Source: Methylovirgula sp. HY1 (lineage in GTDB: Bacteria; Pseudomonadota; Alphaproteobacteria; Rhizobiales; Beijerinckiaceae). Taken from it: a stretch of DNA of 64,000 bases. Below the pieces are notes generated by a model. That model made no database searches. It was given only the letters and a program-made list of their open reading frames with translations, and was not told the origin of the DNA. Position numbers and translations under genes: made by a program. Within the stretch, counting starts at the first letter, position 1. The number at the start of each line of letters is the position of its first letter. Positions 1 through 64,000 of this stretch are shown here, piece by piece. The stretch lies in contig NZ_CP073764.1 of assembly GCF_019343105.1 (NCBI RefSeq), positions 62,001 through 126,000 of the forward strand. The letters are read 5' to 3'.

Positions 1-103
1 TCTGCTTCATGATTTCGTCGGCTCATGTCGGCGCAACTCGACCTGAACTTTCACCGCCGATTGAAACTGCAGCGGCTTTCGGCAAAGCCTCGTGGAGACG
101 AGC

Positions 104-772
104 ATGACAATGTTGAACAGCGAACCGATACGGACGACAAATCTATGGATACCCCATGATATTATTGTCGTGCATGCGACTCCGCTCATGCGGATCGGAA
201 TCACATCCGCGCTTTATGAGTCGGGTCTCTTCGCGCGCTACAGCATTTCAGCCTTCGTCACGCTCGACGAGGCCGATGCGCGGATTTTAACCGCGCGGCC
301 CGGCGATGTGATCATTCTCGACATCGATGCCTGGTCCTCGCTGATGCGGCCAGGGCATGCGTCGACTTTTCACGCTCTCAAGACGCGCGGTCTGGCTTTC
401 GGCCTTATCGCCTCGGCGAAACAGGGCGAAGTGACCTATCTCGAAGCACAAGGGCTCTCCGGCCTCGTGCGTCCTGAATCGGAATTGCGGCACATTGTTT
501 CCATGGTCGAAGACCTTGCCGCCGGACGAAACTATTTTTTTCAGCGGCAGGCTTCGGCTCCTGTCGTCGCGCAGCTCGCGTCTCTCTCGGTCCGGCAGCT
601 TGAAATTCTCAAGCTCATGGCCGTCGGGCTTCTCAATAAGCAGATAGCGGCGGAACTCGGAATCAAAGAGGGCACGGTCAAATGTCATGTGTCGGCGATT
701 CTCAAGACGCTCGACTGCAACCGGCGAACGCAAGCGATCGCCATGTTCATTCTCAATCGTGAGGTCCCGTAG
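104..772 (+). CDS. LuxR/NarL-type regulator with degenerate receiver
   Basis: Cytoplasmic DNA-binding regulator of about 222 residues. The N-terminal half looks like a response-regulator receiver: a hydrophobic strand IIVV, a conserved aspartate in IILDID near residue 70, and a late VRP in the place of the usual lysine-proline. The C-terminal 65 residues are a LuxR-type helix-turn-helix (LSVRQLEILKLMAVG, then NKQIAAELGIKEGTVKCHVS). The acidic pair that normally ends the first strand is replaced by His-Ala, so phosphorylation may be lost or altered. I chose ATG 104 because GGAG lies six bases before it; GTG 92 is also open. It converges on the kinase gene at 806. Its target is unknown. Confidence 0.85.
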   Translation: MTMLNSEPIRTTNLWIPHDIIVVHATPLMRIGITSALYESGLFARYSISAFVTLDEADARILTARPGDVIILDIDAWSSLMRPGHASTFHALKTRGLAFGLIASAKQGEVTYLEAQGLSGLVRPESELRHIVSMVEDLAAGRNYFFQRQASAPVVAQLASLSVRQLEILKLMAVGLLNKQIAAELGIKEGTVKCHVSAILKTLDCNRRTQAIAMFILNREVP

Positions 773-805
773 GCTCAAACGAGAGTCCGAAGCGACGGCG
801 CGCCT

Positions 806-2437
806 CTATGCCAATGGGAGGCGGACGGTGATCCGGGTCGGTGGGCCGGCATCGACATCGATGTCGCCGCCATGCGCGCGCACGATCGCAAGGCAGCTCG
901 CCAGGCCGAGGCCGGTTCCGCCTTTGCGTGTCGTGAAGAACGGTTCGAAGAGATGCGTCTGCGCTTCCGCCGAAAAGCCCGGTCCACTATCTGTTACGCT
1001 CACCAAGGCCATATCGTCTTCGCGACCGACGCGGACTTCGATCGCGCCGCCGAAACCGTGCGCATTGTCCAAAAGATTGTCCATAACCTGCTCGAATCGA
1101 TAGGGATCTGCCAAGGCCACGACGGGCGTGTTAGGCGCCGAAAAGCGGAGCGCGATATCGGCGTAACGGCTCTTCCAGCGCCGCGTGATCTCATCGCAAA
1201 GCGCCACGATATCGACCGCTTGGGGGGTCGGGCGGACGGGCCGCCCATAGGTCAAGAGCGCTTGGATGGTCGCGATCGAGCGGTCGCAATGGTGCAGAAT
1301 AAGCTTCATGTCGGCGTTCAATTGCGGATCATTATCCTGGCGCGCGGCGACGAGCCGAGCGACATTGCTGATGACGGTGAGCGGATTGTTGAGGTCATGT
1401 GCCACCCGCGCCGCGACGCGGCCGATCGCGGAGAGCTGCTCGCGGTGCTGGGCCTCGCGCTCGAGCTTGCGCAGCCGTTTCAAATCATCCGACATTTTAT
1501 TGAAGGCGGCGACGAGCTGGCCCATCTCATTGCCGCTGGTGCCGCTGACGATATGCCCGAACTCGCCGCGACCGATGGCGAGTGTGGCGTCGATCACTTC
1601 GAAAACGGGACGCAGCAAGCGGCGTAAGAGGAGGGCGATGGCTGCGACCAGCAGCACGCCGAATGCCGCCATCACAAGCGCGAGCACTCGCTTGACGTCG
1701 GCGAGGGCGAGGCCGACCTCATCGGGTAGAACGATGTCGATTGCGACATTGGGATCGCCGCCGGCAATGGCCGGCACGCGAATGGCGCCCGCTGGCGGCG
1801 GTCCACGGCCGGCAATGCCGACAAGGATTCCCGTGCTGCTCGCGGGCCGGAACAGAGTGGTCAGCGGTTTGGCGAGCTGGAGCCGCGCGAGCGTCTGCCC
1901 GTGCGCGCGCAGCGTGGCCATTGCGATCAGCCAGATATTGTCGCCGCGCCGGATCGCCGCGGTATGGAGGCTTTTGCCATCGTCGGGGAAGCTCGCCATC
2001 GCGGTTTGCGGGCCGATGCCACCGGCGGCGATCGGTCGGCCAGCCGGGGTCCAGAGCGACACGGAACCGAGACGGAAGGCGGCGGCGATCCTGTCCACTT
2101 CAGCTTTTGCTCGTTCGGCTCCAGCTTTCAGGAGCAGATGGGAACGGACGCTGTCGACGAGCTCGGTATCATTGACGAGCAGGCTGGCGATGCCGCCCAT
2201 CTGCGCGAGCTGTTCGGAAACTGCGCGCTGGCTGAGATGGATCAGCCGCTCCTGGCGCACGTCGTGAACAATGGTGAAGCGCGACTTGACAAAATGGTCT
2301 ACGCTAAAGAACAGAATCGCGGTGGTCAGCCCGATGAACCCGACCAAGGCGACGACGACTCTGACCCATAGCTTACGCCACCAGGGCGCTATCGGCTGGG
2401 AGAGAGAAGGCTGCGGAGATCGCGGCTGTTGCGACAA
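806..2437 (-). CDS. Membrane sensor histidine kinase
   Basis: Two-component sensor of 543 residues. Visible order: cytoplasmic N-terminus, transmembrane segment at about residues 22-46, a periplasmic domain of about 210 residues, a second membrane segment near 255-275, HAMP, a HisKA box with RVAARVAHDLNNPL (phospho-acceptor His near 347), and a HATPase_c domain with DNLLDNA and GTGLGLA. It starts with TTG and lies 38 bases from the divergent sigma-54 response regulator, so the two form a natural pair. The periplasmic domain is not one I recognise. Because the partner regulator precedes the sox genes, the signal could be an extracellular sulfur compound; this is inference. Confidence 0.93.
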   Translation of the reverse strand: MSQQPRSPQPSLSQPIAPWWRKLWVRVVVALVGFIGLTTAILFFSVDHFVKSRFTIVHDVRQERLIHLSQRAVSEQLAQMGGIASLLVNDTELVDSVRSHLLLKAGAERAKAEVDRIAAAFRLGSVSLWTPAGRPIAAGGIGPQTAMASFPDDGKSLHTAAIRRGDNIWLIAMATLRAHGQTLARLQLAKPLTTLFRPASSTGILVGIAGRGPPPAGAIRVPAIAGGDPNVAIDIVLPDEVGLALADVKRVLALVMAAFGVLLVAAIALLLRRLLRPVFEVIDATLAIGRGEFGHIVSGTSGNEMGQLVAAFNKMSDDLKRLRKLEREAQHREQLSAIGRVAARVAHDLNNPLTVISNVARLVAARQDNDPQLNADMKLILHHCDRSIATIQALLTYGRPVRPTPQAVDIVALCDEITRRWKSRYADIALRFSAPNTPVVALADPYRFEQVMDNLLDNAHGFGGAIEVRVGREDDMALVSVTDSGPGFSAEAQTHLFEPFFTTRKGGTGLGLASCLAIVRAHGGDIDVDAGPPTRITVRLPLA

Positions 2438-2475
2438 GGGTATAAAAGCCCTGTTTATGACGATGATGAAAGACA

Positions 2476-3897
2476 GTGCCTGAAAATCCGCATGAACACG
2501 GCCGATCCCGCGGCGACGAGAAGGGGCGCCTGACCGACATCATCATCGTCGAGGATGAGCCGGACGTCGCCTATATTTTGAAGCGGGCGATCGAATCCAG
2601 CGGCGATTTCCAAGTTCGCCTCTCCAAGTCGGCAGAGGATTTCGTGGCGGAACTGCTCCGTCAGCCTCCCGATATCGTCTTTAGCGATTTGATGATGCCG
2701 GGGATCGACGGCTTCGAACTCATCCGGCGCACGCAGGTCATCGCTCCCGACCTGCCGATTGTCATCATCAGCGGCTATTCCAGCATCGATAATGCGGTCA
2801 TGGCGATTAAGGAAGGGGCGTTCGATTTTCTGCCCAAGCCCTTCACGCCCGAAGCTTTCCAGCTGGTGCTGGCGAAGGTCGAGCGGGAACATGGGTTGCG
2901 TCGGCGCGCTCGCGAAGCCGCGGAGCGCGATGCCGATCTCGATACGATCAAGGGCGTCAGCCCGATCGTGCAGCGTTTGCGTGAATGGATCCGCCGCATC
3001 CGCGACACCCAGGCCAATGTCTTGATCGAGGGCGAAAGCGGCACTGGCAAAGAACTCGTGGCGAAAGCCATTCATGGCGAGCGCGGTCCTTTCCTTGCCA
3101 TTAACATGGCGGCGGTGCCGGACAGCTTGGCCGAGGCCGAGTTGTTTGGCTATCGCAAGGGTGCCTTCACCGGCGCCCTCGCCGATAAGCGCGGGCTGAT
3201 GGAATTGGCGCACGGCGGAACATTGTTCCTCGATGAGATCAATGCCGCCTCCATGCCGATGCAGGGACGGCTGTTGCGCGCGCTTCAGGAACGCAAAATC
3301 CGTCCGGTAGGCGGCACGGCCGAAGTGCCGGTCGAATTCCGCCTCATCTGCGCCGCCAATCGGCCGCTGGAAGAATTGGTGCGCATCGGCGAGTTTCGGC
3401 GCGATCTCTATCATCGGCTGAATACGTTGTTCGTCCGCGTGCCGCCGCTGCGCGAGCGCCGCCTCGATATACCGGCGCTGGTGGAGCATTTCGTGGAACG
3501 CTATGCGCGTATCCATGGCCGCCGGGTCTGCCGATTTTCCGCCGAAGCGATGACCGCGCTCTTGCAAGCCGATTGGCCAGGCAATATCCGCGAATTGGAG
3601 AATGCCATCGAGCAGGCCGTTATTTTGTGCTCCGGCAAAATATCCGAAATCCCAGTCACCGCTCTGCCGCCGTCGCTTGGCGGCCAGGGCTGGCAGTTCG
3701 ATGCTGCCGGCGACGCGGTGTCGCGGCCCAAGACCTTGGCCGAAGTCGAAATGAATTACATTTTCAGCGTATTGCGCCAGACGGAAGGGAACAAGTCGGA
3801 GGCGGCACGGATTCTCGATATCGGCTACAAGACCCTTTTGCGCAAGCTGGAGGCCGCTGCGGCGCCTTGCGACAGCATCAGATCTTCCGACGGATAG
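2476..3897 (+). CDS. NtrC-family sigma-54-dependent response regulator
   Basis: Activator of sigma-54 RNA polymerase, 473 residues. Receiver domain at residues 15-130 with phospho-acceptor Asp in FSDLMMPGIDGF. AAA+ domain at about 160-390 with Walker A GESGTGKE, the sigma-54 contact loop GAFTGA, and LFLDEI as Walker B. The C-terminal Fis-type helix-turn-helix is GNKSEAARILDIGYKTLLRK. GTG start at 2476. It is transcribed divergently from the histidine kinase at 806-2437 and reads toward soxY, whose upstream region holds a sigma-54 promoter candidate at 4137-4152 and two dyads at 3993-4022. The best guess is that this pair controls the sox genes. Confidence 0.94.
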   Translation: MPENPHEHGRSRGDEKGRLTDIIIVEDEPDVAYILKRAIESSGDFQVRLSKSAEDFVAELLRQPPDIVFSDLMMPGIDGFELIRRTQVIAPDLPIVIISGYSSIDNAVMAIKEGAFDFLPKPFTPEAFQLVLAKVEREHGLRRRAREAAERDADLDTIKGVSPIVQRLREWIRRIRDTQANVLIEGESGTGKELVAKAIHGERGPFLAINMAAVPDSLAEAELFGYRKGAFTGALADKRGLMELAHGGTLFLDEINAASMPMQGRLLRALQERKIRPVGGTAEVPVEFRLICAANRPLEELVRIGEFRRDLYHRLNTLFVRVPPLRERRLDIPALVEHFVERYARIHGRRVCRFSAEAMTALLQADWPGNIRELENAIEQAVILCSGKISEIPVTALPPSLGGQGWQFDAAGDAVSRPKTLAEVEMNYIFSVLRQTEGNKSEAARILDIGYKTLLRKLEAAAAPCDSIRSSDG

Positions 3898-4338
3898 ACG
3901 AAGTCGCTTGGATGAACGTATCGGTGAACCACCTGTTTTGATGATTAGTACATACTGATATACAGATATAATAAAGTGGTCATTATTGCCATCGACAAAT
4001 GTCGGGTTGGGTCAGTTTGACCGCTTTTCCCCTGTCGATGATGCCCGCCCATGGTGCGGTCCCAACCTCGATTTGGCTTGTTTGCCCCCGTGCATTCTCC
4101 GCAATCGCGCATCCGCGATCGCTCATGGCGCGAACTTGGCATCGCGGTTGCTCTTGAGCTGTTGTCCATAGCGGCGTCTGGGACAAAAACGGCTGCGCCG
4201 CCCGAGGATCGACGCGTCCCGCTTCAGCTTGCGTGCATTGGGCGGCCACGAACCGCGGAACCAGCAAAAACCGTATTTCGATCCGATCGCCGCCATCGGC
4301 TCTCAACGTCACTGAAGCAGAAGATCCAGGAGCTCAGC
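3898..4338 (+). promoter_or_regulatory. sox upstream regulatory region
   Basis: This 441-base stretch between the NtrC-type gene and soxY holds no convincing gene. From left to right it contains an AT-rich segment (about 3936-3990), two short dyads (CGACA-AA-TGTCG at 3993-4004 and GGTCA-GTT-TGACC at 4010-4022), and a sigma-54 promoter match at 4137-4152. The dyads sit 115-145 bases before the promoter, a normal distance for activator enhancer sites. That they bind the neighbouring regulator is inference. Confidence 0.55.
4137..4152 (+). promoter_or_regulatory. Sigma-54 (-24/-12) promoter candidate for soxY
   Basis: TGGCAT-CGCGG-TTGCT matches the sigma-54 consensus TGGCAC-N5-TTGCW with one mismatch, with the GG and GC dinucleotides at the right spacing. 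It is 187 bases before the soxY start and points the same way. A sigma-54 activator gene ends 240 bases upstream, which strengthens the call. Confidence 0.6.
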
Positions 4339-4821
4339 ATGTCTCAGTCGGAGTTGCGCCGGCGGATAATGTCCCGCCGGCAAATATTGATGGGAAGCAC
4401 TGGATGCGGCCTTGCTGTGGCGGGGCTGGCAATGCTCCCGCATCCAGCGAAGGCCACTCCGGCCGAGGCCGAGGCTCTGATCGCCAAGCTCGTCGGACAT
4501 GCCAAGCCGGCTGCCGGACGCGTCAAGCTACAGCTCCCGCAAATTGCCGAAGACGGCAATTCCGTCGAGTTCTCGGTGGCGGTCGACAGCCCGATGACCG
4601 AGAAGGATTACGTCAAATCCATCCATGTCATCGCCGAGCAGAATCCGTTTCCGGAGGTCGCGACCTTCTTCCTTTCGCCGGCCAACGGCAAAGCCTCGGT
4701 GACGATGCGCATGCGGCTCGCCAAAACGCAAAAGGTGAGGGCGCTCGCGCTTATGAGCGACGGCTCCGTGTTCGAGGCGCAGCAGGACGTGAAAGTTACA
4801 ATCGGCGGCTGTGGCGGCTAG
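4339..4821 (+). CDS. soxY: SoxY, sulfur carrier subunit of the Sox system
   Basis: Periplasmic SoxY carries sulfur intermediates on a C-terminal cysteine during thiosulfate oxidation. The protein is 160 residues, starts with a Tat signal (MSRRQILMG, then a hydrophobic stretch ending in AKA) and ends in the diagnostic GGCGG swinging arm. I chose ATG 4339, preceded by CAGGAG, over longer in-frame options that lack a ribosome site. soxZ follows 19 bases later, and SoxY and SoxZ form a heterodimer. It is the first gene of the soxYZAB run and is probably driven by the sigma-54 promoter upstream. Confidence 0.97.
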   Translation: MSQSELRRRIMSRRQILMGSTGCGLAVAGLAMLPHPAKATPAEAEALIAKLVGHAKPAAGRVKLQLPQIAEDGNSVEFSVAVDSPMTEKDYVKSIHVIAEQNPFPEVATFFLSPANGKASVTMRMRLAKTQKVRALALMSDGSVFEAQQDVKVTIGGCGG

Positions 4822-4840
4822 ACCGGAAGAGGGAACGAAC

Positions 4841-5167
4841 ATGACAGACGTCAAGGCCCGCGTGAAAGTGCCCGCGACCGCCAACAAGGGCGAGATCATC
4901 GAGATCAAGACCCTGATTGCGCATCCGATGGAATCCGGGCTCCGCAAGGATAAGGCTGGAAAGGTCTTTCCGCGCAAGATCATCAACAAATTCATTTGCA
5001 CCCTGAACAAAAAGGAGGTCTTCCGCTCGGACTGGTACACGGCCGTAGCGGCAAATCCCTATCTCGCGTTCTTCGTGCGTGCGACCGAGTCGGGCTCTTT
5101 CGAGTTTGCCTGGTATGATGACGACGGCACGGTCTATCGGGCATCGGCGCCGATCAGCGTGTCGTGA
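4841..5167 (+). CDS. soxZ: SoxZ, partner of SoxY
   Basis: SoxZ is the immunoglobulin-fold partner of SoxY in the SoxYZ carrier. 108 residues, close to the family's usual length. Family signatures include a basic start VKARVKVPATANKGE, IKTLIAHPMESGLRKD and PRKIINKF, and a C-terminal FEFAWYDDDG strand. No signal peptide, as expected, because SoxZ is exported with SoxY. ATG 4841 follows GGAAGAGGG. It sits 19 bases after soxY and 42 before soxA, so co-transcription is very likely. Confidence 0.97.
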   Translation: MTDVKARVKVPATANKGEIIEIKTLIAHPMESGLRKDKAGKVFPRKIINKFICTLNKKEVFRSDWYTAVAANPYLAFFVRATESGSFEFAWYDDDGTVYRASAPISVS

Positions 5168-5209
5168 TTGTCGTCGCGGCCGGAAGGACGCTCACGGAGG
5201 TGCAGGGCC

Positions 5210-6022
5210 ATGAAAGGCTTGATCGCAGGAGTTTTGATTGTCGGCGGCTTGCTTCTCCAGGCGCCTGCACGAGCGGCGGATACGCAGGCGGCGGATTCCA
5301 ATCTGGCCAAATACAGCGTCGGCACCAAACATTCCGGCTATGTGCTCGCGAGCCCGGCGACGCGGGCCATGGAGGATGACGAATTCCAAAATCCCGGCAT
5401 GCTCTGGGTCGAGACCGGCAAGAAACTGTGGTCGACGGCCGATGGCGCGAACGGCAAGTCTTGCCATTCCTGCCATGGCGACGCGGCGAAGTCGATGAAA
5501 GGCATCGCGACTGCCTATCCCAAGTTCAACCCGCGGCTCGGCAAAGTCATCGATATGGAACAGCGCATCAATGCCTGCCGCGCAAAGGCGATGCAGGCCA
5601 AGCCCTATCCATGGGAATCGCGGGAATTGCTCGCACTGACGGCCTATATCAAAAATCAGTCGCACGGCATGCCGATGAATGTTTTGGTTACGGGCGCTGC
5701 CGTGCCGTCTTTTGAGAAGGGCAAGGCGCTGTTCATGGCGCCGCACGGTCCGAAGGGCCTGTCTTGCGCATCCTGCCACGGCACGCTCGAGGCTTCTGCG
5801 AAACTGGCGGCAACACAGGATCAGGGACAGACCAACGGCTTTCCCGCCTACCGCTTGACATGGCAGACGCTGGGCTCCGCGCAGCGGCAAATCCAAGACT
5901 GCGAAAGACATATCAGTGTCGCGCCGCATCCGCTTGGCTCGCCTGCCGATATCGATCTCGAATTCTATCTTGCCTGGCGCGGCAACGGCCTGCCGGTCGA
6001 GACACCGGCGGTCCGCAAATGA
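5210..6022 (+). CDS. soxA: SoxA, c-type cytochrome of the SoxAX complex
   Basis: SoxA with SoxX forms the cytochrome complex that oxidatively couples thiosulfate to SoxY. 270 residues with a Sec signal ending near APARA. Two haem motifs, CHSCH and CASCH, make it the di-haem type, and the conserved QDCERH segment supplies the cysteine that in known SoxA is modified to a cysteine persulfide haem ligand. ATG 5210 was chosen for ACGGAGG upstream. No soxX gene is adjacent, nor found elsewhere in the window. soxB follows 72 bases later. Confidence 0.96.
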   Translation: MKGLIAGVLIVGGLLLQAPARAADTQAADSNLAKYSVGTKHSGYVLASPATRAMEDDEFQNPGMLWVETGKKLWSTADGANGKSCHSCHGDAAKSMKGIATAYPKFNPRLGKVIDMEQRINACRAKAMQAKPYPWESRELLALTAYIKNQSHGMPMNVLVTGAAVPSFEKGKALFMAPHGPKGLSCASCHGTLEASAKLAATQDQGQTNGFPAYRLTWQTLGSAQRQIQDCERHISVAPHPLGSPADIDLEFYLAWRGNGLPVETPAVRK

Positions 6023-6094
6023 GGCGCGCCGTTCGCAACGGACGCTTAAGTTCCGGCGTCTCTCGGCCAGCATAGATACGACAAGGAAATACGC

Positions 6095-7777
6095 ATGCTA
6101 ACCCGCCGCGATTTCGTTCAAGTCGTTGCCGCCGTCGCCGCCGGCGTTCCGGGCGGCGTCGCCCATGCCGCCGGGCGCGCCGCCGTTACCCAGGACGAAC
6201 TCTTGGCCTTTAAGCCAGTCGGCCAAGTCACCCTCCTCAATTTCTGCGACATCCATGCTCAGCTCGTGCCGCTCTATTTCCGCGAGCCGTCGGTCAATCT
6301 CGGAGTCGGCGCGGCGCGCGGTGTGCCGCCGCATCTGACCGGCAAGGATTTCCTCGCGCATTTCGGATTGAAGGCCGGCAGCCGCGCGGCCTATATGTTT
6401 ACCAGCGACGACTTCACCGCCTTGGCGCATCGCTATGGCCGCGTCGGCGGCCTCGATCGTATAGCGACATTGGTGAAAGCCATTCGCGCCGAGCGGCCCG
6501 GCAATACATTGCTGCTCGACTCCGGCGATACATGGCAAGGCTCGTACACGGCATTGCAAAACCGTGGCGCCGATATGGTCGGCGCCATGCAAATGCTCGG
6601 CGTCGAGGCCATGACCGGTCATTGGGAGTTCACCTACGGCAAGGACCGGGTGAAAGAGCTGACATCGAAACTCGGCTTTGCTTTCCTCGCCAGCAATGTC
6701 CGCGACACCGAGTGGGATGAGGAAGTCTTCGCCCACACCGCGTTCTTTAACCGCGGCGGCATCAAAATCGCGGTGATCGGACAAGCTTTTCCTTATACGC
6801 CGATCGCCAATCCCGGCTGGATGATTCCAACCTGGTCGTTTGGCATCCGCGAAGCGGACATGCAGAAGCGGGTCGATGCGGCGCGCGCGGCCGGCGCGCA
6901 GCTCGTCGTGATGCTCAGCCATAATGGCTTTGACGCCGATCGAAAAATGGCGGCGCGCGTCAAGGGCATTAATGTCATTCTCACCGGCCATACGCATGAT
7001 GCTATTCCGGCCGTCACAGCCGTCGGCTCGACCCTTCTTGTCGCGGCGGGCTCGCATGGCAAATTCCTCGCCCGGCTCGATCTCGACGTCAAAGACGGCA
7101 AAGTGGCGAACTACGCCTTCAGGCTGATTCCGGTGCTCTCCGACGCGATCGCGCCCGATCCGGACATGGCCGCGGAAATTGCAAAAATTCGCGCTCCACA
7201 TGCGGCGACTCTCGGCCGCGTGCTCGGCCAGACCGAATCCTTGCTTTATCGGCGCGGCAATTTCAACGGCACATTCGACGATCTCATCTGCGATGCGCTG
7301 CTGCAGGAACGCGACGCGGAGATTGCCTTGTCGCCCGGCTTCCGCTGGGGGGCAACACTGCTGCCGGGGCAGAGCATTACCGTTGAAGACGTCTATAACC
7401 AGACCGCCATTACCTATCCCGCCGCCTATCGCAACGCAATGACGGGCAAGGCGCTCAAGGATCTTCTGGAGGATGTCGCCGACAACCTCTTCAATGTCGA
7501 TCCCTATTATCAGCAAGGCGGTGACATGGTGCGGGTGGGGGGCATCAGCTACACGATCGACCCGACCCAATCGATCGGCAAACGCATCAGCGATATGCGG
7601 CTCGTCCGCACCGGCAAGCCGGTCGATGCCAGCAAGACCTACACGGTCGCCGGCTGGGCCTCGGTCAACCAAAACACAAAAGGCCCGGCGATATGGGATG
7701 TCGTCACAAAATTCGTCGCCGATCGTAAGAGCGTGAGCGTGCCTGAAAGCCAGTTGGTCAAGGTCGTCGGCGCCTGA
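6095..7777 (+). CDS. soxB: SoxB, dimanganese thiosulfohydrolase
   Basis: SoxB hydrolyses the terminal sulfate from SoxY-bound cysteine-S-thiosulfonate in the periplasm. 560 residues, typical for SoxB. A Tat signal begins MLTRRDF. The metallophosphatase motifs are present: FCDIHAQ near residue 50, DSGDTWQG, the SoxB-specific GHWEFTYG (in place of GNHEFD), LSHNGFD, and GHTHD. A 5'-nucleotidase C-terminal domain follows with GSHGKF and GGDMVRVGG. A ribosome site AAGGAA precedes ATG 6095. It completes a Sox set without soxCD, the form found in organisms that pass sulfane sulfur to the Dsr pathway. Confidence 0.97.
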   Translation: MLTRRDFVQVVAAVAAGVPGGVAHAAGRAAVTQDELLAFKPVGQVTLLNFCDIHAQLVPLYFREPSVNLGVGAARGVPPHLTGKDFLAHFGLKAGSRAAYMFTSDDFTALAHRYGRVGGLDRIATLVKAIRAERPGNTLLLDSGDTWQGSYTALQNRGADMVGAMQMLGVEAMTGHWEFTYGKDRVKELTSKLGFAFLASNVRDTEWDEEVFAHTAFFNRGGIKIAVIGQAFPYTPIANPGWMIPTWSFGIREADMQKRVDAARAAGAQLVVMLSHNGFDADRKMAARVKGINVILTGHTHDAIPAVTAVGSTLLVAAGSHGKFLARLDLDVKDGKVANYAFRLIPVLSDAIAPDPDMAAEIAKIRAPHAATLGRVLGQTESLLYRRGNFNGTFDDLICDALLQERDAEIALSPGFRWGATLLPGQSITVEDVYNQTAITYPAAYRNAMTGKALKDLLEDVADNLFNVDPYYQQGGDMVRVGGISYTIDPTQSIGKRISDMRLVRTGKPVDASKTYTVAGWASVNQNTKGPAIWDVVTKFVADRKSVSVPESQLVKVVGA

Positions 7778-7894
7778 GCAAAGGAATGGATCATGAGCGA
7801 GGATGCAATATCTGGAGGTAGGAGTTTCAGCGGCGCGCTCGGCGCAGTCTTGATCAGAAGCTGACGGCCGCCATTGCGCCGTGACGGAAGCAAA

Positions 7895-8605
7895 ATGGCC
7901 GCGACACCGCAACAAGCGCGGCGTCGGCCGATATGGTTCATCGGTGCCGTACGCCGCTGCGAGCGGCAACTGAGGCTTGGTGCGAAAGCGGTCACTGCCG
8001 TGAGAATTGGCTTGTTCGTCGTTATCGGCATCATCGGGCTTTCTGCGGTGCTAGCGCAAAAAGCTCCCATCACACGCACGATGGTTTTGCAGGATCGCGA
8101 TGGGCCAATGGCCGGTAATCCAAAGGGCGACGTCACGATCATCGCCTTCCTCGATTACAATTGTCCTTACTGCAAAAAATCAGATCCCGATCTGGAGAGG
8201 CTGATCAAGACCGACGGCAAGATTCGGCTCATCTACAAGGACTGGCCGATCCTTTCACCGGCTTCGATACATGGTGCCGAATTGGCATTGGCTGCCCGCT
8301 ATCAAGGAAAATATGAAATCGTTCACGATGCGCTGATGCGAATTCCAGGAAGCCATATCAATAACGCCACGATGGATCGCACTTTGCGCATGTCGGGTGT
8401 CGATATCGATCTCCTCAATCTCGATCTGAAACGCCATTCCACGGAAATTCAAGCGCTTCTACGTCACAATCGTGACCAGGCACGGGCCCTCGGACTGAAG
8501 GGAGTTCCAGCGTTTCTCATCGGCCCCTTCGATGAACCGGCCGCGCTCGACTATTCTGGCTTCAAAAAGGTCGTCGCCGAGGTGCGCATGCTGCAGGGCA
8601 AGTAG
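7895..8605 (+). CDS. DsbA/DsbG-like periplasmic thiol-disulfide protein
   Basis: Membrane-anchored thioredoxin-fold protein of about 236 residues. After a basic N-terminus there is one hydrophobic segment (IGLFVVIGIIGLSAVLA), then a DsbA-type domain with the active site NCPYCKK, YKDWPIL and the cis-proline loop GVPAFLIG. It lies just downstream of soxB. Thioredoxin-fold partners (SoxW, SoxS) in other sox loci keep SoxYZ reduced, so a similar job here is reasonable but not shown. Start uncertain: ATG 7895 has GGAAG upstream; TTG 7874 and GTG 8000 are alternatives, the last placing the hydrophobic segment at the extreme N-terminus. Confidence 0.85.
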   Translation: MAATPQQARRRPIWFIGAVRRCERQLRLGAKAVTAVRIGLFVVIGIIGLSAVLAQKAPITRTMVLQDRDGPMAGNPKGDVTIIAFLDYNCPYCKKSDPDLERLIKTDGKIRLIYKDWPILSPASIHGAELALAARYQGKYEIVHDALMRIPGSHINNATMDRTLRMSGVDIDLLNLDLKRHSTEIQALLRHNRDQARALGLKGVPAFLIGPFDEPAALDYSGFKKVVAEVRMLQGK

Positions 8606-8663
8606 CGCGTCGCGCGCAACACCGGACCGATTTCATCTATAACCAGCAAGAGGGAGACATAGA

Positions 8664-9182
8664 ATGATTTGGAAGCTCGTATATCGTGCCTGCATCGGAT
8701 TGGCGACACTCGCTTCATTGGGTGGGCCGCTTGGGCAACCGGCTTTCGCAGCGACGCCATCGCCGATTCACATCGATATTCCAGTCGTTCTGAAAGAAGC
8801 GAAAATCGTTATGAACATGAGCAGCGCGCCGCCGCCAAATGCGATGCCAGTCGGTTTCAGGCACATGATTTCGATGACCGATCTCTTCAAGACGACTGGC
8901 ACGAAATGGACGATCGTCGCGGTCTTTTTCGGCGCCGGGGGAGAGATGCTGCTCAGTGACGAAAAATACAATGAAGTGAAATGGACCAAGACCGGCAATC
9001 CCTATAAGGCCATGCTCAACAAACTCGTGGCCCGCGGCGTCAAAATCGAGGAATGTGCCGTGACGATGACGGCGGAAGGCTGGACGAATAAGGATCTGTT
9101 GCGGATCGCCAAAGTCGATGCTGGCGGCGAAGCGCGTCTCGTCGATTTGGTTCAGCAAGGTTATGTTCTGCTGCAAAACTGA
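8664..9182 (+). CDS. Secreted DsrE/DsrF-fold protein
   Basis: 172 residues. A Sec signal peptide runs to about residue 29 (PAFAA), and the mature part has the alternating pattern of the DsrE/DsrF-like superfamily (HIDIPVVLKEAKIVMNMS, then VAVFFGAGGEMLL, VARGVKIEECAVTM). The cysteine in IEECAVTM is where family members carry a reactive Cys. ATG 8664 follows AGGGAG at good spacing. It is 58 bases after the DsbA-like gene and is probably the last gene of the sox transcript. A periplasmic sulfur-binding role is inference; the cytoplasmic DsrE proteins elsewhere in the window are distinct. Confidence 0.8.
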   Translation: MIWKLVYRACIGLATLASLGGPLGQPAFAATPSPIHIDIPVVLKEAKIVMNMSSAPPPNAMPVGFRHMISMTDLFKTTGTKWTIVAVFFGAGGEMLLSDEKYNEVKWTKTGNPYKAMLNKLVARGVKIEECAVTMTAEGWTNKDLLRIAKVDAGGEARLVDLVQQGYVLLQN

Positions 9183-9381
9183 GGCAGGCGCGAGGCCTCG
9201 GCCTGTGAGATGCGGTGTCGCATATGCGCGGCGCCGCATCGCGCATCGGCGACGTCTCAGACAGAATGGCCAGGGTCGCCTCAGTCGATCATGACTTTGG
9301 ATGGACTCCGTCGGTAGCCGCGATTGGATTGATTGGGCTGGACGCAAATATTTCATTGCGTCCGAGCCGGATGAACCGAAA

Positions 9382-10440
9382 TTAATCGGGGATCGGAGCT
9401 ACGACCGCCGGCGCGGCCGGGGTCTCGTTATAGAGTTTGAACATGGCTTGCGTCCAGACACGCCAGCCATTGGCGCCACCGACGCCACGGCTGAGCACCG
9501 AATCCGTCAGCAAAAGGTTGATTTGGGCGACGCCGAAATCATAACCAATTTTGCCGCCGACGCCGGCCTTAGCGGCGCGCGCGCAACCGTTGAAGGCGCC
9601 GTTCGGCAACGGTTCGCAGGTGTTAATGGCGCCTTTCGTTGCGAGATAGCCGGCTGTATTTCCGCCTGTATCTTTAGTGGTCTGGATGGCGAGATAGCCG
9701 ACGGGGCCGATCTCGAATCGACCAAATTTATGCGCCGCCGCAAGGTCGGCACGAAAGACTTGGCCGTTGCTCACGGTTGAATAGGGGTTGGTCGTGTAAA
9801 AATCATAAAAGAAATTTGCATCAATATTCCAGCCGTCGTTCAAATAGGCGATGTCGAAGGTCGGCTGAATCATCCAATATGGCGCGCCGATATTGCTGAG
9901 ACCGTTGATGCCCTGGATCGTACCGTCCGGCACGCCGATTCGCAGGCCCGCGGCGACGAACAGTCTTTGCGGAAACTGCCATGACAGCATGCCGGGCGTG
10001 ACAATGGTGTCATGGATCCCGCCGACATCCGTAGGTGTGATCGCCCCTTTGCCGGGGATTTCCCCATATTGGCTTTGCGTGACCACTGGCTGAATGACGG
10101 CAACACCATAGGTGCCGCCAAACAGAGTCCAGGGAGTCGTCCAACGGAGGGACACAAGGTCGATCGTCGCATCGACATGAATATCGCCATGTCCCGGTGC
10201 CACCGCCCTTGGGACCGTGTTGGTCCCATAACTCGCAAAGTTATTCATATAAATACCGGGCGAGCCGAAGTAGGCGTAGGGAACACCCATTGTCATGCCG
10301 GGCAGCAGCATGAAAGTCGAGCCAGGCTCAAAAGCGCATACGGGGCTTGCGGTCGATATAAATGCGGTCCCAAAAAGCAACGATGCTTTCAGTGTTGCGC
10401 GCACACGTCTCCATGCGCCACTTGACCAAAGTGTCGGCAT
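9382..10440 (-). CDS. Outer-membrane beta-barrel, MetA-pathway/transporter family
   Basis: 352-residue protein with a signal peptide ending near SPVCA and a mature part of alternating amphipathic strands rich in glycine, tyrosine and asparagine, for instance NIDANFFYDFYTTNPYS and LAAAHKFGRFEIGPVGYLA. This matches the Phenol_MetA_deg-like outer-membrane family. The start at 10440 is supported by GGGAGGATGAT. The substrate cannot be read from the sequence. It stands alone between the sox genes and pgk, with an AT-rich promoter region at about 10450-10500. In a sulfur cluster it may move a hydrophobic or sulfur compound, but this is a guess. Confidence 0.75.
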   Translation of the reverse strand: MPTLWSSGAWRRVRATLKASLLFGTAFISTASPVCAFEPGSTFMLLPGMTMGVPYAYFGSPGIYMNNFASYGTNTVPRAVAPGHGDIHVDATIDLVSLRWTTPWTLFGGTYGVAVIQPVVTQSQYGEIPGKGAITPTDVGGIHDTIVTPGMLSWQFPQRLFVAAGLRIGVPDGTIQGINGLSNIGAPYWMIQPTFDIAYLNDGWNIDANFFYDFYTTNPYSTVSNGQVFRADLAAAHKFGRFEIGPVGYLAIQTTKDTGGNTAGYLATKGAINTCEPLPNGAFNGCARAAKAGVGGKIGYDFGVAQINLLLTDSVLSRGVGGANGWRVWTQAMFKLYNETPAAPAVVAPIPD

Positions 10441-10546
10441 ATCATCCTCCCAAAACGTAATTTTATATTATTATATCATCGTATTTATATATATTAGTGT
10501 AGCACTAAAAAGCTGACGGGCAAGTGCGTTCCGCAATAACGCGCGC

Positions 10547-10579
10547 GTATTCGCGAACAATGAAAATTGTTGCGAATAC
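10547..10579. repeat. Inverted repeat between pgk and the barrel gene
   Basis: A 15-base arm (10547-10561) pairs with a 14-base arm (10566-10579) around GAAA, with a single bulged base. It lies 106 bases beyond the pgk stop. No T-run follows, so it could be an operator or a weak terminator. Confidence 0.6.
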
Positions 10580-10684
10580 GAATGCGCGCTGCGAATATTG
10601 TGGATCGGATTGCGCGTGATTGACTGCTGCCGAACTGCATACTTCGTTTGCAGTATCGGTAGCATCGACCAATCGGAGTGGCTC

Positions 10685-11911
10685 TCAGAGAGCGCGTGAT
10701 TGGCGTCGCAATGCTTCGACGCCAGGCAGCAATTTGCCTTCCAGCCATTCGAGGAAAGCGCCTCCGGCTGTCGATACATAGGTGAGCTGATCGTAGATGC
10801 CGGCTTGATTGAGCGCCGCAATAGTGTCGCCGCCGCCGGCGATCGTTTCAAGCGCCCCGGCTTGTGTCAATTGCGCAGCAACCTTGGCGACAGCCATTGT
10901 GCCTGTATCGAATGGCGGCACTTCAAATGCGCCGAAAGGCCCGTTCCAGACAAGGGTTCGCGCCGACGCAAGAAGCCCGACCACCTTGGAAATCGAACGC
11001 GGTCCAATATCGAGGATCATGTCGTCGCAGCCGACGTCGTCGATGTGGACGGCGCGTACTGGCACATGGGGTGCAAGCCGCTGCGCCACGATTACGTCGG
11101 CTGGCAGAACGATCTCGCATTGTGCCGCTTCCGCGTCGGCCATAATCCTGCGCGCCACGTCCGCGAGATCCATTTCGCAAAGCGATTTACCGATCGATTT
11201 GCCGCTGGCTGCAAGAAATGTATTCGCCATGCCGCCGCCAATGAAAAGATATTCGACCTTGCGCATGAGATTGCCAAGCAGCTCGAGCTTGGTCGAAACT
11301 TTCGCGCCGCCCACCACGGCCGCGAGCGGCCGGACGGGGTGCGCCAGCATGCCGGTCAGCATCTCGATTTCCATCTGCATGGTGCGGCCAGCGAAGGACG
11401 GCAAATAGTGCGCAAGACCTTCGGTCGACGCATGGGCGCGATGCGCCGTCGAAAAAGCATCATTGACGTAGATGTCCCCCAGTTCTGCCAGTGCCGCTGC
11501 AAACTTGGGGTCGTTGTCTTCCTCGCCTTTGTGAAAGCGGGTGTTTTCAAGCAGAAGATAGTCGCCGTCTTTCATCGCGGCGACGGCGTCTTTAACGTTC
11601 GTACCGATACAGTCGGCGATAAATGCGACGGGTCGCTCGAGACGTTTTGCAAGTTCCGGCGCGACGGGACCTAACGACAATTGCGGATTTGGGGCGCCTT
11701 TCGGCCGACCGAGATGGGAAAGGATAACGACCCTTCCGCCCTTATCGGACATCTCGCGCAGATTGAGAAGGATGCGATCGATGCGCGTTGCATCCATCAC
11801 TCTGCCATTGTCGATCGGAACATTGAGATCGACACGTACCAATATCGTTTTTCCGGCGATCTGTGCATCGTCGAGTGTCGGAAAGGGCAACATAGGTGTG
11901 GATCTGGTCAT
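10685..11911 (-). CDS. pgk: Phosphoglycerate kinase
   Basis: Interconverts 3-phosphoglycerate and 1,3-bisphosphoglycerate with ATP/ADP, in glycolysis, gluconeogenesis and the Calvin cycle. 408 residues, the standard length. Signatures: VRVDLNVP, SHLGRPKG, LLLENTRFHKGEE, VNDAFSTAHRAHAST, and the nucleotide site WNGPFGAFE and GGGDT. The reading frame is open 65 codons further upstream, but ATG 11911 is preceded by GAGGATA and gives the family N-terminus. It sits alone within the sulfur-gene region, with no gap, fba or tkt neighbour, which suggests a sulfur-linked or extra copy. That is inference. Confidence 0.96.
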   Translation of the reverse strand: MTRSTPMLPFPTLDDAQIAGKTILVRVDLNVPIDNGRVMDATRIDRILLNLREMSDKGGRVVILSHLGRPKGAPNPQLSLGPVAPELAKRLERPVAFIADCIGTNVKDAVAAMKDGDYLLLENTRFHKGEEDNDPKFAAALAELGDIYVNDAFSTAHRAHASTEGLAHYLPSFAGRTMQMEIEMLTGMLAHPVRPLAAVVGGAKVSTKLELLGNLMRKVEYLFIGGGMANTFLAASGKSIGKSLCEMDLADVARRIMADAEAAQCEIVLPADVIVAQRLAPHVPVRAVHIDDVGCDDMILDIGPRSISKVVGLLASARTLVWNGPFGAFEVPPFDTGTMAVAKVAAQLTQAGALETIAGGGDTIAALNQAGIYDQLTYVSTAGGAFLEWLEGKLLPGVEALRRQSRAL

Positions 11912-12628
11912 GCCGCTATCCTCAATGCAAACGGTGTCGCTAGGCTCGCGTGTCGAAGCCGGCATCCGATACCTGGAATAGAGCAGGCCAGTCTTGCTCT
12001 CGCTACGAGGGTCGAAAAATCGTGGCTCTTGATCTCTGGCTCGGAAAAAAGCGTGGCTTGCGATGTACTCGGTGCAAAGTCGCTCTGTGACATCGAGTGG
12101 CGGCAATTCGAAATGGATATAGATTGCTTTGCGCGACCGCTATTGGCTGTTGGAGCTATGACCATCCGCCGTATGAACTAAAGTTTAGAGCGGTCTGGCA
12201 CGGCTCATCGTCATCGTATCGCGCACGTCAATGCGTATGATTTAAAGCAATTGTTCGAAGCAATTCGTCGGAGCGTATCCTATCGGTGCTTCAGGCGAAC
12301 CTCGGATGATGATATTGGTAGGCACGAATATAGCGGTCGCAAATTGTCCTTGTCGGACGATCTGGCTGTCCGTCAAAATGCTCGGGCATCCGCGTCGTTG
12401 CAGACGGTGTCGCTCTTTCAACTGTGGGGGTATGATTCGTGTCTGAGTGGCATTAGCGGCGATGTCGCCGGCATGCTTGCGAATGAATGAGTGGTTGCGA
12501 CGAAGCAAGGGCTTGCAATTGATGAGACAAATCGGCGCATCGCTGCCACGGCAGGACGTGTCGATGGTTGATATAGGGGTACGATCATGATAGATATAAT
12601 CGAATATAACGATGGATAGAATCGAATA
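11912..12628. promoter_or_regulatory. Intergenic region between pgk and arsR
   Basis: About 717 bases between divergent genes. Open frames here give no recognisable protein. The right end holds the arsR promoter, with GATATAAT at 12593-12600 as a plausible -10 element and two direct repeats that may be the operator (see 12593-12628). I see nothing else. Confidence 0.4.
12593..12628 (+). promoter_or_regulatory. Direct-repeat operator candidate at arsR
   Basis: GATATAATCGAATA at 12593-12606 and GATAGAATCGAATA at 12615-12628 differ at one base and start 22 bases apart, about two helical turns. They overlap the likely -10 element and touch the arsR start codon. A related CGAATATA core occurs before dsrE2 at 14031-14045. 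Autorepression by the ArsR protein is the simplest reading. Confidence 0.5.
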
Positions 12629-12979
12629 ATGGCTCTGCGGAAGACACAGAACTTATTAAGCTCGCTCGAAGTCGAGCGGATGGTCAGTAATGCTCATCAA
12701 GCGAGTGATCTGCTGAAGGCTCTGTCGCAGGAGTCGCGGCTTTTGATCCTTTGTCTGCTTTCCCAGGGCGAGAAATCTGTCGGCGAGCTCGAGGAGTTTC
12801 TGTCGCTTAAGCAATCGACCGTATCGCAGCAGCTTGCGCGATTGCGGCTCGAAGGTTTGGTGACAAGCAGACGTGATGGGCAGACGATCTATTACAGCCT
12901 CGCGAGCGAGGACGTCGCGACGATCCTTGATGCGCTGTATGAAATTTTTTGTGACAGGAAGGCCAAACGTCGGCGCTGA
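12629..12979 (+). CDS. ArsR-family repressor of SqrR/BigR type (persulfide sensor)
   Basis: 116-residue winged-helix repressor. The HTH core is SVGELEEFLSLKQSTVSQQLARL, shown here as helices at about residues 50-72. Two cysteines, Cys42 (LLILCLLSQ) and Cys108 (EIFCDRK), fall at the positions where BigR and SqrR have the pair that forms a tri- or tetrasulfide with reactive sulfur species and releases DNA. No metal-binding CVC motif is seen, arguing against a metal sensor. ATG 12629 is chosen although the ribosome site is weak. Two direct repeats overlap the promoter. Likely targets are itself and neighbouring sulfur genes such as dsrE2-tusA. Confidence 0.85.
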   Translation: MALRKTQNLLSSLEVERMVSNAHQASDLLKALSQESRLLILCLLSQGEKSVGELEEFLSLKQSTVSQQLARLRLEGLVTSRRDGQTIYYSLASEDVATILDALYEIFCDRKAKRRR

Positions 12980-13086
12980 TATTGCTCAGATATGCCCGTT
13001 TGACCTGCTCTTGTTGTCGCCTTTTCGCAAATGACCCGGAGGCCGCGCGATCAAGGCGCCGATCGGATTAAGTGCCGCGGCCGCGA

Positions 13087-13314
13087 TCAGGACATGTGTT
13101 TGATCAGAAAGCGATAGACCCCGCTCTGTGCGGAGGATTCGATGAGCTGATTGCCGGTCGTTCGGCAAAAGGCTTCGAAATCGGCAACGGAGCCCGGATC
13201 GGTTGAAAGCACCTCCAGGGTGCCGCCGGTCGGGACGTCTTTAAGCGTCTTCTTGGCGCGTAAAATCGGCAGCGGGCAATTGAGTCCCTTTGCATCCAGT
13301 GTCATGTCAGGCAT
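13087..13314 (-). CDS. tusA: TusA-family sulfur carrier
   Basis: Small cytoplasmic sulfur-transfer protein of 75 residues with the family motif GLNCPLPILRAKK; Cys13 carries the persulfide. TusA in sulfur oxidisers passes sulfane sulfur from rhodanese or DsrE2 toward DsrEFH and DsrC. It follows dsrE2 on the same strand after 155 bases, the arrangement known from Allochromatium-type rhd-tusA-dsrE2 clusters. The rhodanese gene of that cluster is missing here. The start at 13314 gives MPDMTLDAKG. Confidence 0.94.
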   Translation of the reverse strand: MPDMTLDAKGLNCPLPILRAKKTLKDVPTGGTLEVLSTDPGSVADFEAFCRTTGNQLIESSAQSGVYRFLIKHMS

Positions 13315-13469
13315 CGGCGTTTCCTATTGTGTGATTTAACTTGGAACGTGATGGCTCGTGCAAGGAGCGTAATCACGCGCCATATCTTCGACTCGAGGCG
13401 TGATCTCGTTTAGAAAGTCCGAAGCCTTTTCGCGATCATGCTCTTATCGTCGAAATGTGCATCCAGTAT

Positions 13470-13976
13470 TTAGATGTAGAGGTTGATGTCCGATTTGAGC
13501 GCTCTCTCCATATAGGTGGCAGCACCACCCAGGGTGAGATTGTCGATCATGTCTTCGGCTTTGAATTCGAAGAGATCCATCGTCATCTGACATGCGATGA
13601 TCTTGACGTCGGATTCGACGGCCGCTTCGCGCAAGTCCTCGATCGAGGCGACGCCCTTTTTCTTGATCATGTTCTTCATCATCATCGTGGCGCCGGCATC
13701 GACACCCGGAATCATCGCCAAAATGTTCGGCATGCTCATATGCATGCCCATCATGGGCATTTGCATCGCCGGATTACCGAGCGCCGAAATTTGCAAATCG
13801 AGCTTCTTCTTGAGAAGCGTGAGCCCGTAAAATGTGAAAAACATGGTTACGTCGACGCCCATTGCCGCGGCGGTCGTGGCGAGGATGAAGGGCGGATAAG
13901 CCCAATCGAGCGTGCCTTTGGTGACGATGATGGACATCGTCTTCGCGTTTTCGCCTGTGGCTTGAACTTCAGCCAT
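13470..13976 (-). CDS. dsrE2: DsrE2-type sulfur-transfer protein
   Basis: 168 residues of the DsrE/DsrF/DrsH-like family, DsrE2 branch. A Rossmann-like start SIIVTKGTLDWAYPPF, a conserved FFTFYGLTLLKK, then a methionine-rich stretch (residues 71-103) and the reactive cysteine Cys129 in KIIACQMTMDLF. No signal peptide; the Met-rich hydrophobic part may associate with the membrane. GGGAGGAAATGG lies before the start. tusA lies 155 bases downstream, supporting transfer of a persulfide between them. The promoter region contains a CGAATATA element like those at arsR. Confidence 0.92.
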   Translation of the reverse strand: MAEVQATGENAKTMSIIVTKGTLDWAYPPFILATTAAAMGVDVTMFFTFYGLTLLKKKLDLQISALGNPAMQMPMMGMHMSMPNILAMIPGVDAGATMMMKNMIKKKGVASIEDLREAAVESDVKIIACQMTMDLFEFKAEDMIDNLTLGGAATYMERALKSDINLYI

Positions 13977-14357
13977 TTCCTCCCTCCAAATGTTTTGGTT
14001 CGCTTTATCGTCGCGACTGCGTATTATCTTATATACGAATATATTGTTGTTATGATGTCAACTCCCTTGGGCGCCTTGGCTCCTAGTGAGTGCGGTCGCC
14101 TAGCGAACCATCCGGCATGCGGATATGGCGATCGATAATATGCGAGGCGGCAGCGGCCCCAAAAAATAGCGAAGAAGCGAAGGGCGTCAGATCTGTTTCG
14201 GCGCCGTCGCGTTGCAGCGCAGCGTCAGCGGTTTGGTTCGGTTGGTCGCAACGTCCGCCTTGGTGCGGAATCCGCCGCTTGAAATAGACGCAAATAAATA
14301 TCATCATATGATGATAAAAACAGATGCCATTAGGCAGCCGAGAATATGGGGGGAACT
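13977..14357. promoter_or_regulatory. Divergent promoter region, dsrE2 / DUF2147
   Basis: About 380 bases without a gene. Near dsrE2 there is an AT-rich stretch with ATATACGAATATATT (14031-14045), a candidate operator. Near the right-hand gene there is a perfect 18-base palindrome, TATCATCATATGATGATA, at 14299-14316, 42 bases before ATG 14358. Both look like regulator sites, of two different kinds. Confidence 0.45.
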
Positions 14358-14723
14358 ATGCGCTCTGGAAAACGCGTTGTCCTGGTCGCCTGCGCTTTGC
14401 TCGGCGCCGTGTCGAGTGCCAATGCGGCCGGCATTTTGGGTAAATGGAAGCGGCCGAACGGTACGATCGCCGATGTTTATATGTGCGGCGCAAAATTGTG
14501 CGGCAAGATCATCGCGGGCCAGCCGACCGGCTTCGAGATGTTTCACGGCATGACCATGGTCAGCCAGATGCAGTGGCAGGGTTCGCAGATGAAACATCCG
14601 AGCATGCCCAGCTTCATGACCTTCAACGGCACAGTGCGACTGAGCGGCGAGGTTTTGAAAGTCAAAGGCTGTGCCGTCGGCCAATCCATGTGCGATGAGG
14701 AAACTTGGACGCGTCTGCGTTGA
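14358..14723 (+). CDS. Secreted DUF2147-like small protein
   Basis: 121 residues. Signal peptide MRSGKRVVLVACALLGAVSS then ANA. The mature part starts GILGKWKRPNGTIADVY, has the paired-cysteine segment MCGAKLCGKIIAG, and ends WTRLR, as in the DUF2147 family of periplasmic proteins. A ribosome site GGGGGA stands before ATG 14358, better than ATG 14346. A perfect palindrome lies upstream. It is followed by a DsrC paralogue after 109 bases, so the two may be co-transcribed. Molecular role unknown. Confidence 0.75.
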   Translation: MRSGKRVVLVACALLGAVSSANAAGILGKWKRPNGTIADVYMCGAKLCGKIIAGQPTGFEMFHGMTMVSQMQWQGSQMKHPSMPSFMTFNGTVRLSGEVLKVKGCAVGQSMCDEETWTRLR

Positions 14724-14832
14724 CGCGCTCGGCTTGATTTGCGCTGGCGCCAATGTGTCGGAAACGGCATCGATTGGGCGGGTACTTTTTGAGCGTGCAT
14801 CGGAGTGCGCTTTCCTGGAAATGGAGGGCCTC

Positions 14833-15147
14833 ATGATGGGAGTGCCGGTGGATTCCGATGGCTATCTCACCGATCCGAGCGATTGGAGCGAAGCGTGGGC
14901 GCGCGATGTCGCGCGCTCGCTTGCGATTGAACTGACGGACGAACATTGGGAGGCGCTGCGGTTTATGCGTGCCTTTTTCGAGGAGCACCAAGTCGCTCCC
15001 GATGCGCGCTTCGTCATAAGGCATCTTACCGCTGTGCGGGGCGCCCACCGCAACCGTTTGTTCGAGCTGTTTCCTCAGGGCGGCTACGCGGGACAAGCCT
15101 GCAAACTTGCCGGCATGCGCCGCCCGCGGGCCTGGAGCACGGGCTGA
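14833..15147 (+). CDS. DsrC/TusE paralogue retaining only the internal Cys
   Basis: About 104 residues with the DsrC fold: DSDGYLTDPSDWSEAWARDVA, ELTDEHWEALRFMRAF, and the C-terminal arm QACKLAGMRRPRAW. The cysteine of QAC corresponds to the internal CysB of DsrC. The near-terminal CysA is replaced by Trp in RAW, with STG ending the protein. TusE-type single-cysteine paralogues keep the opposite one, so this is an uncommon pattern. It cannot form the intramolecular disulfide or trisulfide of true DsrC. ATG 14833 follows GGAGGG; ATG 14821 and 14836 are possible. It lies in the sulfur region, 109 bases after the DUF2147 gene. Confidence 0.88.
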   Translation: MMGVPVDSDGYLTDPSDWSEAWARDVARSLAIELTDEHWEALRFMRAFFEEHQVAPDARFVIRHLTAVRGAHRNRLFELFPQGGYAGQACKLAGMRRPRAWSTG

Positions 15148-15310
15148 GGGGCACTGCGTCGTGGCAGCACTGGCTCATCACGCATAGGGCTTGAATGACG
15201 TGAGGACGCCAGAGGCCGCGGATGCGGCAGGCTTATGGCCAACGCGTGCTATATAGGGTGGGGATCGGCGTGAACTGTCGGGTGATTTTCGTGCCGCCGT
15301 GCGGAATCGG

Positions 15311-15580
15311 TCAGTCAGCGGGCTTTGGGCTGGCTTGATCGGCGTCCTGAGATGCGTCCTGTGGAGTCTGCGCGCCGGGACCCTCTGCCCAGTCGCGCAT
15401 GGCTCGACTCCATTGTGCGGCGGTCGCGGCGTCCAGATCCAGAATGGTGTAACGGCCGCCTTCGCGGATCGTCACGCGCAGCAGGCGCATGCCACTTTCG
15501 AAATCGACGTCGTCCAAACGTATCTCGCGACCGTAGGGCGCTATGATCGTCTCCCGCCTCGTCTTGTGTGTGTCGGTCAT
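15311..15580 (-). CDS. Small unknown protein coupled to the TauD operon
   Basis: 89 residues, not recognised. It has a compact region (REIRLDDVDFESGMRLLRVT, IREGGRYTILDLDAATAAQW) that looks like a small beta-rich domain, followed by a disordered Gln/Ala/Asp tail. Its ATG overlaps the stop of the preceding 66-residue gene by four bases (ATGA), strong evidence of translational coupling. It is the last gene of a three-gene run TauD - 66 aa - 89 aa, adjacent to and divergent from dsrAB. It could bind the oxygenase or its substrate; no evidence beyond position. Confidence 0.75.
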   Translation of the reverse strand: MTDTHKTRRETIIAPYGREIRLDDVDFESGMRLLRVTIREGGRYTILDLDAATAAQWSRAMRDWAEGPGAQTPQDASQDADQASPKPAD

Positions 15581-15777
15581 TCCTTGAGCCTTTCCGCTCG
15601 ATAAAAAGCAAGTTCGAGCCGCGTCTCCCATTTCTGCGGCGTGCCCGGGTATTCCGGCTTGATGTCGAAGTACAAATGGATCTCGCCTTGGCGGGCGCAT
15701 TCGATGACGAGATCTTCGAGTTCGCCGAAACTGGTTACCTCCGGATGATGAATAATGAGATCGCTGATTTGAACCAT
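15577..15777 (-). CDS. 66-residue unknown protein in TauD operon
   Basis: Small acidic soluble protein: it begins MVQISDLIIHHPEVTSFGEL, then DLVIECARQGEIHLYFDIKP, and ends AFYRAERLKE. I do not recognise the family. Starts ten bases after the TauD-type gene ends and overlaps the next gene by four bases. The start at 15777 is favoured by AGGAGG-like spacing (GGAGGATAAGC) before it. Being between an oxygenase and another mini-protein, and beside dsrAB, suggests a dedicated three-protein unit. Confidence 0.78.
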   Translation of the reverse strand: MVQISDLIIHHPEVTSFGELEDLVIECARQGEIHLYFDIKPEYPGTPQKWETRLELAFYRAERLKE

Positions 15778-15787
15778 GCTTATCCTC

Positions 15788-16726
15788 CTATGTCGCATTG
15801 GATCCGATGCGGCCGCGGTATCGCACTCTGAAAAGCAAGCGGCCGCCTTCATTGGACGCGGCGAAGGCGCTTCGATCGTGCAGCACGTTGTTGCAGATCA
15901 GCCCTTGGCCTGGCTGCAGACGCAGCCGGAGCACGAGCGGGTCCGTCTCGAGAATATGCTCCAACGCCGAGACTGCACGGCGGGTCTGTTCGTCATCGCG
16001 CCAGGCAATGTTGCGCTTGCGGGCGGTGTAGCGCATGCCGAGCGTGCCCGTCGTGGGATCGACGAAAAATACCGGCCCCACATTTTCCGCGCGAACTTGG
16101 CCATTGTCTTCGAAATTGGCCGGGATGCGCATGGCTGCGGGATGCATCAGCGCATCGATATGACCAGGGTCGAGATCCCTCAGGCGAATATAGGCGATTT
16201 CGGGATCGAGAAGCCGGTTGTCCCCGCCTTCGTCAGCGCTTCTGACGCAATGCAGCAGCATCGCCCCGATATAATGAGCCGCAGACTCAAAATTGTAATA
16301 GCCGTCGGTGTGCCAGCTGATCGGTCGGTCCGAATAGGGGATATATCCCAACCGTCCTCCGCTTTGGACAACCTCGATGCGCACAATGCCGTCGGCTTCG
16401 GCGGATCGATGATCTTCCAGGGTGTTCAGACCGAAAGTCGCGCCCAAAGTCCGAAGGCTGCGACGAAGCTCCCATTCGGATCGATTGGCCGGGAAGACAT
16501 AGAGCGCCATATTGCTTTTGAGACAACGTTCGCTGATTGCCGTCTTCTCGCGCGCTGTAAGTTCGTTTGGGTCGCGAATCTCAACCAAAAGATCATCTGC
16601 ACATAAGGGGTAGTGTTCCAGTTTTGAATCGCGCCAGCTTCGATAAGCGGCATCGTCATCGAGATCGAACGCATTGCCGCTCCGCAGCAAGCTGAGGGTC
16701 CCTACAATCCCGTACGCCGCTCCCAT
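15788..16726 (-). CDS. TauD/TfdA-family Fe(II)/2-oxoglutarate dioxygenase
   Basis: 312 residues. The iron facial triad is visible: His and Asp in SWHTDGYYN and the distal His in CNNVLHDRSAF, with the 2-oxoglutarate-binding Arg in LLFRVRYRGR. The N-terminal third includes LKSNMALYVFPANRSEW, as in TauD-like enzymes. The family hydroxylates sulfonates, sulfate esters and many other small molecules; the substrate here is unknown. Start at 16726 is supported by GGAGGAAGGGCC, better than 16789. Divergent from dsrA across 560 bases and followed by two small coupled genes. Possible role in sulfonate or organosulfur use feeding the Dsr pathway; inference. Confidence 0.88.
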   Translation of the reverse strand: MGAAYGIVGTLSLLRSGNAFDLDDDAAYRSWRDSKLEHYPLCADDLLVEIRDPNELTAREKTAISERCLKSNMALYVFPANRSEWELRRSLRTLGATFGLNTLEDHRSAEADGIVRIEVVQSGGRLGYIPYSDRPISWHTDGYYNFESAAHYIGAMLLHCVRSADEGGDNRLLDPEIAYIRLRDLDPGHIDALMHPAAMRIPANFEDNGQVRAENVGPVFFVDPTTGTLGMRYTARKRNIAWRDDEQTRRAVSALEHILETDPLVLRLRLQPGQGLICNNVLHDRSAFAASNEGGRLLFRVRYRGRIGSNAT

Positions 16727-17287
16727 GGCCCTTCCTCCCGGGCAGTGCGGACGCCGCCTTTTTTGTAAAGGCAATTCGTACATCCGCATATTATCATATT
16801 CGTCTAATCACATTAGCAGCGCGAGTCTCGGAACGGAAGCCGCAATCGCCCTTGGCGCATGCTCTCGGGAGTGCCATTGCCGGAGTGAGACGCACATTGC
16901 AACTGCGGGACCGCATTGGAAACAAACGCGTTTTAAGAAAATAAATATTCACACATACGTATGTATTGATGTTTGATAACGTCTGTGACATGATTATAAA
17001 AATAGGTCATTTGCGAAGCCTGAGGCTTCGACGAGTGTCCCGCATAATAAGACGCCGATGAGCGGATTTTTGGGAGGTTATTGTCGCGCCAACGCGACCT
17101 TCTATCCTGACATCCGTATCTCTCGATATCGTTGACCGATGTGGCCAACGGCTGCGGGAATTTGCGTCTAAAAACCGGGCCTCGAACGGCAATTTGAAGC
17201 AATGAGGTGCGCCGCCGTCGGTGCGCACGTGGGGGATACGTCGGTCGAACGCCAAAGTGCGGCGCATCGACAGAAGGAGACAAGCAC
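16727..17287. promoter_or_regulatory. Divergent promoter region, TauD operon / dsr operon
   Basis: 560 bases with no gene. Contains ATATTCGTCTAATC at 16796-16809, whose complement (GATTAGACGAATAT) resembles the arsR direct repeats, and an AT-rich stretch with the palindrome ACATACGTATGT around 16953-16964. The dsr promoter must lie here; a sigma-54 match near 17139 fails on spacing. The ribosome site AGAAGGAGA precedes dsrA. Confidence 0.45.
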
Positions 17288-18610
17288 ATGTCGGATGACA
17301 AGATTACGCACGAAAACGGTGGCGCCGATCATGTCGGCAAGAACGTAAATGCCCAACATCCCACGCCAATGCTCGATGAGCTCGAATCGGGACCGTGGCC
17401 GAGCTTTGTCACTGGCTTGAAGCGCCTACGCGATGCGGGTGACAAGCAATATGCGCCGATGATGAATGACCTGCTTGGCCAGCTTGAGCATTCTTATGAG
17501 GAACGTCTCGGATATTGGAAAGGCGGGACCGTGTCGGTCTTCGGTTATGGCGGCGGTGTCATTCCGCGGTTTTCCGAAGTCGCCAGCCAATACCCGGCGT
17601 CCAAAGAATTCCATACGCTTCGCGTTCAGCCGCCGGCTGGAATGCATTATGATACCGATATTTTGCGCAAGCTTTGCGACATCTGGGAACGCCACGGCTC
17701 GGGCCTGATCGCCTTCCACGGCCAGAGCGGCGACATCATGTTCCAAGGATGCACTACGGAAAATGTTCAAAAAGCTTTCGATGAGTTGAACGAAGTCGGC
17801 TTCGATCTCGGTGGTGCCGGCCCGGCGCTGCGGACATCGATGAGCTGTGTCGGGCATGCCCGCTGCGAAATGTCCTGCTACGACGAAGTGAAAGCGCATC
17901 GAAGCGTCATCAATGAATTTCTCGACGAAATGCACCGGCCGGCGTTGCCATACAAGTTCAAGTTCAAATTTTCCGGTTGCGGCAATGACTGCGTCAATGC
18001 TGTTCATCGCGCCGATTTCGCCGTCATCGGCACCTGGCGCGACGATATGAAGGTCAACCAGGAGGAAGTGAAGGCTTATGTCGCCGAAGCCGGTCGCAAA
18101 TATACAATCGATCACGTCATCGCAATGTGCCCGACACGGGCTTTGAGCCTCAATGATGACGACACACTCGACGTCGACAATAAATCATGCGTGCGCTGCA
18201 TGCATTGCATCAACGTCATGAACAAGGCGCTGGCGCCGGGCGATGACCGCGGTGCTTCGATTCTCATGGGCGGCAAGCGTGCATTGAAGGTCGGTGATCT
18301 CATGGGCACGATGATCATTCCTTTCATCAAGCTCGAATCCGACGAGGATTACGAGAACCTCGTCGCCTTGGCCCGGCGGATGCTGGAATTCTTCGCGGAT
18401 AATGCGCTTGAGCATGAGCGGGTCGGCGAAACCATGGACCGAATCGGGCTGCCGGCCTTTTTGGAAGCCGTCGGCATCGAGCCAGACCCGAACATGGTCA
18501 ATCATCCGCGGACGTCCTGCTATGTGCGGACGGATGATTTTACCGACGAGGCCGAAAAATATTTCGAACGCAAGGCGCGCGAAGCGGGACTCAATATCGC
18601 GGCGGAATGA
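17288..18610 (+). CDS. dsrA: DsrA, dissimilatory sulfite reductase alpha (reverse type)
   Basis: Cytoplasmic siroheme-[4Fe-4S] enzyme; in sulfur oxidisers it forms sulfite from DsrC-bound sulfur. 440 residues. The siroheme cluster ligands are seen as CVGHARC (CX5C) near residue 187 and CGNDC (CX3C) near 231. The inserted ferredoxin domain has MCPTRAL near 280 and CVRCMHCINVM near 300. ATG 17288 was chosen for AGAAGGAGA upstream. It is the first gene of a co-directional run through dsrP and beyond. The presence of dsrL, dsrEFH and tusA marks the oxidative (rDsr) form. Confidence 0.98.
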   Translation: MSDDKITHENGGADHVGKNVNAQHPTPMLDELESGPWPSFVTGLKRLRDAGDKQYAPMMNDLLGQLEHSYEERLGYWKGGTVSVFGYGGGVIPRFSEVASQYPASKEFHTLRVQPPAGMHYDTDILRKLCDIWERHGSGLIAFHGQSGDIMFQGCTTENVQKAFDELNEVGFDLGGAGPALRTSMSCVGHARCEMSCYDEVKAHRSVINEFLDEMHRPALPYKFKFKFSGCGNDCVNAVHRADFAVIGTWRDDMKVNQEEVKAYVAEAGRKYTIDHVIAMCPTRALSLNDDDTLDVDNKSCVRCMHCINVMNKALAPGDDRGASILMGGKRALKVGDLMGTMIIPFIKLESDEDYENLVALARRMLEFFADNALEHERVGETMDRIGLPAFLEAVGIEPDPNMVNHPRTSCYVRTDDFTDEAEKYFERKAREAGLNIAAE

Positions 18611-18691
18611 CGCCACCGACGGCTCCGTGACGCTTCAAAACACCGAAGCGCCACGGACATCGGAATGAATAGGGTGAGGGAGGAGTCGTCG

Positions 18692-19771
18692 ATGAATACC
18701 GCCGTTCAGTTGCGCCGTCCAAATGAGACGGGTGTGCCTGATCCGTTTCAATACATGCACCCGTTGATGATCAAAAATTACGGTGCATGGGCTTGGCATG
18801 ACCGGCCGCGTCCGGGAGTTCTGCATCACGTCGCCAAAAATGGCGATGAAATCTGGACCGTACGTGCCGGCACCCAACGCCAGATGGATGTCTTCACCAT
18901 CCGCAAACTCTGCGATATTGCCGATCAATTCGCAGAAGGCCACGTCCGCTTTACAACCCGCAGCAATATCGAATTCATGGTGAGTGCGGCTGAGAAAGTG
19001 CAGCCGCTCATCGACGCGCTTCAAGGCGCCGGCTTTCCGATCGGCGGGACCGGCAATTCCGTCTCGATGATTTCCCATACCCAGGGCTGGTTGCATTGCG
19101 ACATTCCGGGCACGGATGCGTCGGGTGTCGTGAAAAGCCTCATGGATATGATGTATCAGGAATTCATCACCGAGGAGATGCCGAACCGGACGCGCATCAC
19201 GACCTCTTGCTGCCAGATCAATTGCGGCGGGCAGGGCGATATTTCCATCAACGTCCAATATACCAAGCCGCCGAAAATCAATCACGATCTGGTTTCGAAA
19301 GTCTGCGAACGGCCGGCTGTCGTGGCGCGCTGCCCGGTGGCCGCCATTCGGCCGGCTATGGTCGAAGGCAAGCCTTCCCTCGAAGTCGACGAGCAGAAAT
19401 GTGTGTGCTGCGGCGCCTGTTACCCGCCATGCCCGCCGATGCAAATCAACGGCGCAGATTCGACGAAGATCGCAATCTGGGTCGGCGGCAAGCATTCGAA
19501 TGCGCGCTCGAAGCCGACGTTTCATAAACTGGTCGTCGCCAATCTGCCGAATAATCCACCGCGCTGGCCGGAGGTCGAAGAGGCCGTCAAGACGATCCTC
19601 TATGCCTACAAGGAGCATGGGCGTGACTTCGAACGGCTCGGTGAATGGATCGATCGAATCGGTTGGCCGCGCTTCTTTGAGGTTACGGGGTTCGCCTTCA
19701 CCAAGCATCATCTCGATACTTGGACCGGCGCTCGCAAGACCATGAACATGTCGGCCCACGTTCATTTCTGA
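18692..19771 (+). CDS. dsrB: DsrB, dissimilatory sulfite reductase beta (reverse type)
   Basis: 359 residues, usual length. Siroheme/cluster region TTSCCQINCGGQGDIS, and ferredoxin-like CVCCGACYPPCPPM near residue 240. Forms the alpha2-beta2 enzyme with DsrA. An in-frame ATG at 18665 exists, but ATG 18692 has GGAGGAG eight bases before it and is the better start. 81 bases after dsrA; dsrE follows. Confidence 0.98.
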   Translation: MNTAVQLRRPNETGVPDPFQYMHPLMIKNYGAWAWHDRPRPGVLHHVAKNGDEIWTVRAGTQRQMDVFTIRKLCDIADQFAEGHVRFTTRSNIEFMVSAAEKVQPLIDALQGAGFPIGGTGNSVSMISHTQGWLHCDIPGTDASGVVKSLMDMMYQEFITEEMPNRTRITTSCCQINCGGQGDISINVQYTKPPKINHDLVSKVCERPAVVARCPVAAIRPAMVEGKPSLEVDEQKCVCCGACYPPCPPMQINGADSTKIAIWVGGKHSNARSKPTFHKLVVANLPNNPPRWPEVEEAVKTILYAYKEHGRDFERLGEWIDRIGWPRFFEVTGFAFTKHHLDTWTGARKTMNMSAHVHF

Positions 19772-19856
19772 CGCGTCATCGCGGATTTTGGGCTCGCGGC
19801 GCGGCACTAGGGCGTGCTGCCGCGAGCCGAAGAGCCGCCATCGAGAGGACATAGAC

Positions 19857-20249
19857 GTGCGTTTCGGAATTGTCGTTACCGAAGGGCCCTATACGCATCA
19901 AGCGTCGGATTCGGCCTATCGCTTCACCAAGGCAGCTTTAGAAAAAGGCCATGAAATATTTCGCGTGTTCTTCTACCACGACGGCGTCAATAACGCGACG
20001 CGCTTCGCGGTGCCGCCGCAGGACGATCGCAATCTTCAACAGCTGTGGAGCGAACTCGCGGAAGCCCACAAGCTCGATCTCGTCGTCTGCATTGCCGCCG
20101 CGCAAAGACGCGGAATTCTCGATGCGGACGAGGCCAAGAGGCAAGGCAAGGACGGCAATAACATCGCGCCCGGCTTTCGCATTTCAGGCCTTGGCCAATT
20201 GATCGAGGCCGGAATTCAAGCCGACCGCCTCGTCATGTTCGGCGATTGA
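19857..20249 (+). CDS. dsrE: DsrE, sulfurtransferase subunit of DsrEFH
   Basis: 130 residues. The active cysteine is Cys78 in LDLVVCIAAAQRRG, the same number as in the well-studied Allochromatium DsrE. The DsrEFH heterohexamer takes a persulfide from TusA and hands it to DsrC; its presence separates sulfur oxidisers from sulfate reducers. Starts at GTG 19857, preceded by GAGAGGACAT. dsrF follows ten bases later. Confidence 0.97.
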   Translation: MRFGIVVTEGPYTHQASDSAYRFTKAALEKGHEIFRVFFYHDGVNNATRFAVPPQDDRNLQQLWSELAEAHKLDLVVCIAAAQRRGILDADEAKRQGKDGNNIAPGFRISGLGQLIEAGIQADRLVMFGD

Positions 20250-20259
20250 GGGGGAGGCC

Positions 20260-20676
20260 ATGACCGAAGATACGAACAGGAAGAAGTTTCTCTACATCAA
20301 TCGAAAAGCGCCCTATGGCACGGTCTACGCCCTTGAGTCGCTCGAGGTTGTGCTCATCGGGGCGGCATTTGAACAAGATGTCAGCGTTGCTTTCGTCGAC
20401 GATGGTGTCTTTCAGCTGATGAATGGTCAGGACACGGCCGGCGTCGGCATGAAAAACTTCTCAAAAACCTATCGCGCGCTTGGCGACTATGAGGTGCGCA
20501 AACTCTATGTCGAGCGCGAGTCGCTGGCCGAGCGTGGTCTCGCTACGGACGATCTCATGGCGATCACCTATGAAGACGAAAACGAAGACTATGCTGAAAA
20601 GCCGTCGATACATTTCGTCGATCGGTCGGAAATGGCGAAGCTCATTTCTGAACATGATGTGATCTTGAGCTTTTGA
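20260..20676 (+). CDS. dsrF: DsrF, subunit of DsrEFH
   Basis: 138 residues of the same fold as DsrE but without a catalytic cysteine, as in known DsrF. Recognisable KKFLYINRKAPYGTVYALESLEV start and FVDDGVFQLMNGQDT. Structural subunit of the heterohexamer. GGGGGAGG lies before ATG 20260. dsrH begins nine bases after its stop. Confidence 0.96.
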   Translation: MTEDTNRKKFLYINRKAPYGTVYALESLEVVLIGAAFEQDVSVAFVDDGVFQLMNGQDTAGVGMKNFSKTYRALGDYEVRKLYVERESLAERGLATDDLMAITYEDENEDYAEKPSIHFVDRSEMAKLISEHDVILSF

Positions 20677-20685
20677 GGGCTGTCA

Positions 20686-20994
20686 ATGTCGACGCTGCAT
20701 ACAGTCAATAAGTCACCATTCGAACGGTCTTCGCTGAAGACATGCCTCGATCACGTCATGGATGGTGATGCCATCGTGCTGCTCGAAGATGCTGTGGTTG
20801 GAGCGCGTAAAGGCGGCGCATTTGTCGAGGCGCTTAGTGTCAAGCTGGCATCGTGCGACGTCTTTGTTCTCGCGCCGGACCTCGCGGCGCGCGGCATAAA
20901 GGATGCGGATATTGCCGACGGAATCGCGTTGGTCGATTACGGCGGCTTTGTCGATCTTGCGGTAAGCAAGGCACGCGTCTGCGCATGGCTCTGA
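20686..20994 (+). CDS. dsrH: DsrH, subunit of DsrEFH
   Basis: 102 residues, TusB/DsrH family. Conserved Cys20 in SSLKTCLDHV and the GDAIVLLEDAVVGA segment are those of DsrH. Its cysteine is conserved but in known systems less critical than that of DsrE. MSTLHTVNKSPFER is the typical start. Followed by dsrC after 61 bases. Confidence 0.96.
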   Translation: MSTLHTVNKSPFERSSLKTCLDHVMDGDAIVLLEDAVVGARKGGAFVEALSVKLASCDVFVLAPDLAARGIKDADIADGIALVDYGGFVDLAVSKARVCAWL

Positions 20995-21055
20995 AGAGCA
21001 GCGCTGCGGTGATGGTGAGCAGAGATAACCAGTCAAGAAAGAAGGATAGGGAGAG

Positions 21056-21391
21056 ATGAGCGCATATCAGGTCAATGGAACTGTCGCAGAACATGACGAA
21101 GAAGGCTACCTGACCGACATCGGCGTTTGGAATACAGACCTCGCCGATCTTATCGCCAAGGCCGAGAATATCGAAATGAGCCCCGAGCATTGGGAAGTCG
21201 TGAACTTCCTGCGCGACTATTACGAAGAATATCAAATCGCGCCAGCGGTACGAATTCTCGTCAAGGAGATGACGAAAAAGTACGGGAAGGAAAAGGGCGA
21301 TCAGAAAGCGCTTTACGCGCTGTTTCCCTACGGTCCGGCAAAGCAGGCATGTAAGATCGCTGGCTTGCCGAAGCCGACCGGTTGCGTCTGA
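21056..21391 (+). CDS. dsrC: DsrC, canonical two-cysteine sulfur carrier
   Basis: 111 residues. The C-terminal arm reads KQACKIAGLPKPTGCV, with both functional cysteines, Cys99 and Cys110, eleven residues apart as in true DsrC. It accepts sulfur from DsrEFH, delivers it to DsrAB as a trisulfide, and is turned over by DsrMKJOP. GGGAGAG precedes ATG 21056. It is one of three DsrC-fold genes in the window and the only one with both cysteines. Confidence 0.98.
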   Translation: MSAYQVNGTVAEHDEEGYLTDIGVWNTDLADLIAKAENIEMSPEHWEVVNFLRDYYEEYQIAPAVRILVKEMTKKYGKEKGDQKALYALFPYGPAKQACKIAGLPKPTGCV

Positions 21392-21454
21392 CACACCGGA
21401 AAATGATCCGACGTCCGACGCAACGCCGAAGAGCGCGCGGACAGGGAGGAATAG

Positions 21455-22180
21455 ATGCTGACCACGGCTTTCGCCCTGTCGTTTTATGCGGCGGCGCTGA
21501 TCTTGCTGAGCGGGATTGCTTATCGTATCAGGCTCTACGCGACAACGCCGGCGCCTCTTAAGATTCCGACGACGCCGGCGCCCCGGACCCGCAGCGGCGT
21601 TGTTGCCCGCATGTTTCGGGAAGTCGTCTTCTTTCAGAGTCTGTTTAATGCCAACAAGTGGATCTGGCTGTTCGGCTGGATCTTTCATGTGGCGCTGGCG
21701 CTCGTTGTTCTGCGCCATCTTCGGTACTTTCTCCAACCGGTCCCGGCGTTCGTCGCTGTCGTGCAGCCGTTCGGCGTGCTTGCCGGATTCGCCATGGTTG
21801 GGGGGCTGCTCGCGCTTTGGGCTCGGCGCTTGTTCGTCCCGCGCATCCGCTACATCAGCGGGCCTTCCGATCATCTCATGCTGGCTCTTCTGGTCGCGAT
21901 CGGCGTCAGTGGCCTAGCGATGACATTTGGTGCGCATACGGACATTGTTTCCGTGAAGGCGTTCTTCCTGGGTCTGATCTTCTTCAATTGGCAGCCACTT
22001 CCCAACGATCCGTTGCTGCTGGTTCATTTGGGATTGGTTGCGGCGCTGATGATCATCTTCCCGTTTTCGAAGCTGTTGCACGCGCCAGGCGTCTTCTTCA
22101 GCCCCACCCGCAATCAGGCGGATGATAGCCGCGAGCGCAGATATGTCGGTGCGCCTCGTCCCCGAAGCAATGTCGTGTAA
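21455..22180 (+). CDS. dsrM: DsrM, membrane cytochrome b of DsrMKJOP
   Basis: 241 residues with five predicted membrane helices, NarI-like di-haem b. Helices are near residues 3-22, 68-90, 105-128, 145-165 and 185-207, with histidines such as FHVALALVVLRH and LVHLG suited to haem ligation. It passes electrons between the quinone pool and DsrK. AGGGAGGA before ATG 21455. dsrK follows after 17 bases. Confidence 0.96.
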   Translation: MLTTAFALSFYAAALILLSGIAYRIRLYATTPAPLKIPTTPAPRTRSGVVARMFREVVFFQSLFNANKWIWLFGWIFHVALALVVLRHLRYFLQPVPAFVAVVQPFGVLAGFAMVGGLLALWARRLFVPRIRYISGPSDHLMLALLVAIGVSGLAMTFGAHTDIVSVKAFFLGLIFFNWQPLPNDPLLLVHLGLVAALMIIFPFSKLLHAPGVFFSPTRNQADDSRERRYVGAPRPRSNVV

Positions 22181-22197
22181 GGTTTAGGAGAGGGACG

Positions 22198-23754
22198 ATG
22201 GGCGCTGCAACCAGTACATTCAATCCGATGGAGCATCTCGTTGGGGATCCGTTGGAGATCCCGGAACTCGCTTACGGCGCTATGGCGGGATCGAAGCCCT
22301 ATGTCGCGGCACCAGGGCATCAGCAGGCGCTCGGCTTTCCAGGGGAGCTGGTCGAGAATTGGCAGGAAAAGGCGATCAGCCGATTAGGCGAACTCGTCGA
22401 CAAGTCGCGCGCTTTACGGGTCTATATGGACTCTTGCGTCAAATGTGGGGCTTGCACCGACAAGTGCCATTATTTTCTTGGCACCGCCGACCCGAAGAAC
22501 ATGCCGGTGGCGCGCCAGGACCTTTTGCGCAAAGTCTATCGCCGCTATTTCACTTGGAGCGGTAAATATTTGCCATGGCTGGTCGGGGCCGAGGATCTGA
22601 CCAAAGAGGTTCTCGACGACTGGTACAGCTATTTCCACCAATGCTCGGAATGCCGCCGCTGCTCGGTCTATTGTCCTTATGGAATCGATACGGCCGAAGT
22701 CACCATGGCTGGCCGCGACATCATGGATACGATTGGTCTCGGTGCGAAATATTCCAACGAGATCATCGGCAAGGTTTTCACCGTCGGCAATAATCTCGGG
22801 CTTCCCGTGAAAGCGTTGAAAGCGACGCTCGCCGGTCTCGAAGATGATATCGAGGAAGAAACCGGCGTTCCGGTGCGGTTGCCGCTCGATGAAGAAGGCG
22901 CCGACATTCTTGTCGTCACGCCCAGCGCGGATTTCTTTGCATCGCCGCATATGGAAGGCCTGATCGGCTATGCGAAGGTTCTGCATGAATCCGGTGTGAG
23001 CTGGACGCTCAGCTCGCATGCGTCCGAGGCTGCGAATTTTGGCATTTTCATCGGTTCCGAAGAAAACATGCGGAAAGTGTCGATGCGTATCCGCGAGGCC
23101 GCGGAAAGCCTTCGGGTTAAGCGGCTGGTCTTCGGCGAATGCGGTCACGCCTGGCGCGTTGCCTATAGCTTTCTCAACACGCTTGCCGGGCCATTCGACT
23201 TCCTCGATCAAAACTATCCCATTCCGCAGCACATCTGCGAATTCACCAATGATCTGATCGAGCGGGGCAAGCTGCGGTTCGACAAGTCAAAAAATGATGC
23301 GTTTCGTCTGACCTTCCACGATTCCTGCAATGTCGCCCGCGCATCGCGCATGGGTGACGATGTTGGCGGCCAGTTCACGATTCCGCGCGCGGTCCTACGC
23401 GCCGCCTGCAATCATTTCTACGATATGGCGGCGGACACCATCCATGAAAACACTCTGTGCTGCGGTGGTGGTGGTGGTCTTCTGACCGATGAGTTGATGG
23501 ACCTTCGCGTGAAAGGTGCGCAGCCGCGCATGCGGGCGCTCCAGCGGGTCGTCGAAGATCACGGCGTCACCCACATGGCCGCCATCTGCGCGATTTGTAA
23601 GACACAGTTTTCGAAGATCATGCCGAAATATGGGTTCGATATGGAGTCGATCGTCAGCGTGCATCAGATGGTGTCGAACGCCATCATCCTGACAGGGTCC
23701 CTACAAGCCGAAGAATTCGATGGCAGGCAGACGTCTGCATTGCTGAAAGTTTGA
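22198..23754 (+). CDS. dsrK: DsrK, HdrD-like Fe-S catalytic subunit of DsrMKJOP
   Basis: 518 residues facing the cytoplasm. Two [4Fe-4S] motifs near residues 79-90 (CVKCGACTDKCHY) and 148-162 (CSECRRCSVYCPY), then a CCG domain with FHDSCN, TLCCGGGGG and AICAICK, the site that resembles heterodisulfide reductase HdrD. It is thought to interact with oxidised or reduced DsrC. GGAGAGGGACG before ATG 22198. dsrL starts seven bases after its stop. Confidence 0.97.
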   Translation: MGAATSTFNPMEHLVGDPLEIPELAYGAMAGSKPYVAAPGHQQALGFPGELVENWQEKAISRLGELVDKSRALRVYMDSCVKCGACTDKCHYFLGTADPKNMPVARQDLLRKVYRRYFTWSGKYLPWLVGAEDLTKEVLDDWYSYFHQCSECRRCSVYCPYGIDTAEVTMAGRDIMDTIGLGAKYSNEIIGKVFTVGNNLGLPVKALKATLAGLEDDIEEETGVPVRLPLDEEGADILVVTPSADFFASPHMEGLIGYAKVLHESGVSWTLSSHASEAANFGIFIGSEENMRKVSMRIREAAESLRVKRLVFGECGHAWRVAYSFLNTLAGPFDFLDQNYPIPQHICEFTNDLIERGKLRFDKSKNDAFRLTFHDSCNVARASRMGDDVGGQFTIPRAVLRAACNHFYDMAADTIHENTLCCGGGGGLLTDELMDLRVKGAQPRMRALQRVVEDHGVTHMAAICAICKTQFSKIMPKYGFDMESIVSVHQMVSNAIILTGSLQAEEFDGRQTSALLKV

Positions 23755-23760
23755 GGAGAA

Positions 23761-25713
23761 ATGGCGATGACTGAAGCGATTGAAAAGCACACTTTTCGCC
23801 GTTTCAAGAGTGGCGAGTCCATGTGGGACAAGGCCGATCTGACGCAGAAGATCTTCCAGGCCGATCATTCCTATAAATGTCCGACCTATGTGCATCGTAC
23901 CGCGCCCTGCCAGGGCAGCTGTCCGTCGGGGCACGACATTCGCGGCTGGCTCGCCATCGCGCGCGGCATGGACAAGCCGCCGTCCCAGATGAAGTGGCAG
24001 GAATATGCGTTTGAACGCATGGTCCAGGCCAATCCCTTTCCGGCGATCATGGGGCGCGTGTGCCCGGCGCCTTGCGAAGATGGATGCAACCGCAACGAAG
24101 TCGATGATTTCGTCGGCATCAACGCGGTCGAGCAATATGTCGGTGACTGGGCGATCGAAAACAAAGTCACCCTGCCGGAGCCGCCAGCGCTCAATGGCAA
24201 GCGCGTCGCGGTGATCGGCGGCGGCCCCGCCGGGCTTGCCGCAGCCTATTTCCTGCGCCTTAAAGGCCATGCCATCGTGCTGTTCGACGCGCATGAGAAG
24301 CTCGGCGGAATGATGCGTTTTGGCATTCCAGGCTATCGGACGCCACGCGAAGTGCTCGATGCGGAGATCGAGCGCATTCTCGCACTCGGCGATATCGAAG
24401 TGCGACTGAACACGCGGGTCGGAACCGACATTGAACTCGACGCTCTCAATCGCGAATTCGACGCAGTGTTCTGGGCACTTGGCGCGCAGAAGGGTAGACC
24501 TTTGCCCGTGCCAAACGCGGATGCAGTAAACTGCATCACGGGCGTGGAGTTCTTGGACGCTTTCAATCGAGGATGGGTATTCTCGACCGCAAAACGCATT
24601 GTCGTCGTCGGTGGCGGCGATACATCGATCGACGTCGCCTCCGTCGCGCGGCGTCTCGGCCATATCGATGCCGCGCATGCGCATGATGCGCCGTTGCCGA
24701 CGGGCTTTGGCCACACAGCGAAGGATGTCGCGGGTGCCCTGCACCGCGAGGGCGTCAACGTGGTTTTGACGACCCTTTTTCCGGTCGAGAAGATGACTGC
24801 GGCGGAACGTGAGCGTGAAGACGCCAAACGGGAAGGCATCGAGATCAAGGGCGGCGTGATGCCCTTGGAGGTCTTGACAGATGCCGACGGACGCGCGCGG
24901 GCATTGCGTATGTGCCAATGCACGATGAAGGGTGCGGTCCCACAGCCGATCGAGGGTACCGAATTCGAAATCGAATGCGACATGATCGTTTCGGCGATCG
25001 GTCAGATGGCGGATCTCGCCGATGGGCTGGAGCGCCTCGACAGTGGTCGCAGCCTGATCGCCATCGACGGAGTTTACAAGGTCCGCGGCATGGATAAGCA
25101 TTTTGCCGGCGGCGACGTTGTGCGGCCCCATCTGCTGACGACCGCCATTGGTCATGGCCGGATCGCGGCCGAGACGATCGAGCATTTCCTCGGCGGCGTG
25201 CCCGACGACAAGCGCCCGAAGGTCGATGTCCACCAGTTCAACCTGCTTGAAGAACTGCATGCCCGCCATCTCGATCCGCAGCCCTATGACCATACGCAGA
25301 TACGCGGCACGTCGGACGAAAAATTTGCCATTCACAATTATGAGGACCGCGGCGCGACGCAGATCATTCCGCATGACGATCTTTTCAAGGGCCAATTCCC
25401 TTATGTTCCGCGCAGCAAGCGCCAGGAGCGGCATGTCGAAGCGGATCAGGTCCTCGGCGATTTCGGCGAGCGCATCGTTCCCCTGACCGAAGAGCAGGCG
25501 AGGAAAGAAGGCGATCGCTGCATGAGCTGCGGCATGTGCTTCGAATGCGATAACTGCGTGATCTATTGTCCGCAGACCGCGGTTCTGCGCGTGCCAAAGA
25601 AAGAACGCGCGGTCGGCCGCTATGTCTATACCGACTACACTAAATGCATTGGCTGCCACATCTGCATGGATGTCTGCCCGACGGGCTATATTCAGATGGG
25701 CCTTGGGGAGTAG
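23761..25713 (+). CDS. dsrL: DsrL, NAD(P)-linked Fe-S flavoprotein
   Basis: 650 residues, GltD-like. N-terminal cysteines (CPTYVHRTAPCQGSCPSGHD) and CPAPCEDGC for clusters, FAD-binding GGGPAGLAAAY near residue 155, NAD(P)-binding VVVGGGDTSIDVA near 280, and a C-terminal ferredoxin domain with CMSCGMCFECDNC and CIGCHICMDVCP. DsrL takes electrons from DsrAB and reduces NAD(P)+, and is essential for sulfur oxidation in Allochromatium. The C-terminal Fe-S domain is the form found in DsrL of sulfur oxidisers. GGAG before ATG 23761. Confidence 0.97.
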   Translation: MAMTEAIEKHTFRRFKSGESMWDKADLTQKIFQADHSYKCPTYVHRTAPCQGSCPSGHDIRGWLAIARGMDKPPSQMKWQEYAFERMVQANPFPAIMGRVCPAPCEDGCNRNEVDDFVGINAVEQYVGDWAIENKVTLPEPPALNGKRVAVIGGGPAGLAAAYFLRLKGHAIVLFDAHEKLGGMMRFGIPGYRTPREVLDAEIERILALGDIEVRLNTRVGTDIELDALNREFDAVFWALGAQKGRPLPVPNADAVNCITGVEFLDAFNRGWVFSTAKRIVVVGGGDTSIDVASVARRLGHIDAAHAHDAPLPTGFGHTAKDVAGALHREGVNVVLTTLFPVEKMTAAEREREDAKREGIEIKGGVMPLEVLTDADGRARALRMCQCTMKGAVPQPIEGTEFEIECDMIVSAIGQMADLADGLERLDSGRSLIAIDGVYKVRGMDKHFAGGDVVRPHLLTTAIGHGRIAAETIEHFLGGVPDDKRPKVDVHQFNLLEELHARHLDPQPYDHTQIRGTSDEKFAIHNYEDRGATQIIPHDDLFKGQFPYVPRSKRQERHVEADQVLGDFGERIVPLTEEQARKEGDRCMSCGMCFECDNCVIYCPQTAVLRVPKKERAVGRYVYTDYTKCIGCHICMDVCPTGYIQMGLGE

Positions 25714-25718
25714 GCGGC

Positions 25719-26219
25719 ATGTCGCATGCCTTACTCAAAGTGCTTGGCGTGGCGCTGTTGATTTCCGGATCAGCAGCGGCCGCGATGCGGGCCGTCGCGA
25801 AAAATGACGATCAGCCGCAAGCGCTTTTGCCGCATCCCGCGAAAGGCAAGGGCAAGCATTGCGTCGCGCCGACCGCCTTTATGCGCCGCTACCATATGAA
25901 CATGCTTTTTCACCATCGGTACCAGGTCGTGCATCGCGGTATTCGCACGGCGCAATATGATCTGACGCGTTGCATTTCGTGCCACGCTGTCCGGGGTGCC
26001 GACGGCAAGCCGGTCACTTATGCCGATCCCAAACATTTCTGTCGCTCATGCCACGACTATGCGGCGGTCAAGGTGGATTGCTTCGAATGTCACGCCTCGG
26101 TTCCGGGCGCGCCCGAAAAGTCGTCAAGCGTTATCGGACCAAACAAATTCGCCGCCAAAGGCACTGACGCCAAGGAGGTGGCGGCTTTGGCAAAATATCT
26201 CGGGGATACCAAGCGATGA
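25719..26219 (+). CDS. dsrJ: DsrJ, periplasmic triheme cytochrome c
   Basis: 166 residues with an N-terminal membrane anchor (LLKVLGVALLISGSAAAA) and three haem motifs: CISCH, CRSCH and CFECH. It is the periplasmic electron-transfer subunit of DsrMKJOP. ATG 25719 starts five bases after dsrL ends and gives the anchor its proper position. The stop overlaps the dsrO start (ATGA), so dsrJ and dsrO are translationally coupled. Confidence 0.96.
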   Translation: MSHALLKVLGVALLISGSAAAAMRAVAKNDDQPQALLPHPAKGKGKHCVAPTAFMRRYHMNMLFHHRYQVVHRGIRTAQYDLTRCISCHAVRGADGKPVTYADPKHFCRSCHDYAAVKVDCFECHASVPGAPEKSSSVIGPNKFAAKGTDAKEVAALAKYLGDTKR

Positions 26220-26980
26220 GCCGCAGCTTTGATCCGATGGCGCATGAGGCTGATCGCCGAAGCATTCTCAAAGGTGCCGGGGGCTTTTTAGCGACGCTGC
26301 TAGCGCCGGGCGTGACACTTTACGCATTCGGGCCGAACCAGGCCGCGGCGCGCGCGCCAGACCAGCCGGCGTCGCCCTTGAAACGTTGGGGAATGTTGAT
26401 CGACCTGAACAAATGTCCGACCGGATGCGATCTCTGCGTGACTGCTTGCAAAGAGGAGAACGGCTGGAAATCGACGGGTCATCCGGAAAGCGATGTGCAA
26501 TGGATTCGTAAGGTCACGCTGCATGATCCAAAAAGCGGCACGACCCGTGAATCGCCGGTGATGTGTCAGCATTGCGCAAGTCCGCCTTGCGTCGACGTCT
26601 GCCCAACCGGCGCGTCCTTTAAGCGTGCCGATGGCATCGTGCTCGTCGATAAGCATATCTGCATCGGCTGTCGCTACTGCATGATGGCATGCCCGTATAA
26701 GGCGCGATCCTTCGTGCATGAGCCGGTTGATGACCAAAAGCCCGACGTTCCGCGCGGCCAAGGCACGGTCGAAGGCTGCACGCTCTGTGTTCACCGTATC
26801 GATACGGGGCGCATTCCCGCCTGCGTCGAGACCTGCGGCGTCAAGGGCGGCGGAGCGATGATGTTTGGCGATCTCAACGATCCGCAAAGCGACATTGCCA
26901 AGGCCATCGCAAGCATAGCAACAGTTCAGATCAGGGCCGACCTCGGGCTTGATTTGGGTGTGCGTTATCAAAATATGTAG
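26216..26980 (+). CDS. dsrO: DsrO, periplasmic ferredoxin-like subunit
   Basis: 254 residues. Twin-arginine signal (DRRSILKGAGGF). Four cysteine groups for [4Fe-4S] clusters: CPTGCDLCVTAC, CQHCASPPCVDVC, CIGCRYCMMAC, and CTLC with the late ACVETC. Exported via Tat and bound to DsrP. ATGA overlap with dsrJ. Confidence 0.96.
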   Translation: MSRSFDPMAHEADRRSILKGAGGFLATLLAPGVTLYAFGPNQAAARAPDQPASPLKRWGMLIDLNKCPTGCDLCVTACKEENGWKSTGHPESDVQWIRKVTLHDPKSGTTRESPVMCQHCASPPCVDVCPTGASFKRADGIVLVDKHICIGCRYCMMACPYKARSFVHEPVDDQKPDVPRGQGTVEGCTLCVHRIDTGRIPACVETCGVKGGGAMMFGDLNDPQSDIAKAIASIATVQIRADLGLDLGVRYQNM

Positions 26981-27000
26981 TGGTTGGATAAGAGGCGCAG

Positions 27001-28218
27001 ATGGCGAGGCTGACATTCCAAAGACTCGATAGGTTCAGCCCGTCATTTTGGGCGCTTATCGGGCTGAATGTTGTGATGGTGGCGCTTGGACTCAGCGCCG
27101 CTTTATATATGGAAAGCCGCGGTCATATCGTGACCGGCATGAGCAATCAGATTGTCTGGGGCCTCCCGCATGTTTTCGCGGTATTCCTAATTGTTTCGGC
27201 GTCGGGCGCGCTCAATATCGCGTCGATATCGTCGGTGTTCAATCGTCCGGCCTATAAGCCTTATGCGCGGCTTTCTGGCATTCTCGCGATTGCTCTGCTG
27301 GTCGGCGGCCTCACCATTCTAGTGCTCGATCTCGGTCGTCCGGACCGTCTGATCGTCGCGATGACGACCTATAATTTCAAATCGATATTTGCCTGGAACA
27401 TTTATCTTTATTCCGGCTTCGTCGTGGTCGTCGGCGCCTATCTTTTCGCAATGATGGACCGCCGGGTCTCGCAATCCAAGACAACCGGCAAGGTCATGGG
27501 GATGACCGCCTTCGTGTGGCGCTTGATCCTGACCACGGGCACAGGCTCGATCTTTGGCTTCCTCGTCGCCCGCGAAGCCTATAACAGCGCGGTCATGGCA
27601 CCGCTCTTCATTGCAGCTTCCTTCCTTTACGGGCTCGCGTTCACAGTTCTCGTGCTCGTTTTGACCTCGCGCGAGACGACCGAAGATCTGATGACTGAAG
27701 AGATGCTCGGCAAGTTCAGAGCGCTGTTGATAATCTTTTCTCTGGCCTTGCTCTATTTCACCGCCCTTTTTCATTTAACAAAGCTCTACGCCACCAAATT
27801 TCATGGCGTCGAAGCCTTCCTGCTTCTTAAAGGGGGACTCTATCCGCTCGTATTCTGGCTCGGTCAGATTGTGATCGGTTCTATTCTGCCCATTCTGCTG
27901 CTGGTCTTCAGGGGGGCGGGGGTCGATGGCCGCCGGACGATTACGATTGCGTCTGGCCTGTTCCTCATCGGCGGGCTGGCGCAGATGTATGTCATCATCA
28001 TCGGCGGTCAGGCCTATCCGTTGAATCTGTTTCCCGGAATGGTGGTGTCGAGTTCGTTCTTCGATGGGCAGATTGGCCATTATTGGCCGTCGCTGCCTGA
28101 GCTCTTGCTTGGGGCGGGTGGGTTTTCGTTCTCGATGCTGATTGTGGTGCTCGCTTTGCGGCTGATGCCGTTCCTTCCTCGTTTTTATCGCCAAGAGCCG
28201 GAGGAAATGACTCAATGA
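27001..28218 (+). CDS. dsrP: DsrP, NrfD-like integral membrane subunit
   Basis: 405 residues with about ten membrane helices and no cofactor motifs, as expected for NrfD/PsrC-type quinone-interacting proteins. Segments include FWALIGLNVVMVALGLSAAL, VFAVFLIVSASGALNIASI and LPVLLLVF-like helices through the C-terminus. It works with DsrO and DsrJ to exchange electrons with quinones. Its stop overlaps the next gene by four bases (ATGA), so the TrpD2-like gene is coupled to it. Confidence 0.95.
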   Translation: MARLTFQRLDRFSPSFWALIGLNVVMVALGLSAALYMESRGHIVTGMSNQIVWGLPHVFAVFLIVSASGALNIASISSVFNRPAYKPYARLSGILAIALLVGGLTILVLDLGRPDRLIVAMTTYNFKSIFAWNIYLYSGFVVVVGAYLFAMMDRRVSQSKTTGKVMGMTAFVWRLILTTGTGSIFGFLVAREAYNSAVMAPLFIAASFLYGLAFTVLVLVLTSRETTEDLMTEEMLGKFRALLIIFSLALLYFTALFHLTKLYATKFHGVEAFLLLKGGLYPLVFWLGQIVIGSILPILLLVFRGAGVDGRRTITIASGLFLIGGLAQMYVIIIGGQAYPLNLFPGMVVSSSFFDGQIGHYWPSLPELLLGAGGFSFSMLIVVLALRLMPFLPRFYRQEPEEMTQ

Positions 28219-29219
28219 CCGAGCCACATCCGTTCGCACGCTTTATTAAGATTCTCGGCCGCGGCAAGACGCTGACACGCTCCTTGACGATCGAAGAGGC
28301 CGAAGAGGCCATGGGGATGATTGTCGCCGGCGAGGTTCTGCCGGAACAAATCGGCGCGTTTCTCATGCTGCTTCGTATCAAGGAAGAAAGCGGCGAGGAA
28401 ATCGCTGGATTTGTCCGCGCGGTTCGGGCGTCGATGAAGCGTCCATCATCGCTGCCGGTGGTCGATGTCGATTGGTCGTCTTATGCGGGAAAGCGGCGGC
28501 AGCTTCCATGGTTCATTCTGGTGACGCAAATTCTCGCACGTAACGGTTGGCGTGTTTTTATGCACGGAACCGAAGGCCATACCGCGGGGCGGCTCTATAC
28601 ACGCGAGGCTCTAGCGCGCATTGGCTTTCCTGTCGCCGGCGGTTTCAGCGAGGCCGCGGCGCATATCGCGGAACGAAATTTTGCCTATCTGCCGCTCGAA
28701 CACATAAGCCCAAAGCTGGCGGAACTCATCGAATTGCGGCCGATTCTCGGTTTGCGCTCGCCGGTGCATACGTTGGCGCGGATGATCAATCCTTTCGACG
28801 CGCCCTGTGCGATGCAGGCTGTGTTCCACCCAGGCTATATGAAAATTCATCGCGACGCGGCTTTGCTCCTTGGTATGAAACGAATGTCGGTGTTTCGCGG
28901 TGAGGGCGGCGAAATTGAGCGGCGCCCGAACAAATCTTGTGACGTCATGACAATAATGGACGGAACATTGATTGAGGATCGCTGGCCTGCGATTTTGTCG
29001 GATCCGCGGCTGACGCAAGACGAAAGCATGGATCTCGATCGGATGGAGGCGCTGTGGCGCGGCGAAGTCACCGATGATTATGCCGTCGCCGCGGTCACCG
29101 GGACGCTCGCAATCGCGCTCAAGACGATGGGCATCGACGGCGATTGTGAAAGTGCCCAAAAACATGCCGAATATTTATGGAGCCAACGTGACAGGAGCCG
29201 CCTCGCGGCGGTTGCGTGA
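28215..29219 (+). CDS. TrpD2/YbiB-like glycosyltransferase-3-family protein in dsr operon
   Basis: 334 residues resembling anthranilate phosphoribosyltransferase fold proteins (glycosyl transferase family 3). The small helical domain is EEAEEAMGMIVAGEVLPEQIGAFLMLLRIK. The usual phosphoribosyl motif GTGGD is absent; the matching position reads VDVDWSSYAGKRRQLPW, which argues against TrpD activity and for the TrpD2/YbiB group, reported to bind nucleic acid. Further family motifs: LRPILGLRSPVHTLARMINP and FHPGYMKIHRDAA. ATGA overlap with dsrP and a 32-base overlap with dsrN place it firmly in the operon. Its sulfur-related role is not known. Confidence 0.88.
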   Translation: MTEPHPFARFIKILGRGKTLTRSLTIEEAEEAMGMIVAGEVLPEQIGAFLMLLRIKEESGEEIAGFVRAVRASMKRPSSLPVVDVDWSSYAGKRRQLPWFILVTQILARNGWRVFMHGTEGHTAGRLYTREALARIGFPVAGGFSEAAAHIAERNFAYLPLEHISPKLAELIELRPILGLRSPVHTLARMINPFDAPCAMQAVFHPGYMKIHRDAALLLGMKRMSVFRGEGGEIERRPNKSCDVMTIMDGTLIEDRWPAILSDPRLTQDESMDLDRMEALWRGEVTDDYAVAAVTGTLAIALKTMGIDGDCESAQKHAEYLWSQRDRSRLAAVA

Positions 29220-30633
29220 GCGCATGGGACGGCTGTTTCTTTCGGCGATCCACAAATCCTCCGGAAAGACGACAGTCTCGCTCGGCCTCGCGGCTGCGCT
29301 CACCGCACGCGGGCTTGCGGTCCAGACCTTCAAGAAAGGCCCGGACTATATCGATCCGATGTGGCTCGAACGGGCGAGCGGGCGACCTTGCTATAATCTC
29401 GATTTTAACACCCAAAGCGAAGCCGAGATAGTCGCCGCGTTTCGTCGTTGCGCGCAAGGCAAGGATGTGACGCTGATCGAGGGCAATAAGGGATTGCATG
29501 ACGGAATGGACCCACGCGGCAGCGATTCGAGCGCTGCTCTCGCCAAGCTGCTCGGCGCGCCGGTCGTTCTGATCGTCGATGTCATTGGGATGATGCGCGG
29601 CATCGCGCCTTTGGTCCTCGGCTATGCAACGTTCGATCCGGGTGTGCGCCTCGGCGGCGTGATCTTGAACAAGATCGGTTTGCCGAGGCAGGAGAGCAAG
29701 CTTCGCCAGGCGCTCGAAAACTATACGGATATTCCGGTTCTCGGCGCCATCGGTCGCGATGAAGACTTGAGCGTCAACGAGCGGCATTTAGGCTTGACGC
29801 CGCCGAACGAGACGGCGGATCTGAGAGCAACCGTCAACCGCATCGGCGATGTGGTGGCGCGGGGGGTGGATGTCGATCGTTTGATCGAGATCGCGGCATC
29901 CGCCGGTCACGTCGATGCTCCCGAGCCGATCAAGCCCGTCGGCGTCGCCGACCTGCGCATTGCCGTCGCGCGAGATGCCGCCTTCGGATTCTATTACGCG
30001 GACGATTTTCTGGCGCTCGAGCGCGCGGGTGCACAACTCATCTTTTTTGACGCTGTGAGAGATGAGAAGTTGCCGGCCGCCGACGCCCTTTTTATTGGCG
30101 GCGGGTTCCCCGAAACACAGGCTGCGGCTTTGGCCGCGAACACGTCCTTACGAGGGCAGGTGAGGGAGGCGATCGCGGGGGGGCTTCCGACTTATGCCGA
30201 ATGCGGCGGCCTGATGTATCTCACGCGATCGATCCATTGGCGTGGCGAGACGCATGAGATGGTTGGCGTCATTCCGGCCGACACGGTGGTGCGGGATCGG
30301 CCGCAGGGTCGCGGGCTCGTGCTTTTGGAAGAGACGGGCGAAGGTCCTTGGCCAAATCGGTCAGAGACGGCTCCGATCGCGGCACATGAATTCCATCATG
30401 CCGCCTTGGAGAATGTCGATCCAAACTGCCGCTTCGCCTATCGCATGCGCCGCGGCTTCGGCGTCGATGGAAAGAGCGACGGAATCGTCATCGGCAATAT
30501 GCTCGCGAGCTTCAGCCATTTGCGCGACACATCCAGGCATCATTGGGCTGATCGTTTCGTGAGCTTCATTCGGGAGAGGCGCGTCGGCGCTCCTAAAGAC
30601 CCGCCAATAAGCCGCTTGATCGCGGCGGAATAA
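29188..30633 (+). CDS. dsrN: DsrN, siroheme amidase (CobB/CbiA-like)
   Basis: 481 residues, glutamine-dependent cobyrinate a,c-diamide synthase family. ATP-binding HKSSGKTTVSLGLA, GPDYIDPMW, the second motif IEGNKGLHDG, and the class I amidotransferase part with catalytic Cys in YAECGGLMYL and a late HEFHHA. In dsr loci it amidates siroheme to the siroamide used by DsrAB. Start choice: GTG 29188 with GGAG six bases before; ATG 29164 and ATG 29224 are also in frame, and the family core begins at the last. It overlaps the TrpD2-like gene. Confidence 0.93.
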   Translation: MTGAASRRLRERMGRLFLSAIHKSSGKTTVSLGLAAALTARGLAVQTFKKGPDYIDPMWLERASGRPCYNLDFNTQSEAEIVAAFRRCAQGKDVTLIEGNKGLHDGMDPRGSDSSAALAKLLGAPVVLIVDVIGMMRGIAPLVLGYATFDPGVRLGGVILNKIGLPRQESKLRQALENYTDIPVLGAIGRDEDLSVNERHLGLTPPNETADLRATVNRIGDVVARGVDVDRLIEIAASAGHVDAPEPIKPVGVADLRIAVARDAAFGFYYADDFLALERAGAQLIFFDAVRDEKLPAADALFIGGGFPETQAAALAANTSLRGQVREAIAGGLPTYAECGGLMYLTRSIHWRGETHEMVGVIPADTVVRDRPQGRGLVLLEETGEGPWPNRSETAPIAAHEFHHAALENVDPNCRFAYRMRRGFGVDGKSDGIVIGNMLASFSHLRDTSRHHWADRFVSFIRERRVGAPKDPPISRLIAAE

Positions 30634-30648
30634 GAATGGGGACCTATC

Positions 30649-30834
30649 ATGGAATACCGGCGCTATTTCGAAGACGTGATCGGCAAGCTGAAGGCCGAAC
30701 GCCGCTGTCGTGTTTTCGCCGGACTGGGCGCCGAGGCACGGCCTATCCTTTTTGCGGCGTCAAAGGACGTCGCGGTGCCGCATGGCGATGCGGCGCGCTG
30801 CACCTATCCCGACTTGAAGCGGGCAGCCGAGTGA
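30649..30834 (+). CDS. Mini-protein resembling the N-terminus of 5-aminolevulinate synthase
   Basis: 61 residues. The first half, MEYRRYFEDVIGKLKAERRC then RVFAGL, follows the alphaproteobacterial HemA (5-aminolevulinate synthase) start pattern (Met-Asp-Tyr, then FF, then LxAERRYRVFADL). After that it diverges and ends at a normal stop; there is no PLP domain. ATG 30649 has GGGGACCT upstream. It lies 15 bases after dsrN and 44 before cysG, between two siroheme genes. It could be a remnant or a small tetrapyrrole-pathway accessory. The likeness is from pattern memory and is moderate. Confidence 0.6.
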   Translation: MEYRRYFEDVIGKLKAERRCRVFAGLGAEARPILFAASKDVAVPHGDAARCTYPDLKRAAE

Positions 30835-30878
30835 GCGCGATGCAAGCCCCGAACTTTGCAAGGCCAGGATAGGATTCG

Positions 30879-32384
30879 ATGGACCACCTGCCGATCTTTC
30901 TGGACGTCAAGGACAAGTGGGTCGCGGTCATTGGCGGCGGTGTTGCCGCCGCGCGCAAGGCCGAGATGCTCTTGCGCGCCGGTGCACAGGTGACCGCTTT
31001 CGCGCCCGTGCTCGATGAAGAATTTTTCGAACTGCGGGATCATCCCGCATTCGAATACGTCGCCAATGAGCCGAAGCAACGCGAACTCCGCAGTTTCTTC
31101 CTGTGCTTCGTCGCGACGGGAGATAGCCAGCGTGATGAGCACTATCATGGCGTTGCCAAACAGTCCGGCTTGCTGGTCAACGTCGCCGACAATCCGAAGC
31201 TTTGTGACTTTGTCATGCCGTCGATCGTGGACCGGAGCCCGGTCGTGGTCGCCATTTCGACGGCCGGCGCATCGCCGATTCTCGGCCGTATGTTGAAAGC
31301 GCGGATCGAGGCGCTGATTCCCGGCGCTTATGGGCGGCTTGCAAGCTTTGTCGGGCGGTTCCGGGCTGTCGTTTCCGCGAGCGTGCCCACGGCGGAATCG
31401 CGCCGCCGATTTTGGGAGAACGTGCTCGATGGGCCGGTTGCCGAGATGGTGCTGGCCGGCAATGAGCCGACGGCGGTGGCGATGCTCGCTGAAGAAATCG
31501 AACGTGGCGCGCAGGATCGCCCGATCGGCGAGGTCTATCTCGTCGGTGGCGGGCCGGGCGATCCGGACCTCCTGACGTTCCGCGCGCTACGCCTCATGCA
31601 GAGAGCGGATGTCGTGCTTTACGATCGGCTGGTCGATCCCGCCATCGTTGATCTGGCGCGGCGCGACGCCGAGCGGATCTATGTCGGCAAGCGCCGCAAT
31701 GATCATGCCGTGCCGCAAGAAGAGATCAGCGAACTTCTGGTTCGCCTTGCGCTCGAAGGCAAACGCGTGCTGCGGCTGAAGGGAGGCGATCCTTTCATGT
31801 TCGGGCGCGGCGGCGAAGAGATCGAAAAGCTCGTCGCGCACAATATTCCCTTCCAAGTGTGCCCTGGAATTACCGCGGCGGCCGGCTGCTCGGCCTATTC
31901 CGGCATCCCGTTGACGCATCGCGATCATGCGCAATCCTGCGTCTTCGTCACCGGCCATGGCAAGAACGGGCCGATCGAGCGCGACTGGAGCGCGCTGCTG
32001 CATCCTGGCCAGACGGTGGTGATCTATATGGGCTTGGCACAGCTCGAGCGGCTGATGCGGGACTGCATGGCGCAGGGCGTCGACCCGGAGCTGCCGGCGG
32101 CGGTCGTCGACAATGGAACCCGGGCGAATCAGCGTGTCGTGACAGGTACGCTGCGGACCCTCGCGGCGCGGGCACGCGCGGCCCAGTTGCGTGGACCGAC
32201 GATCATCATCATCGGTTCGGTCGTGGCGTTGCGTGATCAGCTCAACTGGTTCGCATCCGAGCGCGACGAGGCCGTCGAACCCAGCGAGAGCGGCTTACGC
32301 TCCGTTGCCGTAGATGTGGAACATCTTGAAACAATTGAAAATGAAGCAGGGAGGGCGGTATGCTCACAAACGATGATGTTCTGA
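30879..32384 (+). CDS. cysG: CysG, siroheme synthase (trifunctional)
   Basis: 501 residues. N-terminal CysG-B/Met8-like domain for precorrin-2 dehydrogenation and ferrochelation (VIGGGVAAARKAEMLLRAGA; VATGDSQRDE), then the uroporphyrinogen-III C-methyltransferase domain (VYLVGGGPGDPDLLTFRALR; GDPFMFGRGGEE; PGITAAAG). It makes siroheme for DsrAB from uroporphyrinogen III. It follows the mini-protein by 44 bases and overlaps the Mrp gene by 25, so it is part of the dsr transcript. The C-terminus has a Glu-rich extra tail of about 40 residues. Confidence 0.96.
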   Translation: MDHLPIFLDVKDKWVAVIGGGVAAARKAEMLLRAGAQVTAFAPVLDEEFFELRDHPAFEYVANEPKQRELRSFFLCFVATGDSQRDEHYHGVAKQSGLLVNVADNPKLCDFVMPSIVDRSPVVVAISTAGASPILGRMLKARIEALIPGAYGRLASFVGRFRAVVSASVPTAESRRRFWENVLDGPVAEMVLAGNEPTAVAMLAEEIERGAQDRPIGEVYLVGGGPGDPDLLTFRALRLMQRADVVLYDRLVDPAIVDLARRDAERIYVGKRRNDHAVPQEEISELLVRLALEGKRVLRLKGGDPFMFGRGGEEIEKLVAHNIPFQVCPGITAAAGCSAYSGIPLTHRDHAQSCVFVTGHGKNGPIERDWSALLHPGQTVVIYMGLAQLERLMRDCMAQGVDPELPAAVVDNGTRANQRVVTGTLRTLAARARAAQLRGPTIIIIGSVVALRDQLNWFASERDEAVEPSESGLRSVAVDVEHLETIENEAGRAVCSQTMMF

Positions 32385-33502
32385 CGGTGCTTGCAAGCGT
32401 TGCTGGCCCCGATGGGCGCACGCCGCTATCGCAATCCGGCGCGATATCGGGAATCAGCATCAAAGACGATCAAGTCTTCGTCGCGATTGCCGTCGCGCCC
32501 GACGAAGCGGCGACGCTCGAAAGCATGCGCATGGAGGCCGAGGTCGCCATCAGAGCAATGCCGGGTGTCGGTTCGGCGCTCGTCATTTTAACGGCGGAAA
32601 CGGAACGCCAGAACGGGCACGGGCATGGACATGGACACGGGCATGCGCCAAACGGCGGCGGCGGCCATCAGAACAATGCGCCGCCGCAAAGCAATGGCAT
32701 TCCCGGCATCAAGCAGATCATTGCTGTGGCGTCCGGCAAAGGCGGCGTCGGCAAGTCGACGACAGCCTGCAATCTGGCGCTTGGTCTTTCGCGGCTTGGC
32801 CTGAAGATCGGCTTGCTCGATGCCGATCTGTTTGGTCCGTCGGTGCCGCGCCTCTTCGGCCTGAATGCGAAGCCGGAACTGGCCGCCGACGGCAAGAGTC
32901 TCGCGCCGCTCGAAAAATATGGCGTGAAGATCATGTCGATCGGCTTTCTCGCCGAGGAGGGCGCGGCGATCGTTTGGCGCGGTCCGATGGTCATGTCCGC
33001 CCTGACACAATTGTTGCGCGAAGTAGCCTGGGGCGAACTCGACGTGCTTGTCGTCGATATGCCGCCCGGCACCGGCGATGCGCAGCTGACGATGGCGCAG
33101 ACCGTGCCTTTGGCCGGCGCGGTGATCGTTTCTACGCCGCAGGATCTTGCGCTCATCGATGCGCGCCGTGGCGTCGCCATGTTCCAGCAGGTTCGCATTC
33201 CCTTGCTCGGCATCGTCGAGAACATGAGCTATTTCCTGTGTCCCCACTGCGGCACACGCTCAGACATCTTTGCACATGGTGGGGCTCGCCTGGAAGCTGA
33301 ACGCCTCGGCGTTGCTTTCCTCGGCGAGGTGCCGCTGGACATGGCCATACGCGAAACATCCGATGACGGCAGGCCTGTCGTCGTGAGCGCGCCGGAGAGC
33401 GCGCATGCAGCGGCCTATATGGCCATTGCGGAACGCGTCTTGGCGAGCCTCCAAGAAAGCGCAAGCCAGACGCGGCGAACTCCGAAGATCGTCATGGGAT
33501 GA
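32360..33502 (+). CDS. Mrp/ApbC-type Fe-S cluster carrier with His-Gly linker
   Basis: 380 residues. N-terminal MIP18 (DUF59) domain at about 1-75, a linker at 85-112 with alternating His-Gly (NGHGHGHGHGHAPNGG), then a P-loop NTPase with deviant Walker A ASGKGGVGKSTTA, DADLFGPS, DMPPGTGDAQLT, and the cluster-ligand pair CPHC near residue 294. The family (Mrp, ApbC, Nbp35, plant HCF101) carries [4Fe-4S] clusters. It overlaps cysG by 25 bases and is followed by a DUF971 gene. It probably matures DsrAB, DsrL, DsrK or DsrO. Confidence 0.95.
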   Translation: MLTNDDVLTVLASVAGPDGRTPLSQSGAISGISIKDDQVFVAIAVAPDEAATLESMRMEAEVAIRAMPGVGSALVILTAETERQNGHGHGHGHGHAPNGGGGHQNNAPPQSNGIPGIKQIIAVASGKGGVGKSTTACNLALGLSRLGLKIGLLDADLFGPSVPRLFGLNAKPELAADGKSLAPLEKYGVKIMSIGFLAEEGAAIVWRGPMVMSALTQLLREVAWGELDVLVVDMPPGTGDAQLTMAQTVPLAGAVIVSTPQDLALIDARRGVAMFQQVRIPLLGIVENMSYFLCPHCGTRSDIFAHGGARLEAERLGVAFLGEVPLDMAIRETSDDGRPVVVSAPESAHAAAYMAIAERVLASLQESASQTRRTPKIVMG

Positions 33503-33545
33503 GCGCGTCGCGCGCTGTTCGCAATCGGATTTGAGGAGTGACGGA

Positions 33546-33848
33546 ATGGATAGGGCTGACGGAAACCCGGCGGCCGTATGGCCGAGCGAGATAAGCGTGA
33601 ATGATCAAGGTCGCAGCCTGTCGATCAGGTTTGGCGAGGACGAGACGCTGACGCTTTCGGCTGAGTTGCTGCGCTTTGAAAGCCCGAGCGCAGAACCGCG
33701 ACGTGGCCAGCTGGAAGATGTGCGTGGCGTCAGGATCGTCGGCGTCGAGCCGGTCGGAAATTACGCCGTGCAGCTCACTTTCAACGATGGGCACAAGTCG
33801 GGGATTTACAGCTGGGACCTGTTTCACGATTTGGCGTCGGCAGCCTGA
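33546..33848 (+). CDS. DUF971 protein
   Basis: 100 residues. The family pattern is clear: PSEISVNDQGRSLSIRFGED, LSAELLRFESPSAE, VGVEPVGNYAVQLTFNDGH, SGIYSWDLFHDL. DUF971 occurs alone, in gamma-butyrobetaine hydroxylase, and as the C-terminal domain of plant HCF101, an Mrp-type Fe-S carrier. Being the gene right after Mrp, it likely serves the same client set. ATG 33546 has GAGGAG. 43 bases from Mrp, 34 from the DsrC paralogue. Confidence 0.93.
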   Translation: MDRADGNPAAVWPSEISVNDQGRSLSIRFGEDETLTLSAELLRFESPSAEPRRGQLEDVRGVRIVGVEPVGNYAVQLTFNDGHKSGIYSWDLFHDLASAA

Positions 33849-33882
33849 ACGGTGGTTTTAAGAAACTGCATGGGGAAGTGTT

Positions 33883-34221
33883 ATGGCATTCGAATTCGGA
33901 GGCAAAACGGTCGCGACGACCGCAAGCGGCTATTTGGTCGACCAGGACGATTGGAACAGGGAATTGGCCGAATATCTCGCCGGCCTTGAAAAAATCACGC
34001 TCACAGATCGGCATTGGGATCTGATCGACTATCTGCGCAGCGAATATTTCGACAATAATCAGAGCACGCCGAATACGCGTACCATTCTCAAGGCAATGTC
34101 CGAGAAATGGAACGCAAAGCTCGACCAGAAGACGCTCTACGACCTCTTCCCCCTTGATCCATCAAAGCAAGGCGGCCGTATCGCGGGATTGCCGGAAAGT
34201 CGCCGAAAAGGCGGCTACTGA
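33883..34221 (+). CDS. DsrC paralogue lacking both C-terminal cysteines
   Basis: 112 residues with the full DsrC fold: SGYLVDQDDWNRELAEYLAG, LTDRHWDLIDYLRSEYFDN, and the C-terminal arm SKQGGRIAGLPESRRKGGY. Where DsrC has QAC it has QGG, and the near-terminal Cys is gone; no cysteine is in the protein. It cannot carry sulfur by the known chemistry, so a structural, regulatory or decoy role is more likely, or binding to DsrAB or DsrK as a blocker. Last gene of the dsr run, 34 bases after DUF971. GGGGAAG before ATG. Confidence 0.92.
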   Translation: MAFEFGGKTVATTASGYLVDQDDWNRELAEYLAGLEKITLTDRHWDLIDYLRSEYFDNNQSTPNTRTILKAMSEKWNAKLDQKTLYDLFPLDPSKQGGRIAGLPESRRKGGY

Positions 34222-34510
34222 AACGTCGCGCGAAAAAATATAGCGATGCGGCTTGCATAAATGCGAGGGCGTTCGGGATGGCGATCTCCGCCGTCCCGAA
34301 CTGCCGGTGATCGTTTCGGCGGTTGAAACAATTTTGCGACGCGACAGAGCATGTTTCCGGAAAAGTTGAATGACTTTAGCGGGGTCTGGCGAGCGGAACG
34401 GAACTGATCTGCACTTGGGACTCGTTGCGCGCCCGAGGTGCATATCAAGTGCATGGAAGCCGCGATCAAGCGGTGTCTTTGTGAGCGGGCGGCGCAGAGC
34501 GGATGCGTTC
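34222..34510. repeat. Post-dsr intergenic with a half-copy of the dispersed repeat
   Basis: 289 bases without a gene, between the end of the dsr run and the converging radical SAM gene. 34347-34375 contains a half-copy of the GGAAAAGTTG repeat (CATGTTTCCGGAAAAGTTG). No clear terminator hairpin is visible. Confidence 0.45.
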
Positions 34511-35815
34511 TTACGTTGGTGCCGCCGCGCTTTCCCGCGTATAGCCTAAAATATTGCCCACTCTCGCGATCGGCAGGGCCAGCTCCGGCGCACGCAGAAT
34601 TTCGACCAATTCCGGATGCCGGGGGTGGGCTGGGTCGCCGATCCACTCGTCTCTGAATTCCGCGGCGCTGAAGGTTCCCCAATTGCGGATCATCTGAAAC
34701 GATACGCTGTCGGCGGAAAACTCCTGGCCGAGCCGGACGAAACCCGGCATTTCGCGGAAATTGCGCGTCTGCACGACCATGGAAAATTCCAGCGATCGAA
34801 TGGCGCCGGATTGTCTCAGGCCAGCGATGAAGGCGAGGTTTTTCCGCAATTGCGCGAATTGCCCGCCACGGCGGACGATCGCATAAGTTTCCGCCTCGGC
34901 CGCATCGATCGAAATATGAACATTGCGAACGCGACCGGCGAGATCGAGTTCCGCCCAGGCGCGGCTATCGAACAATTGCGCATTGGTGTGCAGATCGAGC
35001 GTAAGATGCGGAAATTCCTGTCTGTCCAGGCGTTTCAGGACGCGGCGGAAATGGGCGCTGCCGAATGGATCGCCAGAGCCGGTGACATAGACATTTTGCG
35101 CCGCACGCAGCAGCGGCAGGATAGAGCGCTCCACAAAGCCGTCGAGCTTGGCCTGTTCCTTTTTGTCGGCGACGATCGGCTCGGTGCGGCAGGTTGGGCA
35201 GGAGAGATTGCAGGAGCGATCATGCGAAAGGCCAATATACAGGGGCGGCGGCGCGGTTTCGCCTGAAGCCGCAAACGCGGCAAGCGTCTCGCGAACCTCG
35301 TCGGACTCCCGGTGGGGCAGCGATCGATTGCTGATCGCGCTGCAATAGAGCCGACTGCAATAGGTATAGGAGCCGTCGGTGACGGAGTCCCTGATCTTTT
35401 TGGCGATCGGGCCGGACCATTGCTGCAGCAAATCGGAATCGAGATTGCCGATCGGAGTCGGCAGCCAGTCCGGACAGCAGACATGCGCATGGCCGCGATT
35501 GGTCGTATCGAGATTCTGAAACGGCTTCAGACAGACATGGGTGCGCAGATAGGAGTCCGTGTCGGGGTCATGGCGCTGGCTGGCCCGGACCTTTCGTTGC
35601 CGAACCCGAATGCCGATGTATCTATAGACCAGTTCGCGAAGCGCTGCGACCCAAGGGCTGCGGCGGCGGCGTTTCGGAGGTGCCGAGCTTGCGGGTCCCG
35701 CGGGCTGCGCCGGGTCGCGCGCGGCCGCCGATCCAAAGCGAAACATCGACGGCCAGCGAACGGATTGAAGAGATTGGAACATTGCGGCTGGTCTGTCCGG
35801 TCCGAAAGGGCTCAT
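34511..35815 (-). CDS. Radical SAM protein with N-terminal cysteine-rich domain
   Basis: About 434 residues. The radical SAM cluster motif CNLSCPTC (CX3CX2C) lies mid-protein, followed by the glycine-rich TGSGDPFGS and strand-helix repeats to the C-terminus (VHISIDAAEAETY). Before it is a second cysteine set (THVCLKPFQN, HVCCPDWLP, CSRLYCSAI), which looks like a SPASM/twitch-type auxiliary cluster domain placed N-terminally. The substrate is unknown. ATG 35815 is one option; the frame is open to 35965, two bases from the divergent TPR gene, so the start is uncertain. The family modifies peptides or small molecules. Confidence 0.85.
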   Translation of the reverse strand: MSPFGPDRPAAMFQSLQSVRWPSMFRFGSAAARDPAQPAGPASSAPPKRRRRSPWVAALRELVYRYIGIRVRQRKVRASQRHDPDTDSYLRTHVCLKPFQNLDTTNRGHAHVCCPDWLPTPIGNLDSDLLQQWSGPIAKKIRDSVTDGSYTYCSRLYCSAISNRSLPHRESDEVRETLAAFAASGETAPPPLYIGLSHDRSCNLSCPTCRTEPIVADKKEQAKLDGFVERSILPLLRAAQNVYVTGSGDPFGSAHFRRVLKRLDRQEFPHLTLDLHTNAQLFDSRAWAELDLAGRVRNVHISIDAAEAETYAIVRRGGQFAQLRKNLAFIAGLRQSGAIRSLEFSMVVQTRNFREMPGFVRLGQEFSADSVSFQMIRNWGTFSAAEFRDEWIGDPAHPRHPELVEILRAPELALPIARVGNILGYTRESAAAPT

Positions 35816-35967
35816 GAGAGCGACGACGTTACGATAGCGATTGATGAAGTCTGCGCAAGCTTGCCACCAAGCCCGCAAGTTGGCCCTAAATTTGCTTAGC
35901 TTTACTGCGCTGGCGTCCAGCCTCTTTGCGTCGGCCGCTTCGGCCACATTAAATATAGCGGTCAAGA

Positions 35968-36471
35968 ATGCCAGAAGCTACTCCGCCAAAAATCCGCGTC
36001 ACCGACGGCGACCTCATCAATTTTGGCGAGGTTCTGCCGGAGGTGAATGAGATTTTGCAGCGTGGTGTTGGGCTGTATCGGCGCGATCCAGAGGCTGCGG
36101 ATCGGGCTTTTCGGGAGGCGCTTGCCCTGGCCCCGGATCAGCTGCCGACCTATCTTTGCCTTTATAAGATCCATACCTATCAGGGCAATCTCGACGAGGC
36201 CGTGGCGATCGCCCGGGCCGGGCTTGCCGAGGCGACACGCCAAGCTGGCCTCGATCCGGATTGGCAGGTTTGGCGGGCAGAGCAAATTTCCGACGACGTG
36301 AACGGCCCCGGCCATTTCGCGCTCTATACGATGAAGGCCTTGGCCTTCATCCATTTACGCCGCGACGAGAGCGGCGAATCGCGGCGCTATCTCGAAAAGC
36401 TCGCGGATCTCGGTGCGATGGAAACTGTCGGCGGCAGCGTGATCGCGGCACTCTCCGCCGGGGTTGGCTAA
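35968..36471 (+). CDS. TPR-repeat protein
   Basis: 167 residues with at least two tetratricopeptide repeats (GLYRRDPEAADRAFREALAL; YKIHTYQGNLDEAVAIARAG) and a third helical pair near FALYTMKALAFIHLRR. Cytoplasmic, no signal. Likely a scaffold or chaperone. Divergent from and adjoining the radical SAM gene; the shared promoter space is small unless the latter starts further in. A joint function is possible, since maturation enzymes often come with TPR adaptors, but is not proved. Confidence 0.8.
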   Translation: MPEATPPKIRVTDGDLINFGEVLPEVNEILQRGVGLYRRDPEAADRAFREALALAPDQLPTYLCLYKIHTYQGNLDEAVAIARAGLAEATRQAGLDPDWQVWRAEQISDDVNGPGHFALYTMKALAFIHLRRDESGESRRYLEKLADLGAMETVGGSVIAALSAGVG

Positions 36472-36603
36472 TTTGGGTTGGATGATTGGGACTGTATGAT
36501 CACGCTGACGTTCGGCCGCTGCTGGGGCTTCCCGGTTTTGGGCCTGACGGATGGCTCGTGACGACAAGCCCGCAAAGCATGGAACTGCCGAAAGGGAAGA
36601 GCG

Positions 36604-36918
36604 ATGGAAACTGTCTTCATCAGAACCACATCAGACGGTCGCAAAATCGAAGTGATCAATGGCGCCGTCTGTATTGATGGGCGTGCTATTGCCGAGACGC
36701 TCACCGATGTGAAAACCCATCCGAATAAGGAAGCGATCCTCTTCGCTCTGCCGAACGCTGCCTTCATGGCGGGACCGGTCGCGCTGACGGCGGAAGAGGC
36801 GTCGGTGGCGCGCGGCGCGATGGAAGCGGCGAAGCCCGGCATCAATGACCGCATTACCATCGAGGAGCGCTTCCGCAAGGGCTGGAACAAGCGCGCCTTC
36901 GAAATGGGTATCGAATAG
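36604..36918 (+). CDS. Unknown 104-residue protein
   Basis: METVFIRTTSDGRKIEVING start, then short strands, LTDVKTHPNKEAILFALPNA and an Ala-rich helix, ending in KGWNKRAFEMGIE. Not recognised. No signal peptide or cysteine pair (one Cys). A ribosome site GGGAAGAGCG precedes ATG 36604. Downstream is a 9-base-stem hairpin at 36953-36975 that may end transcription. It is 132 bases after the TPR gene. Confidence 0.65.
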   Translation: METVFIRTTSDGRKIEVINGAVCIDGRAIAETLTDVKTHPNKEAILFALPNAAFMAGPVALTAEEASVARGAMEAAKPGINDRITIEERFRKGWNKRAFEMGIE

Positions 36919-36952
36919 GCCCGGGCAGAGGCCGTAGTTCAAACGATATCGC

Positions 36953-36975
36953 ATGGCCGGGCTTGTCCCGGCCAT
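36953..36975. repeat. GGCCGGG/CCCGGCC hairpin (REP-like)
   Basis: ATGGCCGGG (36953-36961) pairs perfectly with CCCGGCCAT (36967-36975) over a five-base loop. It lies between two converging genes. Such GGCCGGGCTTGTCCCGGCC elements are frequent between genes in Hyphomicrobiales. Could act as a bidirectional terminator. Confidence 0.7.
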
Positions 36976-37034
36976 TCATGTGTTGCGGTCATCTTGTCTT
37001 TGTTATGAGCCCTTGCAGCGTCATCCGCCCTTGC

Positions 37035-37502
37035 CTATCTCGACGTAATCGCGTTGCGCAATTCGATCGCATGGGCGATGCGCTTGAGCTGCTCTATGCT
37101 CGCGCCGGTGCCGCGAATATCGAGCGTGCCATAGCCGAGCAACCGGCCGAGGATCGACTGGTCGACGATTACGGATTCGATCTTGTCTATATTCATCTCA
37201 TCCGTATGGCGCGTGATGAATCCGCGCTTATAGATGACGCGGTGCGTGGTCACCGCGATCTCGGTGGTAAAAGCATGCCACCAAGCGCGGATCAGCGCGA
37301 TCAAGCCGAACAGGAAAAACAAGGCCGTGAGCGCGATGGCGAGCATCCAAGGATAATTGGTTTCGTGATAGTGGACGGCGGCCGCTCCGGAGACGGCGCA
37401 GGCGAGGAACCAGGCGAGCGCGTGCCAATAGATGATCCAATGCAGGCGGCCGATGACGAGCACGTCTTCGCCCGGCTGCAATATGTGTTTCACATAGCTC
37501 AT
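37035..37502 (-). CDS. PH-domain (DUF304-type) membrane protein
   Basis: 155 residues. Starts MSYVKHILQPGEDVLVIGRL, two membrane helices (residues about 25-45 and 52-75), then the bacterial PH-like domain with the TTHRVIYKRGFITRHTDEMN and IESVIVDQSILGRLLGYGTL pattern. Family members are widespread and poorly understood. The reading frame extends upstream to 37856, but the family N-terminus fixes the start at 37502. Convergent with the 104-residue gene across the 36953 hairpin. Confidence 0.88.
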   Translation of the reverse strand: MSYVKHILQPGEDVLVIGRLHWIIYWHALAWFLACAVSGAAAVHYHETNYPWMLAIALTALFFLFGLIALIRAWWHAFTTEIAVTTHRVIYKRGFITRHTDEMNIDKIESVIVDQSILGRLLGYGTLDIRGTGASIEQLKRIAHAIELRNAITSR

Positions 37503-37650
37503 GCCGTTGCGGCCCGCAAAAGGAGGAAGCCGCGGCAGCCTATCCAATCGTCGCGGCGAGATCCAGGGATAACCGTTCGCAAAACGGATTGATCGATCGA
37601 AAGCTTCGGATATCGAGAGATCAATGCGTGGCGCCAGATCGCAATGCCAG

Positions 37651-39513
37651 TCATGCGTCGAGTACGCTGCGAACCTTGGCCGCGAGCTGTTCCAGCGTGA
37701 ACGGCTTGGCGAGGAGTTGGACGCCGGCATCGAGCACGCCGCCATGGACGACGGCATTCGGAGTATAGCCGGTCGTGAACAGCACTTTGAGATCCGGGCG
37801 GCGGCGGGTCGCTTCAATGGCGAGCTTTCTCCCATCGCCTTCCGGCATGACGACATCGGTGAACAGCAATTTTATGCCGGGCGTGCGGTCCAGAATAGCC
37901 AGCGCATCGCTGGCTTTGTCGCTATCGTAGACAGTATAGCCGAGCTCGCGCAAAGCATCGGTGGTAAGCCGCCGCATGAGCGGATCGTCCTCCACGACGA
38001 GGACGGTTTCGCTGGCATTTCCGGTCGCGACCGGAATCCCGGATGGACGGATTTTCTCCTGTGCATCGCCGATGAAGCGGGGCAGATAGATTTTCACGGT
38101 CGTTCCGGCGCCGGGTTCGGAATAGATCTTGATATGGCCGCGCGACTGTTTGACGAAGCCATAGACTTGGCTGAGTCCCAAGCCGGTTCCGGTCCCGGCG
38201 GGTTTCGTCGTGAAGAAGGGGTCGAATGCGCGCAGCGCGATGTCCGGGTTCATTCCAATGCCGGTGTCGGTGATGGCGATCATCACGAATTGGCCGGCGT
38301 TCACGTCGCCATAGTGGCGGCAATAGGCTTCATCGAGATAGGCGTTCGCCGTCTCGATCGTCAGCCGACCGCCGGTTTGCATGGCATCGCGTGCATTGAT
38401 TGCGACATTGAGAATGGCGTTTTCGAGCTGATGCGCATCGGCCTTGGTCCGCCACATGCCAGCGGCGGCGACGGTCTCGATCGCGATATGTTCGCCAAGA
38501 GTCGAGCGCAGAAGATCCGACATGTTGGTGATCATTCTGTTCGCGTCGAGTGGCTCGGGCGCGAGCGGCTGCTGGCGGGCAAAGGCGAGCAGGCGCTGGG
38601 TCAGGACGGTGGCCCGTTCGGAGGCCTTGACGGCGGCCACGATGAATCGTTCGACGCCGAAATCGCCTTTTCTGATCCGCCGCTGGATCAGATCGAGGCT
38701 GCCCGAAATCACCCCCAGCATATTGTTGAAGTCATGCGCTATGCCGCCGGTGAGCTGGCCGATCGCCTCCATCTTTTGTGCTTGGCGAAGCTGGCTTTCG
38801 GCGCTCTCGCGGAGGTTGATCTGCTCCAGCAACTCCTGATTGGTGAGCATGAGACGATCGCGCGCGGCGGCGAGTTCCATGAAGGAACGCCGGGTCGTGA
38901 AGCCGACCAATGTGCCCACGGCGCAGATGAGAAGGAACGAGGTGCCGGCGCTGCCCTGCAAGAGTATGCCAAGGGTTGTCGAACGCGACTGGCGTAATGC
39001 GAGCAGCCGATCCTCTTCTGCTGTCATCGCCGCTACCAAGCCATGAAAAGCATGCATGGTCTTTAGAGCGGTGCCGGAGCTGGCGGCCGCGACGGGTGGG
39101 CGCATGCGCCCGATCCTATCCTCTTTGATCGTGTCGCGCAGTGCCGTCACCCTGTCCGCAACGAGTTCGCGCAGTTGCTCGAGCGATCGTTGCTGGCGAG
39201 GATTGTCACCGACGAGAATGGCCATTTTATTGAGCGCCGCCGGCAAGGCGATGACGGAGTTTTCATAAGGCCTGAGAAAAGCGGCATGCTCGGTGAGCTG
39301 ATAGCCGCGCGCGGATGACTCGGCGCGCTGCATGAGGATTATGATCTGGGCGATCTGGTTGCGCACGGCCAGCGTGTGACGCACCCAATCGTCTTCGGTT
39401 TGCGTACGGGCAGCAAGCCAAAACGTACCGACGGCCAACACCGCGGCCAGAATGGTCGTGGCGATGAGGCTCCAATAGAGGAAGGTCAGCGGTTTCGGTC
39501 GGGAAGGCGGCAC
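37651..39513 (-). CDS. Hybrid histidine kinase with CHASE3-like sensor
   Basis: 620 residues. Membrane helix at about 10-32, a CHASE3-type helical sensor (residues 35-180, VRNQIAQIIILMQRAESSAR), a second helix about 185-207, HisKA with GGIAHDFNNMLG, HATPase with NVAINARDAM and GTGLGLSQ, and a C-terminal receiver with LVVEDDPLMRR and phospho-acceptor Asp in FTDVVMPEGDG. A self-contained phosphorelay of the type common in Hyphomicrobiales. GTG start at 39513. Signal unknown. The IS element lies 142 bases upstream. Confidence 0.93.
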   Translation of the reverse strand: MPPSRPKPLTFLYWSLIATTILAAVLAVGTFWLAARTQTEDDWVRHTLAVRNQIAQIIILMQRAESSARGYQLTEHAAFLRPYENSVIALPAALNKMAILVGDNPRQQRSLEQLRELVADRVTALRDTIKEDRIGRMRPPVAAASSGTALKTMHAFHGLVAAMTAEEDRLLALRQSRSTTLGILLQGSAGTSFLLICAVGTLVGFTTRRSFMELAAARDRLMLTNQELLEQINLRESAESQLRQAQKMEAIGQLTGGIAHDFNNMLGVISGSLDLIQRRIRKGDFGVERFIVAAVKASERATVLTQRLLAFARQQPLAPEPLDANRMITNMSDLLRSTLGEHIAIETVAAAGMWRTKADAHQLENAILNVAINARDAMQTGGRLTIETANAYLDEAYCRHYGDVNAGQFVMIAITDTGIGMNPDIALRAFDPFFTTKPAGTGTGLGLSQVYGFVKQSRGHIKIYSEPGAGTTVKIYLPRFIGDAQEKIRPSGIPVATGNASETVLVVEDDPLMRRLTTDALRELGYTVYDSDKASDALAILDRTPGIKLLFTDVVMPEGDGRKLAIEATRRRPDLKVLFTTGYTPNAVVHGGVLDAGVQLLAKPFTLEQLAAKVRSVLDA

Positions 39514-39537
39514 GAGATCCTAAGCGATGCATCTGCT

Positions 39538-39587
39538 AGAGCGGGATGAGGAAAAGTGTGAGCGGTTTTCCGCTCGCATCCCGCTCT
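39538..39587. repeat. Dispersed palindromic repeat, AGAGCGGGATG family
   Basis: Outer arms AGAGCGGGATG (39538-39548) and CATCCCGCTCT (39577-39587) pair perfectly, with an inner GGAAAA/TTTTCC stem. The inner part resembles the other GGAAAAGTTG repeats in the window. Confidence 0.75.
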
Positions 39588-39601
39588 AAGCTTTTAGAAT
39601 C

Positions 39602-39652
39602 GATCACGTTTATGATTTTGGATTGATTCAATCCAAAATCATAAACGTGATC
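39602..39652. repeat. 51-base perfect palindrome beside the IS
   Basis: Two 25-base arms, 39602-39626 and 39628-39652, are exact reverse complements with a single T between them. The right arm overlaps the CTAG target duplicate of the IS at 39652. Strong hairpin or cruciform potential. Could be a dispersed genome repeat that attracts insertion. Confidence 0.85.
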
Positions 39653-39668
39653 TAGAGCGCGTTGACAT

Positions 39669-40052
39669 TCAGCGTGTCCAGATGAATGCGCCGACGATGG
39701 ATAGCATGGAGAGGAATGCTCGCGGCGTTTGTTCGTAGCGTGTCGCGATGCGCCTGAAATGCTTGAGTTTCAGGAAGAAGCGCTCGACCAGATTGCGCTC
39801 GCAATAGAGCGCGAAGTCACAATGGACCTGGGGCGATGTTGTTCTGGGCGGGATCACCGCGACGGCGCCTTGTTCGGTGATGGCATCACGCAGCGATTTT
39901 GCATCGTAGCCCTTGTCGCCAAGGACATGCTCGGCAGGCAGACCTTCGATCAGAGCTTCGGCCTGGGTGATATCGCTGGCCTGCCCAGGCGTGAGAATAA
40001 ACCGCAACGGGTTACCCAGCGCGTCGACGACGGCATGGATTTTTGTGGTCAA
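39669..40052 (-). CDS. IS transposase, C-terminal part (second frame)
   Basis: About 127 residues carrying the second and third catalytic residues of the DDE site: Asp in VLGDKGYDA and Glu in CERNLVERFF. FILTPGQASDITQA and TRYEQTPRAFLSM are typical of IS5/IS427 transposases. It is expressed as a fusion with the upstream frame by a -1 shift at 40093-40099; the shifted reading gives GRSRGGLTTKIHAVVDA, matching the family join. Confidence 0.92.
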   Translation of the reverse strand: MTTKIHAVVDALGNPLRFILTPGQASDITQAEALIEGLPAEHVLGDKGYDAKSLRDAITEQGAVAVIPPRTTSPQVHCDFALYCERNLVERFFLKLKHFRRIATRYEQTPRAFLSMLSIVGAFIWTR

Positions 40053-40423
40053 GCCACCCCGCGAACGGCCGATCGCGCGAGCTTCAGGCCCCCTTTTTTG
40101 CCCGCCGCATGCTGGTGCGCCCGGACGATGGTGGAGTCGATCATGATGTATTCGAAGTCCGGATCATCGGCCATTGCCGTAAATAGCCGATCCCACACGC
40201 CGTCTTTGGACCAGCGGGAAAAGCGGATGAACACACTGTTCCAATTGCCAAAGCAATCCGGCAGATCGCGCCAGGGGACGCCCGTTCTGGCGAGCCACAG
40301 GATCGCCTCCACAAACAACCGATTGTTCGCGCCGGTCCTGCCGGGATCACTCCGCTTGCCAGGCAGATGCGGCTGCATCCGCTCCCACTGGTGGTCTTTC
40401 AACATCAACCGAACCGACGACAT
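40049..40423 (-). CDS. IS transposase, N-terminal part (first frame)
   Basis: 124 residues with the DUF4096-type N-terminal domain (LKDHQWERMQPHLPGK, NNRLFVEAILWLARTGVPWR) and the first catalytic Asp in IMIDSTIVRAH. It contains AAAAAAGGGGG on the coding strand at the GKKGG codons (about 40093-40099), a standard programmed frameshift site, and would otherwise stop at 40049. Confidence 0.92.
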   Translation of the reverse strand: MSSVRLMLKDHQWERMQPHLPGKRSDPGRTGANNRLFVEAILWLARTGVPWRDLPDCFGNWNSVFIRFSRWSKDGVWDRLFTAMADDPDFEYIMIDSTIVRAHQHAAGKKGGLKLARSAVRGVA

Positions 40424-40496
40424 CCGACGCTCCCCGAAAAGGAGCTTGAATCAGATTTCCCCGCAAGCCGGAATCCTAAATGTCAACGCGGTCTAG

Positions 40497-41062
40497 TGGA
40501 ACGCCGCATTGTTTCACGCTTGCGCGGCTTTGACCACAGGCGAGGTGGACATAGTTGAGAAGACGCTTTCCAAAGAATGCGACGGACCGCAAGGTAAATC
40601 TGGTGACGAAAGCAAACGTGGCGGCGGCCAACTAATCTGCGGAAGCGGCAGTTTCGCGCATTGGTCGAGCGGCGTGAGATGGCGCCGCTTGCCCCCCGCG
40701 AAATTTGCGCGCATTCTTGACGTGCTAGGCGATATGCGCCACAGGACCAATTCTTCTGCGCCATGCGCTCGATCCGTCCCGGATTTGCCGCCAAAAGGCG
40801 CATCTTCGGCCATAGTCTGGAAGCATGGAGACTTGTGCGCTTGGGGTTCTTCATGTGCTCAGCGCAGGCGAAGCCTTGGAGTCCGACACAGCAATCGAAA
40901 ATTCAATTGTCCCGCCGCCAATGATGGCCGAATGCATTGGCAATGTGTGCCGGTTCGCGGGACAAAAAGGGTTTCAGACCATCTTACGTTCATTCGGAAC
41001 CAAGAGCGGACGGTACAATCCACTCTCAGATGTCCCGCTCTGAGACATGAAGCGAGTCCTTG
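40497..41062. other. Intergenic region between IS and MoxR gene
   Basis: 566 bases. Several open frames exist on both strands, but none has a recognisable protein, a good ribosome site and family-like composition. It may hold decayed sequence next to the IS. I see no other structure. Confidence 0.4.
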
Positions 41063-42064
41063 ATGCCGGAAGCCAATACGACCACTCTCGAAGCCGCGAT
41101 CCTGCGTTCCGCCGAAGTCGCGCTCGATCGCGTCGCGGCCGCGCGCGCCTCCATCGGCAGTGTCATCTTCGGTCAGGCGCAAGTGGTCGAAGAGGCCTTG
41201 GTCACCTTGCTGGCCGGCGGTCATGGTCTGCTTGTCGGCGTGCCAGGCCTTGCCAAGACCAAGCTCGTCGAGACCTTGGGCGCTGTGCTGGGCCTCGATG
41301 CGCGCCGGGTGCAGTTCACGCCGGACCTGATGCCGGCCGATATTCTCGGCTCGGAAATTCTGGAGGAGACGGCGGATCATCGCCGCTCCTTCCGCTTCGT
41401 TCATGGGCCGATTTTTGCCCAGCTTCTGATGGCGGATGAGATCAATCGCGCCAGCCCGCGGACGCAATCGGCGCTGTTGCAGGCGATGCAGGAGCAGCAT
41501 GTGTCGGTGGCCGGCGAGCGCTATGATCTGCCGTTGCCTTTCCATGTGCTCGCGACGCAGAACCCGCTCGAGCAGGAGGGCACTTATCCGCTGCCTGAAG
41601 CGCAGCTCGACCGCTTTCTCATGCAGATCGACGTCACCTATCCCGACCGCGCCGCGGAAAAGCGCATTCTCATCGAGACGACCGGCGATGCGAGCGTGAC
41701 ACCGAAACAGGCGATGACGGGGGATGATCTGATTGCGACCCAGCGCCTGGTGCGGCGTCTGCCGGTCGGCGAATCCGTCATCGAATCGATCTTGGATCTC
41801 GTTCGTGGCGCACGCCCCGGCGAAGGCGATCCGGCGATCACCAAACATATCGCTTGGGGGCCCGGCCCGCGCGCAGCGCAGGCCTTGATGCTTGCGACGC
41901 GTGCCCGTGCGTTGGTCGACGGGCGTCTGTCGCCGTCGCGTGACGATGTGGTGGCGCTTGCGACGCCTGTGCTCAAGCATCGCATGGCCTTGACCTTCGC
42001 GGCGCGAGCCGAAGGCGAAACTCTGCCGGGGCTCATCGCCCGGATGACCGAGCGACTAAGCTAA
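41063..42064 (+). CDS. MoxR-type AAA+ ATPase
   Basis: 333 residues. Walker A GVPGLAKTKLVE, Walker B LLMADEINRASPRTQ, sensor 1 ATQNPLEQEGTYPLPEAQLDRF. MoxR ATPases act with DUF58 and VWA proteins as chaperones for the assembly of enzymes or the envelope. It begins a three-gene set with DUF58 and DUF4159 genes. A degraded palindromic repeat (about 42064-42105) sits between it and the DUF58 gene. Confidence 0.95.
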   Translation: MPEANTTTLEAAILRSAEVALDRVAAARASIGSVIFGQAQVVEEALVTLLAGGHGLLVGVPGLAKTKLVETLGAVLGLDARRVQFTPDLMPADILGSEILEETADHRRSFRFVHGPIFAQLLMADEINRASPRTQSALLQAMQEQHVSVAGERYDLPLPFHVLATQNPLEQEGTYPLPEAQLDRFLMQIDVTYPDRAAEKRILIETTGDASVTPKQAMTGDDLIATQRLVRRLPVGESVIESILDLVRGARPGEGDPAITKHIAWGPGPRAAQALMLATRARALVDGRLSPSRDDVVALATPVLKHRMALTFAARAEGETLPGLIARMTERLS

Positions 42065-42175
42065 ATGTTCCGGTCAAGCGGCGGAATGTTTTGCTAAGAT
42101 CATGCGTTCATAACACAAAGATCGAAACCAGAAGCGTGAGGGCGATCGAAACCCAATGTCATCACGGTCGAGAGC

Positions 42176-43117
42176 ATGAGTGACGCGCGGCTCCTCGATG
42201 CCGCCGAGCGCTGGGACGGCGACCGGGCGCAAGGCGCGGCGCAGGATGTTGCGCGCCGCTTGCCGAGTTTGATCGTCGCCGCCAAGGAAGTGGCGGCCAG
42301 CGTGATGCATGGCATGCATGGCCGCAGGCGAGCCGGCATTGGCGAGAATTTCTGGCAGTTCCGGCCGTTTGTCGCCGGCGAGCCAGCCGGCAATGTCGAT
42401 TGGCGCCGCTCGGCCCGCGATGATCGGCTCTATGTCCGCGAACGCGAATGGGAATCCGCGCATACGGTCTTTGTTTGGATCGATCGCTCCGCCTCCATGG
42501 CGTTTATTTCCAAGCTTGCGCTGCAATCGAAGTTCGATCGTGCGATCGTGCTTGGCTTGGCCGCCGCCGATCTTCTGGTGCGCGGCGGCGAAAGGGTCGG
42601 CCTGCTCGGGCTCATGCGTCCGATCGCGATGCGCAATGTCATCGATCGCTTCGCCGAGGCGATGATCAGCGAAGAATCCGTGTCGAGTTTCAAAGCATCG
42701 GAATTGCCGCCGACTGCGGCTTTGCAGAGCCGCACGCAGCTCATCTGGATTTCCGATTTTCTATCGGATCTGGCGGAGATCGACGACAAGATCGCCCGCC
42801 TCGCGGCCGGCGGCGCGCGCGGCCATCTCGTCATGATCGCCGATCCGATCGAAGAGACGTTTCCGTTCAGCGGGCACACCGAATTTCTTGATGTGGATTC
42901 GCAGGCGCGGCTCAGAGTAGGGCGGGCGGAAGCCTTCAAGGAGGAATATATGCTGCGGCTTGGCGCGCATCGCGACGCGGTGCGCGAAAGCGCTGCCAAG
43001 CGCGGCTGGACATTGCTTCTGCATCGGACGGATCGGCCAGCCTCGGAGGCGCTGCTCGCCTTGCGCATGCGGCTCGAAGTGGGAACGGACTTGCAGGGTG
43101 CGAGGTTTGCCGGCTGA
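42176..43117 (+). CDS. DUF58 protein
   Basis: 313 residues. Typical DUF58 features: GMHGRRRAGIGENFWQFRPF, GEPAGNVDWRRSARDDRLYVRE, and a VWA-like start VFVWIDRSASM (MIDAS-type DxSxS). Partner of MoxR. Its TGA overlaps the ATG of the next gene (TGATG), so translation is coupled. Confidence 0.94.
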   Translation: MSDARLLDAAERWDGDRAQGAAQDVARRLPSLIVAAKEVAASVMHGMHGRRRAGIGENFWQFRPFVAGEPAGNVDWRRSARDDRLYVREREWESAHTVFVWIDRSASMAFISKLALQSKFDRAIVLGLAAADLLVRGGERVGLLGLMRPIAMRNVIDRFAEAMISEESVSSFKASELPPTAALQSRTQLIWISDFLSDLAEIDDKIARLAAGGARGHLVMIADPIEETFPFSGHTEFLDVDSQARLRVGRAEAFKEEYMLRLGAHRDAVRESAAKRGWTLLLHRTDRPASEALLALRMRLEVGTDLQGARFAG

Positions 43118-45945
43118 TGTTCGGATTGCCGCTTGCCTTCACCGTTCCCGCCGTTCTCGTCGCATTGGCCGGCCTGCCGGTTCTCTATTATTTGCTGCGG
43201 GTCACGCCGCCGCGGCCACGCCGGGTGCCGTTTCCGCCGCTGCGGCTCATTCTCGATATGCGGCCGCGGGAGGAGACGGCAGCCTTCACCCCCTGGTGGC
43301 TGCTCGCCTTGCGTCTGGCGATCGCGGCCTTGCTGATCCTCGCCGTGGCGGGTCCGATCCTCAATCCGCTGCCGGCCGGCACCGGCGGCAACGCGCCTTT
43401 GCTGGTTCTCCTCGATGATGGCTGGCCGGCGGCGCCGAATTGGGATCAGCGGCTGACGGCGGCGGCGCAATGGATCGCGGCGGCGGGCCGCAGCAGTCGG
43501 ACGGCGGCCGTCACCTCGCCCTCCGAGGGCGGCCGGCAGATCATGGTTTCGGATTCGGCGCAGACGCTCGAGCGTTTGCGGGCGATCAAGCCGCAGCCTT
43601 ACGTCTCCGATCGCATGGCGCTCCTGCCGGCGATCCAAAATTTCATGCAGCAATGGCCGCGGGCCGATGTCGTCTGGATCGCCGATGGATTGGCGCGCGG
43701 CAACACCCGCGCCTTTGCCGAAAAGCTCGCGTCATTGGTCCCGAAGGTCACGCTGGTGACCAGTGATCGCTCGGTCTATGCCTTGGCTGGACCGAAGAAC
43801 GAAGGCGGCGCTTTCGACGTGCGGGTTTTGCGCAGCGGTCCGCATGGCCCCGCGCAAGGCATCGTCCGCGCCTTGGACCGCAAGGGGCTGTCGCTCGGTG
43901 AAGCGCGTTTCGATTTCGCCGGGCCGCAAGCGGTGCATGCGACCGAGACCAAGACGCAGTTCAATCTGCCGGTGCAATTGCGCAACGAGATCGCGCGATT
44001 CGAGCTTCTCGGCCAGGCTTCGACGGGCGCGGTCACACTTCTCGACGAGCGCTGGAAGCGGCGCAGCGTCGGCATCGTCAGCGGCGAGACCGCCGACCGC
44101 GCCATGCCTCTGCTCGCGCCGAGCTATTATCTCAAAAAGGCCTTGTCGCCTTTCGCCGATGTGCGTGAGGCACGCCCCGGCACGCCCGATCCGATCGCCA
44201 CGCTGCTCGACGATCATGTCGCCGTGCTCATCTTGGCCGATGTCGGCATGGTGACGGGTCCCGATCACGCGCGGCTGAAACAATTCGTCGAAAAAGGCGG
44301 CCTGCTTTTGCGCTTCGCCGGCACGCGGCTCGCGGCCGCCTCCACCGACGATCTCGTGCCGGTGCGGCTGCGGCGTGGTGGCCGCGTTCTCGGCGGGGCG
44401 CTGTCCTGGGAGACGCCGAAACGCCTCGCCCCGTTCGGCGAGCACAGTCCCTTCTTCGGCCTGAAAGTGCCGAACGAAGTGACGGTGCGCCGGCAAGTGC
44501 TGGCCGAGCCGGACGCTGGGCTCGAAGCCAAGACCTGGGCGCAGCTCGTCGACGGGACGCCGCTCGTCACCGCGAGCCGGCTGGGCGACGGCATGATGGT
44601 GCTCTTTCATGTGACGGCGGATACGACATGGTCGAACCTGCCGCTGTCGGGCCTCTTCGTCGACATGCTGCGCAAGATCGTGGCGCTGTCGAGCACAACC
44701 GCCAAGGCCGCGAACCAGACGACCGAGGCGCGGGCGAAGCCCGGACAAAATCAGCAGCGGGCGGCCACCGTGCCGCCGACGCGCACGCTCGACGGCTTCG
44801 GCCGTCTTGGCGCGCCGCCACCGACGGCGAAGCCCGTCCCGGTCAATTTTTCGGGTGTCGGCGACAGCGCGCATCCGCCGGGCTTTTATGGACCGCCGGA
44901 GCAGCTCTTGGCCGTCAATGCGCTGAAGCCCAATGCCGAGTTGCGCATGGCCGATTATTCCGGCCTCGGCTTTTCCAGCGAGACTTTACGCAAGGCCGCG
45001 CCGATCGATTTGCGGCCGCCGCTGCTCGCGATCGCTTTCCTGCTTTTCTGCCTCGATGCGCTGGCCACGATGTGGCTCGGCGGCGGCTTCAAGCGGCGCG
45101 TCGGCCCGGCCGCCGCGGCGATCCTGATCGGCTTCGTCGCTTTCAGTCTCGCGCCTCAGCCTGCGAGGGCCGATCCGCGTCAGGATCAGCCGCTCTCGCA
45201 AAGCGATCTCGACTCGGTCTTGAACACGCGGCTCGCCTATGTCGTCACCGGCGATGCGGAAGTGGATAATGAGAGCAAGGCCGGGCTTCTCACTTTGTCG
45301 CGGACCTTGGCGCAGCGCACCTCGCTGACGCCGGGAACGCCGGTCGGCGTCGATCCGGCGCGTGACGAATTGGCTTTCTATCCGATGCTTTATTGGCCGG
45401 TCGTCGCCTCGAACCCGCAGCCTTCGCCGGCGACCGTGGCGCGGGTCGCGACCTATATGAAGCAGGGCGGCACGATTATCTTCGACACGCGCGATGCGCT
45501 GGAGCAGCGCCAGGACGGACCGCCGACCCCGGCCTCCTTATGGCTGCGGCGTCTGCTCGACGGAGTCGATGTGCCGCAATTGGAGCCGGTGCCGGCCGAT
45601 CATGTGGTGACCAAGACATTCTATCTCTTGAATAGATTCGTCGGCCGCTATGCGGATGGGCAGACATGGATCGAGGCGCTGCCGCCGGCCAATCCCGCCG
45701 ATGGCGCGCGGCCGGCGCGCTCCGGCGATGGCGTTTCGCCGATCATCATTACGTCGGATGATCTTGCGGCCGGCTGGGCCGCCGATCGGTTTGGCGAGCC
45801 GCTCTATACGCTCGTGCCGGGTGGCGAGCGCCAGCATGAAATGGCGCTGCGCGGCGGCGTCAATCTCGTGATGTATACGCTGACCGGCAATTACAAAGCC
45901 GATCAGGTCCATGTCCGCGACCTGCTTCAGAGGTTGGGGCATTAG
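43117..45945 (+). CDS. BatA-type N-terminus plus DUF4159 membrane protein
   Basis: 942 residues. N-terminal Aerotolerance/BatA domain with membrane helices at about 5-25 and 60-80, a VWA-like region, a glutamine-amidotransferase-like segment (HARLKQFVEKGGLLLRFAG), two helices near 630-680, and the DUF4159 domain from about 690 to the end (LNTRLAYVVTGDAEVD; FYPMLYWPV; MKQGGTIIFDTRDA). Goes with the MoxR and DUF58 genes. In many alphaproteobacteria another large membrane protein follows; here tandem repeats follow instead. Confidence 0.93.
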   Translation: MFGLPLAFTVPAVLVALAGLPVLYYLLRVTPPRPRRVPFPPLRLILDMRPREETAAFTPWWLLALRLAIAALLILAVAGPILNPLPAGTGGNAPLLVLLDDGWPAAPNWDQRLTAAAQWIAAAGRSSRTAAVTSPSEGGRQIMVSDSAQTLERLRAIKPQPYVSDRMALLPAIQNFMQQWPRADVVWIADGLARGNTRAFAEKLASLVPKVTLVTSDRSVYALAGPKNEGGAFDVRVLRSGPHGPAQGIVRALDRKGLSLGEARFDFAGPQAVHATETKTQFNLPVQLRNEIARFELLGQASTGAVTLLDERWKRRSVGIVSGETADRAMPLLAPSYYLKKALSPFADVREARPGTPDPIATLLDDHVAVLILADVGMVTGPDHARLKQFVEKGGLLLRFAGTRLAAASTDDLVPVRLRRGGRVLGGALSWETPKRLAPFGEHSPFFGLKVPNEVTVRRQVLAEPDAGLEAKTWAQLVDGTPLVTASRLGDGMMVLFHVTADTTWSNLPLSGLFVDMLRKIVALSSTTAKAANQTTEARAKPGQNQQRAATVPPTRTLDGFGRLGAPPPTAKPVPVNFSGVGDSAHPPGFYGPPEQLLAVNALKPNAELRMADYSGLGFSSETLRKAAPIDLRPPLLAIAFLLFCLDALATMWLGGGFKRRVGPAAAAILIGFVAFSLAPQPARADPRQDQPLSQSDLDSVLNTRLAYVVTGDAEVDNESKAGLLTLSRTLAQRTSLTPGTPVGVDPARDELAFYPMLYWPVVASNPQPSPATVARVATYMKQGGTIIFDTRDALEQRQDGPPTPASLWLRRLLDGVDVPQLEPVPADHVVTKTFYLLNRFVGRYADGQTWIEALPPANPADGARPARSGDGVSPIIITSDDLAAGWAADRFGEPLYTLVPGGERQHEMALRGGVNLVMYTLTGNYKADQVHVRDLLQRLGH

Positions 45946-46040
45946 CGCATGTTCCGGAAAAGTTGCAGACTTTTCCGATAAGAACATGCGCAATGAAAAA
46001 GATGTTCCGGAAAAGTTGCAGATTTTTCCGATAAGAACAT
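45946..46040. repeat. Two tandem copies of the GGAAAAGTTGC palindrome
   Basis: Copies at about 45946-45991 and 46000-46034 share GTTCCGGAAAAGTTGCAGA and TTTTCCGATAAGAACATGCG. They differ by a single base (ACTTTTCC against ATTTTTCC). Each forms a hairpin through GGAAAA/TTTTCC and CATGTT/AACATG. They begin right after the DUF4159 stop and could terminate that operon. Confidence 0.8.
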
Positions 46041-46133
46041 GCGCAAAGGCGGTCTTATGACGCAAACGCCACAAGCTTCCGCAACTTGGATCACCACCCA
46101 ATCGGGAGGATGAAATGAGTTAGGAGAAACGTC

Positions 46134-46457
46134 GTGCGCTGGCGCGCGCTCATTGGAGCGCTAACATTGTGCCTTGGGATATGGGGCGGCACAGCGAAAG
46201 CATTCGTCATCGAGCCCGTTAAATCGACCATGCACCCGATAAGAGAATCCGCCCTCTTTATAAATAGGATTACCAGTTACCTGAATTTCAAAACAGAACT
46301 CGGCACGATGCCGGGTGGTACCAGCGAATACATCGTCGTAGTCGCACTATCCCCACACATAGGCATGGGCGGTTTTGGCATATATGCGTTGCAGGACATC
46401 TATGGAGATATCAATCCCGCCGATATGCATTGTAGTTTCAGGCCCGATAAAGAATAG
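46134..46457 (+). CDS. Short secreted protein, possibly truncated
   Basis: 107 residues from GTG 46134, preceded by AGGAGAAAC. The first 24 residues are a good signal peptide (LIGALTLCLGIWGGTAKA). The part after about residue 70 overlaps, antisense, the C-terminal coding region of the gene at 46347-47159 and may not be authentic. Likely the 5' end of a secreted-protein gene cut by a rearrangement. Not recognised. Confidence 0.4.
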   Translation: MRWRALIGALTLCLGIWGGTAKAFVIEPVKSTMHPIRESALFINRITSYLNFKTELGTMPGGTSEYIVVVALSPHIGMGGFGIYALQDIYGDINPADMHCSFRPDKE

Positions 46458-47159
46458 CCTCGGCCCGTCCCCGTAATCAGGGAATTCAAAATCAGCGGGA
46501 AGATCCTCGCCAGCTGTGCTAACCCATGTATTTGCATTCATCATGCCTCTTTTCGTTGGGGTTTTACCGCTATTTCTCCAAACGGGAGTGAATGTCCATT
46601 TGGTTATTATTTCTTCCTTTTGTTTAGTTGCCGTCCAGTGGGAGAGGATTCGTTCGCAAAACACATAAGCGCGTTCGGTTGTGATAAGAGCCTCGCGGCT
46701 CAATTTGACCTGATCATCAGCCGCTTTTGCGGAGTCTTCGGCGGCTTTGATAGATCTGAGCAAATCAGCACGTTGATCGTCCGCAGCTTGGCGTAGCCCC
46801 TTGGTTTCGGCGAATAGGCCTCCCGTCTTTACGGCCAAAATCCAAGTGAAAAGAGCGAGTAGAACGTCAGTGACTTTGACATTAAAGAACTCAGCCCATG
46901 CAAAATAATAGGAGCAATAATCGTTTCGCTTTGTTTTGTTCTTACCGGAATCGGATTGCGCATGAATGGCAGGCTGGGCAATGCGCTCATTGGTTTGTCT
47001 ATTTTGTTGGCTTTGTTCGGTTTGGGACCCGCTGCATGAAAATCTGATGGCACTCCCTATCCAAAGGCCCGTCCAAAGCAACAGAAGTGCTAAAAAGATA
47101 GCTGTTTCGGTCCGAACAGTTGGTCGAATTAAATACTTTCCAGCGGGACATTTTCGCAT
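46347..47159 (-). CDS. Membrane protein of unknown function, C-terminus cut
   Basis: About 271 residues. Membrane helix at about 15-35, a linker, a second helix (VLLALFTWILAVKTGGLF), a short coiled region (SIKAAEDSAKAADDQVKLSRE) and a C-terminal domain with PVWRNSGKTPTKR. Proteins of this layout are common in Hyphomicrobiales and generally continue well past the AHAYVWG that is followed here by TAG, so the end looks lost. Start uncertain; the frame is open to 47375. Its end overlaps the secreted ORF on the other strand. Confidence 0.6.
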   Translation of the reverse strand: MRKCPAGKYLIRPTVRTETAIFLALLLLWTGLWIGSAIRFSCSGSQTEQSQQNRQTNERIAQPAIHAQSDSGKNKTKRNDYCSYYFAWAEFFNVKVTDVLLALFTWILAVKTGGLFAETKGLRQAADDQRADLLRSIKAAEDSAKAADDQVKLSREALITTERAYVFCERILSHWTATKQKEEIITKWTFTPVWRNSGKTPTKRGMMNANTWVSTAGEDLPADFEFPDYGDGPRLFFIGPETTMHIGGIDISIDVLQRIYAKTAHAYVWG

Positions 47160-47366
47160 CCGATTGCTGCCAATGCTGCAAGAAAAAACGCAGCCGGCAC
47201 TGTAGCTCCAGCTAACCTGTTTGCAATGCTCATCCACGAATGATGCTCGCCCTAGCGCCGGCCGACCCTTGGCGCCGGTTTGCCGGCCTGCAAAGTAGGC
47301 CATGCTATTGCCCCCTGCGCCGCTTTTTGCTTCGGTTGTCCAAGCATCCCCGCCACAGGCTCGTCC

Positions 47367-47993
47367 ATGACTCATGATTCCGCCGATCTCTCAAAAATCA
47401 CGTCGACCACGCTCGATCATTACGAGCGGTCCGCCGCGCAATTCTGGGAAGGCACGCGCGATCACGACGTCAGCCAGAATATCGCGGCGCTGCTCGCCCA
47501 TATTTCTGCGGCGCCGCCCTTCAGCATTCTCGATTTCGGCTGCGGGCCGGGGCGCGATCTGAAGCAATTCAAGGATCTCGGCCATGATCCCGTCGGCCTC
47601 GACGGCACCAAAAATTTCGCCGACATGGCGCGCGCCTATAGCGGCTGCGAAGTCTGGCATCAGGATTTTCTCAAGCTCGACCTGCCGGAAGCACGCTTCG
47701 ACGGCGTCTTCGCCAATGCCTGCCTGTTTCATGTTCCGGCGCAAGAGCTGCCACGCGTCTTGCGGCAGCTTAACGCGACATTAAAGCCGCAAGGCGTGCT
47801 CTTTGCCTCGAACCCGCGCGGCGACAATCACGAGGGCTGGGTCGGCGGCCGCTATGGCGCCTATCATGATCTCGAAGCCTGGCGCGGCTTCATGGAAGCA
47901 GCGGGCTTTGTCGAGCTCACGCATTATTATCGCCCGGAAGGACTTCCGCGCGACAAACAGCCTTGGCTCGCGAGCGTCTGGCGCAAGATGTGA
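47367..47993 (+). CDS. Class I SAM-dependent methyltransferase
   Basis: 208 residues. SAM-binding ILDFGCGPGRDLKQFKDLGH near residue 54, acidic residue at GLDGT, motif FDGVFANACLFHVP, and the Pro-rich RVLRQLNATLKPQGVLFAS. UbiE/Tam-like; substrate unknown. ATG 47367. It is followed by an 80-base palindromic repeat. Confidence 0.9.
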   Translation: MTHDSADLSKITSTTLDHYERSAAQFWEGTRDHDVSQNIAALLAHISAAPPFSILDFGCGPGRDLKQFKDLGHDPVGLDGTKNFADMARAYSGCEVWHQDFLKLDLPEARFDGVFANACLFHVPAQELPRVLRQLNATLKPQGVLFASNPRGDNHEGWVGGRYGAYHDLEAWRGFMEAAGFVELTHYYRPEGLPRDKQPWLASVWRKM

Positions 47994-47996
47994 CTC

Positions 47997-48076
47997 CGTC
48001 ATTGCGAGGCGCGTGAGCTCCGAAGCCATCCAGATTGGGTATTTAACTGGATTGCTTCGCTTTGCTCGCAATGACG
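47997..48076. repeat. CGTCATTGCGAG-type palindromic repeat
   Basis: The left end CGTCATTGCGAGG and the right end CTCGCAATGACG are reverse complements, with inner GAAGCCATCCAG and CTGGATTGCTTC also pairing. This is a dispersed intergenic element known across many bacterial genomes. Confidence 0.9.
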
Positions 48077-48108
48077 ATGCGAGTTAGCGTTGAGAGCTGG
48101 AGCTAGGC

Positions 48109-48576
48109 ATGAGTGAGGCCGATCGACCCAAACCCGGCGCCGGATTTCGCCGTGAGGATTATCGCCTCGTTGCGGAATCCTATGGGCCGCGCCGCGATTT
48201 TCGCATCACCGTCGGCCTGCGCGAGGGCTGGGACCCGGAAGGCCGCGTCTATGATATTTCGGAGGCGGTGCGTACCGCGCATGGCTGGATGCGGCGCCGC
48301 GTGGTGGCCGGTCTACCGGCGTTGTCCGGCATGTTTACGCGCGGCGAGGTGACTTATGCTTGGCCGCGCCCGGACGGCTCGGTGGGGTCGGATCGCGAAC
48401 CCGTCGCGATCTTCACCGGTGAGGCTGTCCATGCCTATCTCGGCCAGCTCTCAGATCAAGATGTCGAAGCCATGCTGAACGAATTGGCGATCGAACTGGG
48501 CGCCGCGCTCGGCCAGGAAAGGCTTTATGTCGCCTTTTGCGACAAAACCTGGATCCTCGATGCCGGCGAGGGCTGA
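48109..48576 (+). CDS. Unknown 155-residue protein
   Basis: Begins MSEADRPKPGAGFRREDYRL and contains FRITVGLREGWDPEGRVYDI, FTRGEVTYAWPRP and LYVAFCDKTWILDAGEG. Soluble, one Cys, no signal peptide. Not recognised. ATG 48109 follows GAGCTAGGC. It converges on a tiny ORF at 48581-48703 on the other strand. Confidence 0.65.
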   Translation: MSEADRPKPGAGFRREDYRLVAESYGPRRDFRITVGLREGWDPEGRVYDISEAVRTAHGWMRRRVVAGLPALSGMFTRGEVTYAWPRPDGSVGSDREPVAIFTGEAVHAYLGQLSDQDVEAMLNELAIELGAALGQERLYVAFCDKTWILDAGEG

Positions 48577-48580
48577 AGAC

Positions 48581-48703
48581 CTATTGACCAGGCCGTCTCT
48601 GGGCCCGGACGCGCGCCAGCCGGCGCACGGGCTGCAGCTTCGCCTGCCTGTCGATGCAGAGGCCGAGGATCAGAGCGGAAAGGATTGCGAGGAACGCTAC
48701 CAT
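48581..48703 (-). CDS. 40-residue putative single-pass membrane protein
   Basis: The frame reads MVAFLAILSALILGLCIDRQ, then a basic tail (AKLQPVRRLARVRAQRRPGQ) and TAG. One hydrophobic segment followed by many arginines fits a small membrane protein with the tail inside. AGGAGA eight bases before ATG makes real translation likely. No family recognised. Confidence 0.5.
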   Translation of the reverse strand: MVAFLAILSALILGLCIDRQAKLQPVRRLARVRAQRRPGQ

Positions 48704-48774
48704 GAACTTCGTCTCCTGCAGCGGAATTTATTGACCTACCGTTTAAGATAGGGGCTGTTCGCAACCATGCATCG

Positions 48775-48896
48775 GTCGGATGTCCAAAATGTCGAAAAAG
48801 TTGGTCAACTTTTTCGAAACGCGCTCCTGCTTTTTGATTTCGAGCGTCTTCTTCTCGATCGGGTGAGTCCACCCGATCGGAAAACGCTCTAGCAAA
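48775..48896. repeat. Palindromic repeat block before the CBS gene
   Basis: Two elements: a GAAAAAGTTGG/CAACTTTTTC hairpin at about 48790-48823, and GATCGGGTGAGTCCACCCGATC at about 48857-48878 within an ACGCTCTAG-ended copy. The second pattern returns at about 57725-57770. Confidence 0.65.
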
Positions 48897-49629
48897 AGAG
48901 CTTTTGCCGCCGAACCCTCTCATCCGGAAGCTGAGGAAACATATCGTTCAGGGACTCGGCCAAGACCAAGTGATCGGTACAACGCCTGACACCGGGAATG
49001 GTTTCGACCGCGCTGCGAAGAGTTTTTCTTTCGTGTTCCCTCAGCAAAACTCCATGTAATTCGACTTGGCCGGCTTCCACCGCGACGTCGATGAGGGGGC
49101 CGGGAGTCCATTTCAGGCGGTGAAGCGTGGCATGGATCGCGGCTTTTATGGCCGAATCCTGCGATGTCGCCGGGGGCTCGGCGTCCAGGTCCGCGCCGAT
49201 GATGCGGACGAGATCGGCGCAGTCGATGAGGCCGATCAGTTTGTCGCCATGCAGGACGGGCAGGCGTTTGATCCGCCGCGCCTTGGCCAATCGCGCGGCC
49301 TCCGCCGCGGAAACCGTCTCTTGCACGGCGCAAAGCTCGGGGGTCATCACCTCTTCGACGATCTGGGCGCCCGCGTTCATGTCCGCATCCGTGTCGTCGC
49401 AGAGCAGGCCGGTGTCGTGAAGCAATGCGCGTTGCCCCCGTGCGCTGGTCCGGCGCATGATGTCGCCGACCGTCAGCATGCCCACCAAGGTTCCCGAAAT
49501 ATCGATGACCGGCAGGCAACTGATGCCAAGGGTCGCCATGAGATCGATGGCTTGGCTGAGTGTCGCCTTGGGGTGAATGCCCGCCACCTTGGTCGTCATC
49601 ACATCGCAAGCTCGCATCATGATCATCAT
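48889..49629 (-). CDS. CBS-pair plus BON-domain protein
   Basis: 247 residues. Two CBS domains (ACDVMTTKVAGIHPKATLSQ; EVMTPELCAVQETVSAAEAA) and a C-terminal BON-type region (DVAVEAGQVELHGVLLREHER; AVETIPGVRRCTDHLV). Such proteins occur in oxygen-limitation or stress clusters. Start at the MMIMMRAC codons (49629). A perfect FNR/FixK box, TTGATCGGGATCAA, stands 71 bases upstream (49700-49713), which is strong evidence for anaerobic control. Confidence 0.9.
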   Translation of the reverse strand: MMIMMRACDVMTTKVAGIHPKATLSQAIDLMATLGISCLPVIDISGTLVGMLTVGDIMRRTSARGQRALLHDTGLLCDDTDADMNAGAQIVEEVMTPELCAVQETVSAAEAARLAKARRIKRLPVLHGDKLIGLIDCADLVRIIGADLDAEPPATSQDSAIKAAIHATLHRLKWTPGPLIDVAVEAGQVELHGVLLREHERKTLRSAVETIPGVRRCTDHLVLAESLNDMFPQLPDERVRRQKLFC

Positions 49630-49699
49630 CCGCTTATTCTGAGTGGCTATACCGCGCGTTCTCGTTGAAGTTGAATAAACGGCGGGGGATGAGGATGCG

Positions 49700-49713
49700 T
49701 TGATCGGGATCAA
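49700..49713. promoter_or_regulatory. Perfect FNR/FixK box
   Basis: TTGATCGGGATCAA is a perfect match to TTGAT-N4-ATCAA. It lies 71 bases before the CBS-BON start and 14 bases past the ftsH stop. Confidence 0.8.
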
Positions 49714-49726
49714 CGGCTCCGGCGCG

Positions 49727-51589
49727 TCAGCCACGCCTCGGCTCGTCCTTCGTGGGCGCTGGCGCGTGCGGTTCGAGGGGAAGCTGCTTGCCGAGCGACG
49801 GGAAATCCTCGGTGGTTATCGCCTCTTTGATGAGCAGCAGTTCGGCGCCCTTGTCGAGTTCGGCGCGCCGGCGCATCAGGATTTGCCGCGCCTCCTCGAA
49901 TGCCGCTGCGATGAGGTCGTGAACGGCGAGGTCGATCTCGCGCAGGGTCGATTCGGAAGCGGCTGGCCGTTCGAACCCCTGAGTACCGATAAACATCGGC
50001 GGCGGCGATTTATAGACACGCTGACCGATGACATCGGCCATGCCGTAGCGGGTGACCATTTCAAGCGCGATCTCGGTCGCACGTTCGAGATCATCCGCCG
50101 CGCCGGTAGAAACGTCGCCGGCAAAGATCAGCGCTTCGGCGGCGCGACCGCCCATCAGAACGGTGATACGATGGCGCAATTCGCTCGTCGATAGAAGAAA
50201 GCGATCCTCTGTCGGGCGCTGGATCGTATAGCCGAGGGCACCGACGCCGCGCGGAATGATCGAGACCTTATGGACCGGATCGACATCGGGAAGCGCCGAT
50301 GCCACCAGCGCATGGCCCATTTCATGGTAGGCGACGCGCCGACGCTCGGCCGCACTCAACACGCGGCTCTTCTTTTCGATGCCGGCAACGATGCGCTCGA
50401 TCGCCACCGTGATGTCGTCGGACGTCACCGAAGAGGCGTTGCGGCGCGTGGCGACGACGGCGGCTTCGTTGACCAGATTGGCAATGTCTGCGCCGGTGAA
50501 TCCGGTGGTCATCCCGGCGATACGATCGAGATCGGCGCTCGGATCGAGATTGATCTTGCGGATGTAGATTTTCAATATGTCGAGCCGGCCCTTGCGATCG
50601 GGGCGATCGACGAGGACCTGACGATCGAAACGGCCGGCGCGCAGCAGCGCCTGGTCGAGAATCTCCGGTCGGTTCGTCGCCGCGAGCAAAATGACGCCGG
50701 AGCTGGGATCAAAGCCATCGAGTTCCGAGAGCAATTGATTGAGCGTCTGCTCCTTTTCGTCGAAGCCGCCGACATTGCCGGCCGTGCGTGAGCGCCCGAG
50801 CGCATCGAGCTCGTCGATGAAGATGATGCAAGGCGCCGCCTTGCGCGCCTGTTCGAAAAGGTCGCGCACGCGCGCCGCGCCGACGCCGACGAACATTTCG
50901 ACAAATTCCGAGCCGGAAATCGAAAAGAAGGGGACGCCTGCTTCGCCGGCAACGGCGCGCGCGAGCAGCGTCTTGCCCGTGCCGGGCGGGCCGACGAGGA
51001 GAATGCCCTTCGGCGCCCGCGCACCGAGCCGGCCGAATGAGCGCGGGTCTTTCAGGAAAGACACGATTTCATTGAGTTCGAATTTGGCTTCGTCGGCGCC
51101 GGCCACGTCCTTGAAGGTCGTCTTGGTGTCGGTTTCGACATAGACTTTCGCGTGCGACTTTCCAATCGCCATGAGGCCGCCGAGACCTTGCCCTCCGGCC
51201 ATGCCGCGGAACATGAACATCCAGATCAGATAGAATCCGAGAAACGGCAGAACCCAAGAGAGGATAGCCCCGAGCACACCGTGCGACGGCGCGCCGGTGA
51301 CCTTGACACCTTGCGCGATGAGCTTGTCGGCAAGGGCGGGATCGACGCGCGCCGTCATGAAGTCCTTGGTGCCTTTCGGTAGCGCCTGCTTCAACGTGCC
51401 TTGAATCGTATCCGAGCTGATGACCACTTCGGTAACCTGTTTCGCGGCGACCAAGCTTTCGAATTGGCTGTAGGGAATGGTTGTGACTTTTTGATAAGAA
51501 CTCCAGACCAACTGCAGCAGCATGAATCCCATCGCCGCCGCGACAATGGCCCAGATCATCCAGTTCTGTTTGCGCTTGCTTATGTCCAT
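49727..51589 (-). CDS. ftsH: FtsH, membrane ATP-dependent zinc metalloprotease
   Basis: 620 residues. Membrane helix at about 10-28 and another near 105-125, AAA domain with GPPGTGKT near residue 200 and [11 protein letters not shown], the second region of homology, and the zinc site HEMGH near residue 421. Degrades membrane and soluble proteins. It is shorter than many housekeeping alphaproteobacterial FtsH proteins and sits in a stress/anaerobic cluster, so it may be an extra copy. A weak FNR-like site, TTGATCTCTATCGG, lies at 51625-51638, 36 bases upstream. Confidence 0.95.
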
Positions 51590-51993
51590 CGCTCACCCGA
51601 TCTCACGTTTATCGTAATGGCGGCTTGATCTCTATCGGCTCGCTTTGGAGCATGATGCGGAAAAGTTGACAGACTTTTCCGGGAAGATCACGCGTTAAAA
51701 CAAAGAGATAGAGCGGAAGAACGATTCCGAGTGAATAGCCCCACTCTAGCCTGCCGCGCACCGAAGGCGCGCAATCACGATCGATGGCAGCATGCAATCG
51801 ATAAGACCTTGCGATAAGACCTTGTCGAGGCTGGATGCGCAGCGCACGTCTGTGCCTTGAAAAGTCGATCACGAAAGATGCTCAGGCGCCAATCCGCCAA
51901 CGACGCGACTGCTGAAGCTTGTCTCCCAAGCCTTGATATGGCGCCACGCCACCCACTGCGGGGATCGCGCACCATCCACCAAAATCTCTGATT
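51590..51993. promoter_or_regulatory. ftsH upstream region
   Basis: 404 bases without a gene. It holds the weak FNR-like site at 51625-51638 (8 of 10 conserved positions) and a copy of the dispersed repeat at about 51648-51694 (GCGGAAAAGTTG, then ACTTTTCC). Nothing else seen. Confidence 0.45.
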
Positions 51994-53184
51994 TTATTGA
52001 CTGAACTGTGCCTGTGCCGCCTTGCGGCAGATCAATTGGCGGGTGTTGGTGGCGATCGCCATTTCTTCGTTGGTGGGGATTACCAGGACGCTAATCTTGG
52101 ACGCCTCGGTGCTGATACGTTTTTCCGAGGCGGCATTCCGGCGGAAATCGAGGCTCAGTCCGGCCCATTCCAGGCCGTCGCAAATCATTTTCCGCATATT
52201 TGCGGAGTTTTCGCCGATGCCTGCCGTAAAGACGAAGGCATCGAGGCCGCCGAGCGCGGCGATCAGCGATCCGGTTTCACGAATAACCCGATAGGCAAAA
52301 AGTTCGAGCGCCTCCGCCGCGTGTGGGTCAGGGCTCGCCTCCAAGCTCCGCACATCGCTGCTGATGCCGGAAACGCCGAGCAGGCCGGACTCCTTATTGA
52401 GCAGTCTGGCCACTGCTTCGGCCGTCATCTTCTCTTGCAAGATCAAATGCAAAACCACGCCGGGATCGATCGATCCGGAGCGCGTGCCCATCATCAAGCC
52501 TTCGACGGTCGTAAATCCCATCGTCGTCGCCACGCTCTCGCGATTCTCGAGCGCGCAAAGCGAAGCGCCATTGCCGAGATGGGCGATGATCACGCGGCCG
52601 TTCGCGGCGGCGCCGAGATAGTCTGGCAGAACGCTCGCGATATATTGGTAGGAGAGGCCGTGAAATCCATAGCGCAGCACGCCGGCATCAGTGAGCGCAC
52701 GCGGCAGCGGAAAGATCTCGGCAAGGCGCGGTTGCGTGCGGTGAAAGGCCGTGTCGAAGCAAGCGACCTGGGGTAGATCCGGCCATTGCGCGGCGACCGC
52801 CGCGACCATGGCGAGATTATGCGGCTGATGATCGGGTGCGAGTGGGACGAGGCTGCGCAGCTCGGCGAGCACGTCCGCGTCGATCTGCACGGCTCCGCGA
52901 AAGCGCCGACCCCCATGCACGATTCTATGGCCCGCTGCGCGCAATACGAGGCCGGGAAGTTTGCGTAAATTGGCAACGAGCCAGGCGTTGATCGTGTCGC
53001 GATCCGCGTGTTCGGGCGGCGATCCGTAGGGTTTGAGCTGATCGGCGAGGGGACCGCTCAATTCCATATTGGCGCGGCCGATCTCTTCGATGTCGCCGCG
53101 GCAGAGCGGCGCGAGCTCCAGATCATAGAGCGCAAATTTGAGGCTCGAGGAGCCCGCGTTGAGAACGAGAATCGCCTCTGTCAT
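51994..53184 (-). CDS. ackA: Acetate kinase
   Basis: 396 residues. Starts MTEAILVLNAGSSSLKFALY; HRIVHGG; FDTAFH; HLGNGASLCA; TMGFTTVEGLMMGTRSGSIDPG; and FTAGIGENS, all signatures of AckA. Converts acetyl phosphate and ADP to acetate and ATP. Its ATG overlaps the stop of the MaoC-phosphotransacetylase gene (ATGA), so the two enzymes are made together. Confidence 0.97.
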   Translation of the reverse strand: MTEAILVLNAGSSSLKFALYDLELAPLCRGDIEEIGRANMELSGPLADQLKPYGSPPEHADRDTINAWLVANLRKLPGLVLRAAGHRIVHGGRRFRGAVQIDADVLAELRSLVPLAPDHQPHNLAMVAAVAAQWPDLPQVACFDTAFHRTQPRLAEIFPLPRALTDAGVLRYGFHGLSYQYIASVLPDYLGAAANGRVIIAHLGNGASLCALENRESVATTMGFTTVEGLMMGTRSGSIDPGVVLHLILQEKMTAEAVARLLNKESGLLGVSGISSDVRSLEASPDPHAAEALELFAYRVIRETGSLIAALGGLDAFVFTAGIGENSANMRKMICDGLEWAGLSLDFRRNAASEKRISTEASKISVLVIPTNEEMAIATNTRQLICRKAAQAQFSQ

Positions 53185-54590
53185 GTCGCCGGCCCCCGCA
53201 TGGGCGACTTGAGCATATGTTCGACCAAGAGCCTGGCGAGTGCGCAGGAGGCGACGCGTGCCGCCGCATTATCGGCACGGCTCGTCAGCACGATCGGGAC
53301 GCGGGCGCCGAGGACGATGCCCGCGGCGTCGGCTTCGGCCAGATAGATCAATTGCTTGGCGAGAATATTTCCGGCTTCGAGATCGGGCGCGAGAAGCACG
53401 TCTGCGTCGCCTGCGACGGCCGAGACAATATGCTTTTCGGCGGCGGCGCGTTTGGAGATTGCATTGTCGAAAGCGAGCGGCCCGTCGAGCAGGCCGCCTT
53501 CGATCTGGCCGCGTTCCGCCATTTTGCAGAGGGCGGCAGCCTCGAGCGTCGAACCGATTTTCGATTCGACCGTTTCGACGGCCGAGAGCAGAGCGATCTT
53601 CGGACCGGCAATTCCGAGCGCATGGCAAAGATCGATGACATTGAGGATGATGTCGCGCTTGTCTTCGAGCGTCGGCGCTATATTGATGGCCGCATCGGTG
53701 ACGAAGAGCGGCTTGGGATAAGTCGGCACGTCGAGTACGAAGACATGGCTCATGCGTCGTTCGGTGCGCAGGCCGCCGTCATGCGCGACGACCGCGCCCA
53801 TCACTTCGTCCGTATGCAGCGCGCCTTTCATCAGCGCCTCGACCTTGCCGGCGCGTGCCAGTTCGACGGCGATCTCGGCGGCGGCATGGCTGTGCGGTGC
53901 ATCGACCATTTCGATATTTTCGATCGAGCGGCCGGCGGCAACCGCGGCTTTGCGGATTTTCGCGATCGGTCCGACGAGAACCGGCACGATCAATTTTGCA
54001 TCGGCTGCGTCCAAGGCGCCGTTCAATGCCAGCGCGTCGCAAGGATGAACGATGGCCATGCGCATCGGCGGAAAGGCGGCGGCGGCCTCGACCATATGGC
54101 GATGGCGTTCGCCGCGCACATGCATATGGAGTTCCGGCAAAAGCGCGCGCGGCCGCTTTACTTTTTCGGTCGGCGCGATCACCTCGGCGCTGCCTTCGAT
54201 GACGATCTGGTCGGATTGGTTGCGGCAGATGCAATCGAGGATCAGCCGGTGCTTTGCATTGTCTTTTTCACGCACGGTCACGGTGGCGGTTATGCGATCG
54301 TCGAGGCCGACGGGATGCCGAAACTCGAGCGACTGGCTGAGGTAGATGGTGCCGGGTCCGGGCAGTTCGGTGCCGAGCACGGCGGAGATCAGCGTGCCGC
54401 CCCACATGCCATGCGCGACAATATGATGAAATAAATCGGTCTTCGCATAATCGGCGTCGACATGGGCGGGGTTGATGTCGCCGGACAGGATCGCGAAGAG
54501 TGTGATGTCGTCGCTGTGAAGGGTGCGCGTCAGAGATGCGCTGTCGCCGACCTTGATGTCGTCGAATGTCTTGTTCTCAATGAATTGCAT
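53181..54590 (-). CDS. MaoC-phosphate acetyl/butyryltransferase fusion
   Basis: 469 residues. Residues 1-150 are a MaoC (R-hydratase-like) hot-dog domain, with FAILSGDINPAHVDADYAKT and HGMWGGTLISAVLG; residues about 160-469 are a phosphate acetyl/butyryltransferase (VHPCDALALNGALDAADAKL, VGPIAKI, MKGALHTDEVMGAVV). Fusions of this type make acetyl phosphate from acetyl-CoA and pair with AckA. Between phaC and ackA in one operon: 42 bases after phaC, four-base overlap with ackA. Substrate (acetyl or butyryl/hydroxybutyryl) cannot be fixed from sequence. Confidence 0.93.
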   Translation of the reverse strand: MQFIENKTFDDIKVGDSASLTRTLHSDDITLFAILSGDINPAHVDADYAKTDLFHHIVAHGMWGGTLISAVLGTELPGPGTIYLSQSLEFRHPVGLDDRITATVTVREKDNAKHRLILDCICRNQSDQIVIEGSAEVIAPTEKVKRPRALLPELHMHVRGERHRHMVEAAAAFPPMRMAIVHPCDALALNGALDAADAKLIVPVLVGPIAKIRKAAVAAGRSIENIEMVDAPHSHAAAEIAVELARAGKVEALMKGALHTDEVMGAVVAHDGGLRTERRMSHVFVLDVPTYPKPLFVTDAAINIAPTLEDKRDIILNVIDLCHALGIAGPKIALLSAVETVESKIGSTLEAAALCKMAERGQIEGGLLDGPLAFDNAISKRAAAEKHIVSAVAGDADVLLAPDLEAGNILAKQLIYLAEADAAGIVLGARVPIVLTSRADNAAARVASCALARLLVEHMLKSPMRGPAT

Positions 54591-54632
54591 GATGCCGCTG
54601 CTGGTTGGAGCAAAGATGGCAAAACGTGCCGT

Positions 54633-56549
54633 TCAGCCTGCGAGAACATAAGTGCCGGGCGCATCTTCGAGTGGCGGATAGCCCGCCGCCGCGGAACCCG
54701 GCGCGCGCGCGGCTTCATATTTGCCGTCTTGCCCGCTCGTATGCGCGGCGAGCCAGGCGAGCCATTCCGGCCACCAGGAACCGGATTTCGGCGCCACCTT
54801 CGCGTACCAGCGTTCAGGGTCGGTATACATGTCGCTGGCCGCTTTCGTATGGACCCGATAGTCGCGATGATAATGCCCATTATTGGGTCCTGGAGGCGAG
54901 ACGATGCCGACATTATGGCCGCCGGTGGCCAGCAGATAAGTCACCTCGGTATCGGTCAGGAGATGGATCTTGAAGGTCGAATGCCAAGGCGCGACGTGAT
55001 CACGCTCGGTACCGACGCAGAAGATGGGAGCCCTTATGTCCGAGAGCGCGACCGGTGCCGCATCGGCCAAGTAACGCCCTTCGGCGAGATCATTGTCGAG
55101 AAAGAGATGGTGCAGATATTCCGAATGCATGCGCGCTGGCATTCGTGTCGTATCGGCATTCCAGGCCATGAGATCCGTCATCCTGTCGCGTTCGCCCATC
55201 AGATAGTCACGGATCATTTTCGACCAGATCAAATCATTCGATCGCAAGAGCTGGAACGTCGCCGCCATCTGGGCGGCGTCGAGATAGCCCTGGCTGCGCA
55301 TCATCTCTTCGAGAAAAGTTACTTGGCTTTCGTTGATGAAAAGGGTGAGTTCGCCGGCTTCGGTGAAATCGGTCTGGGCGGCGAAAAAGGTGAGGCTTTG
55401 CAGGCGGTCGTCACTGTCGCGCGCCATGGCGGCGGCAGCGATCGCCAGCAGCGTACCGCCGAGGCAATAGCCGGCCGCATGCACCTTGCGGTTGGGCACG
55501 ATGGCCTCGATTGCATCCAATGCCGCCATAATGCCGAGCCGACGATAATCTTCGAGATCGAGGTCGCCATCTGCGGCACTCGGATTGTGCCAGGATATCA
55601 TGAACACCGTATAGCCGTGCTCGACGAGATAGCGTACGAGCGAATTCTCCGGCGACAGGTCGAGAATGTAATATTTCATGATCCAGGCCGGGACGAAGAG
55701 GATCGGCTCGGCGTGAACCGTCTCGGTCTGCGGCGCATATTGGATGAGTTCGATCAGCCGGTTGCGATAGACGACCTTACCCTTCGTCACGGCAATATTG
55801 CGGCCGACCTGAAAAGCTTCGGCACCAGCGGGTTTCAGCGATTGCATCTGACGCTGGAAATCATCGGCGAAGTTCATGGCGCCCTGAACGAGATTGGCGC
55901 CGCCCGTTTCGACGATGCGCCGCTGCACGACAGGATTGGTCGCGATGAAATTTGACGGCGAGACCATGTCGAGGATCTGCCGCATGGTGAATTCGACGGC
56001 ATTTTCGTGCTGATGGGTCACGCCGCCTATGCCGGTCGTCGCATTGTGCCACCATTGCTGTTGCAGCAGAAAGCCCTGCCACATGAGGGAGAACGGCCAT
56101 GCCTCCCATTCCGGCGCGGCAAAGCGCTTGTCCTGCGGCAAAGGCTCGATGCAATGGCATCCGGGCGCGCCGGGCAGCGTCGCGGTCATGAGTTCCATGA
56201 AGCGCAACCATTTGCGCATGGCTTTGCCGGCCAATTGCATTTGCTTGCCGGGCGACAGAGCGAGATGGCCGCCCCAATCGGCGAAAGCGTCATACATGGC
56301 CATGGGCGACAGGCCGCCGGTGAATTTGGCGAGCATTGCATGATAGGCATGATCGACCGATCCGCCGGCGCGGTCGAGCGTATCGAAGACCTGGTCGTTC
56401 GGCTCATCCAGGCGCAATGGTGGGGGACAAAGGGCTTGGCTGGCCCGCGATCCGTCATTTTGGGCGAGGGGATATTCGCCCGGCTTGGCGGGATTAAGCG
56501 CAGTCTGAACCGGCGCATGATCCGCGGCGATGGCAGGCACGTCTGGCAT
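54633..56549 (-). CDS. phaC: Class I poly(3-hydroxyalkanoate) synthase
   Basis: 638 residues. N-terminal PhaC domain, an alpha/beta-hydrolase core with the lipase-like box GYCLGG (catalytic Cys near residue 362), the Asp in VGTERDHVAPW and the His in GGHNVG. Polymerises 3-hydroxybutyryl-CoA into storage granules. First gene of phaC-pta-ackA. An FNR/FixK-type box lies 54 bases upstream (56603-56616). Confidence 0.96.
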   Translation of the reverse strand: MPDVPAIAADHAPVQTALNPAKPGEYPLAQNDGSRASQALCPPPLRLDEPNDQVFDTLDRAGGSVDHAYHAMLAKFTGGLSPMAMYDAFADWGGHLALSPGKQMQLAGKAMRKWLRFMELMTATLPGAPGCHCIEPLPQDKRFAAPEWEAWPFSLMWQGFLLQQQWWHNATTGIGGVTHQHENAVEFTMRQILDMVSPSNFIATNPVVQRRIVETGGANLVQGAMNFADDFQRQMQSLKPAGAEAFQVGRNIAVTKGKVVYRNRLIELIQYAPQTETVHAEPILFVPAWIMKYYILDLSPENSLVRYLVEHGYTVFMISWHNPSAADGDLDLEDYRRLGIMAALDAIEAIVPNRKVHAAGYCLGGTLLAIAAAAMARDSDDRLQSLTFFAAQTDFTEAGELTLFINESQVTFLEEMMRSQGYLDAAQMAATFQLLRSNDLIWSKMIRDYLMGERDRMTDLMAWNADTTRMPARMHSEYLHHLFLDNDLAEGRYLADAAPVALSDIRAPIFCVGTERDHVAPWHSTFKIHLLTDTEVTYLLATGGHNVGIVSPPGPNNGHYHRDYRVHTKAASDMYTDPERWYAKVAPKSGSWWPEWLAWLAAHTSGQDGKYEAARAPGSAAAGYPPLEDAPGTYVLAG

Positions 56550-56602
56550 GGAATACTCCCGAAATGGCGCAGCCCGGATAACAGTCTCGTCCCTTGATAT
56601 GG

Positions 56603-56616
56603 ATGATTTGGATCAA
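56603..56616. promoter_or_regulatory. FNR/FixK-type box between phaC and usp
   Basis: ATGATTTGGATCAA matches TTGAT-N4-ATCAA at 9 of 10 positions. It stands 54 bases before phaC and about 193 before usp, which are divergent, so it could serve either. Confidence 0.65.
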
Positions 56617-56808
56617 GCAGCCTATGCTTTCGTTGCCGCGGCTTTGCATTTGTCGCCACGCGCATTGGCAATGGCAATATGCTTTTCTCGGCGGCGACTG
56701 ACCTGTATCAATGAGAGCGTAAGAGGGCACCATAGTCTGATAGACTTGGAAAGTTTCCAATAGCGGAAAAGAGTGCCTCGTATTATCGCGGCACCGAGGA
56801 TGGACTTC

Positions 56809-57645
56809 ATGACACCAGCAAGTTTTATCGTCCATGCGGATCGCGATCCGGAATCCGATGGGCGCATTCACGTCGCCTGCAGCTTGGCTGCTCGCTTCAA
56901 TGCGCGCGTGATCGGGCTGGCTGCGGCGATGCTGGATCTGCCGGTGATAGATCCAATGGGCTATGCACCGATCGATGCCGAAACGATCGCCAATGAGCGC
57001 GATATTCTCGAAGCGGATCTCAAGGCCGCGGCCGATAAATTCCGCCTCTGCGCCGAAGAAAAAAAGCTCAAGATGGAATGGCGCAGCAATCTGGAATTCC
57101 CGGCCGATATGATTTGCCGACAGGCGCGAGCCGGGGATTTCGTCATTATCGGACGGGGCGACGTCGAGAAATCAACCGGTCTGCAACGGCTGCTCGATCC
57201 CGGCGACGTCTTGATGCAAGCGGGCAGGCCCGTGCTTATCGTCCCGCCGGGCGTCACAGAGCTGGCGCTCGATCATGTCGTCATTGCCTGGAAAGACACG
57301 CGGGAAAGCCGGCGTGCCATCGCCGACGCGCTGCCTCTTCTCGCGGTTGCCCGCGCCGTTTCGATTCTCGAACTCTGTGGCGAAGATGAAGTCGACGACG
57401 CAAGGAAGGCCGTGGCAGATGTCGTCGGCTATCTCGATCATCATGGGATCGTGGCCAAAAGCGAGGTCCAAGTCCTGAGGCAGGGTGATCCAGCAACGAA
57501 GATTACCGCATTCGCGAAGCAGCAGGGCGCCGATTTGATCGTCGCGGGTGCTTATGGACATGCACGCCTCCGCGAGTGGGTCTTCGGCGGGGTCACCTAT
57601 GAACTCATCAAAAAATCCCCGGTATGTTGCCTGCTGAGCCATTGA
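56809..57645 (+). CDS. Tandem universal stress protein
   Basis: 279 residues, two UspA-like domains. The second domain has the ATP-site pattern GAYGHARLREWVFGG; the first has FVIIGRGDVEKSTGL. Members are induced in stress and stationary or anaerobic phases. ATG 56809 has GAGGA eight bases upstream; GTG 56773 and ATG 56800 are possible. Divergent from phaC across a region with an FNR-type box. A clear terminator follows. Confidence 0.92.
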   Translation: MTPASFIVHADRDPESDGRIHVACSLAARFNARVIGLAAAMLDLPVIDPMGYAPIDAETIANERDILEADLKAAADKFRLCAEEKKLKMEWRSNLEFPADMICRQARAGDFVIIGRGDVEKSTGLQRLLDPGDVLMQAGRPVLIVPPGVTELALDHVVIAWKDTRESRRAIADALPLLAVARAVSILELCGEDEVDDARKAVADVVGYLDHHGIVAKSEVQVLRQGDPATKITAFAKQQGADLIVAGAYGHARLREWVFGGVTYELIKKSPVCCLLSH

Positions 57646-57659
57646 GGCTGAGAAAAGCG

Positions 57660-57706
57660 ATGCCCTCATCCTTGTGCCGGAAGGCGCAAGGGATGAGGGC
57701 ATTTTC
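57660..57706 (+). terminator. Rho-independent terminator of usp
   Basis: ATGCCCTCATCCTTG (57660-57674) pairs with CAAGGGATGAGGGCAT (57687-57702) with one bulged base, and TTTCATTT follows. 15 bases after the usp stop. Confidence 0.85.
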
Positions 57707-57724
57707 ATTTGCACCTTATTTGCA

Positions 57725-57770
57725 ACGGCGAGAGCATTTTCCGATCGGGCGGACTCACTCGATCGAGAGG
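57725..57770. repeat. Palindromic repeat copy
   Basis: CGATCGGGCGGACTCACTCGATCG, written here as arms GATCGGGCG and CACTCGATC, lies in a copy of the same family as 48857-48896. Arms are imperfect. Confidence 0.55.
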
Positions 57771-57813
57771 AAACCGCTTCAATTCAATAAGCTGGAACAT
57801 GGTCTCATCAATG

Positions 57814-57895
57814 AGACATCGGATATATCCGATGTCTAAAAAGTGAGAACTCGAATATATCCGAGTTCTAAAAAGTGAGAACTCGGATATTTCCA
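57814..57895. repeat. Tandem 32-base palindromic repeat, three units
   Basis: Units start at 57814, 57846 and 57878. The first is a perfect 24-base palindrome (57814-57837), the second is near-perfect (57846-57869), and the third is partial. Each is followed by TAAAAAGTG (the first two) as a constant spacer. It lies between the usp terminator and the end of cydX. Confidence 0.85.
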
Positions 57896-57931
57896 TCTAA
57901 AATATCGGGAAAATCGTTCAACTTTTCCGGA

Positions 57932-58069
57932 TCATTTTCTATCGGTCACGCGCGGCGTTTGTTCGCCATTGTCAGGCGGCGCGGTTTCGCTGAGTTCGAG
58001 CCACATCGCATTGAGGATCGAAAAAGCACCGGCAAAACCGACGCCGAGTATCCAGCTGAAGTACCACAT
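57932..58069 (-). CDS. cydX: CydX-type small subunit of cytochrome bd
   Basis: 45 residues starting MWYFSWILGVGFAGAFSILN followed by AMWLELSE, the pattern of the CydX/YbgT family: one membrane helix that stabilises haem in cytochrome bd oxidase. 36 bases after the cydB stop, same strand. The C-terminal tail is hydrophilic. Its 3' end is adjacent to another half-palindrome of the GGAAAA family. Confidence 0.92.
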   Translation of the reverse strand: MWYFSWILGVGFAGAFSILNAMWLELSETAPPDNGEQTPRVTDRK

Positions 58070-58105
58070 GGGGGTTTGTCCTCGGCAAGTTTGAAGGAGG
58101 GCGTC

Positions 58106-59245
58106 TCAATAGGCGGTCTTTGAATTTTCCGTGACGTAGCTCTGCATCACCCGACCGCGCATGACGCGATAGACGAAGGCGGTATAGGCGATGATGATCG
58201 GCAGGAATATGCAGGTCGCGACGAGCATGATCATCAACGTGAGCCGGCTCGAAGATGCGTCCCATATCGTCAGGCCAGCCTTTGGTTCGAGCGATGATGG
58301 CAGCAAAAACGGAAACATGCTGGCGCCGACGGTCGCGACGATGCCGGCGGTGCTGATGCTGCTTGCCAGGAATGCAAGCCCATCACGCCTCATGGCGAGC
58401 ATGGGAATCGCGAGTAAAGCCCCGACAAAGCCGAGAATGGGCGCGGCGAGAAATTCACGATGGACGGCGTAATTCTTGAGCCAGGCACCGTGCTCGATCA
58501 CCACCGTCTTGAGCAACGGATCCGAGGGACCGTCGGGAGCAATTGCGCTGGTGATCGCATAGCCATTGACGCCGAGAGCAAGCCATAGTCCGCCGAGCGC
58601 AAAAAGCACGATCGTCGCGGCCGCCGCGACGCGGCCGATCCTGGCGGCGCGTTCGCTGACCGGAGCATCTGCTTTGGCAGCCAGGAAGGCGCTGCCCTGC
58701 ATGGTGAGCATGGCGACGCTGGTAAGACCGCAGAGCAACGAGAATGGGTTCAGGAGACCGAAGAGATTGCCGTCATAAGTCATCCGCATCGTGTCGTCGA
58801 AGCGAAACGGCACGCCGAGCAGCGCATTGCCGAGCGCGACACCGAATATCAGCGCCGGCACGATACCGCTGACGAACAGGGCCCAGTCCCACGCGCCGCG
58901 CCAGAGCGGATTGGGGACTTTGGAGCGATAGACGATCGCCACCGGCCGCAGAATCAGCGCGGCGAGCACCAAGAACATGGCGAGATAGAAGCCCGAGAAG
59001 GCGACGGCATAGAGATAAGGCCAAGCGGCGAAAATCGCGCCGCCGCCGAGAACCAGCCAGACCTGATTGCCTTCCCATACCGGTCCAAGGGTATTGATCA
59101 CGATCCGCCGCTCGCCATCGGTCTCGCCGACGAAGGGCATCAAGATGGCGGCGCCGAGATCGAATCCGTCCATCACGGCAAAGCCGATCAGCAAGAGGCC
59201 GAGCAGAACCCACCAGAGAACGCGCAATGTCTCATAGTCCAACAT
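58106..59245 (-). CDS. cydB: CydB, cytochrome bd ubiquinol oxidase subunit II
   Basis: 379 residues with about nine membrane helices. Family start MLDYETLRVLWWVLLGLLLI and GFAVMDGFDLGA; further GAWDWALFVSGIVPALIFG. Structural partner of CydA in the high-affinity oxygen reductase. AAGGATC precedes ATG. cydA is 18 bases upstream. Confidence 0.97.
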   Translation of the reverse strand: MLDYETLRVLWWVLLGLLLIGFAVMDGFDLGAAILMPFVGETDGERRIVINTLGPVWEGNQVWLVLGGGAIFAAWPYLYAVAFSGFYLAMFLVLAALILRPVAIVYRSKVPNPLWRGAWDWALFVSGIVPALIFGVALGNALLGVPFRFDDTMRMTYDGNLFGLLNPFSLLCGLTSVAMLTMQGSAFLAAKADAPVSERAARIGRVAAAATIVLFALGGLWLALGVNGYAITSAIAPDGPSDPLLKTVVIEHGAWLKNYAVHREFLAAPILGFVGALLAIPMLAMRRDGLAFLASSISTAGIVATVGASMFPFLLPSSLEPKAGLTIWDASSSRLTLMIMLVATCIFLPIIIAYTAFVYRVMRGRVMQSYVTENSKTAY

Positions 59246-59263
59246 GGTTGTGATCCTTTGCGT

Positions 59264-60838
59264 TCATTCGGCACTGACGGGCAGGCCGGTAGCGACGGGT
59301 CGCGGGTCATGCGTCTCGAGCGGGCCGGGGCCGTTTCGGATCGTCTTGACCATGAGGTAGACGTCGGCCACCAAAAGCGTCGAATAGAACACCACGAATC
59401 CCACGAGGGTGGTCAGGATATTGGTTGCGGAAAGGCTGGAGACGGCGAGGAAGGTCGGCAGCACACCCTCGATGACCCAGGGCTGTCGTCCGACCTCGGA
59501 GACGACCCACCCGAGCTCAGCCGCGACCCAGGGAAGCGGCAAAGACAAGAACAGCAGCCATAGAAAGGGACGAACCCGTTGGATGCGGCGGGTCGAGACA
59601 AGATAGAAGGCCGCGGCAAAGAGAGCGATGAAGAAGAAGCCGAGCCCGACCATGATGCGGAAACTCCAAAACAGCGGCAGAACGGCCGGCACGGTCGTCC
59701 AGGCAGCTTTTGAAATTTGCGCCGGCGTCGCATTCTGAATATCCGGCCGCTGCGCCTTGAGCAGCAAGGCGTAGCCGAGATCGTCGCCATGCGCGGTGAG
59801 TTGCTGCTGTGCGGCTTTGTTCGTGCGGTCGGTCTTCAGGGCCTCCAAGGCCTTATAGGCGATGAGCCCTTGCGCGATGCGCCCCTTTGCATTGTCGACG
59901 AGCGGGAGGATGCCCGGCACCGGCGTGTTGAGCGAGCGGGTGACGATGAGGCCGAGCGCCCACGGCACATGGATCGCGTAATCGGTCTCGTGGGTGGTTT
60001 CATTGGGTATGCCGAACAAGCTGAAGGCTGCGGGCGCTTTCTCGGTGTTCCACATGGCTTCGATCGCGGCGATCTTCATCTTCTGGTTTTCGCCGGCCGT
60101 ATAGCCGCTTTCATCGCCCAGCACGACGACGGACAGAGCGGCGGCGAGGCCGAAGCTCGCCGCAACCGCCATCGAGCGCTTGGCGATTTCGACATGGCGG
60201 CCGCGCAAAAGATAGAAGGCGCTAATGGAGGCGACGAACATGGCCCCCGTGACATAGCCGGCGCTCACCGTATGAACGAACTTGTCCTGCGCAACGGGAT
60301 TGAAGAGAACAGCTCTGAAGTCGGTCACTTCCATGCGCATCGTGTCGGGATTGAAGTGTGATCCGACAGGATGCTGCATCCAGGCATTGGCGATGAGGAT
60401 CCAGAGCGCCGAAAGGTTGGAGCCGAGCGCGACGAGACAAGTGACGGCGAGATGGCCGACCTTCGACATCCGGTCCCAGCCGAAGAAAAACAGGCCGATG
60501 AAACTGGCTTCCAGGAAAAAGGCCATCATGCCTTCGATCGCGAGCGGCGCGCCGAAAATATCGCCGACGTAATGACTGTAATAGGCCCAGTTCATGCCGA
60601 ACTGGAATTCCATGGTGATGCCGGTGGCAACGCCCAGCGCGAAATTAATGCCGAAAAGGGTTCCCCAAAATTGCGTCATCTGCCGCCAGATGACCCGCCC
60701 GGTCATGACATAGACGCTCTCCATGACGACCAGCAGGATCACGAGACCCAAGGTCAGGGGTACGAAAAGGAAATGATACAGGGCCGTGAGGCCGAATTGC
60801 AGCCGGGAAAGCGAAACGACGTCAAGTGCGGGGCTCAT
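59264..60838 (-). CDS. cydA: CydA, cytochrome bd ubiquinol oxidase subunit I
   Basis: 524 residues. SRLQFGLTALYHFLFVPLTL start with a haem-ligand His, FGINFALGVATGITMEFQFG, the Q-loop, and the GWVVSEVGRQPW motif. The long region between helices 6 and 7, rich in Lys/Gln, fits the canonical long-Q-loop bd type, not the cyanide-insensitive short type. Overlaps cydP by four bases (ATGA). A respiratory oxidase for low oxygen. Confidence 0.97.
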   Translation of the reverse strand: MSPALDVVSLSRLQFGLTALYHFLFVPLTLGLVILLVVMESVYVMTGRVIWRQMTQFWGTLFGINFALGVATGITMEFQFGMNWAYYSHYVGDIFGAPLAIEGMMAFFLEASFIGLFFFGWDRMSKVGHLAVTCLVALGSNLSALWILIANAWMQHPVGSHFNPDTMRMEVTDFRAVLFNPVAQDKFVHTVSAGYVTGAMFVASISAFYLLRGRHVEIAKRSMAVAASFGLAAALSVVVLGDESGYTAGENQKMKIAAIEAMWNTEKAPAAFSLFGIPNETTHETDYAIHVPWALGLIVTRSLNTPVPGILPLVDNAKGRIAQGLIAYKALEALKTDRTNKAAQQQLTAHGDDLGYALLLKAQRPDIQNATPAQISKAAWTTVPAVLPLFWSFRIMVGLGFFFIALFAAAFYLVSTRRIQRVRPFLWLLFLSLPLPWVAAELGWVVSEVGRQPWVIEGVLPTFLAVSSLSATNILTTLVGFVVFYSTLLVADVYLMVKTIRNGPGPLETHDPRPVATGLPVSAE

Positions 60839-61092
60839 GGAAGGATACTCCTCGGAGCGGCGGTCTTGGATTCAGGCGTTTTATGTACAGATGGATCGAG
60901 TGCCGCAGGCACACGAAAGCCGATGAGATGTGCCTCGACCTTGGCGGCATCGATTTGCGGCCTTTGACTGGGACCAAAGACGAAAACAGAGGCGAGACCA
61001 ATGACGAGCGCCTTGATCAACAGCACGAGGATGAGTTCCCGTCCGAGGCGGCTTTTCGGCAGGCTGATAGAGTTGAACAAATGCGCTACCAT
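60835..61092 (-). CDS. cydP: CydP-like small accessory protein of cytochrome bd
   Basis: 85 residues. N-terminal NSISLPKSRLGRELILVLLI, one membrane helix, then a hydrophilic tail. This pattern is that of the small subunit called CydP that precedes cydA in various proteobacteria. Its stop overlaps the cydA ATG. First gene of cydP-A-B-X. Confidence 0.82.
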   Translation of the reverse strand: MVAHLFNSISLPKSRLGRELILVLLIKALVIGLASVFVFGPSQRPQIDAAKVEAHLIGFRVPAALDPSVHKTPESKTAAPRSILP

Positions 61093-61374
61093 CGCGTCAC
61101 CTCCGTGGCGCTCATCGAAGAGGCCGCTTCATGAGGATCATTTTCAGGGGGCAATATTTTCAGGAAACTGCGCTCTCCGAAAGGGCCGCAGCATTGAGCC
61201 ACAGCCGACGTCGAGCTGGTATGCGACCTGGAGCGGACTGAAAGCGCCATCGTTTCTATCGCCGCGATGCAAAGCCGAAATGATGCAGATCAAACTATCC
61301 TGTCGCGCTATCTGCTTAAAGACATTCTCCGCGCGGCCTAAGGACGCGAAGTAACGGTGTTGGAGGAGAGCGAA
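61093..61374. promoter_or_regulatory. Divergent promoter region, cyd operon / phasin
   Basis: 282 bases without a gene. An FNR/FixK-type box, ATGATGCAGATCAA, is at 61280-61293 (9 of 10 positions match), 82 bases before the phasin and 188 before cydP. A ribosome site TGGAGGAGAG precedes the phasin start. Confidence 0.6.
61280..61293. promoter_or_regulatory. FNR/FixK-type box
   Basis: ATGATGCAGATCAA matches TTGAT-N4-ATCAA except at its first base, as does the phaC/usp box. It lies between the cyd operon and the phasin gene. Confidence 0.62.
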
Positions 61375-61689
61375 ATGAACGAGCACGTAATGGGGCAGGA
61401 AGCCAAACAGATTCAGGACGATGTTCTTAAAGCGGCGGTTCCTTTCCAGGCGGCGTGGCGAAAAGCCTTCTTCGATCTGCCCTTAGGACTATTTTCCGAG
61501 ACTATCCGATTCGCTGGGCAAAGACTGCAGGCGCAAGGCGATTTTATTGCGAGTCTCAGGACCTGCCGCACCGTACCCGAAGTGATGGACGCGCAGTCGC
61601 GCTTCGTGCGCGAGACAGTGGATGAATATGGGGCGGAGACCGGCAAGATCATGGAGGATGTGCGCGCGACGATGAGCAAAGCAGCTTGA
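61375..61689 (+). CDS. Phasin-family protein
   Basis: 104 residues. Helical and amphipathic: the N-terminal third binds granules, followed by FIASLRTCRTVPEVMDAQSR and FVRETVDEYGAETGKIMEDV, close to the phasin pattern. Coats polyhydroxybutyrate granules. ATG 61375 with GGAGGA. Shares an FNR-boxed region with cyd; PhaC is at 54.6-56.5 kb. Confidence 0.85.
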   Translation: MNEHVMGQEAKQIQDDVLKAAVPFQAAWRKAFFDLPLGLFSETIRFAGQRLQAQGDFIASLRTCRTVPEVMDAQSRFVRETVDEYGAETGKIMEDVRATMSKAA

Positions 61690-61920
61690 GCGTCCTATAG
61701 TCACGCCGCGGGCGGCGTTGATTCGAAGATCGAAAGGGCCAAATCGCCGCGCTCGTGGCTGGCGACGTTCAGGCTCTTCTTTTCTGCTTGATAAATCCAG
61801 ACACGGTGCTCGGGGCTGCGATACATGCGGGCCAGCACGTGTGTGCCTGGATATTTGCCCTTGCTGGCGCCGCGGTTGGACGCAATGTTCTCAGGATGTT
61901 TTCGCCGGTCGGATCTCAAT

Positions 61921-63027
61921 ATGGACCTTGCCAGTGTCGCACCGACGCTCCTCGACAAGATGCGGTTTCTCACGGCGCCTGCCGCCTATGGCGCCGCTGT
62001 GGAAAATGTTGCGGTCAAAGAGACGCATATGTCCTTTGTCTTTCTGACCGAGGACCGCGTCTATAAGTTGAAGAAGCCCATCTGCCGACCGCCGCTCGAT
62101 CTGACGACGCTCGCCGCGCGGGAGGCCAATTGCCTCGACGAGGTCCGGCTGAATCGACGGCTGGCGCCGGAGCTTTATCTCGGCACCGTCGCGCTGACTT
62201 GTTCGCGGGAGGGCCAGCTCGCTTTGGGTGGGAACGGCCAGATCGTGGATTGGCTCGTCGTCATGCGGCGTTTGCCTGCGGAGCTGATGCTTGATCAACT
62301 CCTCGCGCAGGATGGGCTCGCTGAAGGACGGGTGGACGAGCTTGCTGATCTTCTTGCGCGCTTCTATGTCGCCGCGGCGCGGCCTAAGCTGCCGCCCGAC
62401 ACCTATCTCGCCCGCCTCATTGCCCAGCATCGCCTCAATCTTGATGTTCTTAAACGTCCTTTCGCGAATTACGACCCAAGCCATGCGTTGGCTATTGGAA
62501 TGCGTATCGATGCGGCCATCAAGGGATGTGGACCATTGCTCATCACCCGTGCCGCTGCGGGCGCGATCGTCGAAGGGCATGGCGATCTGCGCCCGGAGCA
62601 TGTTTGTTTCAACCGCCCGCTCGTGATCTTCGATTGCCTCGAGTTCAGTGACGAGCTGCGAACACTCGATCCTTTCGATGAGCTGGCTTATCTCGCGCTG
62701 GAATGTTCGGTGTTGGCGCACCAACACGAACCGGCGGTGCAGGAGGCCACGCCGATCCGCGGCGCTAATAAGGGCGGCGCGACTATTTCTGCCTCCGATT
62801 TCGGCCCGCGCCTCATCGCAAAGGTCGCCGAACGTCTCGGGCAGGAGCCGCCTGCGATGCTCCTGCATCTCTATACGGCCTTGCGGGCCGAGTTGCGGGC
62901 GCGACTCATGCTGGCGCATCTCCTTGATGCGCATCCACGCGAGCCAGAGAAATGGGCACCGCTTGCCGGGCTCTATCTCGCCTTTGCCGAAAACAGTCTC
63001 AACTGTCTCGACGTTGCCGTAGCGTGA
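61921..63027 (+). CDS. Aminoglycoside-phosphotransferase-fold protein (COG2187)
   Basis: 368 residues. N-terminal VKETHMSFVFLTEDRVYKLKK, the nucleotide-binding lysine segment, and the catalytic loop VEGHGDLRPEHVCF with the metal site IFDCLEFSDELRTLDPFDEL. This matches the uncharacterised kinase family COG2187, which in other bacteria is often fused to a nucleotide kinase domain; here it stands alone. ATG 61921 has only a weak ribosome site, and the frame opens further upstream. Likely small-molecule kinase, substrate unknown. Confidence 0.85.
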   Translation: MDLASVAPTLLDKMRFLTAPAAYGAAVENVAVKETHMSFVFLTEDRVYKLKKPICRPPLDLTTLAAREANCLDEVRLNRRLAPELYLGTVALTCSREGQLALGGNGQIVDWLVVMRRLPAELMLDQLLAQDGLAEGRVDELADLLARFYVAAARPKLPPDTYLARLIAQHRLNLDVLKRPFANYDPSHALAIGMRIDAAIKGCGPLLITRAAAGAIVEGHGDLRPEHVCFNRPLVIFDCLEFSDELRTLDPFDELAYLALECSVLAHQHEPAVQEATPIRGANKGGATISASDFGPRLIAKVAERLGQEPPAMLLHLYTALRAELRARLMLAHLLDAHPREPEKWAPLAGLYLAFAENSLNCLDVAVA

Positions 63028-63037
63028 AATGCGGCTT

Positions 63038-64000
63038 TCAATGCCGCGCCTGCGGTGGGTCTGGCAAAGCTATCTCCGGCGCGGTACCGCGTTGCAGCAA
63101 GGTGCTGATCGCGCCGCCGTCATGCGCGATGCGGATGGCTTCGCCGATGAGATCGGCGATGCTCACGATCTCGAGCTTTGCCGAAAGAACTCCGCCGATG
63201 GCGGGCGGCAAGGGGATGCTGTCGGTAACGATGAATCGATCGATCGATGAGTGCAGGAGATGCGCGGCATCGGCGCCGATGAAGAGCCCATGGGTGGCGA
63301 TCGCGTAGATCTCGGTCGCGCCATGCTGGCGACAGGCGGAAGCTGCGCGGATCATCGTCTCCCCCGTACCGATCATATCGTCGAGGATCAGCGCCGTTGC
63401 TCCGGCGACGTCGCCCGCGAAGATCTCGCCCGTCACCACGCCCATGCTGCGCTGCTTGTCGACGAAGGCTTTTGCGACCGGCCGCGCGAGCTCCTGCTCG
63501 AGCGCTTCGCGCAACAATTCGGCGCGCTTGCCGCCGCCGAGATCGGGCGAGACGACGCTGACCTTCTTGCCTTCGACGCGCGGCGCGACATTTCGCGTAA
63601 AGAGACTGTCTGTATCGAGATGGATCGTCGGGCAGCGAAAGGCGTTTTGGAAAGCGGCAAGATTATGTGCGGTGACGCTGATGATTTCGTCGACTCCCAT
63701 GGATTCGAGAAGCTGTGCGACAAAGCGCGTCGCGATCGGATCGCGCGATTTGGTTTGCCTGTCCTTGCGGGCATAGCAAAGGTAGGGAATGACCGCGCTG
63801 ATGCGGCGCGCGCCCGCCTGGCGCAGAGTCGCGATGAAAAAAGCGAATTTGATGAGCCGGTCGTTGACGCTGTCATCGCGCGTCGGGTCATCGCTACCCG
63901 AAAGCGAGTCGAGGATGAAGACATGGCGCCTGCGGACGCTGGTCAAGGGCCGAAGTTTATGTTCGCCGTCTTCGAAGCTCCGCTCCTCGTAAGGGGCGAG
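63038..64000 (-). CDS. Ribose-phosphate pyrophosphokinase (partial at window edge)
   Basis: 320 residues visible; the 5' end is outside the window. At the right edge the frame reads YEERSFEDGEHKLRPLTSVR, which is the conserved start of PRPP synthetase. Then YLCYARKDRQTKSRDPI, the PRPP site DDMIGTGETMIRAA and ATHGLF. Makes PRPP from ribose 5-phosphate and ATP. It ends 10 bases from the converging kinase-like gene. Sequence departures from housekeeping Prs suggest the divergent, phosphate-independent-like or accessory type; not certain. Confidence 0.93.
   Translation of the reverse strand, partial: LAPYEERSFEDGEHKLRPLTSVRRRHVFILDSLSGSDDPTRDDSVNDRLIKFAFFIATLRQAGARRISAVIPYLCYARKDRQTKSRDPIATRFVAQLLESMGVDEIISVTAHNLAAFQNAFRCPTIHLDTDSLFTRNVAPRVEGKKVSVVSPDLGGGKRAELLREALEQELARPVAKAFVDKQRSMGVVTGEIFAGDVAGATALILDDMIGTGETMIRAASACRQHGATEIYAIATHGLFIGADAAHLLHSSIDRFIVTDSIPLPPAIGGVLSAKLEIVSIADLIGEAIRIAHDGGAISTLLQRGTAPEIALPDPPQARH

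Follow-up and report, generated by a model that had tools for sequence, protein, structure and literature searches.

The three genes that lie divergent from dsrA in the window (the whole stretch of DNA analysed, 64,000 nucleotides of Methylovirgula sp. HY1) form a conserved unit dedicated to the dissimilatory sulfite reductase (Dsr) pathway. This unit is the dsrQ locus of oxidative (reverse) Dsr, and we read it, at a probability of roughly 0.4, as an O2-dependent accessory unit that would act on a target within the Dsr machinery. The trio is located on the minus strand and consists of a TauD/TfdA-family Fe(II)/2-oxoglutarate oxygenase gene (dsrQ, 312 aa, 15788..16726), followed by the genes for a 66-aa helical protein (SP2, 15577..15777) and an 89-aa protein (15311..15580). 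The oxygenase starts with the ATG at 16726, directly preceded by GGGAGGAA, while an alternative in-frame ATG at 16789 would give a protein of 333 aa. A 10-base gap separates the oxygenase stop from the 66-aa ORF, which shares an ATGA overlap (15577-15580) with the 89-aa ORF, and the tight three-gene unit proposed in a sequence-only reading of this DNA was thus confirmed. The intergenic region (16727..17288, approximately 560 bases) leads to the ATG of dsrA at 17289 (oxidative-type dissimilatory sulfite reductase alpha subunit, 17289..18610, plus strand), the first gene of a dsr run with the order dsrABEFHCMKLJOP, a TrpD/YbiB-like glycosyl transferase-family gene (28215-29219), dsrN (CobB/CbiA-type a,c-diamide synthase, 29074..30633, plus strand), and cysG (siroheme synthase, 30879..32384, plus strand). 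Further on lies a DsrC paralogue without either C-terminal cysteine (33883..34221, plus strand), and a gene for a DsrC-like protein that has kept CysB and lacks the C-terminal CysA (14671..15147, plus strand) is convergent with the trio. The TrpD/YbiB-like gene is also present between dsrP and dsrN in two relatives (G036 and G032). The trio is not a chance arrangement, as all three products belong to conserved families (15, 32, and 39 sequences aligned) and both gene order and small spacing recur: across the loci with both small genes (n = 18), the junction of the 66-aa and 89-aa genes overlaps by 4 or 8 bases in 17, and the distance between the oxygenase and the 66-aa gene ranges from -17 to +49.

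The oxygenase itself is already known. Lenk et al. 2012 gave the name dsrQ to a tauD-like gene that is divergent from dsr. Their naming is cited in PMC7596348, which also reports dsrQ from further lineages and speculates on the release of sulfite from sulfonates; in PMC6018796, DsrQ is listed as being of unknown function. The placement that defines dsrQ, a tauD-like gene opposite to the dsr cluster and upstream of dsrA, was found in the window and in 59 of the 80 best loci described below. The suggestion of the sequence-only reading that sulfite is set free from an organosulfur compound is therefore a rediscovery, as both the gene and the sulfonate speculation were already published. A literature search for dsrQ and dsrU returned no functional account, and a search for DUF6967, the Pfam family of the 89-aa protein, brought up no text that links it to dsr; the 66-aa family is nameless and so offers no search term.

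The dedication of the trio to the sulfur pathway was assessed by looking for each protein in one common set of 398 genomes of the phylum. DsrA was found in 53 genomes and the oxygenase in 41, with both present in 39 (Fisher p ~1e-39), while dsrA accompanied DUF6967 in 10 out of 10 genomes (p 8e-10) and the 66-aa family in 5 out of 5 (p 4e-5), p-values that overstate the association, as the genomes are non-independent by descent, yet span several classes. Of the two oxygenase genomes without dsrA, one is 65% complete, and the match in the other has the second-lowest score. DUF6967 was present in six of 41 relatives; five of the six had dsrA above the cut-off, and in the sixth a fragment of dsrA adjoins the trio where the contig ends. 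The claim that the unit is dedicated to sulfur metabolism is thus strongly supported, and the trio did not turn out to reside mainly in genomes devoid of dsr. In 31 of the 41 oxygenase genomes both small proteins are absent; twelve of these were included in the tree, where they form one clade, and in the two that were read the order is dsrA-dsrB-dsrL-oxygenase on one strand. Our guess is that the oxygenase genomes without small proteins may be Magnetococcia. None of the ten genus mates of the window genome had dsrA above the cut-off; the dsr cluster and the trio were either gained by the window genome or lost by these ten.

When named genomes were scanned with the oxygenase alignment, at least 592 pattern matches emerged; the best 80 loci were fetched, and they include members of Sulfuricella, Gallionella, Sideroxydans, Thioalkalivibrio, Sedimenticola, Thiomargarita, the Roseobacter clade, and Hyphomicrobiales. 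DsrA was contained in the fetched piece at 59 of these 80 and was divergent in all 59. Three layouts dominate among the best 80, in each of which the genes listed run away from a divergent dsrA: in alphaproteobacteria the oxygenase, the 66-aa gene, and DUF6967, often followed by cysG; in gammaproteobacteria the oxygenase, the 66-aa gene, in some a gene for a 235-aa protein, then genes for a Cas6-family protein and a cysteine-less DsrC; and in the beta type DUF6967, the Cas6-family gene, the cysteine-less DsrC (homologous, as in the gamma type, to the paralogue at 33883 in the window), TusA, and finally the oxygenase. In lineages other than alphaproteobacteria, the 66-aa family and DUF6967 stand in for each other. 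Relatives with the order dsrQ-SP2-DUF6967-cysG have the trio directly adjoining siroheme synthase, and in G036 it is located within the dsr operon as one run (dsrP-trpD-like-dsrN-dsrQ-SP2-DUF6967-cysG), with the end of dsrN overlapping the oxygenase start and cysG directly after DUF6967. Where the oxygenase is located elsewhere than dsrA, dsrA is still present in 18 of the 19 genomes, and a small gene often stays behind beside dsrA, either the 66-aa gene (L131-L133, L138, L139) or DUF6967 (L144, L149, L150, L153, L157), so the small proteins track dsr at least as closely as they track the oxygenase. The possibility that these distant oxygenases are unrelated paralogues was rejected, as they are interspersed with the dsrA-linked ones in the tree and dsrA occurs in 18 of the 19 genomes. 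Such dsrA-distant copies are often found beside genes of anaerobic metabolism, namely NapA, NrdD, and UbiV (L083, L096, L114), a setting that is unexplained by an O2-dependent Dsr accessory function.

Of the two small proteins, both of which the sequence-only reading had left unrecognised, the 66-aa protein is indeed nameless (no family matched in Pfam or NCBIfam), but the 89-aa protein is a member of DUF6967 (PF22295; 88.1 bits, cut-off 27, E 3.5e-25), a family without function. The AlphaFold models of both proteins are confident. That of the 66-aa protein consists mainly of three helices (mean pLDDT 93.6), and its fold search gave no convincing match (best Z 2.4), from which no new fold should be concluded. 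The DUF6967 protein is predicted to form four strands and one helix (mean pLDDT 88.2), and the top structural ranks of this model are PUR-alpha/PUR repeats and PC4-like proteins (8chw_A, Z 8.0, 66 aligned, rmsd 3.5; 5fgo_A, Z 7.7, 62 aligned, rmsd 2.0; 5a4n_A, Z 7.7, 61 aligned, rmsd 2.7), though the best Foldseek E was 0.1 and such values can arise by chance in small beta-alpha folds. Nucleic-acid binding by DUF6967 is accordingly put forward as a lead only, suggested by the model. An alternative is to read the divergent locus as a control module, whose small proteins (DUF6967 with its possible PUR/PC4-like fold, and in other lineages the Cas6-family protein and the cysteine-less DsrC) would adjust dsr expression by binding nucleic acid, while the oxygenase would supply an O2/2-oxoglutarate input. 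The structural ranks of DUF6967, the divergent position beside dsrA, and the occurrence of a Cas6-family gene at roughly 40 beta/gamma loci are in line with such a module; however, Z scores of 7-8 may reflect a common arrangement, profile searches of the PDB found sequence relatives of neither small family (for DUF6967, no PUR/PC4 protein), any regulator or binding site is hypothetical, and dsrQ of G036 is located within the dsr operon, so we consider this reading decidedly unlikely. A further reading, in which DUF6967, the 66-aa family, DsrQ, and in beta/gammaproteobacteria the Cas6-family protein and the cysteine-less DsrC would constitute an O2/2-oxoglutarate-dependent module that controls or matures reverse Dsr by processing nucleic acid or proteins, is a long shot; if true, it would add to aerobic sulfur oxidation a regulatory or maturation layer of which we found no description in the literature.

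The Cas6/Cmx6-family protein (PF09559 at ~200 bits, TIGR02807 above cut-off), with its glycine-rich motif GLGxxRxxGCG, recurs in the cluster divergent from dsrA (L051:11831-12517, L066:11847-12530, L097:8216-8902, and some 40 further beta/gamma loci). No CRISPR-like array was present in the fetched DNA around these genes, and a literature search for Cas6 with dsrA gave no functional account. The 235-aa protein is without a match in Pfam; its gene comes after the 66-aa gene in many dsr loci of gammaproteobacteria (L051:11120-11824, L066:11140-11841) and remains at dsrA where dsrQ is elsewhere.

The oxygenase matches Pfam TauD (PF02668) with 71.6 bits (cut-off 27, E 1.3e-19) and is the sole TauD-family match in the whole genome. 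As the predicted metal ligands H139, D141, and H283 and the predicted 2-oxoglutarate arginine R296 are invariant in 15 homologues, and the motifs WHTDGYY and NNVLHxR stand out in the alignment, DsrQ is predicted to be a working, catalytically complete Fe(II)/2-oxoglutarate oxygenase. Its profile retrieved, as the nearest solved proteins, TmpA (E 8e-9, 38 bits), the oxygenase DfmD, glutarate hydroxylase (GlaH), and gamma-butyrobetaine dioxygenase (BBOX), whereas E. coli TauD did not match (score ~0, E 0.017 in a single-sequence search). In a forced alignment, poor elsewhere, R296 and R300 of DsrQ fall on R266 and R270 of TauD, the latter of which we take to bind the sulfonate of taurine; DsrQ could thus possess an anion-binding arginine and possibly an anionic, even sulfonate, substrate.

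This alignment and the TauD family membership are in line with DsrQ being a sulfonate dioxygenase that would supply Dsr with sulfite cleaved from sulfonates, whether intracellular or imported, an idea already proposed in PMC7596348. The importer test spoke against it: among 15 oxygenase genomes (E. coli controls positive), an SsuA-family binding protein above the cut-off was found in none and TauA in one, with neither in the window genome, a test limited to sulfonate/taurine ABC-binding proteins, as distinct from TRAP and other importers and from internal sulfonates. Nor were any genes for sulfonate transport noticed in the dsrQ neighbourhoods examined. Furthermore, the near-zero score of TauD contrasts with the matches to TmpA, gamma-butyrobetaine, and glutarate hydroxylases, and a sulfonate feeder would leave the small proteins, the DsrC paralogue, TusA, and cysG without a role. 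Oxygenolytic release of sulfite is therefore weakened, retaining the alignment of R300 with TauD R270 on its side, and we regard it as unlikely.

The same profile matches (TmpA at E 8e-9 and an NCBIfam score of 51 bits, BBOX, and GlaH) would suit an enzyme that makes or modifies a small molecule unrelated to Dsr, e.g., a quaternary-ammonium compound in the manner of TmpA, TMLH, or BBOX, and that travels with dsr in chemolithotrophs. All NCBIfam equivalog scores are, however, far below their cut-offs (TmpA 51 vs. 400, TMLH 43.9 vs. 268, gamma-butyrobetaine dioxygenase 29.6 vs. 415 bits), dsrQ is surrounded by Dsr, siroheme, and sulfur-carrier genes, and it lacks dsrA in just 2 of 41 genomes (one of them the 65% complete genome), which makes such a product very improbable.

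A target internal to Dsr is favoured over a sulfonate feeder, although we assign it to DsrQ only tentatively. With O2 and 2-oxoglutarate, DsrQ would hydroxylate a component of the Dsr machinery or trim it by oxidation, most likely in the siroheme/siroamide cofactor route or else a sulfur-carrier or Dsr protein, and the outcome would be a reverse Dsr that functions in O2-using cells. The step is placed near cofactor supply or the sulfur-carrier proteins because dsrN, cysG, DsrC paralogues, and TusA are the recurrent neighbours; the vicinity of cysG and dsrN may, though, merely reflect siroheme supply within dsr clusters. Modification of a Dsr component, the other proposal of the sequence-only reading, is a candidate role that fits these neighbours better than sulfite release does. 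The 66-aa protein and DUF6967 would be small partners at the Dsr machinery and not obligate oxygenase subunits, since dsrQ also occurs without one or the other of them, and either can remain at dsrA when dsrQ is elsewhere.

Among the main routes of sulfur oxidation is reverse Dsr, which dsrQ frequently accompanies; in the sample of 398 genomes, dsrQ almost never occurs without dsr, and the two small families are Dsr-specific. An annotation as "taurine dioxygenase" is thereby turned into a set of testable Dsr accessory genes, the sulfonate idea for dsrQ is left without the expected transport genes, and metagenome surveys are warned that dsrQ should not be counted as sulfonate degradation.

Compared with known systems, the window gene agrees with dsrQ as named by Lenk et al. 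2012 (cited in PMC7596348) in being a TauD-family gene at the same position divergent from dsrA. The passage of PMC7596348 on dsrQ places the gene in sulfur oxidisers that are aerobic chemotrophs and in clones of the Roseobacter clade, and makes no mention of the two small companions, which are part of the trio here; for DUF6967, the link to dsr is shown in this analysis. With E. coli TauD taurine dioxygenase, DsrQ shares the Fe/2OG superfamily and the HxD...H...R pattern, but it differs in the absent profile match, the Dsr gene context, and the lack of a TauA/SsuA partner in most genomes. TmpA, gamma-butyrobetaine dioxygenase, and glutarate 2-hydroxylase are the closest solved sequences by profile and have a similar distal LHxR region, whereas DsrQ falls far under their equivalog cut-offs and is found in a different gene context.
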